Shown here: positions 1-64,000 of the stretch, piece after piece
Layout: each line of letters begins with the position of its first letter
Numbering within the stretch: position 1 is the stretch's first letter
Assembly: GCF_000013385.1 (NCBI RefSeq)
Contig: NC_007760.1
Location: 3,322,001-3,386,000 of the forward strand
Length of the DNA stretch: 64,000 nucleotides
Source: Anaeromyxobacter dehalogenans 2CP-C
GTDB taxonomy: Bacteria; Myxococcota; Myxococcia; Myxococcales; Anaeromyxobacteraceae
Direction: 5' to 3'
Translations under genes and position numbers: made by a program
The notes under the pieces: generated by a model
Databases searched by the model: none
Seen by the model: the letters and a program-made list of their open reading frames with translations, nothing else
What the model was told of the DNA's origin: nothing

Positions 1-327
1 GCGCCGCTCCGCGTCGGCACCGACCTCCCCGACCCGCCGGGCGGCCTCGACGCGTCGGGGCTGCCCGTGTACACGCTGCGCGACCGGGCGACGGGTGAGC
101 TGACGCGGACGACCGATCCCGGCCGCGCGCTCGTGACCGGCCGGTGGAAGGACGTCGGCCGCTTCAAGGGCCCGACGCTGCGCGGCCTGGCCGGGCGCGC
201 GCCGTACTTCCACAACGGCTCGGCCCCCGACCTGGCGAGCGTCGTGGAGTTCTACGATGCGCGCTTCGCCCTGCACCTCACCGCGGGACAGAAGGACGAC
301 CTCGTGGCGTTCCTGCAGGCGCTCTGA
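1..327 (+). CDS. Cytochrome c peroxidase-like protein, C-terminal fragment
   Basis: The reading frame is open from the first base of the window, so the start lies upstream. The visible 108 residues include the stretch TLRGLAGRAPYFHNGS followed by a SVVEFYD segment. This is typical of the C-terminal domain of di-haem cytochrome c peroxidases (MauG/CcpA-like), where the distal part of the second haem domain has this sequence. No CXXCH motif falls in the visible part; both haem sites would be upstream. It would be a periplasmic electron-transfer protein. Family assignment rests on the tail only. Confidence 0.75.
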   Translation, partial: APLRVGTDLPDPPGGLDASGLPVYTLRDRATGELTRTTDPGRALVTGRWKDVGRFKGPTLRGLAGRAPYFHNGSAPDLASVVEFYDARFALHLTAGQKDDLVAFLQAL

Positions 328-534
328 CGGCGGCGGGCGTCCGGGCGCGGCCCCGCCGGGCCCTCGCGGTGCGGGCTGCCGGCCACCGCGCACGGGGGGG
401 GCGCCGCAGCAGCCCCGGCGGTCGGCCCCGACGAGGGAACGTTCCAGCGGTTCGCGCGGCCGGAGGGCTCGGCTATGCTCGGTCCCCGGTCGCGCGAGGC
501 GTGCCCCACGCGTCGCGGCCGCTGCCCGAGGGAC

Positions 535-1392
535 ATGACGGATCTCGCGCGCTCCAGCGCATCGACGGATCGGCTCCCGCAGGCCCACCTGGCGGAGATC
601 CTCTCCGTCGTCCGCGCGCGGCTCGGCCTCGACCTCACCGGCTACCGGCCCGGCACCGTCGAGCGGCGCATCCGCACCGCCATGATCGCCTCGGGCGCGC
701 CGTCGAGCGCGGCGTACGTCGAGCGGCTCCGGACGGACCGCCACCTCGCGCGCGACCTGCTCGCCCGCGTCACGGTGAAGGTGAGCCGGTTCTACCGCGA
801 CGCGCCCGCCGTGGAGCGCGTGCGCGAGGCCCTGGCCGCGCGCGCGGCCGCGACGCCGGGGCCGCTGGCGGTCTGGAGCGCCGGCTGCGGCCGCGGGGAG
901 GAGCCGTACACGCTCGCCATGCTCCTCGACGACGCCGGTGCGCCAGCGGGACCGGACGTGGTCGCGACCGACGTGGCGCCGGACGCGCTCGCCGCCGCGG
1001 AGGCGGCGACCTACCCCGCCGACGCCCTGCCGGAGCTGCCGCGGCCGTTCCGCGACCGGTACCTGACGCCCGTGCTCGGCGCCGGCCGCGCCGCGTACCG
1101 CGTCCACCCCGCCATCCGCGCGCGGGTCCGGACGCTCCGCCACGATCTCTCCGCGGCCCGCGCTCCCCCCGACCCGGGCCGCTTCGACCTCGTCGCGTGC
1201 CGCAACACGCTCATCTACTTCCAGCCGGCGCTGCAGCGGCGCGCGCTGGAGCTGCTGCTCGACGCGCTCGCGCCCGGCGGGCTGCTCTGGCTCGGGCCCG
1301 CGGAGTGGCCGGCGCTCGCCCGCGACAGGCTGGAGGTCCTCGACCGGCGCGCCCGCCTGTTCCGCGCGGTCGGAGGCGGCGCCGATGCGTAG
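535..1392 (+). CDS. CheR-type protein-glutamate methyltransferase
   Basis: The 285-residue product transfers methyl groups from S-adenosylmethionine, in CheR proteins to glutamates of chemoreceptors. The SAM site reads VWSAGCGRGEEPYTLAMLL and the family hallmark FDLVACRNTLIYF is near the C-terminus. The ATG at 535 was chosen because GAGGG lies just before it. An in-frame ATG at 475 would add 20 residues unlike the family. The gene overlaps the next one, a hybrid kinase, by 8 bases, so the two are probably translated together. No chemoreceptor, CheA or CheB gene is nearby, so the pair more likely belongs to a separate signalling circuit than to a full chemotaxis cluster. Confidence 0.85.
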   Translation: MTDLARSSASTDRLPQAHLAEILSVVRARLGLDLTGYRPGTVERRIRTAMIASGAPSSAAYVERLRTDRHLARDLLARVTVKVSRFYRDAPAVERVREALAARAAATPGPLAVWSAGCGRGEEPYTLAMLLDDAGAPAGPDVVATDVAPDALAAAEAATYPADALPELPRPFRDRYLTPVLGAGRAAYRVHPAIRARVRTLRHDLSAARAPPDPGRFDLVACRNTLIYFQPALQRRALELLLDALAPGGLLWLGPAEWPALARDRLEVLDRRARLFRAVGGGADA

Positions 1393-3493
1393 GCCGGACC
1401 TCTCCATCGCGACCTGGGTGTCGCTCGGGTTCGCGATCGCGGGCGCGCTCCTGGCCGGCCTCGTGGCGCTGGCGGTCACGCTGCAGGGGCGGATCGCGGC
1501 CAGCGCCGACGCGCAGCTCGAGCTCATCGGCCCGCGCGCCGCCGCGGCGGCGTCGCTGGAGAGCGCGGTGCTGCACGTGAGCCTGACCGCGCGCGCGTAC
1601 GCGCTCACGCCCGAGCCCGCGCGGATGGACGCGCTGCAGGCGGCGCTGCGACGGCTGGAGGGGGCGGCGGCGCGGTTCGCGGCGCTGCCGAAGTCGCCGG
1701 AGGGCGCGGCGCTGTCCGGCCGGATCCTCGCGGCGGTGCCGCCGTTCGAGAAGGCGGCGGTCGCGCTCGGCACGGCGGTGGCGACGGGCGGCGACGACTC
1801 CGCCATCCGCGCGCGCGAGGCGACGCTCCCGCCCATGCGCGAGGAGCTGCTCTCGCTGCTCCGCACCTTCGGCGCGCTCCAGCAGGCCCACGACGCGGGC
1901 GCCAGCCACACCATCCTCGCCTACCAGCGGGACACCGTGCGCACGCTGGTGCTCGCCTTCGCCGCCGTGGCCCTGCTCCTCGCGGCGACCGCCTGGGTGG
2001 TCGTCACCGAGGTGCGCCGCCCCGCGAGGCGGCTCGCGGACGCGGCCCGCCGCCTGGCCGCGGGCGACTACTCCGCCACGGCGGGGCTGGAGGCGCAGCG
2101 CTCGGGCGCGGGGCCGCGCGGGGAGCTGGCCGAGCTGGCGCGCGCCTTCGCGGTGATGGCGGCCGAGCTGCGCGATCGCGAGGAGCGGCTGGCGGCGCAG
2201 AACGAGGAGCTCCAGGCGCAGAACGAGGAGCTCCAGGCCAAGGAGGAGGAGCTCCACGGGCAGAACGAGGAGCTCCAGGTCCAGCAGGAGGAGCTGCAGG
2301 CCCAGAACGAGGAGCTGCAGTCGCAGGGCGAGGCGCTCCGGGCCAGCGACGCACGGCTCACCCAGCTCGTGGAGGCGCTGTCGCAGGCCGACCGCCGCAA
2401 GAACGAGTTCCTGGCGGTGCTGTCGCACGAGCTGCGCAACCCGCTCGCGCCGGTGCTGAACGCGCTCGCGGTGCTCGACCGCGGCGACCCCGCCGGCGAG
2501 CAGGGGCGGCACGCGCGCCAGGTCATCGCGCGCCAGGTCGCGCACCTGGCCCGCCTGGTGGACGACCTGCTCGACGTGGCGCGCATCACGCAGGGGAAGA
2601 TCCAGCTGCGCCGGACGCACCTGGAGCTGGGCGCGGCGGTGCGCCAGGCCGCGGAGGACCACGGCTCGCTGCTCGAGGCGCGCGGCGTCCGGCTGGCGCT
2701 GGAGGTGCCCGGGCGCGAGCTGTGGGTCCACGCCGACGCGGCGCGCATCGCGCAGATCGTGGGCAACCTGATGCACAACGCGGCCAAGTTCACCGACGGC
2801 GGCGGGACCGTGACGGTCGCGGTGGACGCCACGCCGGAGGGGCGGGCCCGGGTCCGCGTGCGCGACGACGGGATCGGCATGCCGCCCGAGGTGCTGGAGC
2901 GGCTGTTCCAGCCGTTCGTGCAGGCCGAGGGGACGCTGGCGCGGACCCGCGGCGGCCTGGGGCTGGGGCTCGCGCTCGTGAAGGGGCTGGTCGAGCTGCA
3001 CGGCGGCGCGGTCACCGCGGCCAGCGGCGGGGCAGGTCACGGCGCGACGTTCACGGTGGAGCTGCCGCTCGACGGCGTGCCGGTCCGCGCCTGCGACGCG
3101 GTCGCGCCGCGCCCGGTCGCGCCGCGCCGGGTGCTGGTGGTCGAGGACAACCCGGACTCGGCCGAGACGCTGCGCGACCTGCTCGAGCTGGCCGGGCACC
3201 AGGCCGACGTCGCGCTCGACGGGCGCCAGGCGCTGGAGCGCTGCCGCACCGCGCGCCCGGACGCCATCGTCTGCGACCTGGGCCTGCCGGACATGGACGG
3301 CTACGAGCTGGCGCGCGCGCTGCGCGCCGACCCGGAGCTGTCGTCGGTGCTGCTCGTCGCGCTCTCCGGCTACGCCCTGCCCGACGACCTGGCCCGCTCG
3401 GCCCAGGCCGGCTTCGACGCGCACCTCGCCAAGCCGGCCCGCTTCGAGGCCATCGAGGCGCTGCTGGCCGGGCCGCGCCGCCAGCGCGGCTGA
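1385..3493 (+). CDS. Membrane hybrid sensor histidine kinase with C-terminal receiver
   Basis: This 702-residue protein has a transmembrane segment near residues 12-32, a periplasmic loop, a second membrane segment near 180-205, and a HAMP-like linker. A strict heptad coiled coil of repeated QNEELQA units spans about residues 270-320. HisKA follows with the phosphoacceptor in VLSHELRNP (His348), then a HATPase domain (N box VGNLMHNAAKF, then GGLGLGLAL). The C-terminal receiver has VEDN acidic residues, Asp631 in VCDLGLPD, and the AKPA lysine. ATG overlaps the CheR stop by 8 bases. The next gene is convergent 22 bases away. The signal sensed cannot be told from the periplasmic loop. Confidence 0.9.
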   Translation: MRRPDLSIATWVSLGFAIAGALLAGLVALAVTLQGRIAASADAQLELIGPRAAAAASLESAVLHVSLTARAYALTPEPARMDALQAALRRLEGAAARFAALPKSPEGAALSGRILAAVPPFEKAAVALGTAVATGGDDSAIRAREATLPPMREELLSLLRTFGALQQAHDAGASHTILAYQRDTVRTLVLAFAAVALLLAATAWVVVTEVRRPARRLADAARRLAAGDYSATAGLEAQRSGAGPRGELAELARAFAVMAAELRDREERLAAQNEELQAQNEELQAKEEELHGQNEELQVQQEELQAQNEELQSQGEALRASDARLTQLVEALSQADRRKNEFLAVLSHELRNPLAPVLNALAVLDRGDPAGEQGRHARQVIARQVAHLARLVDDLLDVARITQGKIQLRRTHLELGAAVRQAAEDHGSLLEARGVRLALEVPGRELWVHADAARIAQIVGNLMHNAAKFTDGGGTVTVAVDATPEGRARVRVRDDGIGMPPEVLERLFQPFVQAEGTLARTRGGLGLGLALVKGLVELHGGAVTAASGGAGHGATFTVELPLDGVPVRACDAVAPRPVAPRRVLVVEDNPDSAETLRDLLELAGHQADVALDGRQALERCRTARPDAIVCDLGLPDMDGYELARALRADPELSSVLLVALSGYALPDDLARSAQAGFDAHLAKPARFEAIEALLAGPRRQRG
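2198..2344 (+). repeat. 21-base tandem repeat encoding a heptad coiled coil
   Basis: Six to seven near-identical units recur every 21 bases. The unit CAGAACGAGGAGCTCCAG starts at 2198, 2219 and 2261, and close variants start at 2240, 2282, 2303 and 2324. Each unit encodes one heptad of the form Q-N-E-E-L-Q-x. The repeat lies inside the kinase gene between the HAMP linker and HisKA, so it forms the signalling helix. Near-identity at the DNA level suggests expansion by slippage or unequal recombination. Confidence 0.85.
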
Positions 3494-3515
3494 CCCCGGC
3501 GCGCCGCGGGGAGGC

Positions 3516-5054
3516 TCAGGCGCTCGGGTCGGACCGCTCGATGGCCCGGCGGAGCGCGTCGATCTCCACCGGCTTCGTGAGGTGCAGGTCGAACCCGGCC
3601 GCCAGCGCGCGCTGGCGGTCGTCCGGCTGGCCGTAGCCGGTCAGCGCGATGAGGACCATGCCCCGGCCGCGGGCCGCCCGCAGCCGGCGCGCCACCTCGT
3701 AGCCGTCCAGCCCGGGCAGGCCGATGTCGATCACCACCACCTCGGGGTTGCAGCGGAACGCCTCCTCGATCCCGCTCGGCCCGTCGCCCGCCAGGCACAC
3801 CTCGTGCCCGAGCATCTCCAGCGCGGACTGGGCCACCTCGCGGTTGTCCGGGCTGTCGTCGATGACCAGCACGCGCCGCGGCCGGGCGTCGGGCGCGGCG
3901 GCGGCGCGATCGGCGCCGGCGGGCCGGTCGGCCGGCGACGCGAGCGGCAGCCGGACCGTGAACGTGCTGCCCTTGCCCGGGCCCGCGCTGTCCGCCCGCA
4001 CCCGGCCGCCGTGCATGGTCACCAGCGTCTTCACCAGCGTGAGCCCGAGCCCGAGCCCGCCGCGGGCGCGGTCGAGCCCGGAGTCCACCTGCACGAACGT
4101 GTCGAACACGCGCTCCAGGTCGGCCGCGGCCAGGCCGATGCCGTCGTCATGGACGCGCAGCACCGCGTCGCCGCCCGACGTCTCCAGCCCGACGGTCACG
4201 TGACCGCCGGGCCGGGTGTACTTGATGGCGTTCCCGACCAGGTTCGCGATCACCTGCTCGATCCGGACCGGATCGCCCAGGACCGGCACCTCGCCCGGCG
4301 CGAGCTCCGCGCGCAGCGAGACCCCCGCGGCCGCCGCCGGCGGCTGCTGGGCCTCCACCGCGCGCCCCACCAGCGCGGCCAGCTCCACCGGGTGGTGGTG
4401 AAGCGTGATCTTCCCCGAGGTGACGCGCGAGACGTCGAGCAGGTCGTCCACCAGGCGCGAGAGCTGGCGCGACTGCCGGCGGACCACGTCGAGCTGCCGC
4501 GGCGCGGCGACGCCGCGCCGGTCGATCACGTCCAGGGCGAGGATGATGGCGCCGAGCGGGTTGCGGAGCTCGTGCCCGAGCATCGCCAGGAACTGGTCGC
4601 GGGCCAGGACCTCCCGCTCCCGCGCGGCGAGCACCTCCCGCGCCGCGTACTGGCGCAGCCGCGCGCGGATGGCGGAGCGCACCACGCTCAGCAGCGTGGC
4701 GCGGCGCAGCGGCCGGTCGAGCAGCAGCACGTTGCCCAGCCACGAGAGCTCGCGCAGCGCGCGCGCGTGATCCTGCCGCGGCGCGCCGCCGGTCACGACG
4801 AACACCGGCAGGTCGGACCAGGGCGGCTGGTGCGCGATCCACTCGCCGATGCCCTCCCGCGCGCCCGCTCCCAGCGCCTCCTGCGCGATGAGCAGCACCG
4901 CCGCGCCCGCCCGCAGCTCTTCCAGCACGGTCCGGATCTCGCGGCACACCACCGCGGCGAGCCCGGCGCTCCGCAGCACCGCGGCCGCGACCTCCGCGTC
5001 GCGCCCGAGCGGCGCGAGCACCAGGACGCGCTCGGACTGGCTCGGACGGGTCAT
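3516..5054 (-). CDS. Hybrid histidine kinase with N-terminal pseudo-receiver
   Basis: This 512-residue soluble protein has three parts. The N-terminal 130 residues look like a receiver fold that has lost its chemistry: the usual acidic pair, phosphoacceptor and KP lysine read LAPLG, IAQEAL and DRPL. HisKA follows with AMLGHELRNP (His161) and then a HATPase domain (GGLGLGLTL). A normal C-terminal receiver carries VIDDS acidic residues, Asp443 in VIDIGLPG, and TKP. The start ATG overlaps the stop of the upstream KaiC-like gene as ATGA, so the two form one translationally coupled operon. There are no membrane segments, so its input probably comes from a cytoplasmic partner, plausibly the KaiC-like protein. 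Confidence 0.88.
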   Translation of the reverse strand: MTRPSQSERVLVLAPLGRDAEVAAAVLRSAGLAAVVCREIRTVLEELRAGAAVLLIAQEALGAGAREGIGEWIAHQPPWSDLPVFVVTGGAPRQDHARALRELSWLGNVLLLDRPLRRATLLSVVRSAIRARLRQYAAREVLAAREREVLARDQFLAMLGHELRNPLGAIILALDVIDRRGVAAPRQLDVVRRQSRQLSRLVDDLLDVSRVTSGKITLHHHPVELAALVGRAVEAQQPPAAAAGVSLRAELAPGEVPVLGDPVRIEQVIANLVGNAIKYTRPGGHVTVGLETSGGDAVLRVHDDGIGLAAADLERVFDTFVQVDSGLDRARGGLGLGLTLVKTLVTMHGGRVRADSAGPGKGSTFTVRLPLASPADRPAGADRAAAAPDARPRRVLVIDDSPDNREVAQSALEMLGHEVCLAGDGPSGIEEAFRCNPEVVVIDIGLPGLDGYEVARRLRAARGRGMVLIALTGYGQPDDRQRALAAGFDLHLTKPVEIDALRRAIERSDPSA

Positions 5055-6541
5055 GGAGGTGCGAGGGGCAGCAGCGCCCCGCTGCCCGCGGCCGGCTCGA
5101 AGTCGGGTACGCCGGTCAGCACGCCCCGGAAGTCCACCAGCGGATCGCCGACGCGGAGGCCGGCGGCCGTGGGGGTGTACTCGCGGATGGTGGTCTCGTG
5201 CGCACCGAGGCGCTTCTTCACCACCGAGATCGCCTTGCGCACGCCGCCGCTCGCCTCGAAGTAGCGCAGGAGCACGACCGTGTCGGCGAGGTAGGTCACG
5301 TCCGCCGGGGCGACCATGTCGCCGATGATCCCGTGCTGCGCCATCGTGAGCAGGGTCACCACGCGCTTCTCGGCGAGGAAGCTGAGCATCTCGTGCACCT
5401 GCAGCACCAGCGAGCCCTCGCTGGGCAGGGCCTGCAGGAGCCCGTTCAGGCTGTCGATCACGACCAGGCGCGCGCCGCCGGCGACGGCCTCGCGGACGAG
5501 GTGGACCAGCTCGCCGGAGGAGATCTCGGCGGGATCGACCTGCGTGATGTGCACGCTCCCCTCCTCCACGAACGGGGTCAGGTCCAGCCCGATCGCGCGG
5601 GTCCGCGCGAGCAGCGTGGCGCGCGGCTCGTCGAACGCGAACAGGGCCGCGGCCTCTCCGCGGCCGGCCGCGGCGTGCACGAACTGCGTGGCGAGGCTGG
5701 ACTTGCCGGCGCCGGCCGGGCCGACGATGAGCGTGCTGGTGCCGCGATCGAGGCCGCCGCCCAGCATGCGATCGAGCGGCTCGAGCCCGCTCGAGCACTG
5801 CTCCGGCGTGACGGCGCCCGCCCGGTGCTCTGCCGCGACCAGCCGCGGGAACACGGTGAGCCCGCCGGTGCGGATGGCGAAGTCGTGGTAGCCGCCGCGG
5901 TAGGCGGCGGCCCGCATCTTCAGGACGCGCACCCGCCGCCGCTCGGCGCCGTACTCCGGGTTCAGCTGCTCCAGGAGCAGCACCCCGTGCGCCAGGCTCT
6001 GGACGAGCGCGTCCGGCGCGTCCGACGACGGGTTGTCGAGCAGGAGCACCGTCCGGTCCTTCTCGACCAGCTGGCGCTTCAGCGCGAGCAGCTGGCGCCG
6101 GTAGCGGATCGGCGTCTGGGCCAGCAGGCGCAGCTCGGTGCACGAGTCGAGCACGACGCGGTTCGGCTGCACGCGCTCGACCTCGGTGAGGATCGCCCCC
6201 ATGCGCTCGCCCAGCTCCACCTCGGCGGGCTCGAGGATCGTGTTCTCCTCCTCGCCGTCGAGCTCCGACGCCTCGAACACCGTGATGCCGCCGAGGTCCC
6301 AGCCGTGCGAGGCGGCCACGCTCTCCACCTCCTCGCGCGACTCCGACATGGCGATGTACAGGCACGACTCGCCCTGGCGCACGCCCTCCATCAGGAACTG
6401 GAGCGCGAGCGTGGTCTTCCCGGCGCCGGGCGATCCCTGGATCAGGTGGATGCGACGGCGGGGGAAGCCGCCGCCCAGCACGTCGTCGAGCCCGGCGACG
6501 CCGGTCGGGGCCCGCGGGGTGAGGGGTCCGTTCGTTGGCAT
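5051..6541 (-). CDS. KaiC-like double RecA-fold ATPase
   Basis: This 496-residue protein has two KaiC/RAD55-type ATPase domains. Walker A motifs are GSPGAGKT (residues 36-43) and GPAGAGKS (274-281), and each domain begins with a LDxxLGGG segment. The length is close to cyanobacterial KaiC (about 519). The catalytic Glu pair after beta-3 is ES in domain 1 and DE (304-305) in domain 2. By eye, the positions of KaiC phosphosites Ser431/Thr432 correspond to Thr416/Tyr417. A strong GGGAGG precedes the ATG at 6541; upstream in-frame codons look non-coding. No kaiA or kaiB is nearby. It is coupled by ATGA overlap to a hybrid kinase, which suggests KaiC-linked signalling rather than a full clock. Confidence 0.88.
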   Translation of the reverse strand: MPTNGPLTPRAPTGVAGLDDVLGGGFPRRRIHLIQGSPGAGKTTLALQFLMEGVRQGESCLYIAMSESREEVESVAASHGWDLGGITVFEASELDGEEENTILEPAEVELGERMGAILTEVERVQPNRVVLDSCTELRLLAQTPIRYRRQLLALKRQLVEKDRTVLLLDNPSSDAPDALVQSLAHGVLLLEQLNPEYGAERRRVRVLKMRAAAYRGGYHDFAIRTGGLTVFPRLVAAEHRAGAVTPEQCSSGLEPLDRMLGGGLDRGTSTLIVGPAGAGKSSLATQFVHAAAGRGEAAALFAFDEPRATLLARTRAIGLDLTPFVEEGSVHITQVDPAEISSGELVHLVREAVAGGARLVVIDSLNGLLQALPSEGSLVLQVHEMLSFLAEKRVVTLLTMAQHGIIGDMVAPADVTYLADTVVLLRYFEASGGVRKAISVVKKRLGAHETTIREYTPTAAGLRVGDPLVDFRGVLTGVPDFEPAAGSGALLPLAPP

Positions 6542-6738
6542 GCGTCCTCCCGGTGGTGGGCCTCTCGCGTCCGGTACGCTGGACCCGGAGTCTACCCGAC
6601 GCACGGGGCCCGATCGGGCGCGCGCGGAGCGCCCGGCGGCCGCTGCCCCGCTCGTTCGTCCCCCGGCGGGGCGAGCTGCGGCACTCTGCCGCCCCCGCCT
6701 GCACCCCTCCGCGGGGGCCTGCCTGCCGCGGAGACCGC

Positions 6739-7287
6739 TCAGCGCCGCGGGCCGCCGGCGCCGGAGAGCCACGCGCGCGCGGCGCCGGCCAGCACCGGGA
6801 GCGCGCGCAGCGGCTCGTCCGCGGGCGGTGCCGCCCCCTCCAGCGCGGCGCCCACGCGCGCGGCGAACCGCCGGAACACCTCGTGCCCGAGCGCCTCGAG
6901 GAAGCCGCGCCCCAGCGCGACCAGCGCGCCGCCCACGTTCACGGTGGCCTCCGCCACCACCTCGGTGCGATCGCCGGGACGCGGCAGCAGCCAGCTCTCC
7001 AGCGACAGCCGCGCCGTGCCGTCGCCGGCCCGCGCGCGCGCGTCGCCCACGATGCGCACGCGCCGCCCCGGGACGTCCACCTCCGCGAGCCGGACGCGCC
7101 CGCGGTAGGCGAACGTGATCCCGGCGAGGCGCACCCGCACGCGTCCGTCGTAGGTGCGCGCGTCCACCACCGCGTCGAGCGCGCCCCCGGGCACGCAGGT
7201 CACCACGCGCCGCGGATCCACGAGGAGCGCCCAGGCGACGTCCACGGGCGCCGCGACCTCGTACCGCTCGTCGATCCGGAGCGCCAT
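6739..7287 (-). CDS. CoxG/SRPBCC-family protein
   Basis: This 182-residue protein belongs to the SRPBCC fold, nearest to CoxG (carbon monoxide dehydrogenase subunit G). The opening MALRIDERYEVAAPVDVAW is the usual first strand and helix. It is followed by VVTCVPGG, matching the CoxG pattern of a conserved CxPG-type turn, and by alternating strands to about residue 145. The C-terminal 35 residues may form an amphipathic helix, as in CoxG proteins that recruit partners to the membrane. No CO dehydrogenase large, medium or small subunit gene is in the window, so a role in aerobic CO oxidation is not supported. It stands alone between the KaiC-like operon and a lipoprotein gene. Confidence 0.75.
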   Translation of the reverse strand: MALRIDERYEVAAPVDVAWALLVDPRRVVTCVPGGALDAVVDARTYDGRVRVRLAGITFAYRGRVRLAEVDVPGRRVRIVGDARARAGDGTARLSLESWLLPRPGDRTEVVAEATVNVGGALVALGRGFLEALGHEVFRRFAARVGAALEGAAPPADEPLRALPVLAGAARAWLSGAGGPRR

Positions 7288-7409
7288 CGCTCTCCCGGCT
7301 TGCGCGAGCGGCGGCCTCCCGCGCGCGCCTTCCGGAGGATAGCGGAGCCCGGCGGCCCCGGGCGCCCGCCGGTGCGCGGCCGAACCGCGCACCGGCCGGG
7401 CGCGCCCGG

Positions 7410-8462
7410 TCAGCGCGCGACCGCCGGCCGGGGACCCGCGGGCGCCGGCGGTGCGGCGGCCTCCGCCTCCACGGCGCCGCCCGGCGCGCCGGGGCCGGGG
7501 CGCGGAGGCGCCGCGTCCGCGGGGGGCGCGCACGTCTCGCACGCGCGCGCCGCCGGCCGCGCCGGCTTGCGCGGCAGGCGCGCCGGGGTCCGCGCGGCGG
7601 CGGGCCGCGGGGGCGGCGCCGGAGTCGCGGCGGGCGCGGCCGGGGCGGCGCAGGCGGCGAGGGGCGCGGCGCAGGCGGGCGCCCCGAGGCCGAGGAGCGC
7701 GGCCGGGGCGAGCGCCTGCGGGGCGGCCTCGTCGCGGCTCGACCGGTGCTCGCTCCCGGCGCGCCCGTCGCTGTCGCTCGTGGACGCCGCGAACGCCAGC
7801 GCCGGGGCGGCCGGCTTGCGCGCGGCCTCGCCGAGCGACTCCGACGCGCTCCGCGCCGCCTGGCCCAGCGACTCGGCCGAGCGCGTGGCCGTGTCGCCCA
7901 GGAACGTCGCGAGCCGGTCGGCGGAGCCGTTGATGTGCTTGCGGTCGTCGTCGGCCTGCGCGCGGAGCGCGTCGCGGTCGGCGGCGAGCTCGGCGAGCCG
8001 CTCCCGCAGCGCCTCGCCCTGGGAATCGAGGCGCGCCTGCAGCGCGGCCGACTCGCCGCGCAGCGCCGCCTCCGACGCCTCGCGCTCCAGGCGCGCCCGG
8101 TCGCGCTCGGCCTCGGCGCGCGCCTTCGCGGCCTCGCTCTGGTCGGCCAGCCGCGCCGGCTCGAGGACGCACGAGCGCATCAGCTCGGCCTCGGTGGCGC
8201 GGGCCGGCAGCGGCTCGCCGCGCCCCCACGCGACCACCGCGCGGCTCATCCAGCGGCTCTCCTCCGACGCCATGCACTCCTGCGCGAGGCGCGTGGCGCG
8301 GTCCGACGACCACTGCGGCGGCGGGCGCGCGCACGGCCCGATCTCCTCCCTCGCGCTGCCCGCGCGCTCGGTGCGCCGGACGAAGCACCCGTCGCGCTGC
8401 AGCACCCGCGTGGTGGTGCACGCGGATGCGAGCGCCCCCAGCACCAGCATCACGTTCCGCAT
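7410..8462 (-). CDS. Hypothetical lipoprotein with coiled coil and Pro/Ala-rich tail
   Basis: I do not recognise a family. The 350-residue product starts with a short lipoprotein-type signal ending LASAC (Cys15). A globular part has several cysteines and tryptophans (about residues 20-110). A charged Ala/Glu/Arg coiled coil spans about 110-180, and the long tail is rich in Ala and Pro with CETCAPP near the end. The tail composition may be partly shaped by high G+C. The ATG at 8462 is preceded by GGGAGGGGCG, a good ribosome site. It is probably anchored in the inner or outer membrane facing the periplasm. It is divergent from the gene at 8815. Confidence 0.65.
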   Translation of the reverse strand: MRNVMLVLGALASACTTTRVLQRDGCFVRRTERAGSAREEIGPCARPPPQWSSDRATRLAQECMASEESRWMSRAVVAWGRGEPLPARATEAELMRSCVLEPARLADQSEAAKARAEAERDRARLEREASEAALRGESAALQARLDSQGEALRERLAELAADRDALRAQADDDRKHINGSADRLATFLGDTATRSAESLGQAARSASESLGEAARKPAAPALAFAASTSDSDGRAGSEHRSSRDEAAPQALAPAALLGLGAPACAAPLAACAAPAAPAATPAPPPRPAAARTPARLPRKPARPAARACETCAPPADAAPPRPGPGAPGGAVEAEAAAPPAPAGPRPAVAR

Positions 8463-8814
8463 CGCCCCTCCCCCTCCCGCCCTGCGGCGGGCCGCCAGGA
8501 ACGTTGCGGATCCGCCGTGCGTCGGGCGACCACAGCCCCCGCCGGCGCGACGCGTGCGGGGCGCGCCGCGCCTTGACCGGGCCGCGCCGCGCCGCTAGTA
8601 ATGCCTCCGCCCAGGGTAGACCGCCTCGCGCGGGCGCCCCGGGCCCGAGGCCGCGCGCGAGGTCCGCGGAGCGGCCGATCGCCTGCAAGCGATCCTGGAC
8701 CCGACCCGCGGCGCGGCCGCCGCGGCCCCCGGCGCGAGCGCCGGTCAGCACCGGACGCATCTTCCGAGCAGCGGCGCCCACGACGGCGCCGGCGAATCCG
8801 AGACAGGAGCACCG
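8463..8814 (+). promoter_or_regulatory. Divergent intergenic region with a promoter and structured leader
   Basis: This 352-base gap separates two divergent genes. On the + strand TTGACC (8573-8578), a 17-base spacer and TAGTAA (8596-8601) form a plausible sigma-70 promoter. Transcription from it would give a leader of about 205 bases before the TTG start at 8815. The leader contains GATCGC-CTGCAA-GCGATC, a perfect 6-bp hairpin, and CCGGCGC-GA-GCGCCGG. No open frame in this stretch looks coding. Confidence 0.5.
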
Positions 8815-9132
8815 TTGGAACCTTCCCGCCACGACAACCGCGCCAACGGCCGGCGCCGCCGCAAGGGCGGCGGCGGCCGCCGCATCGCGCACGGCCCCCG
8901 GTCCCCGCACCCGCACATCCCGCTCACCGACGAGGGCACGCCCGCGGCCATCCCGGACGCGCCGCCGGTCTCGCCGGTGGTGTTCGTCTCCGAGGAGAGC
9001 CGCCGGCGCTACCCCTGGATCCCGCCGCGCGTGATCGCGGGCAGCGTCTGGCGCGGGCCGGGCCACGAGCGCGTCCGCGTGGACGAGCACGGCGACGCCG
9101 CGCCCTGGAAGACCGTGCAGCGCGCCGGCTGA
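8815..9132 (+). CDS. Small basic hypothetical protein
   Basis: The 105-residue product is unknown to me. It has a basic N-terminus with clusters of Arg/Lys and Gly (RRRRKGGGGRR), then a proline-rich middle, then a more ordered C-terminal half with RRRYPWIPPRVI and SVWRGPGHERV. It starts at TTG, with AGGAG at the proper distance (about 8804-8808). No ATG or GTG gives a comparable start. The basic tail could bind nucleic acid or ribosomes, but nothing proves that. It is preceded by a likely promoter and a long leader and is convergent with the next gene 6 bases on. Confidence 0.6.
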   Translation: MEPSRHDNRANGRRRRKGGGGRRIAHGPRSPHPHIPLTDEGTPAAIPDAPPVSPVVFVSEESRRRYPWIPPRVIAGSVWRGPGHERVRVDEHGDAAPWKTVQRAG

Positions 9133-9138
9133 TCCGGC

Positions 9139-9762
9139 TCAGCGCCCGCCGGTCCCCAGCTCGGACCGCACCACCAGCCCGATCGCCGGCGCGCCCCGGC
9201 GCACGCCGCCGCCGTCGTAGCGGTGCCAGCTCGCGCGCAGGCCGATGCCGGTGCGCGAGCGGCGGGAGACCAGCCACTCGGCGTCGAGCACCGCGCCCGG
9301 CGCGGGGCCGAAGTCGATCCGGGCGCCCTCCAGGAAGCCGCGGCCGCGCAGCCGCGGCGCGAGCAGCACCGACGCGCCCGCGCCCAGCCGCAGCGGGCCC
9401 AGCTCCAGGCTCTCCGCCAGCTCCACCGGGAACGCGGTGAACGTGGCGGAGCCGTTCGAGGCGCGGACGAGCTGCAGCTTGAACCCGGCCGTCACCCGCG
9501 TGGAGAGCCGCCCGCCGGCGAGGCGGAGCAGGCTCGCGCCCGCCGCGGCGGAGATCCCGTCGTTCAGGGCCAGGCCGAAGCGCCGACCGGTCGTGTACTC
9601 GAGCGCGATGAACCGGCGCAGCCCGAAGTCGCTGTGGAGCTCCAGCACCAGGCCCGCGGGCGCGGTGCGCCCTTGCGCCGGCGCCTCCGCCGGCGGCCCC
9701 GGCACGGGCGCGGGCGGCGCCGGCTGGGCGGCGACCAGCAGGGCGGCGAGGGCTGCGATCAC
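9139..9762 (-). CDS. Predicted outer-membrane beta-barrel protein
   Basis: The 207-residue product, unknown to me, begins at GTG 9762 with a signal-like VIAALAALLVAAQPA followed by a proline-rich spacer. The rest alternates polar and hydrophobic residues in strand-length blocks separated by Gly turns (for example FGLRRFIALEY, STRVTAGFKLQLV, TGIGLRASWHRY), as in small transmembrane barrels. An in-frame ATG at 9840 would add an arginine-rich 26-residue leader, which is a poor signal peptide, so I prefer the GTG with GGGAG upstream. It is probably an outer-membrane or periplasmic protein. Confidence 0.6.
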   Translation of the reverse strand: MIAALAALLVAAQPAPPAPVPGPPAEAPAQGRTAPAGLVLELHSDFGLRRFIALEYTTGRRFGLALNDGISAAAGASLLRLAGGRLSTRVTAGFKLQLVRASNGSATFTAFPVELAESLELGPLRLGAGASVLLAPRLRGRGFLEGARIDFGPAPGAVLDAEWLVSRRSRTGIGLRASWHRYDGGGVRRGAPAIGLVVRSELGTGGR

Positions 9763-10019
9763 GGCGGGGCGCTCCCAGGGCCGGCGTCCGCGCGCGCCGC
9801 GCCTGCCTGGACGTTGGGGCCGGCGCCGGCGGCGCGCCACCTGCTCGCGCGAGCGCCCGCCCCCGCCTCCCGGCGGCGCCCGCCCGCCCGGCCGCGGAGC
9901 GGGCGCCCGGCGCCCGGCGGGCGCCGGGCTCGCCGTCGGGGAGGTGCCGCCGGCGTCCGCCGGGACGAAGCTTCGGAGGGCGGGCGCGCGAGGAGGCGCG
10001 CCTGCAGGGGGAGCCGGGG

Positions 10020-10796
10020 GTGCACGCAGGGCGGATGGCGCTCGGCCTCGCGGCGGCCGTGGCGCTCGGGTCGAGCGCAGCGCGCGCGGGCGCGGACGGC
10101 GGCGGCGCCGCCGGGGCCGTCACGGGCGCGTTCGGCGGCCCGGTGGTCGCGCCGCTCCCCGCGGACGGCGCCCGGCTGGCGGGCGCCGCGTTCATGGGGT
10201 ACCGGGGGCGCGACGGCCAGTCCACCGGCGCGGTGCTCACGCTCGCCCCCTGGCGCGCCGTGTTCCTCCGCGCCGGCGGCGAGCTCACCCCGTGGTCCCA
10301 GGACGGCGGGGTGCGCCTGCTGTGGGGCGCCGGCCTCGAGTCCGCCCGCCCCGGCACCGCGTTCGTGCACGTGCACGACTGGGGCCCGGTGCGGCCCGGG
10401 CAGCGGTTCACGCTCCGCCACGCCGAGGCGAGCGCCGGGTACAAGCTGCCGGCGGGGTGCCTGGGCCCGCTCTGCCTCGCACCCGCGGTGTACGCCACCG
10501 TGCCGTTCGACGGCGGGCCGTACGCCGGCGCGCGCGCGGCGCTCACGCTGTGGGGGAGCTGGTACGTGATGGGCGGGTTCGGCCGGACGGTGGGCGGCCT
10601 GCTGGAGCGCGCCCGCGACGCGGGACCGGCGCCCGCGTGGCGGCTCGGCTGGTCGGTGGGCCGCTGGGGCGGGCGGGCGGGCGCGCTGTTCGTCACCTAC
10701 CGCGACGAGCTCGCGCTGGACCGGCTGCGCACGCCGGGCGTGAAGGACCGGCAAGGGCGCGGGGCGCTCATGGCGGGGGCGGTGTGGACGCGCTGA
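10020..10796 (+). CDS. Secreted hypothetical protein, barrel-like
   Basis: The 258-residue product begins at GTG 10020, preceded by a purine-rich AGGGGGAG. It carries a signal peptide (MALGLAAAVALGSSAARAGA). The mature part is Gly-, Tyr- and Trp-rich with alternating strands and ends GALMAGAVWTR, which suggests an outer-membrane or periplasmic beta protein. I cannot assign a family. Its 3' end overlaps the following GH16 lipoprotein gene by 13 bases, so the two are probably translated together and may act together in the envelope. Confidence 0.65.
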   Translation: MHAGRMALGLAAAVALGSSAARAGADGGGAAGAVTGAFGGPVVAPLPADGARLAGAAFMGYRGRDGQSTGAVLTLAPWRAVFLRAGGELTPWSQDGGVRLLWGAGLESARPGTAFVHVHDWGPVRPGQRFTLRHAEASAGYKLPAGCLGPLCLAPAVYATVPFDGGPYAGARAALTLWGSWYVMGGFGRTVGGLLERARDAGPAPAWRLGWSVGRWGGRAGALFVTYRDELALDRLRTPGVKDRQGRGALMAGAVWTR

Positions 10797-11686
10797 CCCG
10801 GCGGGCGATCCTCGCCGCGCTCGCGGCGGTGTGCGGCTGCGGCCTGCTCTCGCCGGGCGAGCCGCCGGCCACGCCGTCCGCGCCGGTGCCCGGCTGGACG
10901 CCGCCGGACGCGCCCATCCCCGCCCCGCCGCCTCCTGCCGGCGTGGCGCCGTCGCCGCCGCTCCCCGGCTACGCGCTCGCGTGGCACGACGAGTTCGACG
11001 GGACGGCCGTGGACCCGGCGCGCTGGGTGGTCGAGGCCCGTCGCCGCCGCGACGCGCTCAACGACCCGGCCTCCGCGACCGTGCAGGACGGCCTGCTGCG
11101 GATCACGACGTTCACCGACGACGCCGGCGTGCACCACACCGGCTACCTGAAGTCGGTCGGGCTGTTCGAGCTGACCTACGGCTACGTGGAGGCGCGCATC
11201 CGCTTCCACGAGGTGCCCGGCACCTGGTGCGCGTTCTGGCTCTACCCGGACACCTACGGCGAGCCCATCGGCGATCCCGGCACCGCCGGCGTGGAGATCG
11301 ACGTGGTGGAGCACCGGGTGGTGGACGGCGGCGGCTGGAACGTGCGCGACCTGGTGATGTCGGGCATCAACTGGGATGGCTTCGGCGCGGACTGGAAGAA
11401 GGTCCACCGGACCCAGCCGCCGCCCGACGGCGGGCCGGTGTGGGGCGCCTGGCGGACGTTCTCGGTCCTGTGGACGCCCGCGGGCTACACGTTCTACGTG
11501 GACCAGCAGCCGCTCTGGAGCACCTCGGCCGCGGTGTCGCACCGGTCCCAGCCGATCTACCTGACCTGCGAGGTGAAGGACCGGAGCTGGGCCGGGACGA
11601 TCCCGCCGGGCGGCTACGGCCCCGCCGCGACGAGCGAGGACTTCATGGAGGTGGACTGGGTGCGCGCCTGGCAGCCGGCGCCGTGA
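10784..11686 (+). CDS. Glycoside hydrolase family 16 lipoprotein
   Basis: This 300-residue protein is a GH16 beta-glucanase-like enzyme (laminarinase/lichenase clan). The catalytic signature reads EIDVVE (residues 171-176), with the nucleophile and acid/base glutamates at its ends. Family-typical blocks are YALAWHDEFDG, YGYVEARIRF, AFWLYPD and DFMEVDWVRAW. The GTG start at 10784 gives a signal with VCGC, a likely lipobox, followed by a proline-rich linker to about residue 60. It would hydrolyse beta-1,3 or mixed beta-glucans at the cell surface. The start overlaps the preceding barrel-like gene by 13 bases. The exact substrate cannot be read from the sequence. Confidence 0.85.
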   Translation: MDALTRRAILAALAAVCGCGLLSPGEPPATPSAPVPGWTPPDAPIPAPPPPAGVAPSPPLPGYALAWHDEFDGTAVDPARWVVEARRRRDALNDPASATVQDGLLRITTFTDDAGVHHTGYLKSVGLFELTYGYVEARIRFHEVPGTWCAFWLYPDTYGEPIGDPGTAGVEIDVVEHRVVDGGGWNVRDLVMSGINWDGFGADWKKVHRTQPPPDGGPVWGAWRTFSVLWTPAGYTFYVDQQPLWSTSAAVSHRSQPIYLTCEVKDRSWAGTIPPGGYGPAATSEDFMEVDWVRAWQPAP

Positions 11687-11711
11687 GCGCGCCCGTCGTG
11701 CCCAGGGTGCC

Positions 11712-12830
11712 CTAGGGCGCCCTCGCCGCGGCGCGGAGCCGATCCCGCGGCGCGAAGCCGGGCCGCCGGGCCGCTCGCGTGAGGGGCGCGCCCCCGCCGC
11801 GCGCCGCCGCGGTGCCCGGGGCGGGCGCCTCCTCGCGCAGGAGCCGGACCAGCGCGGCCTCCACCGGGTGCAGCCCGCGCGTCACGGGCACGCCGAGCTC
11901 GTCCGGCGCGTAGCAGCAGCCGATCACCCTCCCCTCGCCGAACGCGTGCAGCACGGCCGGGCTCACGTAGGAGGCGCGCGCCACCGCCGGCGTGTTGCCG
12001 AGCCGGGCCGCCACCGCCTTCACCGCCGCCACCTCGAGCTGGCGGCGGCTGGTCCGGCCCGGGACGATCTCCCGCTCGCGTGCGGCGAGCTCGCTCGCGC
12101 ACAGCACCGTGCCGGCCCACGTCCGGAAGTCCTTGGCGGTGAACGGCGCGCCGGCCGCCTCGCGCAGGTAGGCGTTCAGGTGGCGGCGCCGCACGTCCAC
12201 CACCTCGCCCCCCTCCTCGAACTTGAACACGTCGCGCCCCGGTACCCGGAGCAGCGTGCGCACCAGCCGCGCCACCGGCGCGTCCTCCAGCTCGCGCACC
12301 TGCCGCCGGCCGGACTTGCCGCGGAAGTCGAACACCACCCGGTCGCCCTCGACGCGCACGTGCCGGGGCTGGACCGTGGTGAGCCCGTAGCTCCCGTGCT
12401 CGCGCGCGTAGGCCTCGCTGCCCGGCCGCATCGGGCAGGTGGCGAGGATCCGCACCATGGCCGCGAGCACCCGCTCCCGCCCCACGCCCCGGCGGCGCAG
12501 GTCGCGGGTCACGCGGGCGCGGATCCGCGGGAGCGCGGCCGCGAAGCGGAGCAGCCGGCGGTACTTGGCGCCGGCGCGGCGGCGCACGAAGTCCGGGTGG
12601 TAGCGATACTGCCAGCGCCCGGCGCGGTCCCGGCCGATGGCCTGCAGCTTGGCGCCCGCCACCGGGCTCACCCGCACGTCCGTCCACGCCGGCGGCAGCG
12701 CCAGGCGCCGCGCGCGCTCGGCGTCCGCCGCGGCCGCCGGGCGGCCGTCCGGGCGGACCCAGCGGAAGCCGGTCCGCGGCGTGCCGGCGCGGCGGAGGCC
12801 GATCGCCTGGAGCCTCTCGATGGCGCGCAT
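11712..12830 (-). CDS. DNA topoisomerase IB (eukaryotic-like)
   Basis: This 372-residue enzyme relaxes supercoiled DNA through a 3'-phosphotyrosine intermediate. It matches the short bacterial/poxvirus topoisomerase IB family (about 320-370 residues). An N-terminal domain (GFRWVRPDGRP, ALPPAWTDVRVSP, QYRYHPDF) is followed by the catalytic core with FDFRGKSGRR, KDFRTWAGT and the active Tyr288 in RASYVSPAV. Start ATG 12830 fits the family N-terminus. About 40 Ala/Arg/Pro-rich residues trail the core and may be a lineage-specific tail. The gene is divergent from the thioesterase gene 112 bases away. Confidence 0.92.
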   Translation of the reverse strand: MRAIERLQAIGLRRAGTPRTGFRWVRPDGRPAAAADAERARRLALPPAWTDVRVSPVAGAKLQAIGRDRAGRWQYRYHPDFVRRRAGAKYRRLLRFAAALPRIRARVTRDLRRRGVGRERVLAAMVRILATCPMRPGSEAYAREHGSYGLTTVQPRHVRVEGDRVVFDFRGKSGRRQVRELEDAPVARLVRTLLRVPGRDVFKFEEGGEVVDVRRRHLNAYLREAAGAPFTAKDFRTWAGTVLCASELAAREREIVPGRTSRRQLEVAAVKAVAARLGNTPAVARASYVSPAVLHAFGEGRVIGCCYAPDELGVPVTRGLHPVEAALVRLLREEAPAPGTAAARGGGAPLTRAARRPGFAPRDRLRAAARAP

Positions 12831-12942
12831 CCCCTCCAGTGATGCGCACCGCCGGCCCTCGCGGCACCGTGCGCTGGACGACTCCCGGTGCCCTGCGGTA
12901 TCCGCATCGGGGAGCCGGGCGCCGCGCCCGGGCCGGAGCCCC

Positions 12943-14019
12943 ATGCGCCCCACCGACACCACCTGCGAGCACGTCCTCCCCCTCTCCACCGACCCCGCGC
13001 TGCGGCGCCGCTTCATGGTGCTGAAGGACCCCATCCCCGGGAACTTCCGGTTCGGCGTGCTGCTGGAGGTGCTCGACCGGCTCGCCGCCGACACCGCCAT
13101 GGCGTACGCGCAGCGCTTCCAGCCCGAGGCGCGGGTGGTGACCGCCGCGCTCGACGAGATCGTGGTCCGGCGCGTGGCCGACGTGACGCGCGACGTCCGG
13201 TGCCTGGCGCGCATCAACCACGTCGGCCGGACCTCGATGGAGGTGGGGATCCGGGTGGAGTCCGCGCCGGACCGGGCGCACCTCGCCTCCTGCTATTTCA
13301 CCATGGTGGCGCGCGACGGCGACGGGCCGGGCGCCCGCAGCGTGGCGATCCCGCCGCTCGAGCTGGGCGACGACGTGGAGCGGGTGCGCGCCGCCCGCGC
13401 CGCCGCGCGCCGGGCCGCCTACCGCCGCGAGCAGGACAGCCTGGTGGAGCCGCCCTCGCGCGACGAGTTCCTGCTGCTCTCCGCGCTGCACCGCGAGCAG
13501 GAGGAGCCCGGCTTCGCCGGCGTGCGGGCGCGCGACGTGGTCACCGAGACCTGGGAGCGCACGTACCCGGAGCAGGAGAACCTCTCGGCGGTGATCTTCG
13601 GCGGCTACATCATGCGCCGCGCCTACGAGCTGGCGTCCATCTGCGCCGAGCGCGTGGCGCTCGACCGGCCGGTGATGGCCGCGGTGAACCGGGTGAACTT
13701 CTTCCACCCGGTGCAGATCGGCGACAAGCTCCACCTCACCAGCCGCGTGGTCTACACCGACGGCGCCATGGTGTGCATCGAGACCGGCATCGAGCGGATC
13801 AGCCGGGACCGCAGCGCCCGCGCGCTCTCCAACTCCTGCCGCTTCACGTTCGTGAACATCGACCGCGGCCTGCGGCCGGTGCCGGTGCCGACCCTGCACC
13901 CGTCCGACTACGCCGAGGACGCGCGCTACCTGGCGGCGCGCCGCGACCTGCGCGGGCTGGAGGAGCGCAGCGCGAAGGGCTGGCTGCTCTCCTACCTGGC
14001 GGGCGCGCAGCGGGACTGA
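12943..14019 (+). CDS. Acyl-CoA thioesterase, double hotdog
   Basis: This 358-residue protein has two hotdog domains in tandem, like the acyl-CoA hydrolases of the ACOT9/BACH group that cleave acyl-CoA to free acid and CoA. Domain 1 (about 20-160) has GVLLEVLDRLAADTAMAYA and INHVGRTSMEVGI. Domain 2 (about 190-335) has SAVIFGGYIMRRAYELA and VNFFHPVQIGDKL, both at hotdog-helix positions. GGAG sits before ATG 12943. It is cytoplasmic with no membrane segment. Neighbours give no pathway clue; it may adjust acyl-CoA pools. Substrate length is unknown. Confidence 0.85.
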   Translation: MRPTDTTCEHVLPLSTDPALRRRFMVLKDPIPGNFRFGVLLEVLDRLAADTAMAYAQRFQPEARVVTAALDEIVVRRVADVTRDVRCLARINHVGRTSMEVGIRVESAPDRAHLASCYFTMVARDGDGPGARSVAIPPLELGDDVERVRAARAAARRAAYRREQDSLVEPPSRDEFLLLSALHREQEEPGFAGVRARDVVTETWERTYPEQENLSAVIFGGYIMRRAYELASICAERVALDRPVMAAVNRVNFFHPVQIGDKLHLTSRVVYTDGAMVCIETGIERISRDRSARALSNSCRFTFVNIDRGLRPVPVPTLHPSDYAEDARYLAARRDLRGLEERSAKGWLLSYLAGAQRD

Positions 14020-14101
14020 CCGGGCGCCGCCCGCCCCCGGGCAGGACGGGGGGTGGCGCGCCCGGCGGCCGCGGCGCACCGTCCGTCCGGGAGGAACCTA
14101 C

Positions 14102-14743
14102 ATGCACCGAGCCCTCACGACCGTCGCGTCCGTCCTGGCAGCCGCCGTCCTGCTCGCCGCCCCCGCGCCCGCCCGGGCGTTCTTCTCGCTCGAGCTCCAC
14201 TACGGCGTCGAGCGGGCCGACGCCACCAGCCTGAAGCACGGCCTCGATGCCGCGCTGTCCGACACCGCGCGCCTCAAGAACTCCGCCCAGATCGTCGGCG
14301 GCCTCGCCACGCTCAAGCTCGGCGTCCTCGAGCTCGGCGCGGTGGCGGACCGGACCTGGAAGAAGGACGGGCCGAGCATCACCGCCGTCGGCGGCCTGGC
14401 CGGCCTCGGCTTCGACCTCGGCGCGATCCGCCTCGAGGCGCTCGGCGAGGCGGGCGGCCGGCGCTACGGCGACTTCCTGAAGGACCCGGCGGTCATCACC
14501 CGGGGCTCCAACGCCGAGTGGCTCGCCTACGTGGGCCTGCGCCCGGGCATCGCGTACCGCGCCGAGCTGGGCGGCGGCCTCGGCTTCCTCATCGGCGTCT
14601 GGGGCTTCGCCCGGTGGGACGTGACGAGCAAGAACATCCCGGTGACCGTCCGCCCGTCCGAGGGCGGCCCGGACACGAGCGCCGAGTACGAGCTCGGCGG
14701 CGTGACCTTCGGCGCCACGGGCCGCGTCGGGATCGATTTCTAG
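14102..14743 (+). CDS. Secreted hypothetical protein, probable outer-membrane barrel
   Basis: The 213-residue product has a clear signal peptide cut near APARAFF (residue 25) and a Gly-rich, strand-alternating mature part. It ends in phenylalanine (GRVGIDF), the usual last residue of outer-membrane barrels recognised by BamA. GGGAGGAA precedes ATG 14102. No family is recognised; the size would fit an eight-stranded barrel. Two hairpins follow the gene. Confidence 0.65.
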   Translation: MHRALTTVASVLAAAVLLAAPAPARAFFSLELHYGVERADATSLKHGLDAALSDTARLKNSAQIVGGLATLKLGVLELGAVADRTWKKDGPSITAVGGLAGLGFDLGAIRLEALGEAGGRRYGDFLKDPAVITRGSNAEWLAYVGLRPGIAYRAELGGGLGFLIGVWGFARWDVTSKNIPVTVRPSEGGPDTSAEYELGGVTFGATGRVGIDF

Positions 14744-14763
14744 CGGGGCCCGTGACCTCGCGG

Positions 14764-14842
14764 GCGCGGCTTCGCCGCGCTCGGGGCCACGTCCCGTCGC
14801 GCGGGGGCGATGCAGCCCGGGCGGCACACCCGCCCGGGCTGC
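14764..14842 (+). terminator. Two consecutive hairpins after the barrel gene
   Basis: The first stem is GCGCGGC-TTC-GCCGCGC (14764-14780). The second is a perfect 13-bp stem, GCAGCCCGGGCGG with its complement and a 5-base loop (14812-14842). Neither has a T tract, as is common in very G+C-rich genomes. They probably end transcription of the barrel gene. The second lies 32 bases before the DAHP synthase start, so it could instead be an attenuator for that gene. Confidence 0.55.
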
Positions 14843-14873
14843 GCTAGGATGCGTTCCGGCCACCGAGGAACGC

Positions 14874-15968
14874 ATGCCCTACAGAACGGACGACCTCCGC
14901 ATCCGCGGGATCAAGGAGCTCGCCCCGCCGTCGCACCTGATCCGCGAGTTTCCCTGCACCGAGAAGGCGTCCGCCGTGGTCCACGGCGCCCGCCAGGCGA
15001 TCCACCGCATCCTCCACGGGATGGACGACCGCCTGGTCGTGGTCGTCGGCCCCTGCTCGATCCACGACACCAAGGCCGCGAAGGAGTACGCGGCGCGGCT
15101 CCTGGACGAGCGCGCGCGCCACGCGGAGGACCTCGAGGTCGTGATGCGCGTCTACTTCGAGAAGCCGCGCACCACCGTCGGCTGGAAGGGGCTCATCAAC
15201 GACCCGGGCCTCGACAAGACCTACGACATCAACCGCGGCCTGCGCGTCGCGCGCGAGCTCCTGCTGGACGTGGCCGAGATCGGCGTGCCGGCCGGCTGCG
15301 AGTACCTCGACATGATCACGCCGCAGTACATCGCCGACCTGGTCTCCTGGGGCGCCATCGGCGCGCGCACCACCGAGAGCCAGGTGCACCGCGAGCTCGC
15401 CTCGGGCCTCTCCTGCCCGGTGGGCTTCAAGAACGGCACCGACGGCAACGTCGCCATCGCCATCGACGCCATCAAGGCGGCGCAGCAGCCGCACCACTTC
15501 CTTTCGGTGACGAAGGGCGGCCACTCGGCCATCGTCTCGACCAACGGGAACGAGGACTGCCACATCATCCTGCGCGGCGGGCGCACCCCGAACTACGACG
15601 CCGCCAGCGTGGACGCCGCCTGCCAGGAGATCGGCAAGGCCGGACTGGCGCAGCGGCTCATGGTGGACGCGAGCCACGCGAACAGCCAGAAGAAGCCGGA
15701 GAACCAGATCCCGGTCTGCGCGAACGTGGCGGCACAGGTGGCCGGCGGGGAGGTCCGCATCGTCGGCGTCATGATCGAGAGCCACCTCGTGGCCGGGCGG
15801 CAGGACCTCAAGGTCGGCAAGCCGCTCAACTACGGGCAGAGCGTCACCGACGGCTGCCTGGGCTGGGAGGACACCGTGCGCGTGCTGGACGGCCTCGCGG
15901 CGGCGGTGCGCGATCGCCGGGTGCGGGAGGCCGGCTTCAACGGCGGCTCCGAGGCCGCGCCGGCCTGA
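14874..15968 (+). CDS. aroG: 3-deoxy-7-phosphoheptulonate synthase (class I DAHP synthase)
   Basis: This 364-residue enzyme condenses phosphoenolpyruvate and erythrose 4-phosphate in the first step of aromatic amino acid synthesis. The length and motifs match the E. coli AroF/AroG/AroH type: VVVVGPCSIHD, MRVYFEKPRTTVGWKG, SCPVGFKNGTDG, ILRGG and VDASHANSQKKPENQ. The N-terminal extension (RTDDLRIRGIKEL) matches the AroG-type extension that carries feedback sites, but which amino acid inhibits it cannot be read by eye. It stands alone, with a strong hairpin just upstream and a DEAD-box helicase downstream. Confidence 0.95.
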   Translation: MPYRTDDLRIRGIKELAPPSHLIREFPCTEKASAVVHGARQAIHRILHGMDDRLVVVVGPCSIHDTKAAKEYAARLLDERARHAEDLEVVMRVYFEKPRTTVGWKGLINDPGLDKTYDINRGLRVARELLLDVAEIGVPAGCEYLDMITPQYIADLVSWGAIGARTTESQVHRELASGLSCPVGFKNGTDGNVAIAIDAIKAAQQPHHFLSVTKGGHSAIVSTNGNEDCHIILRGGRTPNYDAASVDAACQEIGKAGLAQRLMVDASHANSQKKPENQIPVCANVAAQVAGGEVRIVGVMIESHLVAGRQDLKVGKPLNYGQSVTDGCLGWEDTVRVLDGLAAAVRDRRVREAGFNGGSEAAPA

Positions 15969-16023
15969 TCCCCCGCGCGGCGGAGGCGGGCGATCCTCCA
16001 TGCGCGGCGACGGCCGAAAGGCT

Positions 16024-17463
16024 ATGGTGCCGCGCTTGAGCCCGACCTTTGCAGACCTGAACCTGTCCGAGAAGACGCTCCACGCGCTGGAGCGCGCCGG
16101 CTTCGAGCACCCCACGCCCATCCAGACGCAGGCCATCCCGCCCGCGCTGGCCGGCCGCGACGTCATCGGCGCCGCCGCGACCGGCACCGGCAAGACCGCC
16201 GCCTTCCTCCTGCCCATCATCGAGCGGCTGTCCGGCGCGGCCACGAAGGACCGGCCGGCCGCCGCGCACGCCAGGCCCGGCCCGCGCGCGCTGGTGCTCG
16301 CCCCGACGCGCGAGCTGGCGGTCCAGATCGCCGGCGAGCTGGACCGGTTCGGCCGCGGGCGCCACGTCCGCGGCGCGCTCGTGATCGGCGGCGTGGGCAT
16401 GGGCGCGCAGAGCGCCGCGCTGCGCGACCACGAGGTGATCGTGGCCACGCCCGGGCGCCTGGTGGACCACCTGCAGCAGGGCACCGCGCGGCTGGACGGC
16501 CTCGAGGTGCTGGTGCTCGACGAGGCCGACCGCATGCTGGACATGGGCTTCGCGCCCCAGCTCAAGCGGATCCTCGCCCGCGTCCCGAAGGTCCGCCAGA
16601 CGCTGCTGTTCTCGGCGACCATGGCCGGCGAGGTGGCCGACTTCGCGCGCGCGCACCTGCGCGACCCGGTGCGGGTGGAGGTGGCGCGGAGCGGCACGCT
16701 CGCCGAGCGGGCCGAGCAGCGGGTGTTCCTGCCGGAGCAGCGCGAGAAGCTGCCGCTCCTCATGGCGCTGCTGGAGGACGACGACCTGTCCACGCTGGTG
16801 TTCACCCGCACGAAGCGCCGCGCCGACAAGGTCGCGAAGGCGCTGCAGCGGGCCGGGCACAAGGTGGCGCGCATCCACGCCGACCGCTCGCAGGCGCAGC
16901 GCCGGATGGCGCTGGAGGGCTTCCGCGACGGCCAGTACCGCGTGCTCGTCGCCACCGACATCGCCGCGCGCGGCATCGACGTGGCGGAGATCGGCCACGT
17001 CGTGAACTTCGACCTGCCCCACGTCCCGGAGGACTACGTCCACCGGGTCGGGCGCACCGCGCGCATGGCCGCGAGCGGCCGCGCGTCCGCGTTCGTCTCG
17101 CCGGAGGAGCTGGACCTCCTCCGCGACATCGAGCGGCTCACCCGCGCCCCCATCCCGCGCGCCGAGGTGCCGCGCGAGCACGCCACCTTCCAGGCGGAGC
17201 TCCAGCGGGCGGACGCGGCCCAGGCGAACCCGGGCCCGGGCGCGCGCCCGGCCGGCATGAACCGCAACCGCCGCCGCGCCGCGGCGCACCGCGACCGGCT
17301 GACGGGCGGCAAGGGCGGCGCGGAGGGCGGCGCGACCGCCGGCGAGCGGGCACCGCGCTCGCAGCCCGCGGCGTCCGCCTCGCGGCGCAGCGCGCCCGCC
17401 GCGGCCGGCGCCGGGTCGAAGCCCCGCCGCGTCGGCTCGTGGGGCCCGAAGAAGCGCCGCTAG
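16024..17463 (+). CDS. DEAD-box ATP-dependent RNA helicase
   Basis: This 479-residue RNA helicase has all core motifs: the Q motif (HPTPIQTQAIP), Walker A ATGTGKT, PTREL, DEAD (VLDEADRMLDMGF), SAT, TRTKRRADK, TDIAARGIDV and HRVGRTARM. The last 100 residues are a basic Gly/Ala/Arg tail ending RVGSWGPKKRR, likely an RNA-binding tail as in RhlE-type helicases. Start ATG 16024 gives the normal N-terminus (FADLNLSEKTL); an in-frame ATG at 16000 would add eight residues. Such proteins act in ribosome assembly or RNA turnover. It is convergent with the kinase gene 7 bases away. Confidence 0.93.
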   Translation: MVPRLSPTFADLNLSEKTLHALERAGFEHPTPIQTQAIPPALAGRDVIGAAATGTGKTAAFLLPIIERLSGAATKDRPAAAHARPGPRALVLAPTRELAVQIAGELDRFGRGRHVRGALVIGGVGMGAQSAALRDHEVIVATPGRLVDHLQQGTARLDGLEVLVLDEADRMLDMGFAPQLKRILARVPKVRQTLLFSATMAGEVADFARAHLRDPVRVEVARSGTLAERAEQRVFLPEQREKLPLLMALLEDDDLSTLVFTRTKRRADKVAKALQRAGHKVARIHADRSQAQRRMALEGFRDGQYRVLVATDIAARGIDVAEIGHVVNFDLPHVPEDYVHRVGRTARMAASGRASAFVSPEELDLLRDIERLTRAPIPRAEVPREHATFQAELQRADAAQANPGPGARPAGMNRNRRRAAAHRDRLTGGKGGAEGGATAGERAPRSQPAASASRRSAPAAAGAGSKPRRVGSWGPKKRR

Positions 17464-17470
17464 TCCGCGC

Positions 17471-19729
17471 CTACGCCACCGGCGCGCGGGTGCGCTCGCG
17501 GCCCGCCGCGGCGACGGCCTCGAGCAGCGCCTCCAGGTCGGCCGGCTTGACGAAGTGGTGCCGGAACCCGGCGGCGGCGCTGCGCTCGCGGTCGTTCGGC
17601 TGGCCGTAGCCGCTGACGCCGATCACCACCGGGGCCGCGTCGCCCAGGCGCCGCCGGAGCTGGATCGCCAGCTCGTAGCCGTCGAGCACCGGGAGGCCGA
17701 TGTCGAGGATGGCGACGTCGGGCCGGAGGCGGACCGCCAGCTCGAGCCCGCGCCCGCCGTCGCCGGCCACCCGCACCTCGTGCCCGGCGTGCGCGAGCAC
17801 GTCGGCGAGCAGCTCGGCCGCGTCCTCGTTGTCGTCCACCACCAGGATGCGCAGCGGCGCGCCGCCCTGGGCGGCCTGGCGCGGCGGCGGGGCCGGGGCC
17901 GCGGGGGCGCGCGGCGCGGCGGGCAGCTCCACCACGAACGTGCTCCCCTTCCCCGGCCCGTCGCTGCGCGCCTCCACCCGGCCCCCGTGCAGCGCCACCA
18001 GGCTCCGCACCAGCGCGAGGCCGATGCCGAGCCCGCCCTGGGGGCGGTCCTGCCCCTGCGGCGCCTGCACGAACGGCTCGAAGATGCGCGAGAGGAGCTC
18101 GGGCGCGAGCCCGCGCCCGTCGTCCCGGACCGCCAGCTCCACGCGGCCGCCGCGCAGCGCGGCCCGGACCTCGATGCGGCCGCGCGGCGGCGTGTACCGG
18201 GCCGCGTTGGTGAGCAGGTTCGCGATCACCTGCGCGAGGCGGTGCGGATCGCCGACCACCGCGAGCCCCTCGGGCACGTCCACCGTGAGCCGGTGCGAGC
18301 GCTCCTCCACGAGCGGGGTCGCCATCTCCACCGCGCGCGCGACGAAGGACCGGACCTCGACGCGCTCCGGCTGCAGCTCCACCTTTCCCCGGGTGATCCG
18401 CGAGACGTCGAGCAGGTCGTCCACGAGGCGCACCAGGTGATCCACCTGCCGGCGGATGACCGCGTGCTCCCGCGTGCCGCCGTTCCCTCCCAGGGCCAGC
18501 AGCTCCAGCGCGGTCACGATGGGCGACAGCGGGTTGCGCAGCTCGTGGCCGAGCATCGCCAGGAACTCGTCCTTGGTCCGGCTGGCCGCCTCGGCCTCGG
18601 CGCGGGCGGCCTCGGCGACGGCCAGGTGCTGGTCGCGCTCCCGCTCGCGCGCGGCGAGCAGGTCGGCGGACCGCTCGAGCGCCTCGCCCAGGCGCGCCAC
18701 CTCGGCGATGCCCGCCGCCTCCACCCGCGGGCGATCGCCGCGGGCGAGCGCCTCCGCCGAGGACGCCGCCGAGGCGATGGCGCGGTTGAAGCGGCCGGAG
18801 GCCAGGAACGCGCCGCCCGCGCTCAGGAGCACCACCGCGACCCCCAGCGCCGCGATCGTCAGCACCGACCGGCGGGTCGCCCCGTCGAGCATCTCGACCG
18901 GCGCCACCACCGCGGCGGTCCACCCGGCGTGGGACGAGTGGACGAACGCCACGTAGGAGCGCCCGCCGTCGAGGGGCATGTCCGGGTACACGCCCTCGGC
19001 CCGGTCCCGGGTGGCCGCGAGGAACCGGGGGGTCGCGCGCTGGCCCACGAAGCGCTCCGGCGCGCGGCTCCGCGCGACCACCGTGCCGGAGCGATCGACC
19101 AGCGTGCGGATCCAAGGGTTCTCGCCGTAGCCGGGCACCCGCACCAGGTCGCGCAGCGCGTCGGCCGGCACGAGCGCGCTCAGCACGTAGCGCACCCGCC
19201 CGCGGTGCAGCAGCGGGAGCCGCGCCGCCACGAGCAGCTCGCCGTCCGGGCTGGTGAAGACGTCGCCCAGGACCGGCTCGCCCGTGCGGACCGCCTCCTC
19301 CAGGCTGCGCGGGTCGCGGGGCGGCGCCGCGGGCGGGCTCGGCGCCCGCCGCGTGTCGAGGAGCCGGTGCCCGTCCGCCCGCGCCAGCAGCACCGCGTGC
19401 CAGGTGGGCTGCGTGCGCAGCACGCGCACCGCGTCCTCGCGGAAGCCGTCCAGGTCGCCGCGCTCGAGCCGCTCCGATCCGCCCAGCGCCTGCAGCGCCC
19501 GGAACGTGGCGATGGTCTCGCGGTCCACCCCCTCGGCGAGGGTGCGCGCGTCGGCCACCAGGCGCTGCCGGTTCGCCTCGCGCTCGCCCGCCGCCAGCCG
19601 GCTCAGCATCGCGGCCGCGAACAGCGCGACCGGCAGCAGCGCGCCCGCGGTGAGGCCGACGAGCCGCCACCGGAACGGGATCGCCCGGGCGGGGCGGCGC
19701 AGGAGCGCTCGGAGGCGGGGGAACCGCAC
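17471..19729 (-). CDS. Membrane hybrid sensor histidine kinase with periplasmic dCache-like sensor
   Basis: This 752-residue kinase has a membrane segment near 22-45 and a large periplasmic region (about 46-305) resembling a double Cache sensor (DGHRLLDTRR, GELLVAARLPL, SYVAFVHSSHAGW). A second membrane segment spans about 305-328, followed by a HAMP-like linker and a coil. HisKA has AMLGHELRNP (His395) and HATPase has GGLGIGLAL. The C-terminal receiver has VVDDNEDAA, Asp676 in ILDIGLPV, and VKPA. It starts at GTG 19729. It shares architecture and many blocks with the kinases at 1385 and 3516, so the three look like paralogues. No DNA-binding partner is adjacent. Confidence 0.9.
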   Translation of the reverse strand: MRFPRLRALLRRPARAIPFRWRLVGLTAGALLPVALFAAAMLSRLAAGEREANRQRLVADARTLAEGVDRETIATFRALQALGGSERLERGDLDGFREDAVRVLRTQPTWHAVLLARADGHRLLDTRRAPSPPAAPPRDPRSLEEAVRTGEPVLGDVFTSPDGELLVAARLPLLHRGRVRYVLSALVPADALRDLVRVPGYGENPWIRTLVDRSGTVVARSRAPERFVGQRATPRFLAATRDRAEGVYPDMPLDGGRSYVAFVHSSHAGWTAAVVAPVEMLDGATRRSVLTIAALGVAVVLLSAGGAFLASGRFNRAIASAASSAEALARGDRPRVEAAGIAEVARLGEALERSADLLAARERERDQHLAVAEAARAEAEAASRTKDEFLAMLGHELRNPLSPIVTALELLALGGNGGTREHAVIRRQVDHLVRLVDDLLDVSRITRGKVELQPERVEVRSFVARAVEMATPLVEERSHRLTVDVPEGLAVVGDPHRLAQVIANLLTNAARYTPPRGRIEVRAALRGGRVELAVRDDGRGLAPELLSRIFEPFVQAPQGQDRPQGGLGIGLALVRSLVALHGGRVEARSDGPGKGSTFVVELPAAPRAPAAPAPPPRQAAQGGAPLRILVVDDNEDAAELLADVLAHAGHEVRVAGDGGRGLELAVRLRPDVAILDIGLPVLDGYELAIQLRRRLGDAAPVVIGVSGYGQPNDRERSAAAGFRHHFVKPADLEALLEAVAAAGRERTRAPVA

Positions 19730-19865
19730 CCGAGACGGATAGGACGCGGTGCGGCGCGCTCAACGCTCAGGCGGGTCTTCACCCACCGTCACTTCGACGC
19801 GCGCGGCCGCGCCCGCGACCCCCCCCGGGCGAGCGGACCGCGAGCGCCGCGCCGGGACGGGCGGC

Positions 19866-20351
19866 TCAGCCGACGATGGAGACGGACAGCTCGGAGCCGG
19901 TGCAGACGATCCGGGCGGAGCGCGTGGTGCCCTTCGTCGCGGTGATGGCGCCGAGGCGCAGGTCGCCCGCGGTCCAGTCGGAGCCGAGCGCCTTCAGGAG
20001 GTCGTCGCGCGCGCGGTCGCAGCCGGCCTCGGGCGGCGGGGCCGTCACGGTGACGGTGCGCACGCTGGGGCGGGCCACGGCGCCGGCGATCGACAGCTCC
20101 TGGAAGCGGTAGCCGGCGATCTCGAGCTGGGTGTGGGCGACGGCGGTGCGGCCGCCCAGGCCCTCCATCAGGCGAGCGTTGGGATCGAGCTTCTCGAGCT
20201 CGCCGCGGGCGTCGTCCCAGGGGGCGCCGGGCGAGACGGGCAGCCTGGCTTCGAGGGAGCCACCGGCGGAGCCGCGGGAGCAGGCGGCCAGGGCGGCGAG
20301 GACGGCGACGGCGACGAGGGCGGCGGGGGTGCGTGCGGGCGAGCTGGACAT
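19866..20351 (-). CDS. Hypothetical lipoprotein
   Basis: The 161-residue product has a classic lipoprotein signal ending LAALAAC. The mature part starts with a Gly/Ser linker and holds two further cysteines (EAGCDRARDD and RIVCTGSEL) that could pair. AAGGAG lies upstream of ATG 20351. No family is recognised. It is probably membrane-anchored and periplasmic. It is divergent from a small membrane-protein gene 147 bases away. Confidence 0.7.
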   Translation of the reverse strand: MSSSPARTPAALVAVAVLAALAACSRGSAGGSLEARLPVSPGAPWDDARGELEKLDPNARLMEGLGGRTAVAHTQLEIAGYRFQELSIAGAVARPSVRTVTVTAPPPEAGCDRARDDLLKALGSDWTAGDLRLGAITATKGTTRSARIVCTGSELSVSIVG

Positions 20352-20498
20352 CGTGCGAATTTCTCCTTCGGGTGCGGGGGCGGAATCTACTCCCGCGCCG
20401 CCGTTCGCGAAACCCGAATTCGACGCCCGGAGGGTACCCGTGCGGCGCGCCGGCTGCCCCGTTATCGTTGGCACCCGAACTTCCCACCCGGAGGCGTC

Positions 20499-20642
20499 AT
20501 GGAGATCGACCCGAAGGCCATCGTCGGCGCGCTCCTGCTGGCCGCCCTGGGCGTGCTCGCCACCGGCCCCGGGCTGTGGAGCGAGAAGTGGGGCTGGGGG
20601 TGGCTGCGCCGGAAGGACGAGCGCGGCGAGCGGGAGCGCTGA
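20499..20642 (+). CDS. Small membrane protein, 47 residues
   Basis: A short frame encodes an acidic start (MEIDPKA), one hydrophobic helix (IVGALLLAALGVLATGPGLW), then a Trp-rich and strongly charged tail (WGWGWLRRKDERGERER). GGAGG lies 5 bases before the ATG. The single-pass layout, with positive charges after the helix, suggests an inner-membrane microprotein with a cytoplasmic C-terminus. Its function is unknown. It could regulate a larger membrane protein; the adjacent convergent gene is an OFA transporter, but no direct link is shown. Confidence 0.6.
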   Translation: MEIDPKAIVGALLLAALGVLATGPGLWSEKWGWGWLRRKDERGERER

Positions 20643-20674
20643 GCCCCGCGGCCGCGCATCGCCAGCCGCGCGCC

Positions 20675-21940
20675 TCAGGCGGCGCGCTTGCCGAGCCGGA
20701 TCGTCAGCTCGCGGCCGGGCAGGTTCACCGACACCTGGATGTAGCTGAACATCGCCAGCACGAACGCGAACGTCAGCAGCAGGCCCGCGACGTGGTACGC
20801 GCCGGCGTAGGAGCCGGTCGAGTCGGCGATCCGGCCGGCCAGCGTCGGCCCGATCACGCCGCCCACGCCCCAGGCCGTGAACAGCAGCCCGTAGTTCACG
20901 CCCATGTTCTTCGTGCCCCAGCAGTCCGCCGCGGTGGCCGGGAACAGCGCCAGGCAGGCGCCGTAGCTGAAGCCCACCACCGCCGAGCCGACCACGAACC
21001 CGCCGATGGTGCTGAGGTCGGCGAAGAAGAACATGGCGAGCGCCTGCAGCACGCACACGAGCGCGATGGTGACCGCGCGGCCGATGTAGTCGGAGATCAC
21101 CCCGGCCACCACGCGGCCGCCGGCGTTGAAGCTGGCGAGCAGCGCCACGAACACCGAGCCCGCCTGGATGGCGTTCCCGGACTGCACGGCCACGATCTTG
21201 GCCATGTGGCCGATGATCATGAGGCCGGCGGTGGCGGCGCAGGCGTACTGCGCGTACAGGGTCCAGAACATCGGCGTGCGGACGGCGTCGCGCCAGCCCA
21301 CGTCGGCGTGCGCCGGCGCCGCCGGCCCGGCCGCGGCGCTCCTCGGCTTCACGTAGCCCGGGGGCGGGTTGCGGATGAGCTGCGAGAACGCGGTCGCCGT
21401 GATCAGGAACGCGACGCCGAGGATCCGGAACGCGTTGCTCACGCCGTACGTGGCGAGCAGGTGCTTCGAGAGCGGCGCGATGTACACCGGCGCGATGCCG
21501 AACCCCGCCACCACCAGGCCGGTGATGAGCCCCTTCTTCTCGGGCGGGAACCACTTCACCGCGGCCGGGGTGGCGGCCGCGTAGCCGAGCCCGAACCCGG
21601 TGCCGGCGAGCAGGCCGAAGCCGACCAGCGCCGGGGCGAGCGCGCCCGGCGACGCGAAGCTCGCGACGATGAGGCCGATGCCGGTGAGGACGCCGCCCGC
21701 GCTCGCCACCATCCGCGGCCCGAGGCGGTCCTGCAGCCGGCCGGCCGGCACCATCATGAGCGCGAAGCAGGCGATCGCGAGGGTGTACGGGAGCGTGGCC
21801 TGGGTCTTGGTCCAGCCGTAGCCGCCGCGCGCGACCGGCTCGACCAGCTGCTTCGAGAACACGCTCCAGGCGTACAGGATGCCCAGCGCGAGGTTCAGCC
21901 CCATGCCAGCCAGCGTGACCACCCAGCCGCGTCGGTGCAT
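20675..21940 (-). CDS. OFA-family major facilitator transporter
   Basis: This 421-residue protein has about 12 membrane helices and fits the oxalate/formate antiporter (OFA) branch of the major facilitator superfamily. The opening GMGLNLALGILYAWSVFSKQL and the helix 2-3 block PAGRLQDRLGPR are family hallmarks, as are GFGLGYAAATPAAVKWFPPEKKG and YGACLALFPA. OFA members carry oxalate/formate, lactate/pyruvate or other monocarboxylates, so the substrate is open. Monocarboxylate exchange would fit the lactate locus 24 kb away. Three tandem GATTGA repeats lie about 70-105 bases upstream and may be its operator. Confidence 0.88.
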   Translation of the reverse strand: MHRRGWVVTLAGMGLNLALGILYAWSVFSKQLVEPVARGGYGWTKTQATLPYTLAIACFALMMVPAGRLQDRLGPRMVASAGGVLTGIGLIVASFASPGALAPALVGFGLLAGTGFGLGYAAATPAAVKWFPPEKKGLITGLVVAGFGIAPVYIAPLSKHLLATYGVSNAFRILGVAFLITATAFSQLIRNPPPGYVKPRSAAAGPAAPAHADVGWRDAVRTPMFWTLYAQYACAATAGLMIIGHMAKIVAVQSGNAIQAGSVFVALLASFNAGGRVVAGVISDYIGRAVTIALVCVLQALAMFFFADLSTIGGFVVGSAVVGFSYGACLALFPATAADCWGTKNMGVNYGLLFTAWGVGGVIGPTLAGRIADSTGSYAGAYHVAGLLLTFAFVLAMFSYIQVSVNLPGRELTIRLGKRAA

Positions 21941-22011
21941 GGTCCGGCCTCCGGCGGGCCATGGCCGCGCCGGCGTGGTGGACGGCGCGGCCGGGGCGGC
22001 CCGCTGACCCC

Positions 22012-22047
22012 GATTGACCGCGAGATTGATCCGCGATTGACCGCGAT
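22012..22047. promoter_or_regulatory. Three tandem 12-base repeats (GATTGA) upstream of the OFA gene
   Basis: GATTGACCGCGA (22012-22023), GATTGATCCGCG (22024-22035) and GATTGACCGCGA (22036-22047) are directly adjacent. The copies at both ends are identical. They lie 72-107 bases before the transporter start, in a stretch with more A+T than its surroundings. This is a good candidate for a regulator binding array; the regulator is unknown. Confidence 0.5.
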
Positions 22048-22164
22048 ATGAGCATCATCTCGATCGGGATGTCACGCGCGCGGCCGCGCGCGGGCGCGTC
22101 CTGCGACCGCATGCCGCGGCGCGGGCTGACGCGGATCCAGCGCGCTCCCCCGAACGCCCGACGA

Positions 22165-22836
22165 TCAGCGGACGGACTGCCGCACCAGGCCGTCGAGGTC
22201 CTTCGGGGCGATGCCGGCCTCGTGCAGCACGCCGCCCCAGGTCGCCTTCCCGGCCTTCACCTGCACCAGCCGCGTCAGCTCGGGCCGGCCGGTCCGCGCG
22301 GAGAGCAGCGTGAGCACGATCAGCTCCTCGCTCCCGGCGCCCGCGGCCCGCGCCTCGCGGAGGCGCGCCGGGTCCGCGCGCAGGCGCTTCACCAGCGTCG
22401 CGTCCACGATCACCCCGGCCAGCTCCGCGTCGGAGGCGCCGCGCGCGAGCGCCGCCTCCAGGTCCTTGCCCAGCGGCGCCTTGCCGGCGAGCGCGGCCTT
22501 CCACCCGCCGGACCGGTCGCGGAGCGCCAGCAGGTCGGCGGCGTCCGCGCCGGTGCGGGCGGCGGCGCCGTGCGCGATCCACAGATCCTCGGCCGGGCGC
22601 CCGCCCATCACCGCGGCGACCAGCTCGCGCTTGGGCGGCCCGTACGCGGCCGAGAGCAGCGAGCTGCGCGCGGTGGCGAGGATGTACGGGTCGGCGGCGG
22701 CGGGGCGGTCCGGCTCGAAGGTCCGGTCGCGGAAGCAGTGGCAGCCGCCGGTGGGCTCGGCGCGAGCGGCGGCGGGGCCGAGCATCGCGAGCAGCGCGGG
22801 GAGCAGGACGGCGGCGGGGGCGGCGGGGCGGAGCAT
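22165..22836 (-). CDS. Secreted hypothetical protein with CHCF motif
   Basis: The 223-residue product has a signal peptide (PAAVLLPALLAMLGPAAARA). The mature protein opens GGCHCFRDRTFEP, where the paired Cys-His-Cys could bind a metal or form a disulfide. The remainder is helical with no further cysteines and no CXXCH, so it is not a c-type cytochrome. No family is recognised. It is divergent from serA by 171 bases. Ribosome-site evidence for ATG 22836 is weak. Confidence 0.65.
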   Translation of the reverse strand: MLRPAAPAAVLLPALLAMLGPAAARAEPTGGCHCFRDRTFEPDRPAAADPYILATARSSLLSAAYGPPKRELVAAVMGGRPAEDLWIAHGAAARTGADAADLLALRDRSGGWKAALAGKAPLGKDLEAALARGASDAELAGVIVDATLVKRLRADPARLREARAAGAGSEELIVLTLLSARTGRPELTRLVQVKAGKATWGGVLHEAGIAPKDLDGLVRQSVR

Positions 22837-23007
22837 GCGGCGCAGGGTAGCCGGGGGCCGGGCCGGGGCACAACCGGCCACCCACCGCCCGGGCGCCCGG
22901 CGGCTTCCGGGGCACGCCCCGGCAGGCGCGCTCGCGCCGGGGCGCGGCCGCGGTAATGAGGCGCGCACGCACGAGCGCGCGCCCGCGCCCGGAACCGGAG
23001 GCCACCC

Positions 23008-24207
23008 GTGAAGATCCTCGTCGCCGATGCCTTCCCCGCCGACCGCCTGCAGGACCTCGCCGCGCTCGGGCTCGAGGTCGAGCTGCGCGCCGACGTGCCG
23101 GCGAAGGACCTGCCCGCCGCCGCCGCCGGCGCGTCCATCCTGGTGGTGCGGTCGAAGCAGGTGAGCGCCGAGGTGTTCGAGCGCGCGCCGGGGCTGTCGC
23201 TCGTGGTCCGCGCCGGCGCGGGGGTGAACACGATCGACGTGGCGGCCGCCTCGCGGCGCGGCGTGTACGTCACGAACTGCCCCGGCCAGAACTCCATCGC
23301 CGTCGCCGAGCTCGCGATCGGCCTGCTCGTCGCGCTCGACCGGCGCATCCCGGACAACGTGGCCGCGCTGCGCGCCGGCCGCTGGGACAAGAAGCGCTTC
23401 TCCGAGGCGGAGGGGCTCTTCGGCCGCACGCTCGGCGTCGCGGGCGTCGGCGCCATCGGGCGCGAGGTGGCCGTCCGGGCCCGCGCCCTCGGGATGCGGG
23501 TGGTGGCCTGGTCGCGCTCGCTCGACGACGCGCGGGCGCGGGCGCTCGGGGTGGAGCGCGCGCCGGACCTCGTGGCGCTGGCGCGGGCCAGCGACGCGCT
23601 CTCGCTCCACCTGCCGCTCGCGCGCGAGACCCGGGGCGTGATCTCGCGCGAGGTGCTGGAGGCGCTCCGCCCCGGCGCGCTGCTCGTGAACACCGCGCGG
23701 GCGGAGCTGGTGGATCAGGACGCGCTGCTCGAGCTGGCGGCGGCCGGCCGCCTGCGGGTGGGCACCGACGTCTTCGCCGGCGAGCCGGAGAAGGGGCAGG
23801 CCGAGCTCGACAGCCCGCTCGCGAAGCTGCCCGGCGTCTACGGCACGCACCACATCGGCGCGTCCACCGCCCAGGCGCAGGACGCCATCGCGCGCGAGAC
23901 GGTGCGGATCGTGGAGGCGTTCGTGCGCAGCGGCCAGGTGCCGAACTGCGTGAACGTGGCGCGCAAGACGTCGGCGCGCGCCCGGCTGGTGGTGCGGCAC
24001 GTGGACCGGGTCGGGGTGATCGCGAACGTGATGGCGCTCATCCGCGAGGCGGGCATCAACGCCCAGGAGATCCGGAACACCGTGTTCGACGAGGCGGTCG
24101 CGGCGAGCTGCGCCATCGACCTCGACGAGCGGCCGCCCGAGGACGTGGTGAACCGGATCCGCGCCCGCGCCGACGAGATCCTGTTCGTCGGCTGCTTCGA
24201 CCTGTGA
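23008..24207 (+). CDS. serA: D-3-phosphoglycerate dehydrogenase
   Basis: This 399-residue enzyme oxidises 3-phosphoglycerate to 3-phosphohydroxypyruvate, the entry to serine synthesis. The NAD site reads GVAGVGAIGREVA. The catalytic Arg/Glu/His lie in NTARAELVD, GTDVFAGEPE and GTHHIGAST. The last 75 residues (LVVRHVDRVGVIANVMALI) are an ACT domain, the serine-binding regulatory module in many SerA proteins. The intervening ASB domain of the long type is absent. It starts at GTG 23008 with GGAGG 7 bases upstream. Other 2-hydroxyacid dehydrogenases lack the ACT domain, so SerA is favoured. Confidence 0.9.
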   Translation: MKILVADAFPADRLQDLAALGLEVELRADVPAKDLPAAAAGASILVVRSKQVSAEVFERAPGLSLVVRAGAGVNTIDVAAASRRGVYVTNCPGQNSIAVAELAIGLLVALDRRIPDNVAALRAGRWDKKRFSEAEGLFGRTLGVAGVGAIGREVAVRARALGMRVVAWSRSLDDARARALGVERAPDLVALARASDALSLHLPLARETRGVISREVLEALRPGALLVNTARAELVDQDALLELAAAGRLRVGTDVFAGEPEKGQAELDSPLAKLPGVYGTHHIGASTAQAQDAIARETVRIVEAFVRSGQVPNCVNVARKTSARARLVVRHVDRVGVIANVMALIREAGINAQEIRNTVFDEAVAASCAIDLDERPPEDVVNRIRARADEILFVGCFDL

Positions 24208-24350
24208 CGGCGCCGGCCGCCCGGGGCGGCGGCCCCCTCCACGGCGGGAGCCCCGCGGCGGCGGGTTGACGCGCGCGCGCACGTCCGGGACGCTGGGGGG
24301 GTCCCTGCGCGCCGGGGTGCGGTCCGGGCCGCGCCGGACGGGGAGGCCAC

Positions 24351-24668
24351 ATGCGCTTCATCGGCTGGAACCTGTTCTTCGCCGCCTGGCTGCTCGTCAC
24401 CGCCTTCGCGCTCTCCCACAGCGGCCCGTCGATCTTCCTGACCTGCGTCGCGGCGCTCGCCATCGCGGTGCTCGCCTTCGCCTCGCGCGGCCTGCCCAGG
24501 CTGCGGCTCGCCATGGCGGTGGTGGCCCTGGTGCTCGGGGGCGCCGCGCTGCTCATGCCCGACCTGTCCGGCCTGGCCCGCCTCAACAACGGGCTGGTGG
24601 CGGCGCTGGTGTTCGCGCTGTCCGTGATCCCGGGCCGCGCCGACCTGGCCGGCTCGCGCGCCGGCTGA
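24351..24668 (+). CDS. Small four-helix membrane protein
   Basis: The 105-residue product is almost wholly hydrophobic, with about four membrane helices (residues 5-20, 27-45, 52-68 and 78-95). GGGAGG precedes ATG 24351. The topology and helix spacing recall SPW-repeat or DUF-type small membrane proteins, but I cannot assign one. It stands between serA and the PEP-binding protein gene, with about 110-140 bases on each side. Confidence 0.65.
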   Translation: MRFIGWNLFFAAWLLVTAFALSHSGPSIFLTCVAALAIAVLAFASRGLPRLRLAMAVVALVLGGAALLMPDLSGLARLNNGLVAALVFALSVIPGRADLAGSRAG

Positions 24669-24778
24669 GCGGGAGGGCGATCGGGGAAGCGCCGGGCCGC
24701 GCATTGGCGCGCGGCGCCGGCAGGTCCCGGTCGACACCCCGCCGCCCAGATGCGAGAGTCGGGGCGCCGGCCCCGACC

Positions 24779-27388
24779 ATGCCCTCCTCGCCCGCCAGCA
24801 CCGGCCTGCCCGCCCTCGACGCCGTGGTCCAGGGGCTCCGCCCCGGCGACAACGTGGTCTGGCAGGTCGAGTCGGTGGAGGACTACGCGCCCCTGGTCGC
24901 GCCGTTCGTGGCCCGCGCGCTCGCCGAGGGCCGCAGGCTCGTCTACTTCCGGTTCGCCCGCCACGCCCAGCTCGTGCCGGACGCGGCCGGCGCGCAGGTC
25001 CACCGGCTCAGCCCCGCGCTCGGGTTCGAGAGCTTCACCGCCAGCATCCACCGCGTGATCGAGGCCCAGGGCAAGGGCGCGTACTACGTCTTCGACTGCC
25101 TCTCCGGGCTGGCCGCCGACTGGTACAGCGACCTCATGCTCGGCAACTTCTTCATGGTCACCTGCCCGTACCTGTACGAGCTCGAGACCGTGACGTACTT
25201 CGCGCTGCTGCGCGACGGGCACTCGCACGAGGCGGTGGACGCGATCCGCAGCACCACGCAGCTCCTGGTGGACGTGTTCCGCCACCAGGCGGCGCTGCAC
25301 GTCCACCCGCTCAAGGTGCAGGGGCGCCACTCGCCCACCATGTACCTGCCGCACCGGTGGGAGGGCGACGCGCTCCGGCCGCTCACCGAGAGCGCGGTGG
25401 TCGCGGAGGCGCTCGCCGACGCGACCGAGCGGCGGCACGACCCGTTCTCGCGCATCGACGTGTGGGAGCGGCGCTTCCTGCAGGCGCGCGCGGTGGCGGA
25501 CGACGTGGTGGCCGGCCGGCGGAGCTGGGAGGACGGCCAGGAGGCCTTCCGGACGCTGCTGCGGATGATGCTGACCCGCGACGAGCGCTTCACCGAGCTG
25601 GCGGCGCGCTACCTCGACCTCGACGACCTGTTCGCGATCCGGCGGCGCATGGTCGGCACCGGGCTGGTGGGCGGGAAGGCCGCGGGCATGCTGGTGGCGC
25701 GGGCGGTGCTGGAGCGCACCGAGCCCGGCTGGAAGCGGCGCCTCGAGCCGCACGACTCCTGGTTCGTGGGCTCGGACGTCTTCTACACGTACCTGGTGCG
25801 GAACGGGCTGTGGCGGGCGCGGCGCGGGCAGCGCTCCCGCGGCGCGTTCCTGGAGGGCGCCGCCGAGGCGCAGGAGCGGATCCTGGCGGGCACCTTCCCG
25901 GACTTCGCGGTCCGGCAGTTCGTGCTCATGCTCGAGTCGTACGGCCAGTCGCCCATCATCGTCCGCTCCAGCAGCCTGCTGGAGGACGGCTTCGGGAACG
26001 CGTTCACCGGCAAGTACGAGAGCGTGTTCTGCCCGAACCAGGGCTCGCCGGAGGAGCGGCTCGAGGCGCTGCTCGCCGCGGTGAAGGCGGTGTACGCGAG
26101 CGCCATGAGCGAGGAGGCGCTGCACTACCGCGAGCGCCGGGGCCTGCTCGACCGCGACGAGCAGATGGCCATCCTGGTGCAGCGCGTCTCGGGCGGCGTG
26201 CACGGTAAGTACTTCTACCCGCAGTGCGCAGGGGTGGCGCTCTCCTACAACCCGTACGTCTGGAGCCACCTCATCGACCCGCAGGCCGGCGTGCTGCGGC
26301 TGGTGTTCGGCATGGGGACGCGGGCGGTGGACCGCTCCGACGACGACTACACCCGCGTCGTCGCGCTCAACGCGCCCAAGCTCCGCCCCGAGACCAGCCT
26401 CGACGAGGTCACCGAGTACGCGCAGCGCCGCGTGGACGTCATCGACCTCGAGGCGAACCGCTTCGCCGCCGAGCGCATCGACGCGGTGGTGCGGGGCAGC
26501 CCGGACCTGCCGGTGGACCTGTTCGCGGTGCAGCGGCGCGAGGGCGGCGGCTGGGTGCTCACGTTCGAGAAGCTGCTGTGGGCGACCTCCTTCGTGGCCG
26601 AGATGCGGGCCATGCTCGCGATCCTCCGCGACGCCTACCGCTACCCGGTGGACGTCGAGTTCACCGCGAACCAGCTGGCCGGCGGGGAGCTGCGGGTGAA
26701 CCTGGTGCAGTGCCGGCCGCTGCAGGTGAAGGAGGGCGGGATGCTGCCGCCCGCGCCGCAGGTGAGGGCCGACTCGGTGCTGCTCGCGAGCCGCGGGCCG
26801 GTGGTGGGCCAGGGCACGCACGCGCCGGTCGATCGGCTCGTGTTCGTGGACCCGGACGCCTACTCGACGCTCTCCACCCAGGACCGCTACGAGGTGGCGC
26901 GGGTGGTCGGCCGCGCCGCGCGGCTCCCCACGCCGGCGGAGGGCGGGCGGATCCTCCTGCTCGGTCCCGGGCGCTGGGGCACCACCACCCCGGCGCTGGG
27001 CGTGCCGGTCAGCTTCGCCGAGATCCACCGGGTCGCGGCCCTGGGCGAGATCATCGGGATGGGCAACGTGATCCCCGACGTGTCGCTCGGCTCGCACTTC
27101 TTCAACGAGCTGGTCGAGGCGGACATGCTCTACCTCGCGCTCTACCCGGGCTACCCCGGCCACGCGCTCGAGGCCGAGCGGCTGCGCGCGCTGCCGAACC
27201 GCCTGCCCGAGCTGCTCCCGGACGACGCGCGGCTGGCCGGGGTGGTGCGGGTGCTCGACTTCCCGGCGGCGCCCGGCGGGCCGCGGCTCCAGCTGTACGC
27301 GAGCTGCGTCACGCAGGAGGTGCTGGGCTACCTCGCCGACGAGCCCGCCGGCGCGCCCGGCCCTCCCCCGCCGCCGCGCCCGGCGTAG
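24779..27388 (+). CDS. PEP-synthase-like protein with degenerate KaiC-like N-terminus
   Basis: This 869-residue protein joins two parts. Residues 1-230 read like a RecA/KaiC domain (TGLPALDAVVQGLRPGDNVVWQV), but the Walker A loop is replaced by ESVEDYAP, so it should not bind ATP in the usual way. Residues about 290-640 are a pyruvate-phosphate-dikinase N-terminal ATP-grasp domain: VGGKAAG (near 298), IIVRSSSLLEDGFG (near 395), GMGTRAVDRSDDDY, and VQCRPLQ at its end. The swivelling phosphohistidine domain and PEP barrel of PPDK/PpsA are absent. The C-terminal 220 residues are of unknown type. It is probably a regulatory or sensing phosphotransferase-like protein rather than a PEP synthase. 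Confidence 0.8.
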   Translation: MPSSPASTGLPALDAVVQGLRPGDNVVWQVESVEDYAPLVAPFVARALAEGRRLVYFRFARHAQLVPDAAGAQVHRLSPALGFESFTASIHRVIEAQGKGAYYVFDCLSGLAADWYSDLMLGNFFMVTCPYLYELETVTYFALLRDGHSHEAVDAIRSTTQLLVDVFRHQAALHVHPLKVQGRHSPTMYLPHRWEGDALRPLTESAVVAEALADATERRHDPFSRIDVWERRFLQARAVADDVVAGRRSWEDGQEAFRTLLRMMLTRDERFTELAARYLDLDDLFAIRRRMVGTGLVGGKAAGMLVARAVLERTEPGWKRRLEPHDSWFVGSDVFYTYLVRNGLWRARRGQRSRGAFLEGAAEAQERILAGTFPDFAVRQFVLMLESYGQSPIIVRSSSLLEDGFGNAFTGKYESVFCPNQGSPEERLEALLAAVKAVYASAMSEEALHYRERRGLLDRDEQMAILVQRVSGGVHGKYFYPQCAGVALSYNPYVWSHLIDPQAGVLRLVFGMGTRAVDRSDDDYTRVVALNAPKLRPETSLDEVTEYAQRRVDVIDLEANRFAAERIDAVVRGSPDLPVDLFAVQRREGGGWVLTFEKLLWATSFVAEMRAMLAILRDAYRYPVDVEFTANQLAGGELRVNLVQCRPLQVKEGGMLPPAPQVRADSVLLASRGPVVGQGTHAPVDRLVFVDPDAYSTLSTQDRYEVARVVGRAARLPTPAEGGRILLLGPGRWGTTTPALGVPVSFAEIHRVAALGEIIGMGNVIPDVSLGSHFFNELVEADMLYLALYPGYPGHALEAERLRALPNRLPELLPDDARLAGVVRVLDFPAAPGGPRLQLYASCVTQEVLGYLADEPAGAPGPPPPPRPA

Positions 27389-27400
27389 CGGCGAACGGAA

Positions 27401-27441
27401 CGCGCCGGACGGGAGCCCCGGAGGGCCCCGCGTCCGGCGCG
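27401..27441. terminator. Bidirectional terminator hairpin
   Basis: A perfect 11-bp stem, CGCGCCGGACG with CGTCCGGCGCG, encloses a 19-base G+C-rich loop. It lies between the convergent ends of the PEP-binding gene and the octahaem cytochrome gene, so it probably stops transcription from both sides. There is no T tract. Confidence 0.6.
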
Positions 27442-27471
27442 CGGGCGATCACGACCGACCGCCGCGGTCCG

Positions 27472-29442
27472 CTACCGCATCGACACCTTCTTCGGCGCCT
27501 TCGCGCCCACCACGTCGAGCGCGCCCTGCGCCAGCACCTGCGCCTCCTTCACCTTCTCGATGGTGTACCTCGGCGCGTGCACGCCCGACGACCCGTCGGC
27601 CGCGACGGTGTCGAGGATGGCCTGCGCCTGGTTCGCCATGAGCGTGGCCTGGCCGAGCCTGGCCGGCGGCAGCTTCGCCTTGGCGATGGCGGGGCGCGCC
27701 GCGTCGAGCAGCCGCTTCGCCTCCGCCACGCCCTGCTTCACCGGGTTCTGCCACCCCATCAGCCGGTCGTAGATCTGCTGCTGGTTGGTGAAGTGCAGGT
27801 CCTTCGAGAGCTCCGACCGCGTCGGGCTGTGGCAGCCGCCGGCGCTCTCCAGGTCGTCGTCGCCCCAGCTCGTCCGGCCGCAGGCCCACATCAGGTCCAC
27901 GAACGGCTTGCCGTCCTTCTTCGCGAGGCGCCACGCGCCTTCCTTCCAGTTGCGGTCCTTCCCCGGCGGCGGGTCGAGCGTCTTCGCCTTCGGGTCCACC
28001 AGGATCTTGAAGATGTGCGAGGTGCGCTGCGTGTCGAAGCCGGCCAGGTCGGTGTACTGGATGGCCCCGAAGTTCTCGCAGCTCATCATGCTCGGCATGT
28101 GGCAGCTCGAGCACTTGTTCGCGCCGTGGACGTCGTTGTGGACGAACATGGAGGCCTGCGCCTGGTGGCAGTCCTGGCACTGCTTCTTCAGGCCCGGCAC
28201 GGTGACGCGCTCGCGCCAGTCGTTCGCGGTCACCTCGTGCGGATCGTGGCACGTGGAGCAGGTCATGCCCGACTCCCAGTGCGCGGTGTAGTAGGCCTGC
28301 GAGCCCTCGGTGCCGCAGGACGGGCAGCGGCTCTTGAAGTAGGCGTTGAACGCCTGGCGCGGATCCCTGGCCGCCTCGTCGGCGTTCCAGACGAAGCGCT
28401 GGTGGCAGCGCTCGCAGTTGGAGGACGCCGAGGCGCGCGCGCCCATGAGGTGCGCGCCCGCGCCGTGGCACTCCTCGCAGCTGATGCCCTTGTTGATGGT
28501 GTGCTTGCGCAGCTCCTCCGGCTTGCCCAGCGCCTGGATCAGCTCCTCCTGGCTCTTGAAGTCGAACTTGAACGAGTGGCACACCTCGCAGTACGCGGTG
28601 GCCGGCTGGAACATCATCGACTTGCGGTTCTTCGAGCCGTAGGACGTGAGGCCCCAGGTCTTGCTGCCGTTGTCTCCGAAGTCCTCGAGCTTGGTCGGGA
28701 AGCCCGGGACCCAGGACGCGATCTGCTTCGCCACCTCGGGCGTGAGCGACTCGGCCCAGGTGCGGGAGTGCTGGTTGCCGCCCGCCACCAGCGTGCCGGT
28801 GCCGTCGCGGAGCAGGCCGCCCTCGACGTGGTAGGTGCCGCGGACCAGCCACGCGTCCAGGAAGCCGTACTTCGTGCGCGGCGTGCCGATGATGGCGTAG
28901 ACCGCGTCGGGCGTGATGCCCGGCGGCAGGATGGGCGCCTCGCCGAACTGCGGCTTGGTCAGGTCCTTCGTCTCCACCATCTCGTCGGGGAACCGGACCA
29001 CCAGGTTGTGGCGGGAGCGCTTCCACTTCTCGTACTGCGCGGGGTGGCACTCGCCGCACTTCTTCGACCCGACGAACTTGTTGGGCAGGTCGAGGATCGA
29101 CTCCTGGCCCAGGCGGTAGGTGATCGAGGCGTGCTCGCCGGTCTTCTCGGCGTAGGCCTTGCCGCCGCCGAACTCGACGAACTCCTCCTCGCGGTCGCTG
29201 ATCGTGTACTTGCCGACCAGCCGGCCGTCCTTCTCGTACTTGAAGATGGGGTGGACCTTCCTCAGGTGGTCGTAGAACGCCTTCTCCTGCTCGACGTAGC
29301 CCTGGAGCGTGCGCGGGGAGCCAGAGGCCGCCGGCGCCGCCGGCTTGGCCTCCTTCTCCGCCGCGGAGGCCGGGGTCGTCACCGCCGCCAGCGCGAGCGC
29401 CATCGCCGCGGCGCCCGCCCTCGCCATCCACGTGGATTGCAT
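27472..29442 (-). CDS. Octahaem cytochrome c, MccA (sulfite reductase)-like
   Basis: This 656-residue exported protein has a signal peptide cut near TTPASAA. It has seven CXXCH haem sites: CGECH (129-133), CEVCH, CEECH, CERCH, CSTCH, CQDCH and CSSCH (444-448). It also has an eighth site of unusual spacing: Cys521, then Cys537-His538, which is CX15CH. Seven CXXCH plus one CX15CH is the pattern of MccA, the octahaem haem c-copper sulfite reductase, about 690 residues in Wolinella. Free cysteines in CPSCG and MSCENF are candidates for copper or structural roles. MccA reduces sulfite to sulfide in the periplasm. No mcc partner or dedicated haem lyase gene is adjacent. A different octahaem reductase is possible. 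Confidence 0.82.
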   Translation of the reverse strand: MQSTWMARAGAAAMALALAAVTTPASAAEKEAKPAAPAASGSPRTLQGYVEQEKAFYDHLRKVHPIFKYEKDGRLVGKYTISDREEEFVEFGGGKAYAEKTGEHASITYRLGQESILDLPNKFVGSKKCGECHPAQYEKWKRSRHNLVVRFPDEMVETKDLTKPQFGEAPILPPGITPDAVYAIIGTPRTKYGFLDAWLVRGTYHVEGGLLRDGTGTLVAGGNQHSRTWAESLTPEVAKQIASWVPGFPTKLEDFGDNGSKTWGLTSYGSKNRKSMMFQPATAYCEVCHSFKFDFKSQEELIQALGKPEELRKHTINKGISCEECHGAGAHLMGARASASSNCERCHQRFVWNADEAARDPRQAFNAYFKSRCPSCGTEGSQAYYTAHWESGMTCSTCHDPHEVTANDWRERVTVPGLKKQCQDCHQAQASMFVHNDVHGANKCSSCHMPSMMSCENFGAIQYTDLAGFDTQRTSHIFKILVDPKAKTLDPPPGKDRNWKEGAWRLAKKDGKPFVDLMWACGRTSWGDDDLESAGGCHSPTRSELSKDLHFTNQQQIYDRLMGWQNPVKQGVAEAKRLLDAARPAIAKAKLPPARLGQATLMANQAQAILDTVAADGSSGVHAPRYTIEKVKEAQVLAQGALDVVGAKAPKKVSMR

Positions 29443-29457
29443 GCCCTGCTCCCTCTC

Positions 29458-29490
29458 GTTCGGTGGAATTCAAACGAATCCGAACCGAAC
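29458..29490 (-). promoter_or_regulatory. A+T-richer upstream region with inverted repeat
   Basis: GTTCGG (29458-29463) and CCGAAC (29480-29485) form an inverted repeat around an A+T-rich core containing GAATTC. A second CCGAAC follows at 29485-29490. It lies 16-48 bases before the octahaem cytochrome start, so it is a candidate promoter or operator. No clear -35/-10 pair stands out. Confidence 0.35.
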
Positions 29491-29656
29491 GCGACCCTAA
29501 ACTCGGGACACGCGCGAGGGGCGTGGGCAAATCGTCTCGACCCGCCGGTGGATGCGGCGCGCCGGCGCGCGACATCCTGCGTTCACACACCGTCATCCGA
29601 CCCGGGATCATCGCGCCGCGAGGCGGCGGCGACCCGGCGGCGGCGACCCGGCGGCG

Positions 29657-30613
29657 CTACCCGGCCGCCTGCGCGTCCAGCCACACCTCGAGGCCCTGGG
29701 CGTTCAGGTCGAGGTCCACGCCGAACAGCTCCAGCGCGGCGGCGCGATCGAGCGGCGCGCCGTGCGCGGCCAGCCCGCCGAGCAGCTGCCCGGCGAGCGC
29801 GTCGCGCAGCGCCGCGTGGCGGCCGGGCCCGGCGGGCGCCGCGCGCGCCAGGCGCACGTGCTCGTCGAGCGCGCGCGCCAGCGCATCGGCGTGCCGGGCG
29901 ACGTCGCCCTCCAGCATGCCGTAATGGGTGAGGTAGACGCGCTCCGGCGCCTCGGCCAGCATGCGCGCGAGCGTCGCCTTCAGCGCGGGCGGATCGAGCT
30001 GCACCGGCGTGGTGGTGGGGAACAGGAACGGGCCGCGCGCGGAGTCGGTCTCGCGGTAGGAGATGCCGAACGCGTCGCCGGTGAAGAAGCCGCGCGAGCG
30101 CGGGTCGTGGAGCACGAGGTGGTGCTTCGCGTGCCCGGGCGCGTCCAGCGCGCGCAGGGGGCGGTCGCCGAGGTCGAGCGTGAAGCCGTCCGGCGCCTCG
30201 ATCACGCGCTCGGCCGGCGCCGGGACCACCTCGCCGTACAGCGCGCGGACGCGCTCGGCGCCGTACACCTCCGAGGCGCCAGCCATCAGCTTCGACGGGT
30301 CGATCATGTGGCGCGCGCCCCGCGGGTGGACGACCAGGCGCGCGCGGGGCAGCGCGCGCAGGAGCGCGCCGGCGCCGGCGGCGTGGTCGAGGTGCACGTG
30401 CGTCACCACGACGTGCGACACGTCCTCCGGCCGGAGGCCGGCCGAGGCCACGGCCTCGAGGACGCGCGGCACGGACCCGGCGGTCCCGGTCTCGACCACC
30501 GCGGCCGCGTCGCGGCCGCGCACCAGGTACGCGGCCGCCAGGCGCGGCCGGACGTAGCCGGTGTCGATGAGGTGGACGCCGGGGGCGATCTCGCGGGCGG
30601 GCTCGAGGGTCAT
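29657..30613 (-). CDS. MBL-fold metallo-hydrolase
   Basis: This 318-residue cytoplasmic hydrolase carries the metallo-beta-lactamase motif HVHLDH (His72, His74, Asp76, His77). Further metal ligands lie in VVHPRGARH and DAPGHAKHH, then a GDAFG aspartate and a late LTHYG histidine, so a binuclear zinc or iron site is complete. The overall layout resembles MBL proteins such as hydroxyacylglutathione hydrolase-like or lactonase-like enzymes; the substrate is unknown. ATG 30613 was chosen because the next upstream ATG adds residues unlike the fold. The extra 100 C-terminal residues are helical. It is divergent from the structured RNA region. Confidence 0.85.
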   Translation of the reverse strand: MTLEPAREIAPGVHLIDTGYVRPRLAAAYLVRGRDAAAVVETGTAGSVPRVLEAVASAGLRPEDVSHVVVTHVHLDHAAGAGALLRALPRARLVVHPRGARHMIDPSKLMAGASEVYGAERVRALYGEVVPAPAERVIEAPDGFTLDLGDRPLRALDAPGHAKHHLVLHDPRSRGFFTGDAFGISYRETDSARGPFLFPTTTPVQLDPPALKATLARMLAEAPERVYLTHYGMLEGDVARHADALARALDEHVRLARAAPAGPGRHAALRDALAGQLLGGLAAHGAPLDRAAALELFGVDLDLNAQGLEVWLDAQAAG

Positions 30614-30746
30614 GGGTGCGGGCTCCGGGGAGGATGGTCGTCCAGCGTAGCGCATCGCCGCGCCGCTGCGCGCCGGCGCGCACCCGGCGCCCACACCAGG
30701 CGCAGCCCTGCGATTTCACGAGGGGTCATGAGCCCCCTAATGGGCG

Positions 30747-30775
30747 TTGAGCCGGACCCGCAGGATCGCCACGAT
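30747..30775 (+). promoter_or_regulatory. Candidate sigma-70 promoter for the structured RNA
   Basis: TTGAGC (30747-30752), a 17-base spacer and CACGAT (30770-30775) form a weak promoter. It would start transcription near 30782, just ahead of the folded region. The -35 matches 4-5 of 6 positions and the -10 about 3 of 6. Confidence 0.4.
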
Positions 30776-30781
30776 GCGAGG

Positions 30782-30940
30782 TGAAGCACGCAGCACCTTC
30801 CAAGGAGGTCGCATAGCAGCGGAGCAACTGCAGGACACATCGAATGCAGTCGAGGCCGGGTGAGCCGGCCGCACGCTCGCGATGACGAGCTACCAGCAAG
30901 GTGAATCGAAGGGGCCCGGACCAGTGGGCCCCTTCGGCTT
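30782..30940 (+). ncRNA. Probable structured RNA or cis-regulatory leader with terminator
   Basis: No frame in this 423-base gap (30614-31036) looks coding, yet the sequence folds neatly. CACCTT (30794-30799) pairs with AAGGTG (30898-30903) to close a multibranch loop. Inside it are ACTGCA/TGCAGT (30827-30850), GGCCGG/CCGGCC (30854-30870) and GCTCG/CGAGC (30875-30890). An 11-bp terminator stem follows. A plausible promoter precedes it. It could be a free small RNA or a riboswitch-type leader for the gene at 31037. I do not recognise it as RNase P, tmRNA or SRP RNA; 6S RNA was not excluded. Confidence 0.5.
30907..30940 (+). terminator. Intrinsic terminator of the structured RNA
   Basis: A perfect 11-bp stem, CGAAGGGGCCC with GGGCCCCTTCG, has an 8-base loop (30918-30925) and is followed by GCTTTCC. 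The short T run is on the + strand side only, which fixes orientation. It ends about 100 bases before the start at 31037. Confidence 0.7.
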
Positions 30941-31036
30941 TCCGGGCTTCCCTCGCCGTGCGCCACCGGGTCACGCTCGGCCGCCCGGCGCCTCCCTTGG
31001 CCGACCTCGCCGCCCGTCCAGCCCCGGAGCCCCTCC

Positions 31037-33043
31037 ATGAAGACGCTCGGCCGCCTCGCCGCGGCGCTCGCCCTCCTCGCCGCCGCCGCGCAGCCCGCCG
31101 GCGCGGCGGCACCGACCCGTGCGGCGGCGCCCGCCGCGGACGAGGGCGCCCGCGCGCGGCTCGACCGCGCCGCGCTCGAGCTCGGGCTCCCGCTGCACTG
31201 GCGCGCCGACGCGAACCGGAACGGCGCCATCGACCCCGCGGAGCTCGCGCTCGTGTTCGGCCTGGACGACCTGCCGCGCGACCACTGGGTCCGCCGCGGC
31301 CGGTTCACCCCGGCGTTCCGGGCCGCCTGGGCGCGGGTCGAGGCCCGGGCCTCCGCGCCGGCGGCCGAGCCCGCCGGCCCCGACGCGGCGCGCCGGACGG
31401 CGCTGGCGCGCGAGCTGTCGCAGCGGCTGTTCGCGGTGGTGGAGTCGGATCTCGCGGACCTTCGCCCGGCGGAGCGCGAGATGCTCCGCCACCTCGTGGA
31501 CGCGGCCCGCGTCATCGAGCGCCTGAGCGCGCGGCAGCTCGGCACCCTCGGCATGGCGGCGCGCATCCCGCCTGGCGACGGCGCCTCCCGGCTCGCGTTC
31601 CTGGTGAACAAGGGGCCGTGGTGCACCGCGCCCGCCACCGAGGGCGATCCGGCCTGCGGCGCGCTCTCGCCGGTGCCGCCGCGCCGCTCCGGCCTGTACC
31701 CCGCCGACCTGCAGGCGGACGCGGGCTTCTGCGCCGGGCTGGCGCGCGCGCCGGACGCGGCCGCGCTCACCAGCCCGTTCACCGCGGTGGTGCGCGACGC
31801 GCGCGGCGGGCTCGCGGCGGTGCCGTATCCGAAGGCCTGGCCCGAGGACATGGAGGCGGTCGCCCGCGCGCTGGAGCGGGCCGCCGCCGCGATCCGGGCG
31901 ACCGACGAGCGGGCGCTCCACGCGTACCTGCTGGCGGCGGCGCGCGCGTTCCGCGACGGCGGCTGGGAGCGCGCCGACGAGGCCTGGGCCAGCATGAACG
32001 CCGAGAACTCCCGCTGGTTCCTGCGGGTGGCGCCCGACGAGACGTACTCGGATCCGTGCGCGCTGAAGGCCGGCTTCGAGCTCGCGCTGGCGCGCATCGA
32101 CCCGGGCTCGCTGGCGTGGCAGCGGCGGCTCGAGCCGGTGAAGCAGGACATGGAGGTGGCGCTGGCGCGGCTCGCGGGCCCGCCCTACGCGGCGCGTCCG
32201 GTCGCGTTCCACCTGCCGGACTTCATCGCCATCGTGCTGAACGCCGGCGACGCGCGCTCGCCCCGCGGCGCCACCGTGGGCCAGTCGCTGCCGAACTGGG
32301 GGAAGGTGGCGAACGAGGGCCGCGGCCGGACCGTGGCGATGACGAACTTCTACACCGACCCGGAGAGCCTCGAGATCCGGCGCCGGCGCGCGGCCTCGGT
32401 CCTCTGCCCCGACACCATGGCGCGGCGCACTCCGGATCCGGACGCCGAGCGGATGGGCTTCGTCCTGCACGAGGCGGCGCACAACCTGGGCCCGTCGCAC
32501 GAGTACGCGGTGGAGGGCCGGACCGCGCCGCAGATCTTCGGCGGGAACCTGGCCGCCATGCTGGAGGAGCTGAAGGCGCAGCAGAGCGCGCTGTACCTCG
32601 CCGGCTGGCTGGCGGGGCGCGGCGTCATCTCGCCCGCGCAGGCGGAGCGCGCGCTCCTCGAGAACGTGGTCTGGGCCTTCGGCCAGGTGAGCGGAGGCGT
32701 CCGCACGTCGGACGGGCGGCTGCGGCCGTACGCGGCGCTCGCCGCGATCCAGCTCGCCGCGCTCGCCGACGACGGCGCGCTGGTGTGGCGCCCGGCCGCG
32801 AAGGCCGCGAACGGCGAGGACGAGGGCTGCCTCGAGCTCGACCGGGCGCGGCTGGGCGCGTCGGTGGAGCGGCTCGAGGCGCTCGCGCTCGGCATCAAGG
32901 CGCGCGGCGACCGGGCCGCGGCGGAGGCGCTGGTGCAGGCGCACGTGGACGCCGCCGGCGGGAAGAACGCCGAGATCCGGCGCGCGATCACCGAGCGCTG
33001 GCGGCGCTTCCCGGACACGACGTTCCTGTACGCCACCCCGTGA
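31037..33043 (+). CDS. M49-like zinc metallopeptidase, exported, with EF-hand-like loop
   Basis: This 668-residue protein has a signal peptide (residues 1-24). An EF-hand-like calcium loop, DANRNGAIDPAE, lies near residue 55. The C-terminal half resembles dipeptidyl peptidase III (family M49): LPNWGKVANEGRGRTVAMTNF, then HEAAH (478-482), then EEL (510-512) in MLEELKAQQSALYLAGWL. M49 enzymes use HEXXGH with an EEC/ARAE-type glutamate ligand; here one residue is missing, giving HEXXH. It would be a periplasmic exopeptidase with an altered metal site. GGAG precedes the ATG. A structured RNA and terminator lie upstream and may regulate it. Confidence 0.65.
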   Translation: MKTLGRLAAALALLAAAAQPAGAAAPTRAAAPAADEGARARLDRAALELGLPLHWRADANRNGAIDPAELALVFGLDDLPRDHWVRRGRFTPAFRAAWARVEARASAPAAEPAGPDAARRTALARELSQRLFAVVESDLADLRPAEREMLRHLVDAARVIERLSARQLGTLGMAARIPPGDGASRLAFLVNKGPWCTAPATEGDPACGALSPVPPRRSGLYPADLQADAGFCAGLARAPDAAALTSPFTAVVRDARGGLAAVPYPKAWPEDMEAVARALERAAAAIRATDERALHAYLLAAARAFRDGGWERADEAWASMNAENSRWFLRVAPDETYSDPCALKAGFELALARIDPGSLAWQRRLEPVKQDMEVALARLAGPPYAARPVAFHLPDFIAIVLNAGDARSPRGATVGQSLPNWGKVANEGRGRTVAMTNFYTDPESLEIRRRRAASVLCPDTMARRTPDPDAERMGFVLHEAAHNLGPSHEYAVEGRTAPQIFGGNLAAMLEELKAQQSALYLAGWLAGRGVISPAQAERALLENVVWAFGQVSGGVRTSDGRLRPYAALAAIQLAALADDGALVWRPAAKAANGEDEGCLELDRARLGASVERLEALALGIKARGDRAAAEALVQAHVDAAGGKNAEIRRAITERWRRFPDTTFLYATP

Positions 33044-33077
33044 GCCGCCCCGGCGCCCCAGGCGGGCTCCGGTCGGC

Positions 33078-33118
33078 TTAGGCACTTCTTAGGAACGGCC
33101 GAGCGATGTTTTAGGAAC
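33078..33118 (+). promoter_or_regulatory. Helically phased direct repeats TTAGG(C/A)AC
   Basis: TTAGGCAC starts at 33078, and TTAGGAAC starts at 33089 and again at 33111. Spacings are 11 and 22 bases, so all three lie on one face of the helix. OmpR/PhoB-type response regulators bind direct repeats spaced 11 bases. The array lies 57-97 bases before the cytochrome gene at 33175, a normal activator position. Confidence 0.55.
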
Positions 33119-33174
33119 CCCGCCCCGCGCGCCCGGGCATCCTCCGCCCGTCTTCGAGACGGACGAGGGGAATC

Positions 33175-34275
33175 ATGGCGGGGGGGAAGTGGCAGCACAT
33201 CGGGAAGGTCGCGGCGGCGCTCGCGGGCGCCGCCGCGGCCGCCCTGTGGACGGCGCCGGGCGGCGCGCGCGCGGCGGGCGCCGCGCCCGAGCGGCTCTCC
33301 GGCACCGGCCTGTTCGCCGACGCCGCGCACGGGATCGTCGCGCCCGGCGTGCTCCGCTACACGCCGCAGTACCCGCTCTGGAGCGACGGCGCCGCCAAGG
33401 CGCGCTGGATCCGGCTCCCGGCCGGCAGGGCGATCGACGCGTCGGACCCGGACGCCTGGCGCTTCCCGCCCGGCACCCGGCTCTGGAAGGAGTTCTCGTT
33501 CGGCGGCCGCCGCGTCGAGACGCGCTACATGGCCCTCGGCCGCGACGGCGCCTGGACGTACGCGACCTACCGCTGGCTGCCGGACGGCAGCGACGCGGTG
33601 CGCGCGCCGGAGCGCGGGCTCCGCGGCGTGGCGGAGGTGGCGCCGGGCGTGGGCCACGACCTGCCCGCCGCCGCCGACTGCCGCGCCTGCCACGAGGGCG
33701 GTCCGACGCCGGTGCTGGGCTTCTCCGCGCTGCAGCTCTCCCCGGATCGCGACCCGCTGGCGCCGCACGCCGAGCCGCCCGGCCCGGGCGACGTGGACCT
33801 GCCCGCGCTGGCGCGCACCGGCCGGCTGCGCGGGCTCCCCCGGGACCTGCTCGCCACGCCGCCCCGGATCGCGGCGCCCTCCCCGCGCGCCCGCGCCGCG
33901 CTCGGCTACCTCCACGCGAACTGCGCGAGTTGCCACGACGCCCGCGGCGCGCTCGCCTCGCTCGGGCTCGACCTCGCCCAGCGCGTGCGCGGCGGCGACG
34001 CGCGCGCGCCGCTCGCCACCGCCGTCGGCCAGCCGAGCCGCGCGCGCCCGCCCGGGATGGGCGAGGCGCCGCTGCGCATCGCGCCCGGCGAGCCCGGGGC
34101 GAGCGTGCTCGTCCGGCGCATGGCCTCGCGCGACCCGCTCCTCCAGATGCCGCCGTTCGGCACGAAGGTCGCCGACGCCCAGGCCCTCGACCTCGTCGCC
34201 GCCTTCGTCCGGGATGACCTCGGACCGGCGACGACCCACCCGGCAGCACCCGTTCACCAGGAGAAGAACCGATGA
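33175..34275 (+). CDS. Exported dihaem cytochrome c
   Basis: This 366-residue protein has an N-terminal signal or anchor (residues 10-33) and two haem sites, CRACH and CASCH, in its second half. The first half (YTPQYPLWSDGAAKARWIRLP) belongs to a recurrent exported domain that precedes cytochrome c modules in proteins of unknown function. The C-terminus holds PGEPGASVLVRRM and LLQMPPFGT, where the Met could be an axial ligand. GAGGGG lies before ATG 33175. The stop overlaps the next cytochrome gene start (ATGA), so they form an operon, probably controlled by the repeats at 33078-33118. The redox partner is unknown. Confidence 0.8.
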   Translation: MAGGKWQHIGKVAAALAGAAAAALWTAPGGARAAGAAPERLSGTGLFADAAHGIVAPGVLRYTPQYPLWSDGAAKARWIRLPAGRAIDASDPDAWRFPPGTRLWKEFSFGGRRVETRYMALGRDGAWTYATYRWLPDGSDAVRAPERGLRGVAEVAPGVGHDLPAAADCRACHEGGPTPVLGFSALQLSPDRDPLAPHAEPPGPGDVDLPALARTGRLRGLPRDLLATPPRIAAPSPRARAALGYLHANCASCHDARGALASLGLDLAQRVRGGDARAPLATAVGQPSRARPPGMGEAPLRIAPGEPGASVLVRRMASRDPLLQMPPFGTKVADAQALDLVAAFVRDDLGPATTHPAAPVHQEKNR

Positions 34276-34835
34276 AGCGCATCGCCACCGCAGCACTCGC
34301 CGCCGCCGCCCTCGCGCTGCTCGCGGCCGCCACCGCCCCGCAGGCCGCCGGCAAGGACGCCGCGATCGCGCGCGGCAAGTACCTCGTCACCATCGCCGGC
34401 TGCAACGACTGCCACACGCCCTTCAAGATGGGGCCGAACGGCGCCGAGCCCGACATGACCCGGATGCTGTCCGGCCACCCGGAGCAGCTCGTCATGCCGC
34501 CCGCCCCCGCGCTGCCCGAGGGGCCCTGGGGCGCCGTGTTCTCGCTGACCATGACCGCCGCGTCCGGCCCCTGGGGCACGACGTTCGCCGCGAACCTGAC
34601 GCCGGACCGCGACACCGGGATCGGCGCCTGGACCGAGCAGGAGTTCAAGGAGACGCTCCGCACCGGGCGCCACCTCGGCCGCGGCCGCCAGATCCTCCCG
34701 CCCATGCCCTGGCCGAACGCCACCCACCTCACCGACGCCGACCTGTCCGCGATGTTCGCCTTCCTCCGGTCGATCCCGGCCATCAAGAACCGCGTGCCGG
34801 CGCCCATCCCGCCGGCCCAGGCGGCCGCCCGGTAG
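34272..34835 (+). CDS. Exported monohaem cytochrome c
   Basis: This 187-residue protein has a signal peptide cut near PQAAG. A single haem site, CNDCH, lies in RGKYLVTIAGCNDCHTP. MPWPNATHLTDADLSAMFAFLRSIPAIKN is typical of class I cytochromes found next to oxidases or dehydrogenases, and gives a Met ligand candidate. ATG overlaps the dihaem gene stop by four bases. It probably shuttles electrons in the periplasm to or from the dihaem protein. Similar cytochromes are often annotated as cytochrome c domain subunits of alcohol or aldehyde dehydrogenases, but no such catalytic gene is here. Confidence 0.82.
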   Translation: MKRIATAALAAAALALLAAATAPQAAGKDAAIARGKYLVTIAGCNDCHTPFKMGPNGAEPDMTRMLSGHPEQLVMPPAPALPEGPWGAVFSLTMTAASGPWGTTFAANLTPDRDTGIGAWTEQEFKETLRTGRHLGRGRQILPPMPWPNATHLTDADLSAMFAFLRSIPAIKNRVPAPIPPAQAAAR

Positions 34836-34859
34836 CCGCGCCGGCGTCCCCTGCACACG

Positions 34860-34905
34860 GGCCCCGGTCGTCCCCCGCGCTCCGGCGCGGGCGGCGGCCG
34901 GGGCC
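34860..34905 (+). terminator. Nested hairpin after the cytochrome operon
   Basis: An outer GGCCCCGG/CCGGGGCC stem (34860-34867 with 34898-34905) encloses an inner CCCGCGC-TCCG-GCGCGGG stem (34874-34891). It lies 25 bases after the monohaem cytochrome stop and probably terminates that operon. It lacks a T tract. The remaining gap to 35102 shows nothing else I can name. Confidence 0.5.
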
Positions 34906-35102
34906 TGCGCACGTCCGCACGCCTGCGGGGACGACCACCCGGCGGGATGCCCGATCCGCCGGGGTCGCGCACGCTTCTTCCCCTGCGGAGGGCCGGGATC
35001 GGCGATCCTTCCCGCGGCGGAGGCCCGGGGCGGGCCGCGCGCCGTCGCGGCCCCGCCCCTTGCCGCGCCCGGCCCTCCGGGCCGCGGCGCGAGGAGCGGA
35101 GC

Positions 35103-40382
<5,280 letters not shown>

Positions 40383-40400
40383 CGGCCCGCCGGCCCGCGC

Positions 40401-41732
40401 TCACCCTCGGCCCAGCGCCCGCAGCAGCCGCGCGCGCGCCGCCGCGAGGTCGTACTCGGCCTGCACCACCTGCGCCCCGGCGGAGGTGGCCGCCACCTGC
40501 GCGTCGCCCAGCTCGATGATGCTCCCCGCGCCCGCCTGGTAGCGGCCCTCGGCGAGCCGCAGGCGCTCGCGCGCGTTGACCAGCGCCTCGTCGGCCGCCG
40601 CCGAGGCCGCGCGCGCGGTCTGCACCCCCTGGCGCGCGGCGTCCACGTCCACGGTGATCTGCGTGCGGAGCGCGGTCTCCTGCGCGTCCACGCCCGCCAG
40701 GTTGGCGCGCGCCTCCCGCGCCCGCGCCAGGGAGCCGCCGCCCTCGAGCAGGTTCCAGCCGAGGTTCAGCGTGGCCGACCAGTTCAGGCCGTCCGCGTCG
40801 GGCCGCGTGCCCGCGTCCGACACGCCGGTCTGCGCCGAGAGCGTGGGCAGCCACTCGGCCCGCGCCGCGTCGAGCGACAGCGCCCCGGCGCGGCGCTGCG
40901 CCTCGAGCGAGGCCAGCTCGGGGCGGGCCCGGGACGCCTCGGCGACCAGCGGCGCGAGCGGGCCGTCCTCGCCGGGCACCGGCGGGATCGCCTCGTCGGA
41001 CGGCTCGATGTCGGCCGGCCACTCGAGGCCGATGGCCTGGGCGAGGAGCGCCCGCGCGTTCTCGTAGCTGTTCCCCGCGCGCACGAGCTGGACCTGGGCG
41101 GTCGCGCGGTCGGCGCGCGCCTGGGCGAGGTCGATGGCGGGGCGCGTCCCGACCTGCACGAACGCCTCCACCTGGCGAAGATGGGCCTCCTGGTTGTCGA
41201 GCGTCTCGCGCGCCACCCGCACCAGCGCGTGCGCGGCGCGCGCCACGAAGAACGCGGACTGCGCGCCGGCCACCACGTCCAGCTCGGTGGCGCGCTCGGA
41301 GGCGCGCTGCGCGTCGGCGCTCGCGCCGGCCGCGCGCCAGCGGGCGAGCTGCCCGAGGTCGAGGAGCGTCTGGCTCAGCACCGCGCGCGCGTCGAAGGTG
41401 CCGCTCGTGCTCCAGCTCGCGCCCCCCGGCTTCCCGGCGAAGTTGTCGGTGGTGCGGCCCAGCCCGGCGCTGCCGGTGAGCTGCGGCAGCAGCGGCGCCC
41501 GGGCCTGGTCGGCGCGGGCGAGGGCCGCGTCGGTGGCGGCGCGCGCCGAGCGGAGCTGCGGCTGGTGCGCCCGGGCGGTGCGGACCGCCTCCTCGAGCGT
41601 GATCACGCGCCGCGCCGGCGCGTCGGGTGCGGGCGGGGCCGCGTCCGCGGGGGGCGCGGGCGGGGCCGCCTGCCCGAGCGCCAGCGCCGGGGCGAGCAAG
41701 AGGACGGCGGCGAGCCGGGGGACGGTCGTCAT
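40401..41732 (-). CDS. TolC-family outer-membrane efflux protein
   Basis: This 443-residue protein has a signal peptide (AAVLLLAPALALGQ) and two repeated helical-hairpin units typical of TolC/OEP channels: ITLEEAVRTARAHQPQLRSARAATDAA and, later, RPELASLEAQRRAGALSLDAARAEWLPTLSAQ. TolC trimers form the outer-membrane exit duct. It is the last gene of the efflux operon; its ATG overlaps the permease stop by four bases. It would join the adaptor and ABC transporter to export a drug, toxin or peptide. Confidence 0.9.
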   Translation of the reverse strand: MTTVPRLAAVLLLAPALALGQAAPPAPPADAAPPAPDAPARRVITLEEAVRTARAHQPQLRSARAATDAALARADQARAPLLPQLTGSAGLGRTTDNFAGKPGGASWSTSGTFDARAVLSQTLLDLGQLARWRAAGASADAQRASERATELDVVAGAQSAFFVARAAHALVRVARETLDNQEAHLRQVEAFVQVGTRPAIDLAQARADRATAQVQLVRAGNSYENARALLAQAIGLEWPADIEPSDEAIPPVPGEDGPLAPLVAEASRARPELASLEAQRRAGALSLDAARAEWLPTLSAQTGVSDAGTRPDADGLNWSATLNLGWNLLEGGGSLARAREARANLAGVDAQETALRTQITVDVDAARQGVQTARAASAAADEALVNARERLRLAEGRYQAGAGSIIELGDAQVAATSAGAQVVQAEYDLAAARARLLRALGRG

Positions 41733-42958
41733 TCGAACCTCAGCGCCTGGATGGGATCGAGCCGGGAGGCGCGCCGGGCCGGGTAGAGCCCGAACGCCAC
41801 GCCCACCAGCCCGCTGAAGCCGACCGCGATCAGCACCACGTCGGCGCGGAACAGGATCGGCCAGCCGAACGCCCGGGCCATCCAGAACGAGATCCCGAGC
41901 CCCAGCGCCACCCCCACCACCCCGCCGGCAAGCGACAGGACCAGCGCCTCGGCGAGGAACTGCAGGAGGACGTCGCGCGCGCGCGCCCCCACCGCCATGC
42001 GGACGCCGATCTCGCGGGTGCGCTCGGTCACCGACACCAGCATGATGTTCATGATCCCGATGCCGCCGACGCCGAGCGACACCGCCGCGATGGCGAGCAG
42101 CAGCGTGGTGAGCGTGGCGGTGCCCTCCTTCTGCGCGCTCGCGAACTCGGCCAGGTTGCGGATCGAGAAGTCGTCGTCGGCGCCGTCGGCCAGGCGGTGG
42201 CGGTCGCGGAGCAGCGCCCGCACCTGCTGCTCGGCGCGGGCGGTCGAGGCGGAGTCCACCGCGCTCACCGCGATGACGCCCGGGATGAGGTTCTTCAGGC
42301 CGCCCTGGACCTTCGCGAGGTAGGTCGAGTAGGGCACGAACACGGCGTCGTCGAGGTCCTGGCCCATGGGCGACTGGCCCTTGGCCGCGAGCACGCCCAC
42401 CACCTGGAACGGCACGTTCTTCACGCGGACCTGCTGGCCGACCGGGTTCGCGCCCGCGCCGAACAGCTCGTCGGCGACCGTCTTCCCGAGCACGATCACC
42501 TTGGTGCCGGAGTCCACGTCCGAGGGCCCGAACAGCGCGCCCTGCGCCACCGGCCAGTTGCGGATGGCGAAGAACTCGGCCCCGGTGCCGGTCACCGAGG
42601 TGGTCCAGTTCAGGTCCTCCGACTGGATCGACGCGGTGGTGCGGAGCTGCGGCGCGGCGTACCGCACCGAGGCGACCTCGTTCTGGATGGCGCGCAGGTC
42701 GTCCCAGGTCAGCGTGGGGAGGCTCCCGAAGCCGCCGCGGGCGCCGCCGGCGGTGGTGCTGCCCGGCAGCACCATGAGCAGGTTCGACCCCATCGACTCG
42801 AACGTCTTCGCCACCTGGGCGCGGGCCCCGTCGCCCAGCGCCACCATGGCGATCACCGCGGCCACGCCGATGACGATGCCGAGCGCGGTGAGGAAGGAGC
42901 GCATCTTGGAGCGGCGCAGGGCCCGCAGCGCCACGCGCAGGGTCTGGAGCAGGTTCAC
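41729..42958 (-). CDS. MacB-type ABC transporter permease
   Basis: This 409-residue permease has the MacB/FtsX plan: one membrane helix near residues 20-42 (SFLTALGIVIGVAAVIAMV), a large periplasmic domain to about 285, and three C-terminal helices. ERTREIGVRMAVGARARDV is the family's coupling-helix motif. It starts at GTG 42958, which overlaps the stop of the ATPase gene (GTGA), and its own stop overlaps tolC. In MacB the ATPase and permease are one chain, whereas here they are separate. It would act by mechanotransmission, driving substrates from the periplasm through TolC. Confidence 0.9.
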   Translation of the reverse strand: MNLLQTLRVALRALRRSKMRSFLTALGIVIGVAAVIAMVALGDGARAQVAKTFESMGSNLLMVLPGSTTAGGARGGFGSLPTLTWDDLRAIQNEVASVRYAAPQLRTTASIQSEDLNWTTSVTGTGAEFFAIRNWPVAQGALFGPSDVDSGTKVIVLGKTVADELFGAGANPVGQQVRVKNVPFQVVGVLAAKGQSPMGQDLDDAVFVPYSTYLAKVQGGLKNLIPGVIAVSAVDSASTARAEQQVRALLRDRHRLADGADDDFSIRNLAEFASAQKEGTATLTTLLLAIAAVSLGVGGIGIMNIMLVSVTERTREIGVRMAVGARARDVLLQFLAEALVLSLAGGVVGVALGLGISFWMARAFGWPILFRADVVLIAVGFSGLVGVAFGLYPARRASRLDPIQALRFE

Positions 42959-43716
42959 GCCGCGCCTCCTTCCCGCCCGTCCGCGCTCCCCGGCTCGTCG
43001 GGGGGCGGCGGCACCGCCGCCACCGCCGCCTGCCGCGTGTCGGAGCGGAGCTTGCCGTCGCGCATGACCAGCACGCGCGAGGCGTACGCGGCGATGTCGT
43101 TCTCGTGCGTCACCAGCACCACGGTGATCCCGGTCGCGCCCAGCGCCTGGAGGATCGCCATCACCTCCACGCTGGTGCGCGAGTCGAGGTTGCCGGTGGG
43201 CTCGTCGGCGAGCAGCACCCGCGGGCGGTTCACGAGCGCCCGCGCGATGGCGACGCGCTGCTGCTGGCCGCCGGAGAGCTGGCTGGGGTGGTGGTCGGCG
43301 CGCCCGGTGAGGCCCACCTGCTCGAGCGCCTCCAGCGCGCGGCGGTGGCGCTCGGCGCTCGGCGTGCCCGAGTACATCATGGGCAGCTCCACGTTCTCGA
43401 GCGCGCTGGTGCGGGAGAGGAGGTTGAAGCTCTGGAACACGAACCCGAGCGTCCGGTTCCGCAGGGCCGCCAGCGCGTCGGCGGACAGGCCGGAGACGTC
43501 GTGTCCCTCCAGCAGGTAGCGGCCGCGGGTGGGCCGGTCGAGGCAGCCGAGCAGGTTCATGAGCGTGGACTTGCCCGAGCCGGAGGCCCCCATGATCGCG
43601 GTGAACTCGCCGCGCTCGACGGTGAGCGACACGCCCTTCAGCGCGTGCAGCTCGACGTCGCCCATGGCGTACGTCTTCCAAACGTCCTCGAGCCGGATGA
43701 GCGGGGTCTCGGCCAC
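42955..43716 (-). CDS. MacB-type ABC transporter ATP-binding protein
   Basis: This 253-residue ATPase has Walker A GASGSGKST, the signature LSGGQQQRVAIA, Walker B VLLADEPTGNLDS and the H-loop VTHEND. It belongs to the LolD/MacB branch (TYAMGDVELHALKGVSL). It starts at GTG 43716 after a short 9-base gap from the adaptor gene, with GGGGG before it. The last 30 residues form a Pro/Ala-rich tail. It powers the permease encoded directly downstream with a four-base overlap. Confidence 0.93.
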   Translation of the reverse strand: MAETPLIRLEDVWKTYAMGDVELHALKGVSLTVERGEFTAIMGASGSGKSTLMNLLGCLDRPTRGRYLLEGHDVSGLSADALAALRNRTLGFVFQSFNLLSRTSALENVELPMMYSGTPSAERHRRALEALEQVGLTGRADHHPSQLSGGQQQRVAIARALVNRPRVLLADEPTGNLDSRTSVEVMAILQALGATGITVVLVTHENDIAAYASRVLVMRDGKLRSDTRQAAVAAVPPPPDEPGSADGREGGAA

Positions 43717-43725
43717 GTCGCCCCC

Positions 43726-45015
43726 CTAGAACGGCCCGCGGCGCATGGCCCCGCCGCCGCCCTGCCGCGTGCTCGCGCCGCCGCCGGTGGCGTCGGTGAC
43801 GACCGGGTCGCCCTCCCGCAGGTCGCCGGAGACGAGCTCGGTGGCGCTCCCGTCGGTGATCCCGGTCTGCACCGCGACCGCGACCGGGTCCCGCGCCTCG
43901 CCGCGCAGCACCCACACCGTCCGGCCGCCGTCCGGTCGCGCCCGCGCGCCGTCCCCGCCGCTCCGGTCCGGCCTCGCGGCGGCCCGCGCCCCCTGCCCCG
44001 CCGGCGCGGCCGCCTCCTGCGCCTGCGCGCCCTGCGCCGGGCGCTTCAGGCCGGGCGGCGGGCGGAAGCGCAGCGCCGCGTTCGGCACGCGGAGCGCGTC
44101 GTCGCGCTGCGCGTACACGAACGTCACGGTGGCGGTCATGCCCGGCTTCAGCTTCAGATCGGGGTTCGCCACGTCCACCACCGCGTCGTAGGTCACCACG
44201 TTCTGGACGGTGGTGGCGGCGTTCCGGACCTGGCGGACGGTCCCGGAGAACACCTCGTTCGGATAGGCGTCCACGGTGAAGGTGGCGGGCATGCCGGCGC
44301 GCAGCCGGCCGACGTCCGCCTCGGCCACGCTGGTGTCCACCTGCATCTTGGCGAGGTCCTCCGCGATGACGAACAGGATCGGCGCCTGGAGCGACGCGGC
44401 CACCGTCTGCCCCACGTCCACGTTGCGCGAGATCACCACGCCGTTCGTGGGCGAGACGATGTCGGTGTAGCCCAGGTTCACCTGGGCCTGCTGCAGCGCG
44501 GCCCGGGCCTGGGCCACCGTGCCCTGCGCCGCCTGCACCGCCGCGCGCGCGCCGTCCGCGTTCGCCTGCGCGGTGTCGAGGTCGGCGGCCGCGACCAGGT
44601 TGCGCTCGGCGAGCTGCCGCGTCCGGCCCAGCTGCCGCTCGGCGTCCGCGGCCTGGGCGCGCGCCTTGGCGAGGTTGCCCTCGGCGGCCACGGTGTTCGC
44701 CTTCGCCTGGGCCACCGCGGCCCGGAACAGCTGGGGGTCGATGCGGGCGATCACCTCGCCCTTGCGGACCCGCGAGTTGAAGTCCGCGTGCAGCTCCGAG
44801 ATCCGCCCGGACACCTGGCTCCCGACCTGGACGGTGACCAGGGCGGACAGCGTCCCGGTGGCGGTCACCTTGGCCACCACCCGGCCCCGATCCACCTTCG
44901 CCGTCTCGTAGTGGACCTCGCCGGCGCTGCTGGCGGCCCGCCAGCGCCACAGGCCCAGCAGCGCGGCGAGGGCGGCGATCGCCACCCCGGCGTACGACAG
45001 TCTCCGGCGCGTCAT
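43726..45015 (-). CDS. MacA-like periplasmic adaptor (RND/ABC efflux membrane-fusion protein)
   Basis: This 429-residue adaptor is anchored by an N-terminal helix (YAGVAIAALAALLGLW). It has the usual order: barrel-sandwich half (VTATGTLSALVTVQVGSQVSGRI), a coiled-coil hairpin (about 95-175, QLGRTRQLAERNLVAAADLD), the second half (DIVSPTNGVVISRNVDVGQTV), a beta-barrel, and a membrane-proximal domain. A Gly/Ala/Gln-rich insert of about 40 residues interrupts the last domain. It bridges the permease to TolC. It is the first gene of the operon; its ATG 45015 faces the divergent D-lactate dehydrogenase gene. Confidence 0.9.
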   Translation of the reverse strand: MTRRRLSYAGVAIAALAALLGLWRWRAASSAGEVHYETAKVDRGRVVAKVTATGTLSALVTVQVGSQVSGRISELHADFNSRVRKGEVIARIDPQLFRAAVAQAKANTVAAEGNLAKARAQAADAERQLGRTRQLAERNLVAAADLDTAQANADGARAAVQAAQGTVAQARAALQQAQVNLGYTDIVSPTNGVVISRNVDVGQTVAASLQAPILFVIAEDLAKMQVDTSVAEADVGRLRAGMPATFTVDAYPNEVFSGTVRQVRNAATTVQNVVTYDAVVDVANPDLKLKPGMTATVTFVYAQRDDALRVPNAALRFRPPPGLKRPAQGAQAQEAAAPAGQGARAAARPDRSGGDGARARPDGGRTVWVLRGEARDPVAVAVQTGITDGSATELVSGDLREGDPVVTDATGGGASTRQGGGGAMRRGPF

Positions 45016-45347
45016 GGTGTGCGTGTCTCCCGGGCGGCCGGAGGCCGCGCCGCGTCGTCGTTGCCGGCCCCGCGACCCCTCCGCGTCCTTCGCGGGCCGG
45101 CATCGCGCGCCGCGGGGAGTACCCCCGAAGCACCGGAAGGTTAACCGGCCTCGGGCCGGCGTGGGTGCGCCGCGGCAACGGGACGCTCCCACGCTCGCGA
45201 CGGACCGTTCCGGCCCCCGCGCGCCGGGCTCCCGTGGCCCCCCCTGCGCGGGCCGCGTCCTCCCGGCGGCGGGCGCGGGAAGGCGCCGCACCGCCCCGCG
45301 CGGACGTGGTGCGGTGCGCAGCCGCCCGCCATGGCCACCGGAACGAC
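45016..45347. promoter_or_regulatory. Divergent intergenic region between efflux operon and D-lactate dehydrogenase
   Basis: This 332-base stretch should hold promoters for both directions. The only clear element is the perfect palindrome GGTTAACC (45139-45146), which is more A+T-rich than its surroundings. The D-lactate dehydrogenase frame remains open back to 45165, so part of it could be coding if a far upstream start is used, but those residues are Arg/Pro/Ala-rich and unlike the family. No convincing -35/-10 pair was found. Confidence 0.4.
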
Positions 45348-48215
45348 GTGCGCGCGCTCCCCGAGCCCTACCGCCGCCTCCACGAGGCGCTGGCGCGACA
45401 TCTCCCCGGCGAGCGGCTCGTCACCGACCCGCTCCGCCGCCTCGCGCTCGGCACCGACGCGAGCTTCTACCGCCTCACCCCGCGCCTCGTCGTCGAGGTC
45501 CGGACCGTGGACGAGGTCCGCCGCGTGCTCGCCGAGGCGGCGCGCCTCGGCACGCCGGTCACGTTCCGCGCGGCCGGCACGAGCCTCTCGGGGCAGGCGG
45601 TCACCGACTCGGTGCTGGTGCGCGTGACCGGGGGCTGGCGAGGCCTGCGCGTGCTCGACGGCGGCGCGCGCATCGCGCTCGAGCCCGGCGTCATCGGCGC
45701 GGACGCGAACGCGGTGCTGGCGCCGCTCGGGCGCAAGCTCGGCCCCGACCCGGCCTCGATCGGCGCCTGCATGGTGGGCGGGATCGCGGCGAACAACGCG
45801 TCCGGCATGTGCTGCGGCACCGCCCAGAACAGCTACCGGACGGTGGCGTCCATGCGCCTGGTGCTGGCGGACGGCACCGAGCTCGACACCGCCGACCCGG
45901 CCTCGCGCGAGGCGTTCCGCGCGGCGCGACCGGAGGTCGTGGCGGGGCTGCAGGCGATCCGCGCCGAGATCGAGGCCGACCCCGCGCTGCGCCGCCGGAT
46001 CGTGGAGAAGTTCCGGATCAAGAACACCACCGGCTACGCGCTGAACGCGTTCGTGGACTTCGAGGACCCGGTGGACGTGCTCCTCCACCTGATGATCGGG
46101 TCGGAGGGGACGCTCGGCTTCATCGCCGAGGTCACCTACCACACGGTCCCGGAGCACGCGCACAAGGCGAGCGCGCTGGCGCTGTTCGCCGGCGTGGGCG
46201 ACGCCGCGCGCGCCACCATGCTCCTGCAGGGCGGCCCGGTGGCGGCGGTCGAGCTGATGGATCGCGCCTCGCTGCGCTCGGTCGAGGCGAAGCCCGGCAT
46301 GCCGCCCGAGCTGGCCGGCCTGCCGGAGGGCGCGGCCGCCCTGCTCATCGAGACCCGCGCCGCCACGCCCGCCGGGCTCGGCCCGCAGGTGGACGCGCTG
46401 CTCGCGCGCATGGCGCCGGTCCCCGCGCTCGCGCCGGTCCGCTTCACCGCGGTGAAGGCCGAGACCGAGCGGCTCTGGGACGTGCGCCGAGGGCTGTTCC
46501 CGGCGGTGGGCGCCGCCCGGCCCGTCGGCACCACCGTGGTGATCGAGGACGTCGCGTTCCCCATCCGCCACCTCGCCGACGCGACCGTCGCGCTGCAGGG
46601 GCTGCTCGCGGCGCACGGCTACGACGGGATCATCTTCGGGCACGCGCTCGACGGGAACCTGCACTTCGTCTTCACGCCGGACTTCGGCGCCGAGGGGGAG
46701 GTGGAGCGGTACGCGCGGTTCATGGACGACGTCTGCACCATGGTGGCGCGCAGGTACGACGGCTCGCTGAAGGGGGAGCACGGCACCGGCCGCAACGTGG
46801 CGCCGTTCGTGGAGCTGGAGTGGGGCGCGAAGGCCACCGGGCTGATGCGGCGGGTGAAGCGGCTGCTCGATCCCGGCGGCCTGCTCAACCCGGGCGTCGT
46901 GCTGAACGACGACCCGCAGGCGCACCTCCGGCACCTGAAGGCGCTCCCCCACGCGCACCCGATCCTCGACCGCTGCATCGAGTGCGGGTTCTGCGAGCCG
47001 CGCTGCCCGTCCCGCGACCTCACGCTCACCCCGCGCCAGCGCATCGTGGCGCAGCGCGAGATCGCCCGGCTGCGCGTCACCGGCGAGGACCCGGCCGCGC
47101 TCGATCGCCTGGAGCGCGACTACGTCTACCTGGGCGAGCAGACCTGCGCGGTGGACGGCCTGTGCGCCACCGCCTGCCCGGTGGGGATCGACACCGGCGA
47201 GCACACGAAGTGGCTGCGCGCCCAGGCCCACGCCGACGGCAGCGGGGCCGCCGACCTCGCCGCGGACCGCTTCGCGGCGGTGGCCGCGGGGGCGCGCGCC
47301 GGCCTGCGGCTCGCGTCGGCGGCGCACGCGGTGCTCGGCACCGCCGCGCTCGGCGGCCTGACCCGCGGCCTGCACCGGCTCAGCGCCGGCCGCCTGCCGG
47401 TCTGGAACGAGGCCACGCCGCGCGCCGCCCGCGCGCCGCGCCTCGACGGGACGCGCCGCGGCGGCGGGCGGGTGGTGTACTTCCCGAGCTGCGTCTCGCG
47501 CACCATGGGCCCGGCCCGCGGCGACGAGGAGGGCGCGGAGGTCCACGCCGCCATGCTCTCGCTGCTCGGGAAGGCCGGCCTCGACGTGGTCTTCCCGCCC
47601 GGCATGGAGGGGCTGTGCTGCGGCATGCCCTTCGAGTCGAAGGGCTGGCCCGCCCAGGCGGACCGCAAGCGCCGGGAGCTGGAGGCCGCGCTGCTCGAGG
47701 CGAGCGAGGGCGGGCGCCACCCGGTGGTGTTCGACACCAGCCCCTGCGTGTACCGCATGCGCAAGGCGGCCGGCGGGCGGGTCGCGATCCACGATCCGGT
47801 CGAGTTCATCCAGCGGTTCGTGCTGCCGCGCGTGACGCTGGCGCGCGTGCCCGGCCCGGTGGCGGTGCACGTGCCCTGCAGCGCGGTGAAGCTCGGGCTC
47901 GGGCCCGCGTTCCGGGCCGTGGCCGAGGCCTGCGCGGAGCAGGTGGTCCTCCCGCGGGAGGTGGGCTGCTGCGGCTTCGCCGGCGACCGCGGGTTCACCC
48001 ACCCCGAGCTGACCGCCTCCGCGCTCGCGCCGCTCGCCGCGGCGCTCCCGGCCGGCTGCGCCGCGGGCTTCTCCTCCAGCCGGACCTGCGAGATCGGCCT
48101 GTCGCTGCACGCAGGCGTCCCGTACCGGCCGCTGGCCTGGCTGGTGGACCGCTGCGCGTCCCCGCGCGCCGCCCCTGACCTGGAGCCCCCGTCCCCCCGG
48201 ACGCACCTCGCGTGA
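45348..48215 (+). CDS. D-lactate dehydrogenase, FAD and iron-sulfur type
   Basis: This roughly 955-residue enzyme oxidises D-lactate to pyruvate at the membrane. The FAD-binding VAO/GlcD domain has [11 protein letters not shown] and [14 protein letters not shown]. The FAD C-terminal domain has [12 protein letters not shown] and [14 protein letters not shown]. An iron-sulfur module has [13 protein letters not shown] and [13 protein letters not shown], then two CCG domains ([21 protein letters not shown]). This four-part chain matches the long Fe-S D-LDH family (about 940-1000). The GTG at 45348 is my best start, though the ribosome site is weak; frame is open to 45165. Lactate permease and LutABC follow, so it belongs to a lactate-use locus. 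Confidence 0.88.
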
Positions 48216-48228
48216 AGGAGATGGCCCG

Positions 48229-49905
48229 ATGAGCTGGACCCAGACGTACACCCCCGTCGCCGGAAGCCTGATCGGCTCGGCCCTGGTCGCCGCCCTCCCG
48301 GTGGTCGCGCTGCTCGGCGCGCTCGCCTTCTTCCACGTGAAGGCCCACTGGGCCGCGCTCGTCGGCCTGGCGCTGGCGCTCGGGATCGCGATCGGCGTCT
48401 ACGGCATGCCCGCGTCGATGGCCGGCGCCGCCGCGCTGAACGGCGCCGCGTTCGGGCTGCTGCCGATCGGCTGGATCGTGCTGAACGCGATCTTCGTCTA
48501 CGACATCACCGTGCGGACCGGGAAGTTCGAGGTGGTGAAGGAGACCATCGCCGGCCTCGCCTCCGACCGGCGCATCCAGGTGCTGCTCATCGGCTTCTCG
48601 TTCGGCGCGTTCATCGAGGGCGCCGCCGGGTTCGGGACGCCGGTCGCCATCAGCGCCGCCATGCTCATCGGCCTGGGCTTCAAGCCGCTCCCTGCGGCCG
48701 GGCTGGCGCTCATCGGCAACACCGCGCCGGTGGCGTACGGCGCCCTCGGCACGCCCATCATCACGCTCGCCAAGGTGACCGGCCTGAACGAGCTGGCGCT
48801 GTCGGCCATGGCCGGCCGCCAGCTCCCGCTGTTCTCGCTCATCGTCCCGTTCTGGCTGGTGTGGGCCATGTCGGGCTTCCGCGGCATGGTCGAGGTCTGG
48901 CCGGCCTGCCTGGTCGCCGGCCTGTTCTTCGCGGTCCCGCAGTTCGTGGTCTCCAACTTCTACGGCCCCTCGCTGGTGGACATCGTGGCCGCGGCGGGGT
49001 CGCTGCTCGCCGTGTACCTGCTGCTCAAGGTCTGGCAGCCCCGGTCGGTGTGGCGCTTCCACGACGAGCGCGACGGCGACGCGGCCCTGGCCGGCGCCCG
49101 GAAGTCGGTCGGCGCCGCCGCCGCGCGCCGGGGGCCCACCGGCGCGGAGGCCCTGGTGGCGTGGCTCCCCTGGATCATCCTCTCGGTGTTCGTGTTCGCG
49201 TGGGGGCTGCCGTCGGTGAAGAGCTGGATGAACGGCCTCTTCAACCCGACCTGGGAGGTGCCGTTCCTGCACAACCTGGTGCACAAGGCGCCCCCGGTCT
49301 CGAAGGCGCTCGCGCCCGAGGCGGCCAAGTACAGCCTGAACCTGCTCTCGGCCACCGGCACCGGCCTGCTGCTCTCCGGCGTGGTCTCCGGCCTCCTGCT
49401 GAAGCTCGGCCCGGGCGACCTGCTCCGCACCTACCTCGGCACGCTGAAGCGCGTGCGCTTCTCGCTCCTCACCATCGCGGCCATGCTGGCGCTCGGGTTC
49501 ACCACCCGCTTCTCGGGCTCCGACTCGACCATGGGCCTCGCGTTCGCGTCCACCGGCCACCTGTTCCCGTTCTTCTCGCCGCTGCTCGGCTGGCTGGGCG
49601 TGGCGCTCACCGGCTCCGACACCTCGTCCAACGTGCTGTTCGGCAACCTGCAGGTGGTGAGCGCGCAGCAGATCGGCATGAACCCGATCCTGGCGGCGGC
49701 CTCCAACAGCTCGGGCGGCGTGATGGGCAAGATGATCGACGCGCAGAGCATCGTGGTCGCGTCGGTCGCGACCGGTCAGCACGGGCACGAGGGGGCCATC
49801 CTCCGCTACGTGTTCTGGCACTCGCTCGTGCTCGCCTGCCTGGTGGGCGTGGTGGTGTTCCTCCAGGCCTACGTGTTCCCCTGGATGGTGCCGATCCCGC
49901 ACTAG
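48229..49905 (+). CDS. lctP: L-lactate permease (LctP/LldP family)
   Basis: This 558-residue protein has about 13-14 membrane helices and the lactate permease hallmarks: [54 protein letters not shown] and [15 protein letters not shown]-like blocks. These read here as [14 protein letters not shown] and [16 protein letters not shown]. It imports lactate or glycolate with protons. It lies 13 bases after the D-lactate dehydrogenase gene, so the two are surely one operon. A 12-bp hairpin follows before lutA. Confidence 0.95.
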
Positions 49906-49915
49906 CGCGGCGCTC

Positions 49916-49950
49916 CCCGGATCCCGCTTCACCGGCGTGCGGGATCCGGG
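49916..49950 (+). terminator. Hairpin between the permease and lutA
   Basis: CCCGGATCCCGC (49916-49927) and GCGGGATCCGGG (49939-49950) form a perfect 12-bp stem with an 11-base loop. It lies 10 bases after the permease stop. It may terminate or reduce read-through into lutABC, or stabilise the upstream message. Confidence 0.6.
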
Positions 49951-49972
49951 CACACTCGCGCGGGAGGTCCCG

Positions 49973-50716
49973 GTGAAGGTCGCGCTGTTCGTGCCGTGCT
50001 ACGTGGACCAGCTCCACCCGCAGGTCGCCCACGCGACGGTGCGGGTGCTGGAGCGGCTCGGCGTCGAGGTCGTGTTCCCCGAGGAGCAGACCTGCTGCGG
50101 CCAGCCCATGGCGAACGCCGGCTTCGCCGCCGACGCCGCGCCGCTGGCCCGGCACTTCCTCGAGGTGTTCGGCGGCTTCGACCACGTGGTGGCGCCGTCC
50201 GGGAGCTGCGTCTCGATGGTCCGCAACCACTACGGCGCGTTCCTGTCCGGCGCCCCGGGCTTCGACCGGCTGCGGCGCGGGACCTGGGAGCTGTGCGAGT
50301 TCCTCACCGACGTGCTGAAGGTGGGCGAGCTGCCGGGCCGGTACCCGCACAAGGTCGGGCTGCACCAGAGCTGCCACGGGCTGCGCGAGCTCGGCCTGGG
50401 CAGCCCGAGCGAGCGGATGGAGCCGCGCTTCAGCAAGGTCGGCCTGCTCCTCTCGCGGCTGCAGGGGATCGAGCTCGTGTCGCTCTCGCGGCCCGACGAG
50501 TGCTGCGGGTTCGGCGGCACGTTCGCGGTGGCCGAGGAGGCCGTCTCCTGCCTGATGGGGCGCGACCGGCTGGCCGACCACCTGGCGGCCGGGGCGGAGG
50601 AGGTGACCGGCACCGACGTCTCGTGCCTCATGCACCTCGACGGCCTGGCGCGCCGCACCCGGCTGCCGCTCCGGTTCCGGCACGTGGCGGAGATCCTGGC
50701 GGAGGCGACCGCGTGA
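49973..50716 (+). CDS. lutA: L-lactate oxidation subunit LutA/LldE (cysteine-rich)
   Basis: This 247-residue subunit has two CCG (DUF224) modules: the first has VALFVPCYVDQ and TCCGQPMANAG, the second has HQSCHGLRELG and DECCGFGGTFAV. These bind an iron-sulfur cluster. LutABC together oxidise L-lactate to pyruvate. GTG 49973 is preceded by GGGAGG 5 bases away, and an in-frame ATG at 49937 would add 12 residues unlike the family. The stop overlaps the lutB start (GTGA). Confidence 0.93.
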   Translation: MKVALFVPCYVDQLHPQVAHATVRVLERLGVEVVFPEEQTCCGQPMANAGFAADAAPLARHFLEVFGGFDHVVAPSGSCVSMVRNHYGAFLSGAPGFDRLRRGTWELCEFLTDVLKVGELPGRYPHKVGLHQSCHGLRELGLGSPSERMEPRFSKVGLLLSRLQGIELVSLSRPDECCGFGGTFAVAEEAVSCLMGRDRLADHLAAGAEEVTGTDVSCLMHLDGLARRTRLPLRFRHVAEILAEATA

Positions 50717-52089
50717 CCGGCCACGCCGAGCGCGCCGCGCGCTTCGCGGCCGACGAGCCGCGCGCCCACTGGCACGACCAGGCGCTCTGGTTCGTGCGCC
50801 TGAAGCGCGACCGCATGGCCGCGGCGGTGCCGGAGTGGGAGGCGCTGCGCGAGCGCGCCGCCGCCGTGAAGGCGCACGCCCGCGCCCGGCTGGCCGACTA
50901 CCTCGAGCAGTTCGAGCGCGAGGCCACCCGCCGCGGCCTCCGGGTGCACTGGGCCCGAGACGCCGACGAGCACAACGCGATCGTGCACCGGATCCTCTCC
51001 GAGCGCGGCGTCACCCGGGTGGTGAAGTCGAAGTCGATGCTCACCGAGGAGTGCCACCTCAACCCCTACCTGGCGGCGCGCGGCATCGAGGTGGTGGACA
51101 CCGACCTGGGCGAGCGGATCGTGCAGCTCGCCGGCGAGCCGCCCTCGCACATCGTGCTGCCCGCCATCCACAAGAAGAAGGAGGAGATCGGCGAGCTGTT
51201 CCACCGCACCCTCGGCACCGCGGCCGGCGCCTCGGATCCCACCTACCTCACGCAGGCCGCCCGCGCGCACCTGCGCGAGAAGTTCCTGGCGGCCCAGGCC
51301 GGCCTCACCGGCGTGAACTTCGCGATCGCGGAGACCGGCGGGATCGTGGTGTGCACGAACGAGGGCAACGCCGACATGGGCACGCACCTGCCCCCGCTCC
51401 ACGTCGCCTGCATGGGCGTCGAGAAGATCGTCCCGCGGCTCGCCGACCTCTCGGTGTTCCTGCGCCTGCTGGCGCGCTCCGCCACCGGCCAGCCGGTGAC
51501 GACCTACACCACCCACTTCCACGCGCCGCGCCCGGGCGGCGAGCTGCACGTGGTGATCGTGGACAACGGCCGCTCGCGCCTGCTCGCGGAGGAGGGATTC
51601 CGCGGCGCGCTGGCCTGCATCCGCTGCGGCGCGTGCATGAACACCTGCCCGGTGTTCCGGCGCAGCGGCGGGTACAGCTACGCCTGGACCATCCCGGGCC
51701 CCATCGGCTCGGTGCTCGCCCCCGGGCGCGACCCGGTCGCGCACGGCTCGCTGCCGTTCGCCTCCAGCCTGTGCGGCTCCTGCGACGCGGTCTGCCCGGT
51801 GAAGATCCCGCTCCACGACCAGCTCCTGGCCCGGCGCCGCGAGGTGGTCCGCGCCGGCGGCCAGCCGCTCGCGAAGCGCCTGGCGATGCGGGTCGGCGGG
51901 TGGGTCCTCCGGCACCGCGCGCTGTACGAGGTGGCCGGGCGCCTGGCGCGCCTCGCGCTCCGGCGCCTCCCGCGCGCGCTGCTCTACGGCCGCTGGAACG
52001 CGTGGGGGCGGCAGCGCGAGCTGCCGGCGGCGCCGGCAGAGAGCTTCCGCGACGCCTGGCGCCGCACCCGGGGAGACGGCCGTGGATAG
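50713..52089 (+). CDS. lutB: L-lactate oxidation iron-sulfur subunit LutB/LldF
   Basis: This 458-residue subunit has the LUD domain (KSKSMLTEECHLNPYL, EIGELFHRTLG, FAIAETGGIVVCTNEGNADM) followed by two cluster-binding blocks, CIRCGACMNTCPVF and CGSCDAVCPVKI, expected to hold two [4Fe-4S] clusters. The length matches LutB (about 470). The start GTG overlaps the lutA stop by four bases, and its stop overlaps lutC by eight. It passes electrons from L-lactate towards the quinone pool. Confidence 0.95.
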   Translation: MTGHAERAARFAADEPRAHWHDQALWFVRLKRDRMAAAVPEWEALRERAAAVKAHARARLADYLEQFEREATRRGLRVHWARDADEHNAIVHRILSERGVTRVVKSKSMLTEECHLNPYLAARGIEVVDTDLGERIVQLAGEPPSHIVLPAIHKKKEEIGELFHRTLGTAAGASDPTYLTQAARAHLREKFLAAQAGLTGVNFAIAETGGIVVCTNEGNADMGTHLPPLHVACMGVEKIVPRLADLSVFLRLLARSATGQPVTTYTTHFHAPRPGGELHVVIVDNGRSRLLAEEGFRGALACIRCGACMNTCPVFRRSGGYSYAWTIPGPIGSVLAPGRDPVAHGSLPFASSLCGSCDAVCPVKIPLHDQLLARRREVVRAGGQPLAKRLAMRVGGWVLRHRALYEVAGRLARLALRRLPRALLYGRWNAWGRQRELPAAPAESFRDAWRRTRGDGRG

Positions 52090-52672
52090 CCGCGAGGAGA
52101 TCCTGGCCGCGCTCCGCCGCGCCGCGCCGCCGGATCCCGGGCTCCCCTCCGAGCCGGTGCGCGGCACGCCCTACGCCGACCTGGCGCTCCAGCTCGCCGA
52201 GGCGGTGCGGGCGGTGGGCGGCGCCTTCCAGCGGGTGCCGGACGCGGCCGCCCTGCGCGAGGGCGTGGCGGCGCTCGCGGCGCGGCTCGAGGCGCGCCGG
52301 GTGGTGTCGCGGGTCCCGGAGGCGGGCGCGGGGACGGCGGGCGCGGCGGAGGTGGCCGACCCGCACCAGCTCGAGGGCGTGGACCTGGCGGTGATCCCGG
52401 GGCGCTTCGCGGTGGCCGAGAACGGCGCGGTGTGGGTCGCCGGCGAGGACCTCGGCCACCGGGCGGTGTTCGTGATCGCCCAGCACCTCGCGCTGGTGGT
52501 GCCCGCCGCGGAGATCGTGAACGACCTGCACGAGGCCTACGCGCGGATCCGCTTCGACGGCCCGGGCTTCGGCCTGTTCGTGGCCGGGCCGTCCAAGACC
52601 GCCGACATCGAGCAGGCGCTCGTGATCGGCGCGCACGGCGCGCGCTCCTGCACGGTGTTCCTGGTGGGCTGA
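52082..52672 (+). CDS. lutC: L-lactate oxidation subunit LutC/LldG
   Basis: This 196-residue LUD-domain protein ends the LutABC set. Family blocks are VDLAVIPGRFAVAENGAVWV, FVIAQHLALVVPAAEIVNDLHEAY and FVAGPSKTADIEQALVIGAHGARS. It starts at GTG 52082, overlapping lutB by eight bases. It has no cluster cysteines, as expected for LutC. The gene ends 22 bases before the convergent lipase-like gene. Confidence 0.93.
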   Translation: MDSREEILAALRRAAPPDPGLPSEPVRGTPYADLALQLAEAVRAVGGAFQRVPDAAALREGVAALAARLEARRVVSRVPEAGAGTAGAAEVADPHQLEGVDLAVIPGRFAVAENGAVWVAGEDLGHRAVFVIAQHLALVVPAAEIVNDLHEAYARIRFDGPGFGLFVAGPSKTADIEQALVIGAHGARSCTVFLVG

Positions 52673-52694
52673 CCGGCGCGGGCGTCCGGGACGC

Positions 52695-53843
52695 TCAGCG
52701 GCCGCCGGCGCGCCCCCGCCGCGGGCCGCCGCCCAGGTACGCCGCCACCGCGCGCCAGGTCTCCTCGAACTGGCCGCGCGTGAAGCCGGTCCCCGAGGCC
52801 AGCCAGTCGAAGTGCGGCGGGACGTGGCGGGGCTGCGCGAAGTGGCCGATGACGTCGAGGTGGTCGGCCCAGACCGCCCGGATCACGTCGCCCCAGACCT
52901 GGCTGCGCGTCGGGACCATGCCGTCGTTGGCGCGCGCGCCCGGGATGCGCCCGTACGCGAGGCGGAGCGGCCGCGCCTGCACGATGGACAGCGGCGGCTC
53001 GCGGTCGAGCGGCGTCCCGGAGGCGATGCGGTAGAGGCCGACGTACATGGCGTGGGTGGCCTGCGCGTACGGGCTCAGGCCCGCCGCCAGCACCGAGCGG
53101 AGGCCGGGCGGCCGCGCGCGGGAGATCACGCACCCGTAGCGCACGCCGGGGCGGTCCTCGGTGGTGGCGTTGAACACGTCCATGGCGGCCGGGCCGATCT
53201 GCGTGACCAGGTCCTGGTCGTCGCCGAGGCTGGCGAAGAAGTCCTCGATCTCGCGCCGGCGCTCGCCGGAGAAGTCCGCCAGCAGCTCCGAGAACAGCTG
53301 CTCCACCACGCCGCTCGGCGGCGCCGCCGGCCGCCGCAGGAACGCCGCCAGCCGGAGCGCGGCGCCCGCGGGCAGCCGCCCGGCGCGGAGCGTGTACATG
53401 GTGGCGAGGGACAGGATCTTCAGGACCTGCTGGCCGAGCAGGTTGTTGAAGAAGTGCGCCACCGGCGTGCCGTAGTGCGGCGCGGACACGGTCACCACCG
53501 ACCGCACCGCGCGCGCGCACCGCTCCACGTCGGCGTCGGTGGGGAGCGACACCTCCGGGCTGAGCAGCAGCCGCACGTCCAGCCCGCCGCTGGAGTGGCC
53601 CACCACGCTCACCTCGCCGCCAGGCCCGTCCAGGACGCGCGCGACGTCCTCCGCGAGCAGGGCGGCGCGCTTGCGGAGCGTGGCGGTGGGCGCGGTGCGG
53701 ACGACGCGGATCTCGCCGTCGAGGCCGTGCGCCGGGCCGATCTCGGCGAGCAGGTCGCGCACGTGGCCGAAGTAGGTGAAGTCGCCCAGGTTGGCGAACC
53801 CGAAGAACCCCGGGACGAGCAGGACGTGGTGACGCGGGGCCAC
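52695..53843 (-). CDS. Alpha/beta-hydrolase (lipase-like)
   Basis: This 382-residue protein has an alpha/beta-hydrolase fold. The oxyanion region reads VLLVPGFFGF, and the nucleophile elbow reads GHSSGG with Ser84. VTVSAPHYGTPVA matches triacylglycerol lipase/PGAP1-like members. ANDGMVPTRSQVWG probably supplies the acid, and HFAQPRH or DHLDVIGH the histidine. No signal peptide is seen, so it is probably cytoplasmic or membrane-associated. It starts at GTG 53843, divergent from the methyltransferase gene. The true substrate is unknown. Confidence 0.75.
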   Translation of the reverse strand: MAPRHHVLLVPGFFGFANLGDFTYFGHVRDLLAEIGPAHGLDGEIRVVRTAPTATLRKRAALLAEDVARVLDGPGGEVSVVGHSSGGLDVRLLLSPEVSLPTDADVERCARAVRSVVTVSAPHYGTPVAHFFNNLLGQQVLKILSLATMYTLRAGRLPAGAALRLAAFLRRPAAPPSGVVEQLFSELLADFSGERRREIEDFFASLGDDQDLVTQIGPAAMDVFNATTEDRPGVRYGCVISRARPPGLRSVLAAGLSPYAQATHAMYVGLYRIASGTPLDREPPLSIVQARPLRLAYGRIPGARANDGMVPTRSQVWGDVIRAVWADHLDVIGHFAQPRHVPPHFDWLASGTGFTRGQFEETWRAVAAYLGGGPRRGRAGGR

Positions 53844-53965
53844 GGCCCGAGTCTACGCTGGGTCCGCCGACCGCGGGCCAGGACTTCCGCGGGTGCGCCG
53901 AGCGCGTGCGCCCCCGTGTCCGCGCCGGGGCGCCGCGCCGTATGATGCGCGCCCGGAGGCGGCCC

Positions 53966-54655
53966 ATGGACGTGAAGCAGGTGTTCGACGGGGCGGCGGC
54001 GCGCTACGACGCGCTCCGCCGGCAGCTCATCCCGTGCTTCGACGGGTTCTACGGCGCGGCCGTGGACCTGCTGCCGTTCGACGACGGCCGGCCGGTGCGG
54101 ATCCTCGACGTGGGCGCCGGCACCGGGCTGCTGGCGGAGCAGGTGCTCGCGCGGTTTCCGGCCGCGGAGGTGACGCTGCTCGACTTCTCGGCCGAGATGC
54201 TGGGGCGCGCCCGCGCGCGCTTCGCCGGCCGGCCTGCCCGGGTGACGTTCCGCACCGGCGACTACCTGCGCGATCCGCTCGGCGGCCCGTGGGACGCGAT
54301 CGTGTCGGCGCTGTCCATCCACCACCTCGCCGACGGGGACAAGCGGGCGCTCTACGGGCGCGCCGCCGCGGCGCTCGCGCCCGGCGGCATCCTGGTGAAC
54401 GCCGACAACGTGCTCGCCGAGGACCCGGCGGTGGCCGCGCGCGACCGGGCGCTCTGGATCCGCGCCATCCGCGCGACCGGCCTCGCCGAGGCGGACCTCG
54501 AGGCGGCGCTGGAGCGGACGCGGGTGGACGTGCTCGCCCCGCTCGCGCTCCAGCTCGGCTGGCTCCGCGCGCTCGGCCTCGCGGAGGTGGACTGCGCGTA
54601 CAAGTGGCACCACTTCGCCGTCTTCTCCGGCCGGCGCCCGGTCACGGACGGGTGA
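53966..54655 (+). CDS. SAM-dependent methyltransferase, class I
   Basis: This 229-residue enzyme has a class I methyltransferase fold: motif I ILDVGAGTGLLAE, acidic LLDFSAEMLGRA, motif IV AIVSALSIHHL and a late LVNADNVLAEDP. ATG 53966 has GGAGG at the proper distance; the 20 residues before it are Arg-rich and unlike the family. It resembles small-molecule methyltransferases of the UbiE/type-11 set. Substrate unknown. It stands between the lipase-like and TPR genes. Confidence 0.85.
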   Translation: MDVKQVFDGAAARYDALRRQLIPCFDGFYGAAVDLLPFDDGRPVRILDVGAGTGLLAEQVLARFPAAEVTLLDFSAEMLGRARARFAGRPARVTFRTGDYLRDPLGGPWDAIVSALSIHHLADGDKRALYGRAAAALAPGGILVNADNVLAEDPAVAARDRALWIRAIRATGLAEADLEAALERTRVDVLAPLALQLGWLRALGLAEVDCAYKWHHFAVFSGRRPVTDG

Positions 54656-54723
54656 TCTTCTGCTGGCGCCGAGGGGGTGAGTGATGCTTACATCAGCGCC
54701 CTTCCAAGAAGAAGGAGGTCCGC

Positions 54724-55350
54724 GTGAACCGTAACACCGTCATCGCCCTCGTCGTGGGGCTCGTGGTCGGCTTCCTGATCGGCCAGCTGGCCTCGAGGCG
54801 GGATCAGGTGACGTCCGTCCCCGTGGTCGCCGCGCCCGGCGGCGCCCCGGCGATGCCGCCCGGCGGCATGGGCGGGCTGCCCGCGCCGATGCCCTCGCCC
54901 GGCGCCAGCATGGACCTGCAGGCCCGGATCACCGCCGCCGAGCAGATCGTCGCGAAGGACCCCCGGAACGTCCGCGCCTGGATCCAGCTCGGCAACGACT
55001 ACTTCGACTCGCGCCAGGCGCAGAAGGCGGTCGAGGCCTACGGGCGCGCGCTCGAGCTCGAGCCCAACAACCCCGACGTCCTCACCGACCAGGGAGTGAT
55101 GTACCGGGACCTCGGCAACTTCGACAAGGCGATCGCCAACTTCAAGAAGGCGAACGAGCTCGATCCGAAGCACGTGCAGAGCCTGTTCAACCTCGGCGTG
55201 GTCTACCTGCACGACCTCCAGGACGCGGACAAGGCCACCAAGGCCTGGAACCAGGTGATCGCGGCCGCGCCGACGAGCCCGCAGGCGCAGCAGGCGCAGC
55301 AGGCGCTGACGCAGCTCAAGGCGAACCCGCCGCCGCCCAGGAAGAAGTAG
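54724..55350 (+). CDS. Membrane-anchored TPR protein
   Basis: The 208-residue product has an N-terminal membrane helix (VIALVVGLVVGFLIGQL, residues 6-24), a Pro/Gly/Met-rich linker, then three TPR repeats (about 68-175: AWIQLGNDYFDSRQ, VLTDQGVMYRDLG, SLFNLGVVYLHDL), and a Lys-tailed end. The layout matches periplasmic TPR scaffolds linked to cytochrome c biogenesis or NrfG. It is more likely a general protein-interaction scaffold. It starts at GTG with AAGGAGG upstream. Confidence 0.85.
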   Translation: MNRNTVIALVVGLVVGFLIGQLASRRDQVTSVPVVAAPGGAPAMPPGGMGGLPAPMPSPGASMDLQARITAAEQIVAKDPRNVRAWIQLGNDYFDSRQAQKAVEAYGRALELEPNNPDVLTDQGVMYRDLGNFDKAIANFKKANELDPKHVQSLFNLGVVYLHDLQDADKATKAWNQVIAAAPTSPQAQQAQQALTQLKANPPPPRKK

Positions 55351-55412
55351 AGGAAGCCCGCCGCACCGGCCGGGGCGCCGCGACCGCGGCGTCCGGCCGC
55401 GCGGGCCGGGCA

Positions 55413-55457
55413 GCGCGGCTCCTGCCGCGCAGGGCTGGCGCGCGGCTCGTGCCGCGC
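55413..55457 (+). repeat. Two tandem hairpins 27 bases apart
   Basis: GCGCGGC-TCCT-GCCGCGC (55413-55430) and GCGCGGC-TCGT-GCCGCGC (55440-55457) are near copies, each a 7-bp stem with a tetraloop. They lie between the TPR gene and the ChaN-like gene. They may act as a tandem terminator for the TPR gene. Confidence 0.5.
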
Positions 55458-55498
55458 GGGGCTCGATGGCCGCGCGAGGTGGCTTATGCTCCGGAGGC

Positions 55499-56545
55499 AT
55501 GCACCGCGCCCTCCTGCTCGCCGCCGCCCTGCTCGCCGCCGCCTGCCACCCGCGCCCGTCCGCGTCCACCCTCGTCGCCCAGCCGCTCGCGCCGGGGCGC
55601 GCCTGGATCAGCACCGTCGATCGCGCCCACCCGCTGGTCGGGCGCGTCTGGGACGTCCGGGCCGGGCGCTTCGCCGACGAGGCGGCGCTCGAGGCCGGCC
55701 TCTCCGGCGCGTCCTACGTGCTGCTCGGCGAGACGCACGACAACCCCGACCACCACGTGCTGCAGGCGCGCCTCGTGCGCGCCCTGACCGGCGCCGGCAA
55801 GCGGCCCGCGGTCGCGTTCGAGATGCTCGCCACCGAGCAGCAGCCCGCCATCGACGCTGCGCTGGCGGCGCCGCGAGCGACCCCGGAGGACGTGTCGCGC
55901 GCGGTGCGCTGGGACGAGAGCGGCTGGCCGCCGTTCGCGCAGTACCGGCCGGTGTTCGCCGCGGCCCTGGACGCGCGCCTGCGCATCGAGGGCGCGAACC
56001 TGCCGCGCGCGCAGATCCAGGCCGCCACGCGACGCGGCCTCGAGGCGCTCCCCGCGCCGGTGCGGGCGCGCATCGAGCGGCAGGGTCCGCTCCCCGAGGC
56101 GGTGGCGCGCGAGATGCGGCAGGAGATGGCGGAGTCGCACTGCGGCGCGCTGCCCGCGTCGATGCTCGACCCCCTGGTGACCGGCCAGCGCGCGCGCGAC
56201 GCGCAGATGGCCGAGTCGCTGGCGCGGACCGGGGCGGCCGGGGCGGTGCTCATCACCGGCTCGGGCCACGCGCGGACCGACCGCGGCGTGGCGTCCTACC
56301 TCGATCCCGGCGCGAAGGTGGCGAGCGTGCTGTTCCGCGAGGTCGTGCCCGGCCGCGACGACCCGGGCGCCTACGCCGCCGACTACGCGGGGCGGCTCCC
56401 GTTCGACTGGGTGGTGTTCACGCCAGGTGAGAAGCGGCCCGACCCGTGCGCCGAGCTCCGCGCGCACATGAAGGCGAAGGCGAAGCCGGCCGCGGCCCCG
56501 CCCCCGGCGCCCGCCGCACCCGCCGCGCCGCCCGCCACGCCCTGA
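55499..56545 (+). CDS. ChaN-family lipoprotein
   Basis: This 348-residue protein has a lipoprotein signal ending LAAAC (Cys16) and the ChaN signature: VLLGETHDNPDHH, VAFEMLATEQQ, RWDESGWPPFAQY and, late, LITGSGHARTDRGV. ChaN proteins bind haem cofacially and are linked to iron uptake; related TIKI/TraB proteins are proteases. Histidines in GETHDNPDHH are the usual metal or haem contacts. The last 30 residues form an Ala/Pro-rich tail. GGAGG lies almost against the ATG, which is short spacing, so the in-frame start at 55466 is not excluded. Confidence 0.82.
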   Translation: MHRALLLAAALLAAACHPRPSASTLVAQPLAPGRAWISTVDRAHPLVGRVWDVRAGRFADEAALEAGLSGASYVLLGETHDNPDHHVLQARLVRALTGAGKRPAVAFEMLATEQQPAIDAALAAPRATPEDVSRAVRWDESGWPPFAQYRPVFAAALDARLRIEGANLPRAQIQAATRRGLEALPAPVRARIERQGPLPEAVAREMRQEMAESHCGALPASMLDPLVTGQRARDAQMAESLARTGAAGAVLITGSGHARTDRGVASYLDPGAKVASVLFREVVPGRDDPGAYAADYAGRLPFDWVVFTPGEKRPDPCAELRAHMKAKAKPAAAPPPAPAAPAAPPATP

Positions 56546-56555
56546 CGGCGCGCGG

Positions 56556-56939
56556 TCAGTCGTCCCCGCCCACCAGCGCCGCCAGCTCGCGGTGGAGCAG
56601 CGCCTCGTCGCCGAGGTTCACCTCCACCAGGCGCCGGAGGTGGGCGATGCTGTCGAGGTCGATCCCGGTGCAGCGGACGCCGACCTTCTCCCCGTCGCGG
56701 TGCGCGATGACGCCGTCCATGCGGATGAGCGTGTCGCCCTGGTCGAGCTGGATGACGAGCGCGCAGGGCTCGCCGGCGGCGCCGGGGAACGCGGCCGGGA
56801 CCTCCACCCGCGCGCCCTTCAGCGAGACGTCCTGGACGCCGCAGCCGGCCCGGGCGGCCCCGGCGCGCAGCTCGCCCGGCCGGTGGAACGCGATGCGCGA
56901 GAACCGGCGGCGCTCGTGCTGCCCTTGCACGCTGGCCAT
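56556..56939 (-). CDS. PilZ-domain protein (c-di-GMP-binding)
   Basis: This 127-residue protein is a single PilZ domain. The c-di-GMP-binding elements are RRRFSR near the N-terminus and DVSLKG downstream (the RxxxR and D/NxSxxG pattern). It should sense cyclic di-GMP and alter a partner's activity. Start ATG 56939 has a GGGGGAAG run upstream. It ends ten bases after the stop of the convergent ChaN-like gene, so transcripts may interfere. It is divergent from a methyltransferase gene. The target is unknown. Confidence 0.88.
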   Translation of the reverse strand: MASVQGQHERRRFSRIAFHRPGELRAGAARAGCGVQDVSLKGARVEVPAAFPGAAGEPCALVIQLDQGDTLIRMDGVIAHRDGEKVGVRCTGIDLDSIAHLRRLVEVNLGDEALLHRELAALVGGDD

Positions 56940-57048
56940 GGACTTCCCCCCTTTCGCGGATTGTCCCGCCACCCGCGCGCCCGGCGCAAGCGCGCCGATG
57001 CCACGCCGGGCTTGACCCCGGGGCGCGCCGGCCCGACCGTGCCGGGAC

Positions 57049-57714
57049 GTGCCCGCCCCGCCCCGCGCCCTCGACGAGCTGATCGCCTTCGTGCGCGCGC
57101 GGACCGCGCCCGCGCCGGTCCCGCTCGTCCCGGAGCTCGTCCTGCACCAGGCCAGCGAGCTCACCCCGCTCTGGCACGCCACCGCGGGCGACCTGGCGGG
57201 GTGGGACGACTCGCCGTTCTGGGCGTTTCCGTGGGCGGGTGGCCAGGCGCTGGCGCGCCACCTGCTCGATCGGCCGGAGCGCGTGCGCGGACGCCGCGCG
57301 GTGGACTTCGCGACCGGGAGCGGCCTGGTGGGCCTGGCCGCCCTGCGCGCCGGGGCCGCGGAGGTGGAGGCCTGGGACGTGGACCCGTTCTGCGAGGCGG
57401 CCGTCCGCGCCAACGCGGCGCTGAACGGCCTCGCGCTCCCGTTCCGGGCCGGCGACCCCATCGGCGCGCCGCTGCCGGGCGTGGAGGTGCTGCTCGCCGG
57501 CGACGTGTTCTACGAGGGGCCGCTCGCGGCGCGCGCCCTCGCCTGGTTCCGCGCGCTCGCCGGACGGGGCGTGACGGTGCTCGCCGGCGACGCGGGGCGC
57601 ACCTACGCGCCACGGGAGGGGTTCACGATCGTGGCGGAATTCCAGGTGCCCACCACGGTCGAGATCGAGGACGCGGCGGTGCGCGGCGCGCGGGTGCTCC
57701 AGATCATGGGGTGA
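57049..57714 (+). CDS. Family 16-type protein or small-molecule methyltransferase
   Basis: This 221-residue enzyme has the seven-beta-strand methyltransferase core: DFATGSGLVGLAALRAGA, EAWDVDPFCEAAVRANA and VLLAGDVFYEGPL. The post-I and DVFYE-type motif resembles ETFB lysine methyltransferase and other METTL20-like lysine methyltransferases. FWAFPWAGGQALAR before motif I is also typical of that group. It starts at GTG 57049. ETF subunits are not in the window, so the target is inferred only from similarity. Confidence 0.78.
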   Translation: MPAPPRALDELIAFVRARTAPAPVPLVPELVLHQASELTPLWHATAGDLAGWDDSPFWAFPWAGGQALARHLLDRPERVRGRRAVDFATGSGLVGLAALRAGAAEVEAWDVDPFCEAAVRANAALNGLALPFRAGDPIGAPLPGVEVLLAGDVFYEGPLAARALAWFRALAGRGVTVLAGDAGRTYAPREGFTIVAEFQVPTTVEIEDAAVRGARVLQIMG

Positions 57715-57761
57715 GCGGCGGGCCGCGTGTTACGATCCGTCGCTGGGGAGGTCTCGCCCGC

Positions 57762-59249
57762 TTGCCCGCCCGCGCCCCGCTCGTCACCGCACGTGCCGTC
57801 CTGGCGCTCGGCCTGCTCGCCGCGGGCCTCGCGGTCGCGCTGCTGCTCGCGGGCGGGCTCGTCGCCGCGGCGGTCCTGGCGGTCCCCTCCGGGCACTGGG
57901 CGCTCGGCGCGCTCTCCGCGGCGGCGGCCGCGCTCGTCGTCCGCTGGCTCCTGCTGCTCCGCGTCCCGCCGGTGCGCCTCACCGGCATCGACGTTCGCGC
58001 CCCCGAGCAGCCCGCGCTGAACGCGCTCGCGAAGCGCGTCGCGGACCGCGTGGGCGCGCCCGCGCCGCGCCGGGTGTGCCTGGTGGCGGGCGTGGAGGTG
58101 GTGGCGATCGAGGAGGGCGGCGTCCTCGGCCTCGGCGCGCACCCGGTGCTCGGCATCGGCCTCGGGCTGATCGCGCTCCTGGGCGTGTCGGAGCTGGAGG
58201 CGGCGCTGGCCCACGAGCTGGGCCACCGGCGCGCGGGCGGGCGCGCCGGCGGCCTGCTGCACCGGGCGCGCGCGGTGCTGGCGCGCGCGGCGGCGCCCGG
58301 CCGCGGCGGCGCGACCGGAGCGCCGTTCCGCCGGCTCTGCGCCGCGTACCTGCGCGCCACGCTGCACCTGGCGCGCGCCCAGGAGCTGCAGGCGGACCGG
58401 GCCGCGATCCAGGTGGCCGGGGCCGCCGCGCACCTCGCGGCGCTCGAGCGCGCGGCGCGCGGCGCGGTGCTGTTCACCGCGTTCCTGGCCGACGAGGTCG
58501 AGCCGCTCGTGGCCGAGGGGCACCAGCCGGAGAACCTGTACGACGGCTTCCGCGCCTACGAGGCCGAGCTCACCGAGCAGGGCCGCTCGGGCGCGCTGGA
58601 TCGCGAGCTGGCCCGCGCGCCCGCCGAGCCGGAGGGCCTGCACCCTCCCCTCGCCGCGCGCCTCGCGTTCGCGCGCGCGTTCCCCGACGCCGGGCGCCCG
58701 GGCGACGCGCGGCCCGCGCGCAGCCTCCTGCTCAACGCCGAGCGCCTCGAGCGCGAGCTCACCGCCCGCGTGGCGGCGGAGCGCGCCGGCGAGCGGCCGC
58801 TCGCGGTGGTGCCGTGGGCCGAGGTGGGCGCGCGCGTGTACGGGCCGCGCGTGGAGCGCGCGGGGCGCGCCTACGCGGCCCGGGTGGCCGCCGAGTTCGG
58901 CGCGCCGGCCACCGGCCAGGGCGCGCTGGCCGCGCTGCTGCCCACGCTGGAGCGGCGGCACGACGAGGCCGCGGCGCTGGTGCTCGACCCGTCGCTCGCG
59001 TCGGTCCCGGTGGACGACCGTACGCGCCAGGTGGAGCGGATCGTCTCGCACGCGCTCGGCGCGCTGGTGGGGCTGTCGCTGGTGGAGCGCGGCGGCGCCT
59101 GGCGCAGCGAGATCGGCCGGCCGGTGGAGGTCGCGCTGGGGCGGGCGGTGGTGGCGCCGCTCCACGTCGCCGAGGAGGCGCTCGCCGACCGCTCCCGGCT
59201 CGCCGAGGTGGTGCGGCGCGCGGTGGAGACGCCCCAGGACTCGACGTGA
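57762..59249 (+). CDS. M48-family membrane metallopeptidase
   Basis: This 495-residue protein opens with two hydrophobic helices (about 10-65), then a zinc metallopeptidase domain with HELGH (151-155) and the third-ligand helix QELQAD (Glu208), the HtpX/Ste24-like M48 pattern. The C-terminal half (about 240-495) has no recognised domain and holds VERIVSHALGAL. It starts at TTG 57762 with GGGGAGG about 10 bases upstream; no ATG or GTG gives the N-terminal helices, so start choice is moderately sure. The stop overlaps the PfkB kinase start. It may process or degrade membrane proteins. Confidence 0.75.
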   Translation: MPARAPLVTARAVLALGLLAAGLAVALLLAGGLVAAAVLAVPSGHWALGALSAAAAALVVRWLLLLRVPPVRLTGIDVRAPEQPALNALAKRVADRVGAPAPRRVCLVAGVEVVAIEEGGVLGLGAHPVLGIGLGLIALLGVSELEAALAHELGHRRAGGRAGGLLHRARAVLARAAAPGRGGATGAPFRRLCAAYLRATLHLARAQELQADRAAIQVAGAAAHLAALERAARGAVLFTAFLADEVEPLVAEGHQPENLYDGFRAYEAELTEQGRSGALDRELARAPAEPEGLHPPLAARLAFARAFPDAGRPGDARPARSLLLNAERLERELTARVAAERAGERPLAVVPWAEVGARVYGPRVERAGRAYAARVAAEFGAPATGQGALAALLPTLERRHDEAAALVLDPSLASVPVDDRTRQVERIVSHALGALVGLSLVERGGAWRSEIGRPVEVALGRAVVAPLHVAEEALADRSRLAEVVRRAVETPQDST

Positions 59250-60100
59250 GCGCGGCGCCGCTGGTCCTCGCCTGCGGTCACGTCACGCTCGACCGGGCCG
59301 GCGGGGCGCAGGTGCCCGGCGGCTCGGCCTGGTACGCCGGCCACACCTGGCGCGGGCTGGGCGCGCGGGTGCGGGTGCTCACCGCGGCAGGGCCGGACCT
59401 GCCGCCCGCGGCGCTCGCCGGGCTCGAGGCCCTCGTCGTCCCCGCGCCGCGCACCACCGCGTTCGAGAACCGCTACGGCCCGGACGGCGCCCGCGCCCAG
59501 CGCGTGGAGGCCGCCGCGCCGCCGCTCGACCCGGGCGCGCTCCCCTCCGGCTGGCGCGAGGCCGACGTGCTGCACCTCGCGCCGGTGCTCGGCGAGGTGG
59601 ACGTGCGCGCGTTCACCGCGGCCGTCCGGGCGCGCGTGGTCGGGCTCGGCGTGCAGGGCCTGGTCCGCGCGGTGCTCCCCGGCGGCGAGGTCGCGCAGCC
59701 GCGCTGGGAGCCCGCGCCGGGGGCGCTCGCGGGCGTGGACGCGGCGTTCGTCGGGGAGGACGACCTGCGCGGCCAGGGCGACCTCGTCGCGCGGCTGGCC
59801 GGGGCGGTGCCGATCGTGGTGGTGACGCGCGGCGCGCGGGGGTGCGAGGTCGTCGCGCGCGGGCGCGCCCGGCGGGTGGGCGTCTCGGCGGCGCGCGAGG
59901 TGGATCCGACCGGCGCCGGCGACGCGTTCGCGGCCGGGTTCCTGTTCGGGCTCGCGCGCGGCGACGACCCGGTGGACGCCGCCCGGCTCGGCGCGGCCGC
60001 CGGCGCGATCGCGGTCGAGGCGCGCGGCGGCGGCGCGCTCGACCGCATGGGCGAGGCGCACGCGCGGGCCGCGGCGGTGCCGGTGCTCGACCTCCCGTGA
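59246..60100 (+). CDS. PfkB-family carbohydrate kinase
   Basis: This 284-residue kinase matches the ribokinase/PfkB fold. The C-terminal signature reads DPTGAGDAFAAGF with the catalytic Asp226. The N-terminus has the PGGSAWYAG sugar-binding turn, but the usual NxAxA segment is reduced, giving a smaller protein than ribokinase. GTG 59246 overlaps the peptidase stop (GTGA). It should phosphorylate a sugar or nucleoside; the substrate is unknown. Confidence 0.82.
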   Translation: MSAAPLVLACGHVTLDRAGGAQVPGGSAWYAGHTWRGLGARVRVLTAAGPDLPPAALAGLEALVVPAPRTTAFENRYGPDGARAQRVEAAAPPLDPGALPSGWREADVLHLAPVLGEVDVRAFTAAVRARVVGLGVQGLVRAVLPGGEVAQPRWEPAPGALAGVDAAFVGEDDLRGQGDLVARLAGAVPIVVVTRGARGCEVVARGRARRVGVSAAREVDPTGAGDAFAAGFLFGLARGDDPVDAARLGAAAGAIAVEARGGGALDRMGEAHARAAAVPVLDLP

Positions 60101-60104
60101 GCGG

Positions 60105-60455
60105 CTACCCGCCGTCGCCGCTCGCCGTCGCCTCGAGCAGCGCCCAGAGCCGGCCCAGCGTGCGCCGCGGCCAGGGCGCGTCCTCCTCCGGCTCGCGGGG
60201 CGCGGGCGAGACGCCGTGCAGCGCCGCGATCGCCTGGATCGCGTACTTCACCACCGCGTCCTGCGCCAGCTCGCGGCCGAGCACGCCGTCGCCGATCTCG
60301 CGCTCCGCCTCGCCCGCCGCGAGGACGCACACCGGCCGCCAGTAGCCGGGCTCGGCGTGCGGGAGGACCGCCAGCCAGGTCCCCTCCCCCTCGCCGCCGG
60401 AGGAGAGATCGAGCCAGAGCCCGCCGTCGCGGGGAATCCACCGGAGAGGTGCCAT
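60105..60455 (-). CDS. Hypothetical protein
   Basis: The 116-residue product is not recognised. It is soluble, rich in Trp and Glu/Gly, and opens APLRWIPRDGGLWLDLSSGG. No cysteine cluster or signal peptide is seen. ATG 60455 was chosen over an upstream in-frame ATG at 60500 because the latter overlaps the divergent gene start. The gene ends 5 bases after the PfkB stop (convergent). Confidence 0.55.
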   Translation of the reverse strand: MAPLRWIPRDGGLWLDLSSGGEGEGTWLAVLPHAEPGYWRPVCVLAAGEAEREIGDGVLGRELAQDAVVKYAIQAIAALHGVSPAPREPEEDAPWPRRTLGRLWALLEATASGDGG

Positions 60456-60498
60456 GATTCCGCATTCTACCCGGGAGATCGCTGCTAGGCTCCGCGCC

Positions 60499-61551
60499 AT
60501 GTCCCCCTCCCTCGTGATCTACGGTGCGTACGGGTACACGGGCGAGCTGGTCGCGCGCGAGGCGGCCGCCCGCGGCCTGCCGGTGGTGCTCGCGGGCCGC
60601 GACTCGGAGCGCCTCGCGCGCCTGGGCCGCGCGCTCGGCCGGCCGTGGCGCGCCTTCCCGCTCACCGATCCGGAGGCGCTGCGGGCGGGGCTGCAGGACG
60701 CGGGCGCGGTGCTGCACTGCGCCGGCCCCTACGTGGACACGTGGCGCCCGATGGCCGAGGCGTGCCTCGAGGCGCGCGTGCACTACCTCGACCTCGCCGG
60801 CGAGGCCGGGGTGTACCGCGCGCTCGCCGCCATGGGGCTCCACGCGGAGCGGGCCGGCGTGATGCTGCTCTCCGGCGCCGGCTTCGACGTGGTGCCCACC
60901 GACTGCCTCGCCGCGCACGTGGCCCGGCGCCTCCCCGGCGCGATCCGCATCACGCTCGCGATCGACGCGCTCGGCAGCCTCTCCCGCGGCACCGCGCGCA
61001 CCGTGGTGGCGCACGCGGGCGACGCCGACGCGCGGGAGCTGAACCCGCACCAGCCCGCCGCGCGGACCTTCGACCTCGGCTCCGGCCGGCTGCAGGCGGT
61101 GCAGGTGCCGTGGCCGGAGCGCGTGGCGGTGCCGCGCTCGACCGGCGTGGAGGACGTGGCGGTGTACCTGTGCGCCTCGCAGGCGCGCCGCGTCCTGCTC
61201 CGCGCGGTCCCGGCCGTCGCGCCGCTGCTCGCGCTGCCCGGGGCGCGGGCGCTCGCCGTGCGCCTGCTGACCGGCGGCGCCGCGGGACCGGACGCGGAGG
61301 CGCGCGCGCGCGGGCGGAGCCGGGTGTACGCCGAGGCGGTGGACGCGGCCGGCGCGCGGGCGGCGGCGCGCCTCGCGCTGCCCGAGGGCTACGCGTTCAC
61401 CGCGCACGCCGCCGTGGAGATCGCCGCGCGCGCGCTCGCCGGCTACGCGCCGCCCGGGTGGCAGACCCCGGCGTCCGCCTACGGGCCGGACCTCGTGACC
61501 GCGCTCCCCGGGGTGACGCTGGAGGACCTGCCCCTCGCGCGCGCGACGTGA
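60499..61551 (+). CDS. Saccharopine dehydrogenase-like NAD(P)-binding protein
   Basis: This 350-residue protein has a Rossmann fold (LVIYGAYGYTGELVAREAAARG, GYTG-type nucleotide loop) and the saccharopine dehydrogenase-like segment GPYVDTWRPMAEACLEARVHYLDLAGE. GAGFDVVPTDCLA is a hallmark of the trans-acting enoyl-reductase/SCCPDH-like branch. So it probably reduces or oxidises an acyl or amino-acid-like substrate, not saccharopine itself. No membrane segments are clear except a weak hydrophobic stretch near residue 235. ATG 60499 starts at the fold's first strand. Confidence 0.8.
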   Translation: MSPSLVIYGAYGYTGELVAREAAARGLPVVLAGRDSERLARLGRALGRPWRAFPLTDPEALRAGLQDAGAVLHCAGPYVDTWRPMAEACLEARVHYLDLAGEAGVYRALAAMGLHAERAGVMLLSGAGFDVVPTDCLAAHVARRLPGAIRITLAIDALGSLSRGTARTVVAHAGDADARELNPHQPAARTFDLGSGRLQAVQVPWPERVAVPRSTGVEDVAVYLCASQARRVLLRAVPAVAPLLALPGARALAVRLLTGGAAGPDAEARARGRSRVYAEAVDAAGARAAARLALPEGYAFTAHAAVEIAARALAGYAPPGWQTPASAYGPDLVTALPGVTLEDLPLARAT

Positions 61552-61605
61552 GTCCGCTCACCCCGGGCGCCGGCGGGGCGAAGGCTCGCCGGCGTCGGAG
61601 GGCGA

Positions 61606-62316
61606 CTACTCGCGGCCCCGCCCCAGCGTCCGCAGCGCCGCCAGCCAGAGGCGCGCCTCGCGCCGGCTGAGCCGGGACCGGCGGAGCGCGGCGGCGAGGT
61701 CGCGCACCGCGTGGCGCTCCGGCCCCGCCAGGAAGCCCCCGCCCCGCAGCGCGGCGCGGAGCGCCTCCTCCACCGCGGAGAGCTCGGCGTCGGTCGCGCC
61801 CGCCTCCGGCGCGCGCGCCGGCGGCGCCGCGGCGGCGAGCGCCGCCTTGCGGAGCTCGTACAGGTAGACGAGGGCCGCCTGCGCCAGGTTGAGCGAGGGC
61901 TGCGCCTCGCCGGCGGGGATGGCGGAGAGATCGTGGCAGCGGTGCACCTCGTCGTTGGTGAGCCCGCTGCGCTCGTCGCCGAACACGATCGCGGTCCGCC
62001 CCGCGGCGGCGCGCTCGAGGGCCTCGCGGGCCACCTCCGCCGGCGGGAGCCGGCGCTTGCCCTTCACCGCGCGCGAGCTGGTGCCGACCACCCAGGCGCA
62101 GTCGGCCACCGCCTCGTCGAGCGTGCGCACCAGCCGCGGCCGGTCGAGCAGCTCCCCGGCGTGCACCGCCACGCGCCGCATGGCCGCGAAGTCGTGCGTG
62201 CCCAGCTCGGCGATGGCCCAGTCGTCGGCGCCGAAGTTCTTCATGGCGCGCGCCACCGCGCCGAGGTTCTCGGGGTTGCGGGGGCGCAGCAGCACCAGGC
62301 GGACGGGAAGGCGCAT
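61606..62316 (-). CDS. trmJ: TrmJ-type tRNA 2'-O-methyltransferase (SpoU family)
   Basis: This 236-residue enzyme has the three SpoU motifs: NPENLGAVARAMKNFG, IVFGDERSGLTNDEV and IPAGEAQPSLNLAQAALVYLYEL, which form the SAM-binding trefoil knot. Length and the C-terminal helical extension fit TrmJ, which methylates residue 32 of several tRNAs; TrmH-type enzymes lack the extension. ATG 62316 begins at the fold. It stands alone between a dehydrogenase and a TRIC-channel gene. Confidence 0.87.
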   Translation of the reverse strand: MRLPVRLVLLRPRNPENLGAVARAMKNFGADDWAIAELGTHDFAAMRRVAVHAGELLDRPRLVRTLDEAVADCAWVVGTSSRAVKGKRRLPPAEVAREALERAAAGRTAIVFGDERSGLTNDEVHRCHDLSAIPAGEAQPSLNLAQAALVYLYELRKAALAAAAPPARAPEAGATDAELSAVEEALRAALRGGGFLAGPERHAVRDLAAALRRSRLSRREARLWLAALRTLGRGRE

Positions 62317-62367
62317 CGCGGCGCATGCTACCGCGCCGGCCCGGTCCGGCCGTGCTAAAGGAGGCGC

Positions 62368-63036
62368 GTGCCCCACGCCGCGCGGTTCCTCGAGAACCCC
62401 TTCCAGCTCCACATCACGTTCGACCTCGCCGCGACGTTCCTGTTCGCGGTGACCGGCGCGCTGGCCGCGATCTCGAGGCGGTACGACTTCGTGGGCGTGC
62501 TGGTGCTCGCCTTCGTCACCGGGCTGGGCGGCGCGCTGCTCCGCGACGGCCTGTTCCTCCAGTTCGGCCCGCCGGCGGTCGTGACCGACGGCCGGTACCT
62601 GGTGGCGGTGGCGCTGGGCGCGGCCACCGGCGTCTTCTTCGGCAAGCGCCTGCACCGGTTCCAGATCCCCTTCCTGCTCGCCGACGCGGTGGCACTCGGG
62701 ACCTACGGCGTGGTCGGCGCCAACAAGTCGATCGCGGCGGGCCTGCCGATGCTGACGGCCCTCCTGGTCGGCGCGGTGAACGCGGTGGGCGGCGGCCTGC
62801 TCCGCGATCTGCTGGTGCACGACGTGCCGCTCGTGTTCAGGCCGGGAGAGTTCTACGCGCTCGCCGCCATGGCGGGCGAGCTCGTGTTCATCGGCCTCAC
62901 CCGCGGCGCCGGGCTGCCCGGCACGCTGTCGGCGCTCATCGCGATCGCCGCCGCCTTCGCGGTCCGGATCCTCTCGGTGTGGCTGGGCTGGCGGACCGAG
63001 GCGCTGTCGGGCGAGGACGGGACAGGCGAGCGGTAG
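62368..63036 (+). CDS. TRIC-type cation channel / UPF0126 protein
   Basis: This 222-residue protein has seven membrane helices in an internal duplication: TGLGGALLRDGLF and AVGGGLLRDLLVH mark equivalent positions, with a Gly-rich loop and Arg-Asp pair. This is the UPF0126/TRIC family, homotrimeric potassium channels. It starts at GTG 62368 with AAGGAGG upstream. Physiological role unknown. Confidence 0.9.
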   Translation: MPHAARFLENPFQLHITFDLAATFLFAVTGALAAISRRYDFVGVLVLAFVTGLGGALLRDGLFLQFGPPAVVTDGRYLVAVALGAATGVFFGKRLHRFQIPFLLADAVALGTYGVVGANKSIAAGLPMLTALLVGAVNAVGGGLLRDLLVHDVPLVFRPGEFYALAAMAGELVFIGLTRGAGLPGTLSALIAIAAAFAVRILSVWLGWRTEALSGEDGTGER

Positions 63037-63125
63037 CTTCCTTGCCGCGGGTCAAGGCCGACCCGGCAGGGCTTCCCTTAAGGTGCGCCCTCCGAGGATC
63101 TCCACCCCGCGCTCCAGGAGCCTTC

Positions 63126-63695
63126 ATGACGCTCGTCCGCAGCCTGCTCGTCGCCGCCCTCGCCCTCGCCGTCCCGTTCGCCGCCCGCGCCGCGGGCGGC
63201 CACGACAGCGTGGGCTGCGGCGGCTGCCACTCGATCCACACCGCCAAGGGCAAGATCATCTTCGCGGTCACGCCGAACACCAAGGCGCTCGATCCCAAGA
63301 CCAAGCAGCCGTACTCCGGCACCACCGCGCTCTGCCTCGCCTGCCACGCCGACTCCAAGGACGGCGGCCAGGGCTACGCGCCGGTGTCGGGCCACATGAG
63401 CCACCCGTACGGCGTCGCCAGCGTGAACCCGAAGGTCGCGAAGGTGCCGGGCGAGCTGCTGCGCGACGGGCGCTTCGAGTGCATCGGCTGCCACGATCCG
63501 CACCCGTCCAACCCGAACTACAAGTACCTCCGCGTGGACACGGCCAAGGGCCAGCAGATGGACGCGTTCTGCGGCGTGTGCCACCCGGGCAAGGCCGACG
63601 CGGCCACGGTGAAGCAGGCGGCGATCTTCAACTCGATGGACGAGTCCGGCGCGAAGCGCGCCGCCGCGCCCGCGCCGGCCCCCGCCAGGAAGTAG
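63126..63695 (+). CDS. Exported tetrahaem cytochrome c
   Basis: This 189-residue protein has a signal peptide (SLLVAALALAVPFAARA) and four haem sites: CGGCH, CLACH, CIGCH and CGVCH, spread over residues 30-150. The pattern matches doubled-CXXCH periplasmic cytochromes. Extra histidines (SHPYGV, HDPH) may be axial ligands. AGGAG precedes ATG 63126. It is likely a periplasmic electron carrier in respiration; partner unknown. The C-terminus is an Ala/Pro tail. Confidence 0.9.
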   Translation: MTLVRSLLVAALALAVPFAARAAGGHDSVGCGGCHSIHTAKGKIIFAVTPNTKALDPKTKQPYSGTTALCLACHADSKDGGQGYAPVSGHMSHPYGVASVNPKVAKVPGELLRDGRFECIGCHDPHPSNPNYKYLRVDTAKGQQMDAFCGVCHPGKADAATVKQAAIFNSMDESGAKRAAAPAPAPARK

Positions 63696-63767
63696 CGGGA
63701 TCCACGCTCGCCGCCGACCGTGGCCTCGCGCCGCGGGCGGCGGTGCCGTCTCCGGCGCCGGCGGGGC

Positions 63768-64000
63768 TCACCGCGCGACCGCGACCGCGGCGCGCGGCCG
63801 CCAGATCTCGAGCATCCCGCGCGGCGCCGAGAGCCACACCGGCTCGTAGCGCGCCGCGAGGTCCGCCGCGAGCGCGGCACCGCACGGCGTCTCCAGCAGC
63901 TCGCGCGTCGCGCCCCACACCAGCACGTAGTCGAGCCGCCCCAGCCGCCGCGCCCCGCGCAGATCCACGCAGGGCGGGACGCCCTCCATCCGCCCCAGCG
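63768..64000 (-). CDS. Hypothetical protein, C-terminal fragment
   Basis: The frame is open to the window end, so only the last 76 residues are visible. They read LDYVLVWGATRELLETPCGAAL and LAARYEPVWLSAPRGMLEIWRP, ending AVAVAR. An ATG at 63989 is unlikely to be the true start, because the frame continues upstream and the segment looks like a C-terminal domain. No family is assigned. Confidence 0.5.
   Translation of the reverse strand, partial: LGRMEGVPPCVDLRGARRLGRLDYVLVWGATRELLETPCGAALAADLAARYEPVWLSAPRGMLEIWRPRAAVAVAR

Follow-up and report, generated by a model that had tools for sequence, protein, structure and literature searches.

The gene for a multihaem cytochrome in the genome of Anaeromyxobacter dehalogenans 2CP-C raises two questions: whether its product is a sulfite reductase of the MccA family, and how such an enzyme could receive its haems and electrons when none of the usual partner genes accompanies it. 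The stretch of DNA that we analysed, here called the window, is 64,000 nucleotides long and belongs to a single contig of 5,013,479 bp. The features of the gene are collected in Table 1.

Table 1. Positions in the window of mccA and of the haem-attachment and predicted copper-ligand codons discussed in the text
Feature	Position	Strand	Evidence
mccA, octahaem haem c-copper sulfite reductase homologue, 656 aa	27472..29442	-	translation, motifs, alignment, homology
CX15CH haem-attachment site, codons 521-538, CGRTSWGDDDLESAGGCH	27829..27882	-	motif; aligned with the CX15CH site of 4rkm
Cys376 codon, predicted copper ligand (MccA Cys399)	28315..28317	-	alignment
Cys455 codon, predicted copper ligand (MccA Cys495)	28078..28080	-	alignment

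Family membership and active site of the cytochrome

The minus-strand translation contains an N-terminal Sec-type signal recognised by eye (...TTPASA-A), seven CXXCH motifs (residues 129, 285, 322, 343, 395, 422, and 444) and a CX15CH site formed by Cys521, Cys537, and His538. The same set of haem sites had been described in an earlier note, which gave no strand; the long plus-strand frame over this interval is a shadow of mccA. The three residues of the CX15CH site are invariant in an alignment of 18 sequences and coincide with the CX15CH site of the MccA of Wolinella succinogenes (PDB 4rkm), and therefore the spacing is not a product of chance.

The MccA-like identity proposed in the earlier note was supported. 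The top relative of known structure was 4rkm (E 1e-198, matched over residues 11-634), with 53% identity over 588 aligned residues, and the second best was NrfA (E 0.002). Because of this level of similarity to a solved MccA, we consider the protein a member of the family and not merely a bearer of a common motif. No match to an MccA-specific model was obtained in Pfam or NCBIfam. An AlphaFold model built from the 18-sequence alignment had a mean pLDDT of 42, its confident part being limited to the C-terminal helix bundle; the MccA fold is predicted here from homology.

With regard to the active site, we take the copper ligands reported in the MccA structure paper to be Cys399 and Cys495, and the pocket residues to be Tyr123, Lys208, Tyr285, Arg366, and Lys393. 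All seven positions carry the expected residue type in the 4rkm chain at a constant offset of 12. The ligand positions (411 and 507 in that chain) align with Cys376 and Cys455 of the window protein, and the pocket residues map to Tyr109, Lys191, Tyr268, Arg349, and Lys370; none of the seven varies among the 18 aligned sequences. Outside the haem motifs the protein has three cysteines, 373, 376, and 455. The expectation that the free cysteines of CPSCG and MSCENF lie at the copper site thus held for Cys376 and Cys455, respectively, but not for the first cysteine of CPSCG, Cys373. This residue, three positions before Cys376, is Cys in most relatives examined, but His in one of them and Gly in 4rkm, and was therefore ruled out as a copper ligand of the family. 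Apart from this Gly, the MccA of W. succinogenes (4rkm/4rkn) shares with the window protein the seven CXXCH motifs and the CX15CH site, the copper ligands and the active-site residues. By sequence, the gene product is predicted to be an MccA sulfite reductase, its activity being suggested by the strong homology and the full conservation of the active site.

It appears unlikely to us that the MccA fold has been kept for another role, whether with nitrite, hydroxylamine or a metal as the substrate or in the detoxification of sulfite rather than its respiration. Such a role would be consistent with the many acceptors respired by A. dehalogenans (PMC2330069), with the lack, beside the window mccA, of the Fe-S and quinol-oxidising partners present in some other lineages, and with the example of the related nonahaem OcwA, for which nitrite, hydroxylamine, and iron oxides are substrates and sulfite is not (PMC6703420, PMC7096707). 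However, OcwA has no copper atom, whereas the window MccA retains both copper ligands along with the five other invariant catalytic residues, and the protein to which it is 53% identical is a proven MccA. The idea of a fold re-used for another substrate, also raised in the earlier note, finds no support in our analysis because every catalytic residue that was checked has been retained.

Solitary setting and patchy distribution of mccA

Upstream of mccA lies a gene for a metallo-beta-lactamase-fold protein (Pfam scan of near neighbours), and downstream, in convergent orientation, one for a protein with a pyruvate phosphate dikinase ATP-binding domain. None of the PF01578 or ResB matches of the genome and none of its seven NrfD matches falls inside the window, and no Fe-S protein adjoins mccA, as judged from the open reading frames and the Pfam scan of near neighbours. 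This agrees with the observation, made from the letters of the window, that a haem lyase, an Fe-S protein and a quinol oxidiser are missing next to the gene. No mcc operon was found in the genome, and the cytochrome-b-like partner of Edwardsiella (see below) had no match there in a search run without a positive control. The mccA of Wolinella lies within an mcc gene cluster together with a dedicated lyase, whereas that of the window stands alone. A separate feature of the window is a possible operon on the plus strand (31037-34835), encoding a 668-aa secreted protein with no Pfam match, a 366-aa protein with two CXXCH motifs, and a small cytochrome c.

Solitary mccA genes were found in other genomes as well. 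In Anaeromyxobacter sp. PSR-1 (L013), mccA is 97–98% identical to that of the window and has the same neighbours, again without mcc partners. In G009 (L038), which represents another genus of Anaeromyxobacteraceae, a 72% identical mccA stands alone between acetyltransferase-like and glutathione-transferase-like genes (named by eye). Three metagenome-assembled genomes (MAGs) of Holophagaceae (L014-L016) carry mccA with no lyase within 10 kb, although some flanks of the compared loci are shorter than 10 kb, being cut by contig ends. The genes of G009 and of these MAGs share 70–72% identity with the window mccA and group with it, and they have neither a linked lyase nor a linked redox partner; their neighbourhoods are unrelated to that of the window.

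The gene is present in 4 of the 24 genomes of the family and in 4 of 195 genomes of the phylum, and this patchy distribution suggests its gain by transfer. No relatives were found in plasmid and phage collections. Outside the phylum, the close relatives (65–71%) belong to Holophagaceae, Geobacteraceae, and another MAG of Acidobacteriota, followed by those of Leminorella, Edwardsiella, Campylobacter, Mucispirillum, and Ferrimonas. On the tree, ten sequences from Anaeromyxobacteraceae, Holophagaceae, Geobacteraceae, and the Acidobacteriota MAG formed one group (100/100), in which no member has a linked lyase, and the seven solitary genes of Anaeromyxobacteraceae and Holophagaceae were placed together inside it (90/93).

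The mccA loci of Anaeromyxobacteraceae and Holophagaceae contained no lyase, ferredoxin-like, cytochrome-b-like, rhodanese or PpiC gene. A rhodanese gene accompanies mccA in Geobacteraceae and the Acidobacteriota MAG (verified with Pfam for L017 and L018), joined in L018 by a PpiC isomerase gene. Near mccA, a fused CcsBA lyase is encoded in Campylobacter and Mucispirillum and a CcmF-type protein in Leminorella and Ferrimonas. The Edwardsiella locus has ferredoxin-like, cytochrome-b-like, and short rhodanese-resembling genes, with no lyase within 10 kb. By eye, the ferredoxin-like and cytochrome-b-like genes found with mccA in Edwardsiella (L021:8345-9776) and Leminorella (L020:16423-17932) take the place of an NrfD-type subunit.

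In the loci of Campylobacter (L023, L024, L025) and Mucispirillum (L026, L027), which have the linked CcsBA lyase, CX15CH is replaced by CX17CH, and the copper-ligand cysteines are kept. Directly after mccA, three of these loci encode a protein of about 690 aa with six CXXCH motifs (L023:4219-6282, L025:2120-4186, and L026:12002-14092). The version in L023 gave matches to profiles of rhodanese and multihaem cytochrome and weak ones to profiles of the cytochrome b561 type, and the protein is possibly a one-protein electron donor from quinol to MccA.

Haem lyases available to the solitary MccA

Haem attachment at the CX15CH site in Wolinella is the task of a dedicated lyase, CcsA1 (PMC6976685). 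In Shewanella oneidensis, the MccA-family octahaem sulfite reductase SirA, which has the same long haem site near its C-terminus, requires CcmI and a lyase of the CcmF type, SirEFG (PMC6976685). In contrast to Shewanella, no CcmF/SirE protein was revealed in the genome of A. dehalogenans 2CP-C by profile search. A genome-wide search for a lyase, advised in the earlier note, instead yielded three systems of the CcsB/CcsA type, all unlinked to mccA: a split CcsB/CcsA pair at 0.94 Mb (lyase A, L032), a ResB plus CcsA pair at 2.376 Mb (lyase B, L030), and a fused CcsBA at 2.471 Mb (lyase C, L031). A HemX-like protein was recognised by eye at 2.815 Mb. The genome has these three systems although its NrfA, according to a review, contains only CXXCH sites (PMC12285233), and therefore none of them has to serve a CXXCK site in NrfA.

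We consider it highly improbable that, for want of a dedicated lyase, the haem of the CX15CH site stays unattached and a seven-haem protein is made. The window mccA indeed has no linked lyase, and both W. succinogenes and Shewanella use dedicated ones (PMC6976685). However, all members of the lyase-less group have kept Cys521, Cys537, and His538, which is not expected of an idle site; alteration of the site in SirA left neither detectable protein nor activity (PMC6976685); and the three lyases described above are available in the genome. The best reading is that the solitary MccA would mature with the help of a CcsBA-type lyase that is either general or unlinked.

The candidates for this role are lyases B and C, between which co-occurrence, tree, and gene neighbourhood do not decide. 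Lyase B was found in all 24 genomes of the family and lyase C in 14; lyase A is absent from G009. Within the family, types A and C are often alternatives to each other. In the Holophagaceae MAGs with mccA, which may be incomplete, the lyases found were of the B type alone, accompanied by a HemX-like protein, and one of these MAGs has only a contig-end fragment of lyase B.

One refinement, compatible with maturation by an unlinked lyase, is that lyase C is a dedicated CX15CH lyase that merely lies apart from mccA; we regard this as possible but rather doubtful. All four genomes of the family with mccA also have lyase C, the versions of this lyase in them form one branch (92/75), and its profile scores the mcc-linked CcsA1 proteins (148–166 bits) higher than generic Campylobacter CcsBA (about 128 bits). 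However, it also occurs in ten genomes without mccA (Fisher p 0.094), the branch is weakly supported and may reflect the species phylogeny, and the Holophagaceae MAGs with solitary mccA showed no C-type lyase. On the tree, lyase C was not reliably placed with mcc-linked CcsA1, and its gene neighbours revealed no link to sulfite reduction. The B type is the only lyase type seen in those MAGs. We tentatively propose, with a chance not far below even, that there is a group of MccA proteins without a dedicated lyase (Myxococcota, Holophagaceae of Acidobacteriota, and perhaps Geobacteraceae) in which this B-type, general-purpose CcsB/CcsA pair loads both the CXXCH and the CX15CH sites.

Proposed function and significance

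Overall, we find it probable that mccA of A. dehalogenans encodes a solitary, acquired MccA sulfite reductase that is served by an unlinked CcsB/CcsA-type lyase and a shared electron pool. The enzyme would be periplasmic and would hold seven haems c at the CXXCH motifs and an eighth at CX15CH. One haem at the active site would face a Cu(I) with Cys376 and Cys455 as its ligands, in a pocket lined by the five mapped Tyr, Lys, and Arg residues, and sulfite would be reduced there to sulfide with six electrons. A subset of Anaeromyxobacteraceae may have acquired mccA alone, without its operon; one of the unlinked lyases of the host would attach the haem at CX15CH, and a shared periplasmic or quinol-dehydrogenase pool would supply the electrons.

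As far as its sequence indicates, the protein is an ordinary MccA in an unusual genetic setting. The protein family itself is already known; the unusual point is an mccA that stands without the haem-attaching and electron-delivering genes found with it in other bacteria. On this basis, a metal-reducing soil bacterium is predicted to reduce sulfite; we found no report of sulfite respiration by Anaeromyxobacter in the open-access literature. The rule that a CX15CH site requires a dedicated lyase is based on work with Wolinella and Shewanella, and the solitary mccA offers a natural test of whether this unusual site truly needs one.

Follow-up and report, generated by a model that had tools for sequence, protein, structure and literature searches.

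The window analysed here is a stretch of 64,000 nucleotides of Anaeromyxobacter dehalogenans 2CP-C (NC_007760.1, positions 3,322,001 to 3,386,000 of the forward strand), to which all coordinates refer unless another contig is named. A candidate small-RNA gene lies on the plus strand in the gap that separates an MBL-fold hydrolase gene from the gene starting at position 31037. The features of the locus are as follows.

29657-30613, minus strand: MBL-fold hydrolase gene.
30728-30775, plus strand: conserved upstream block, read as a putative promoter and defined by the highest-scoring gap-free alignment of the upstream sequence of the window with its A. oryzae and A. oryzisoli counterparts.
30731-30745: imperfect GC dyad GCCCCCTAATGGGC, directly upstream of the candidate -35 element.
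30747-30752 and 30770-30775, plus strand: candidate -35 (TTGAGC) and candidate -10 (CACGAT) elements, separated by a 17-nt spacer.
30782-30940, plus strand: predicted transcript of about 155-160 nt, its start placed from the position of the -10 element and its end from the 3' hairpin.
30794-30903, plus strand: structured core, comprising the P1 closing stem, an irregular P2 and a three-way junction (P3) with hairpins P4 and P5, based on fold z score, matches of covariance model R2 and pair counts.
30794-30799 with 30898-30903, plus strand: P1 closing stem, CACCTT/AAGGTG, with two-sided changes in three of six pairs.
30802-30809, plus strand: AAGGAGGT block, invariant in all five homologues and complementary to the usual anti-Shine-Dalgarno sequence of 16S rRNA.
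30822-30825 with 30875-30878, plus strand: P3 junction stem, GAGC/GCTC, both paired strands being seen in the sequence.
30828-30832 with 30845-30849, plus strand: P4 hairpin, CTGCA/TGCAG, with loop GGACACATCGAA and a stem invariant in all five homologues.
30854-30859 with 30865-30870, plus strand: P5 hairpin, GGCCGG/CCGGCC, with loop GTGAG and one double change.
30907-30917 with 30926-30936, plus strand: perfect 11-bp GC-rich hairpin, CGAAGGGGCCC/GGGCCCCTTCG, at the same place and with similar sequence in all five homologues.
31037-33040, plus strand: gene designated metallopeptidase.

The product of the last gene had no Pfam or NCBIfam match. It resembles dipeptidyl-peptidase III (5zum, E 2e-21) and contains an HEAAH motif and, near the N terminus, the EF-hand-like sequence DANRNGAIDPAEL; it is possibly a secreted M49-like enzyme. 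A multihaem cytochrome gene (Cytochrome_C7, MtrC/MtrF-like) is located two genes from the RNA, at 27472-29442 on the minus strand.

The closing stem, the three internal stems and the 11-bp hairpin described in the initial annotation are all present, with the sequences listed above, on the plus strand of the window. The minimum free energy of the core was -46.3 kcal/mol, in comparison to -34.8 +/- 3.6 kcal/mol for dinucleotide shuffles, corresponding to a margin of 11.5 kcal/mol over the shuffle mean and a z score of -3.2, with 1 of 200 shuffles folding equally well or better. Taken alone in a GC-rich genome, this score would be no more than suggestive of structure. Folding of homologues led to z scores of -4.3 and -4.1 with the architecture of the window core. 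The loop of P4 is large, conserved and mostly unpaired in predicted ensembles, with a length of 12 to 16 nt, the sequence GGASACATCGA and weak inner pairing of 2 bp in the ensembles predicted for the A. oryzae and A. oryzisoli copies; we propose that it forms a contact surface. In the latter two copies, the P5 loop is a GCAA (GNRA) tetraloop.

Homologues were detected in five of nine Anaeromyxobacter genomes, as a single copy in each. Besides the window genome, the RNA is present in strain PSR-1 (G001) and in G004, with 97% and 95% identity, respectively, and with the same neighbours as in the window; copies about 70% identical occur in A. oryzae Red232 (G006) and A. oryzisoli SG63 (G003), at another location and with other neighbours. 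The RNA was not found in the Anaeromyxobacter genomes G002, G005, G007 and G008 or in the rest of the family and class (147 genomes), and a DNA pattern derived from all copies, run against 84,980 species genomes, recovered only Anaeromyxobacter and two chance matches. Searches of plasmids and phages revealed no match to the RNA. With default filters, a covariance model derived from the two distant copies alone (R1) failed to detect the copy in the window; switching the filters off gave a weak match, and two further models, R2 and R3, were built in consequence. R2, which derives exclusively from the three near-identical copies of the window clade, matched the copies of A. oryzae and A. oryzisoli with E values of 8e-9 and 1.3e-8 (16 kb, filters off). 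Several other matches were rejected: pattern matches in Rhizobiales and gammaproteobacterial contigs had no fold and were apparently coding, weak R3 matches at G000 C1:564603 and in G029 fell within apparent coding sequence, a CCAAGGAGGTCGCAT match in G017 consisted of a Shine-Dalgarno sequence and a start codon, and a viral contig fitted a loose pattern but not the covariance model.

The Rfam covariance search named no known family, with no match at gathering score over the window and, in the gap at E<=10, one meaningless microRNA match (E 4.7). ARAGORN detected no tRNA or tmRNA in the window. These results bear out the failure of the initial annotation to match the RNA to RNase P, tmRNA or signal recognition particle RNA. 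A literature search by title and abstract retrieved no paper on small RNAs of Anaeromyxobacter. The RNA very probably belongs to a known kind, the small regulatory RNAs, of which it would form a new family of narrow distribution.

Comparison of the copies indicates that the fold is kept and that compensatory changes have occurred in it, in agreement with the expectation that the stems would be conserved in relatives. On the R2-based alignment, 98.5% of the pair cells were standard pairs, versus 18 to 45% when the 3' partners were slid. Two-sided changes affected three pairs of P1 (C-G to G-C once and U-A to A-U twice) and one pair of P5 (G-C to A-U). In helix 3, another three pairs seemed to change on both sides; these were not counted, since the GAGC/GCUC sequence is the same in both clades and the changes result from the register of the alignment. 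Because there are only three distinct RNA lineages, the covariation rests on four pairs. Within the window clade, the 110-nt core differed by one substitution from the copy of G001 and by none from that of G004 (99 to 100% identity), in comparison to 82 to 85% identity for the 3' noncoding gap and 90 to 96% for the 5' gap, the segment limits used for this comparison being one base off the final core coordinates.

The initial annotation also proposed a promoter-like pair and a strong terminator. Both regions are conserved across homologues, but a consensus scan called neither a terminator nor a sigma-70 promoter at the locus. All three lineages share the same base at 20 of the 48 columns of the upstream block, versus a mean of 13.1 and a maximum of 16 in 40 shuffled sets. 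The block ends in CACGAT, CACAAT or CAAGAT in the three lineages, the counterparts of TTGAGC being TCGACC and TGGATC. The counterparts of the GC dyad are GCTCCAACGGGGGC in A. oryzae and GCTCCGATGGGGGC in A. oryzisoli; the dyad is possibly an operator and may bind a regulator. Downstream, the 11-bp hairpin is followed by a short T run (GGCTTTCC) rather than a classical T tract, which accounts for the scanner calling no terminator, and it is a probable intrinsic terminator lacking a long T tract. The hairpin of the RNA is not unique, as counting by register gave eight cases of perfect hairpins of at least 11 bp in the 64-kb window. Support for the hairpin and the promoter parts thus comes from conservation, of hairpin position in the homologues and of the promoter region in a fixed register.

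These results favour an independent small RNA with a length of about 150-160 nt. Our preferred interpretation, to which we assign a probability of roughly 0.6, is that the locus is a stand-alone small-RNA gene with its own promoter and hairpin terminator, whose product would act in trans through pairing of the P4 loop to mRNAs. Transcription, the start site, action in trans and action by base pairing are what we infer from the sequence comparisons.

Two readings had been offered for the locus, an independent small RNA and a riboswitch-type attenuator of the gene at 31037, and the data separate them. The fold, the two-sided changes, the upstream block, the 3' hairpin and the changed neighbours speak for the former. 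An element within the 5' leader of this protease gene would be consistent with the arrangement of the window clade, in which 31037 lies on the strand of the RNA, about 100 nt past the hairpin. However, A. oryzae and A. oryzisoli carry the RNA and no homologue of 31037 was found in either (E <= 0.001), whereas G002 and G007 carry 31037 orthologues and lack the RNA. Nor does A. oryzisoli have the MBL gene, for which A. oryzae shows no more than a distant match at superfamily level. The RNA therefore persists without these neighbours, A. oryzisoli having neither of them and A. oryzae having neither 31037 nor a close MBL homologue. In these two species, the RNA and a long gene for a multihaem c-type cytochrome (L083:7350-9707 and L084:7028-9238) are oriented divergently. 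Beyond its 3' end lies a convergent ribokinase-like gene in A. oryzae and a cas3-like gene on the same strand in A. oryzisoli, both named by reading the translations, with no family search. There is thus no fixed neighbour gene: A. oryzae and A. oryzisoli have other neighbours than the dehalogenans-like clade, and this change, together with the convergent gene of A. oryzae, indicates that the RNA is not tied to a downstream gene. The stretch between the RNA and 31037 is, in addition, the least conserved (82 to 85%). The attenuator proposal is contradicted by the two species with the RNA and no gene and the two genomes with the gene and no RNA, and we regard it as very improbable. The cytochromes of L083 and L084 contain doubled CXXCH repeats and are DmsE-like; the window genome has only partial matches to them, with 39 to 44% identity.

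The main competitor of mRNA pairing is a stand-alone RNA that binds or sequesters a protein, or is part of a ribonucleoprotein, which we consider unlikely but worth weighing ahead of the other alternatives. The compact fold, the invariant P2 and P4, the GNRA-type loop, the lack of Hfq in the genus and the similarity of AAGGAGG and CAGGA to CsrA-type GGA sites fit this explanation; the absence of CsrA from the nine genomes, the existence of a 6S gene elsewhere and the lack of another known partner count against it. Docking on 30S subunits through the invariant AAGGAGGU, as a ribosome-binding or decoy RNA, would exploit a perfect 8-nt complement of the standard anti-Shine-Dalgarno sequence, and no start codon is present at ribosome-binding spacing 3' of AAGGAGGT (30802-30809). 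In all three predicted ensembles, however, GGAG and the next UC of the AAGGAGGU block are mostly paired in P2, and conservation of the block may reflect P2 membership only; this explanation is as improbable as the attenuator. A short protein, such as the 29 residues encoded from ATG 30774 to TGA 30863, has in its favour an open frame that crosses the conserved region and a similar local peptide (QGG-I-E) readable in A. oryzae and A. oryzisoli. It is very hard to reconcile with the lack of a start codon common to the clades, with the overlap of the ATG and the candidate -10 element, and with frame-shifting indels of 1 and 4 bases within otherwise invariant sequence (AA versus AAA before CTGCAG and 4-nt differences within the P4 hairpin and 3' of it), the stems being kept. 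Equally implausible is the proposal of a mobile or repetitive element, or of a GC-rich fold arisen by chance: the patchy distribution and the two unrelated locations in one genus would suit it, but the RNA is single-copy, has no plasmid or phage match, and displays zero or one substitution over its 110-nt core among near relatives, the clades differing by two-sided changes. We finally give a small chance, below that of protein binding and above that of the remaining alternatives, to a lineage-specific RNA with an unrecognised job, for example a ribosome-docking or ligand-sensing junction RNA that would expose or hide AAGGAGGU and the P4 loop, in trans and without Hfq or CsrA.

Among known systems, the Pxr small RNA of Myxococcus xanthus and relatives comprises three consecutive stem-loops, has a sigma-54 promoter and adjoins pxrR, and the papers describing it report that hfq homologues are missing from myxobacteria (PMC5684412, PMC5568312). 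Neither paper mentions Anaeromyxobacter (PMC5684412, PMC5568312). Like Pxr, the present RNA is a small intergenic noncoding myxobacterial RNA restricted to one lineage of Hfq-free hosts, and it combines conserved stems with a conserved loop, the importance of the loop for function being established for Pxr. It departs from the published description of Pxr in its three-way junction, which a closing stem encloses, and in its neighbouring genes. It shares with 6S RNA (RF00013) a similar size, a closed stem and a stand-alone gene, but its fold is branched, whereas 6S RNA is one long bulged rod; identity with 6S RNA was rejected, there being no Rfam match at the locus and a 6S match of the genome's own at C1:1202618-1202808. 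The GGA motifs, one of them in a hairpin loop, recall CsrB/RsmZ-type sponge RNAs, from which the RNA differs in conserving only two GGA sites in a genus without CsrA. The arrangement of the locus, an intergenic multibranch fold with a terminator-like hairpin on its 3' side, is reminiscent of transcription-attenuating riboswitches, but there is neither a conserved downstream gene nor an Rfam riboswitch match. Searches for Hfq and for CsrA were negative in all nine Anaeromyxobacter genomes, the control genomes being matched in both cases, and an Hfq-dependent small RNA and a CsrA sponge were rejected on this basis.

Anaeromyxobacter is a metal-reducing, dehalogenating genus, and the lack of Hfq and CsrA makes its small-RNA regulation a question. 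An RNA gene that is single-copy, delimited and under strong constraint offers a handle for deletion or probing. Since it has remained one unit in two different genomic contexts, the RNA also provides a case for the gain, movement and loss of lineage-specific RNAs within a genus. If its mechanism is ordinary, it would be one more Rfam-type family.

The lack of Hfq and CsrA in the genus makes a self-stable, trans-acting RNA, which Pxr also appears to be, the best model. According to this model, transcription would run from the promoter at 30728-30775 to the GC hairpin terminator at 30907-30936, and the closed stem and three-way junction would give the RNA stability without Hfq. Two surfaces, both invariant and single-stranded, would be exposed by this fold: the loop of P4 (GGASACAUCGA) and the CCAA linker between P1 and P2. 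The RNA would then act in trans, the P4 loop pairing with target mRNAs and altering their translation or stability. A search for an 11-mer complementary to the P4 loop revealed no site common to both RNA-bearing clades, leaving the base-pairing step without target support; one match was uninformative, G000 and G004 being identical over the region concerned. In these two genomes, 800 bases are 100% identical between L164 (G000:C1:4153526) and L157 (G004:C1:4182367), in comparison to about 89 to 92% identity around the RNA, reflecting either recent exchange or strong constraint.
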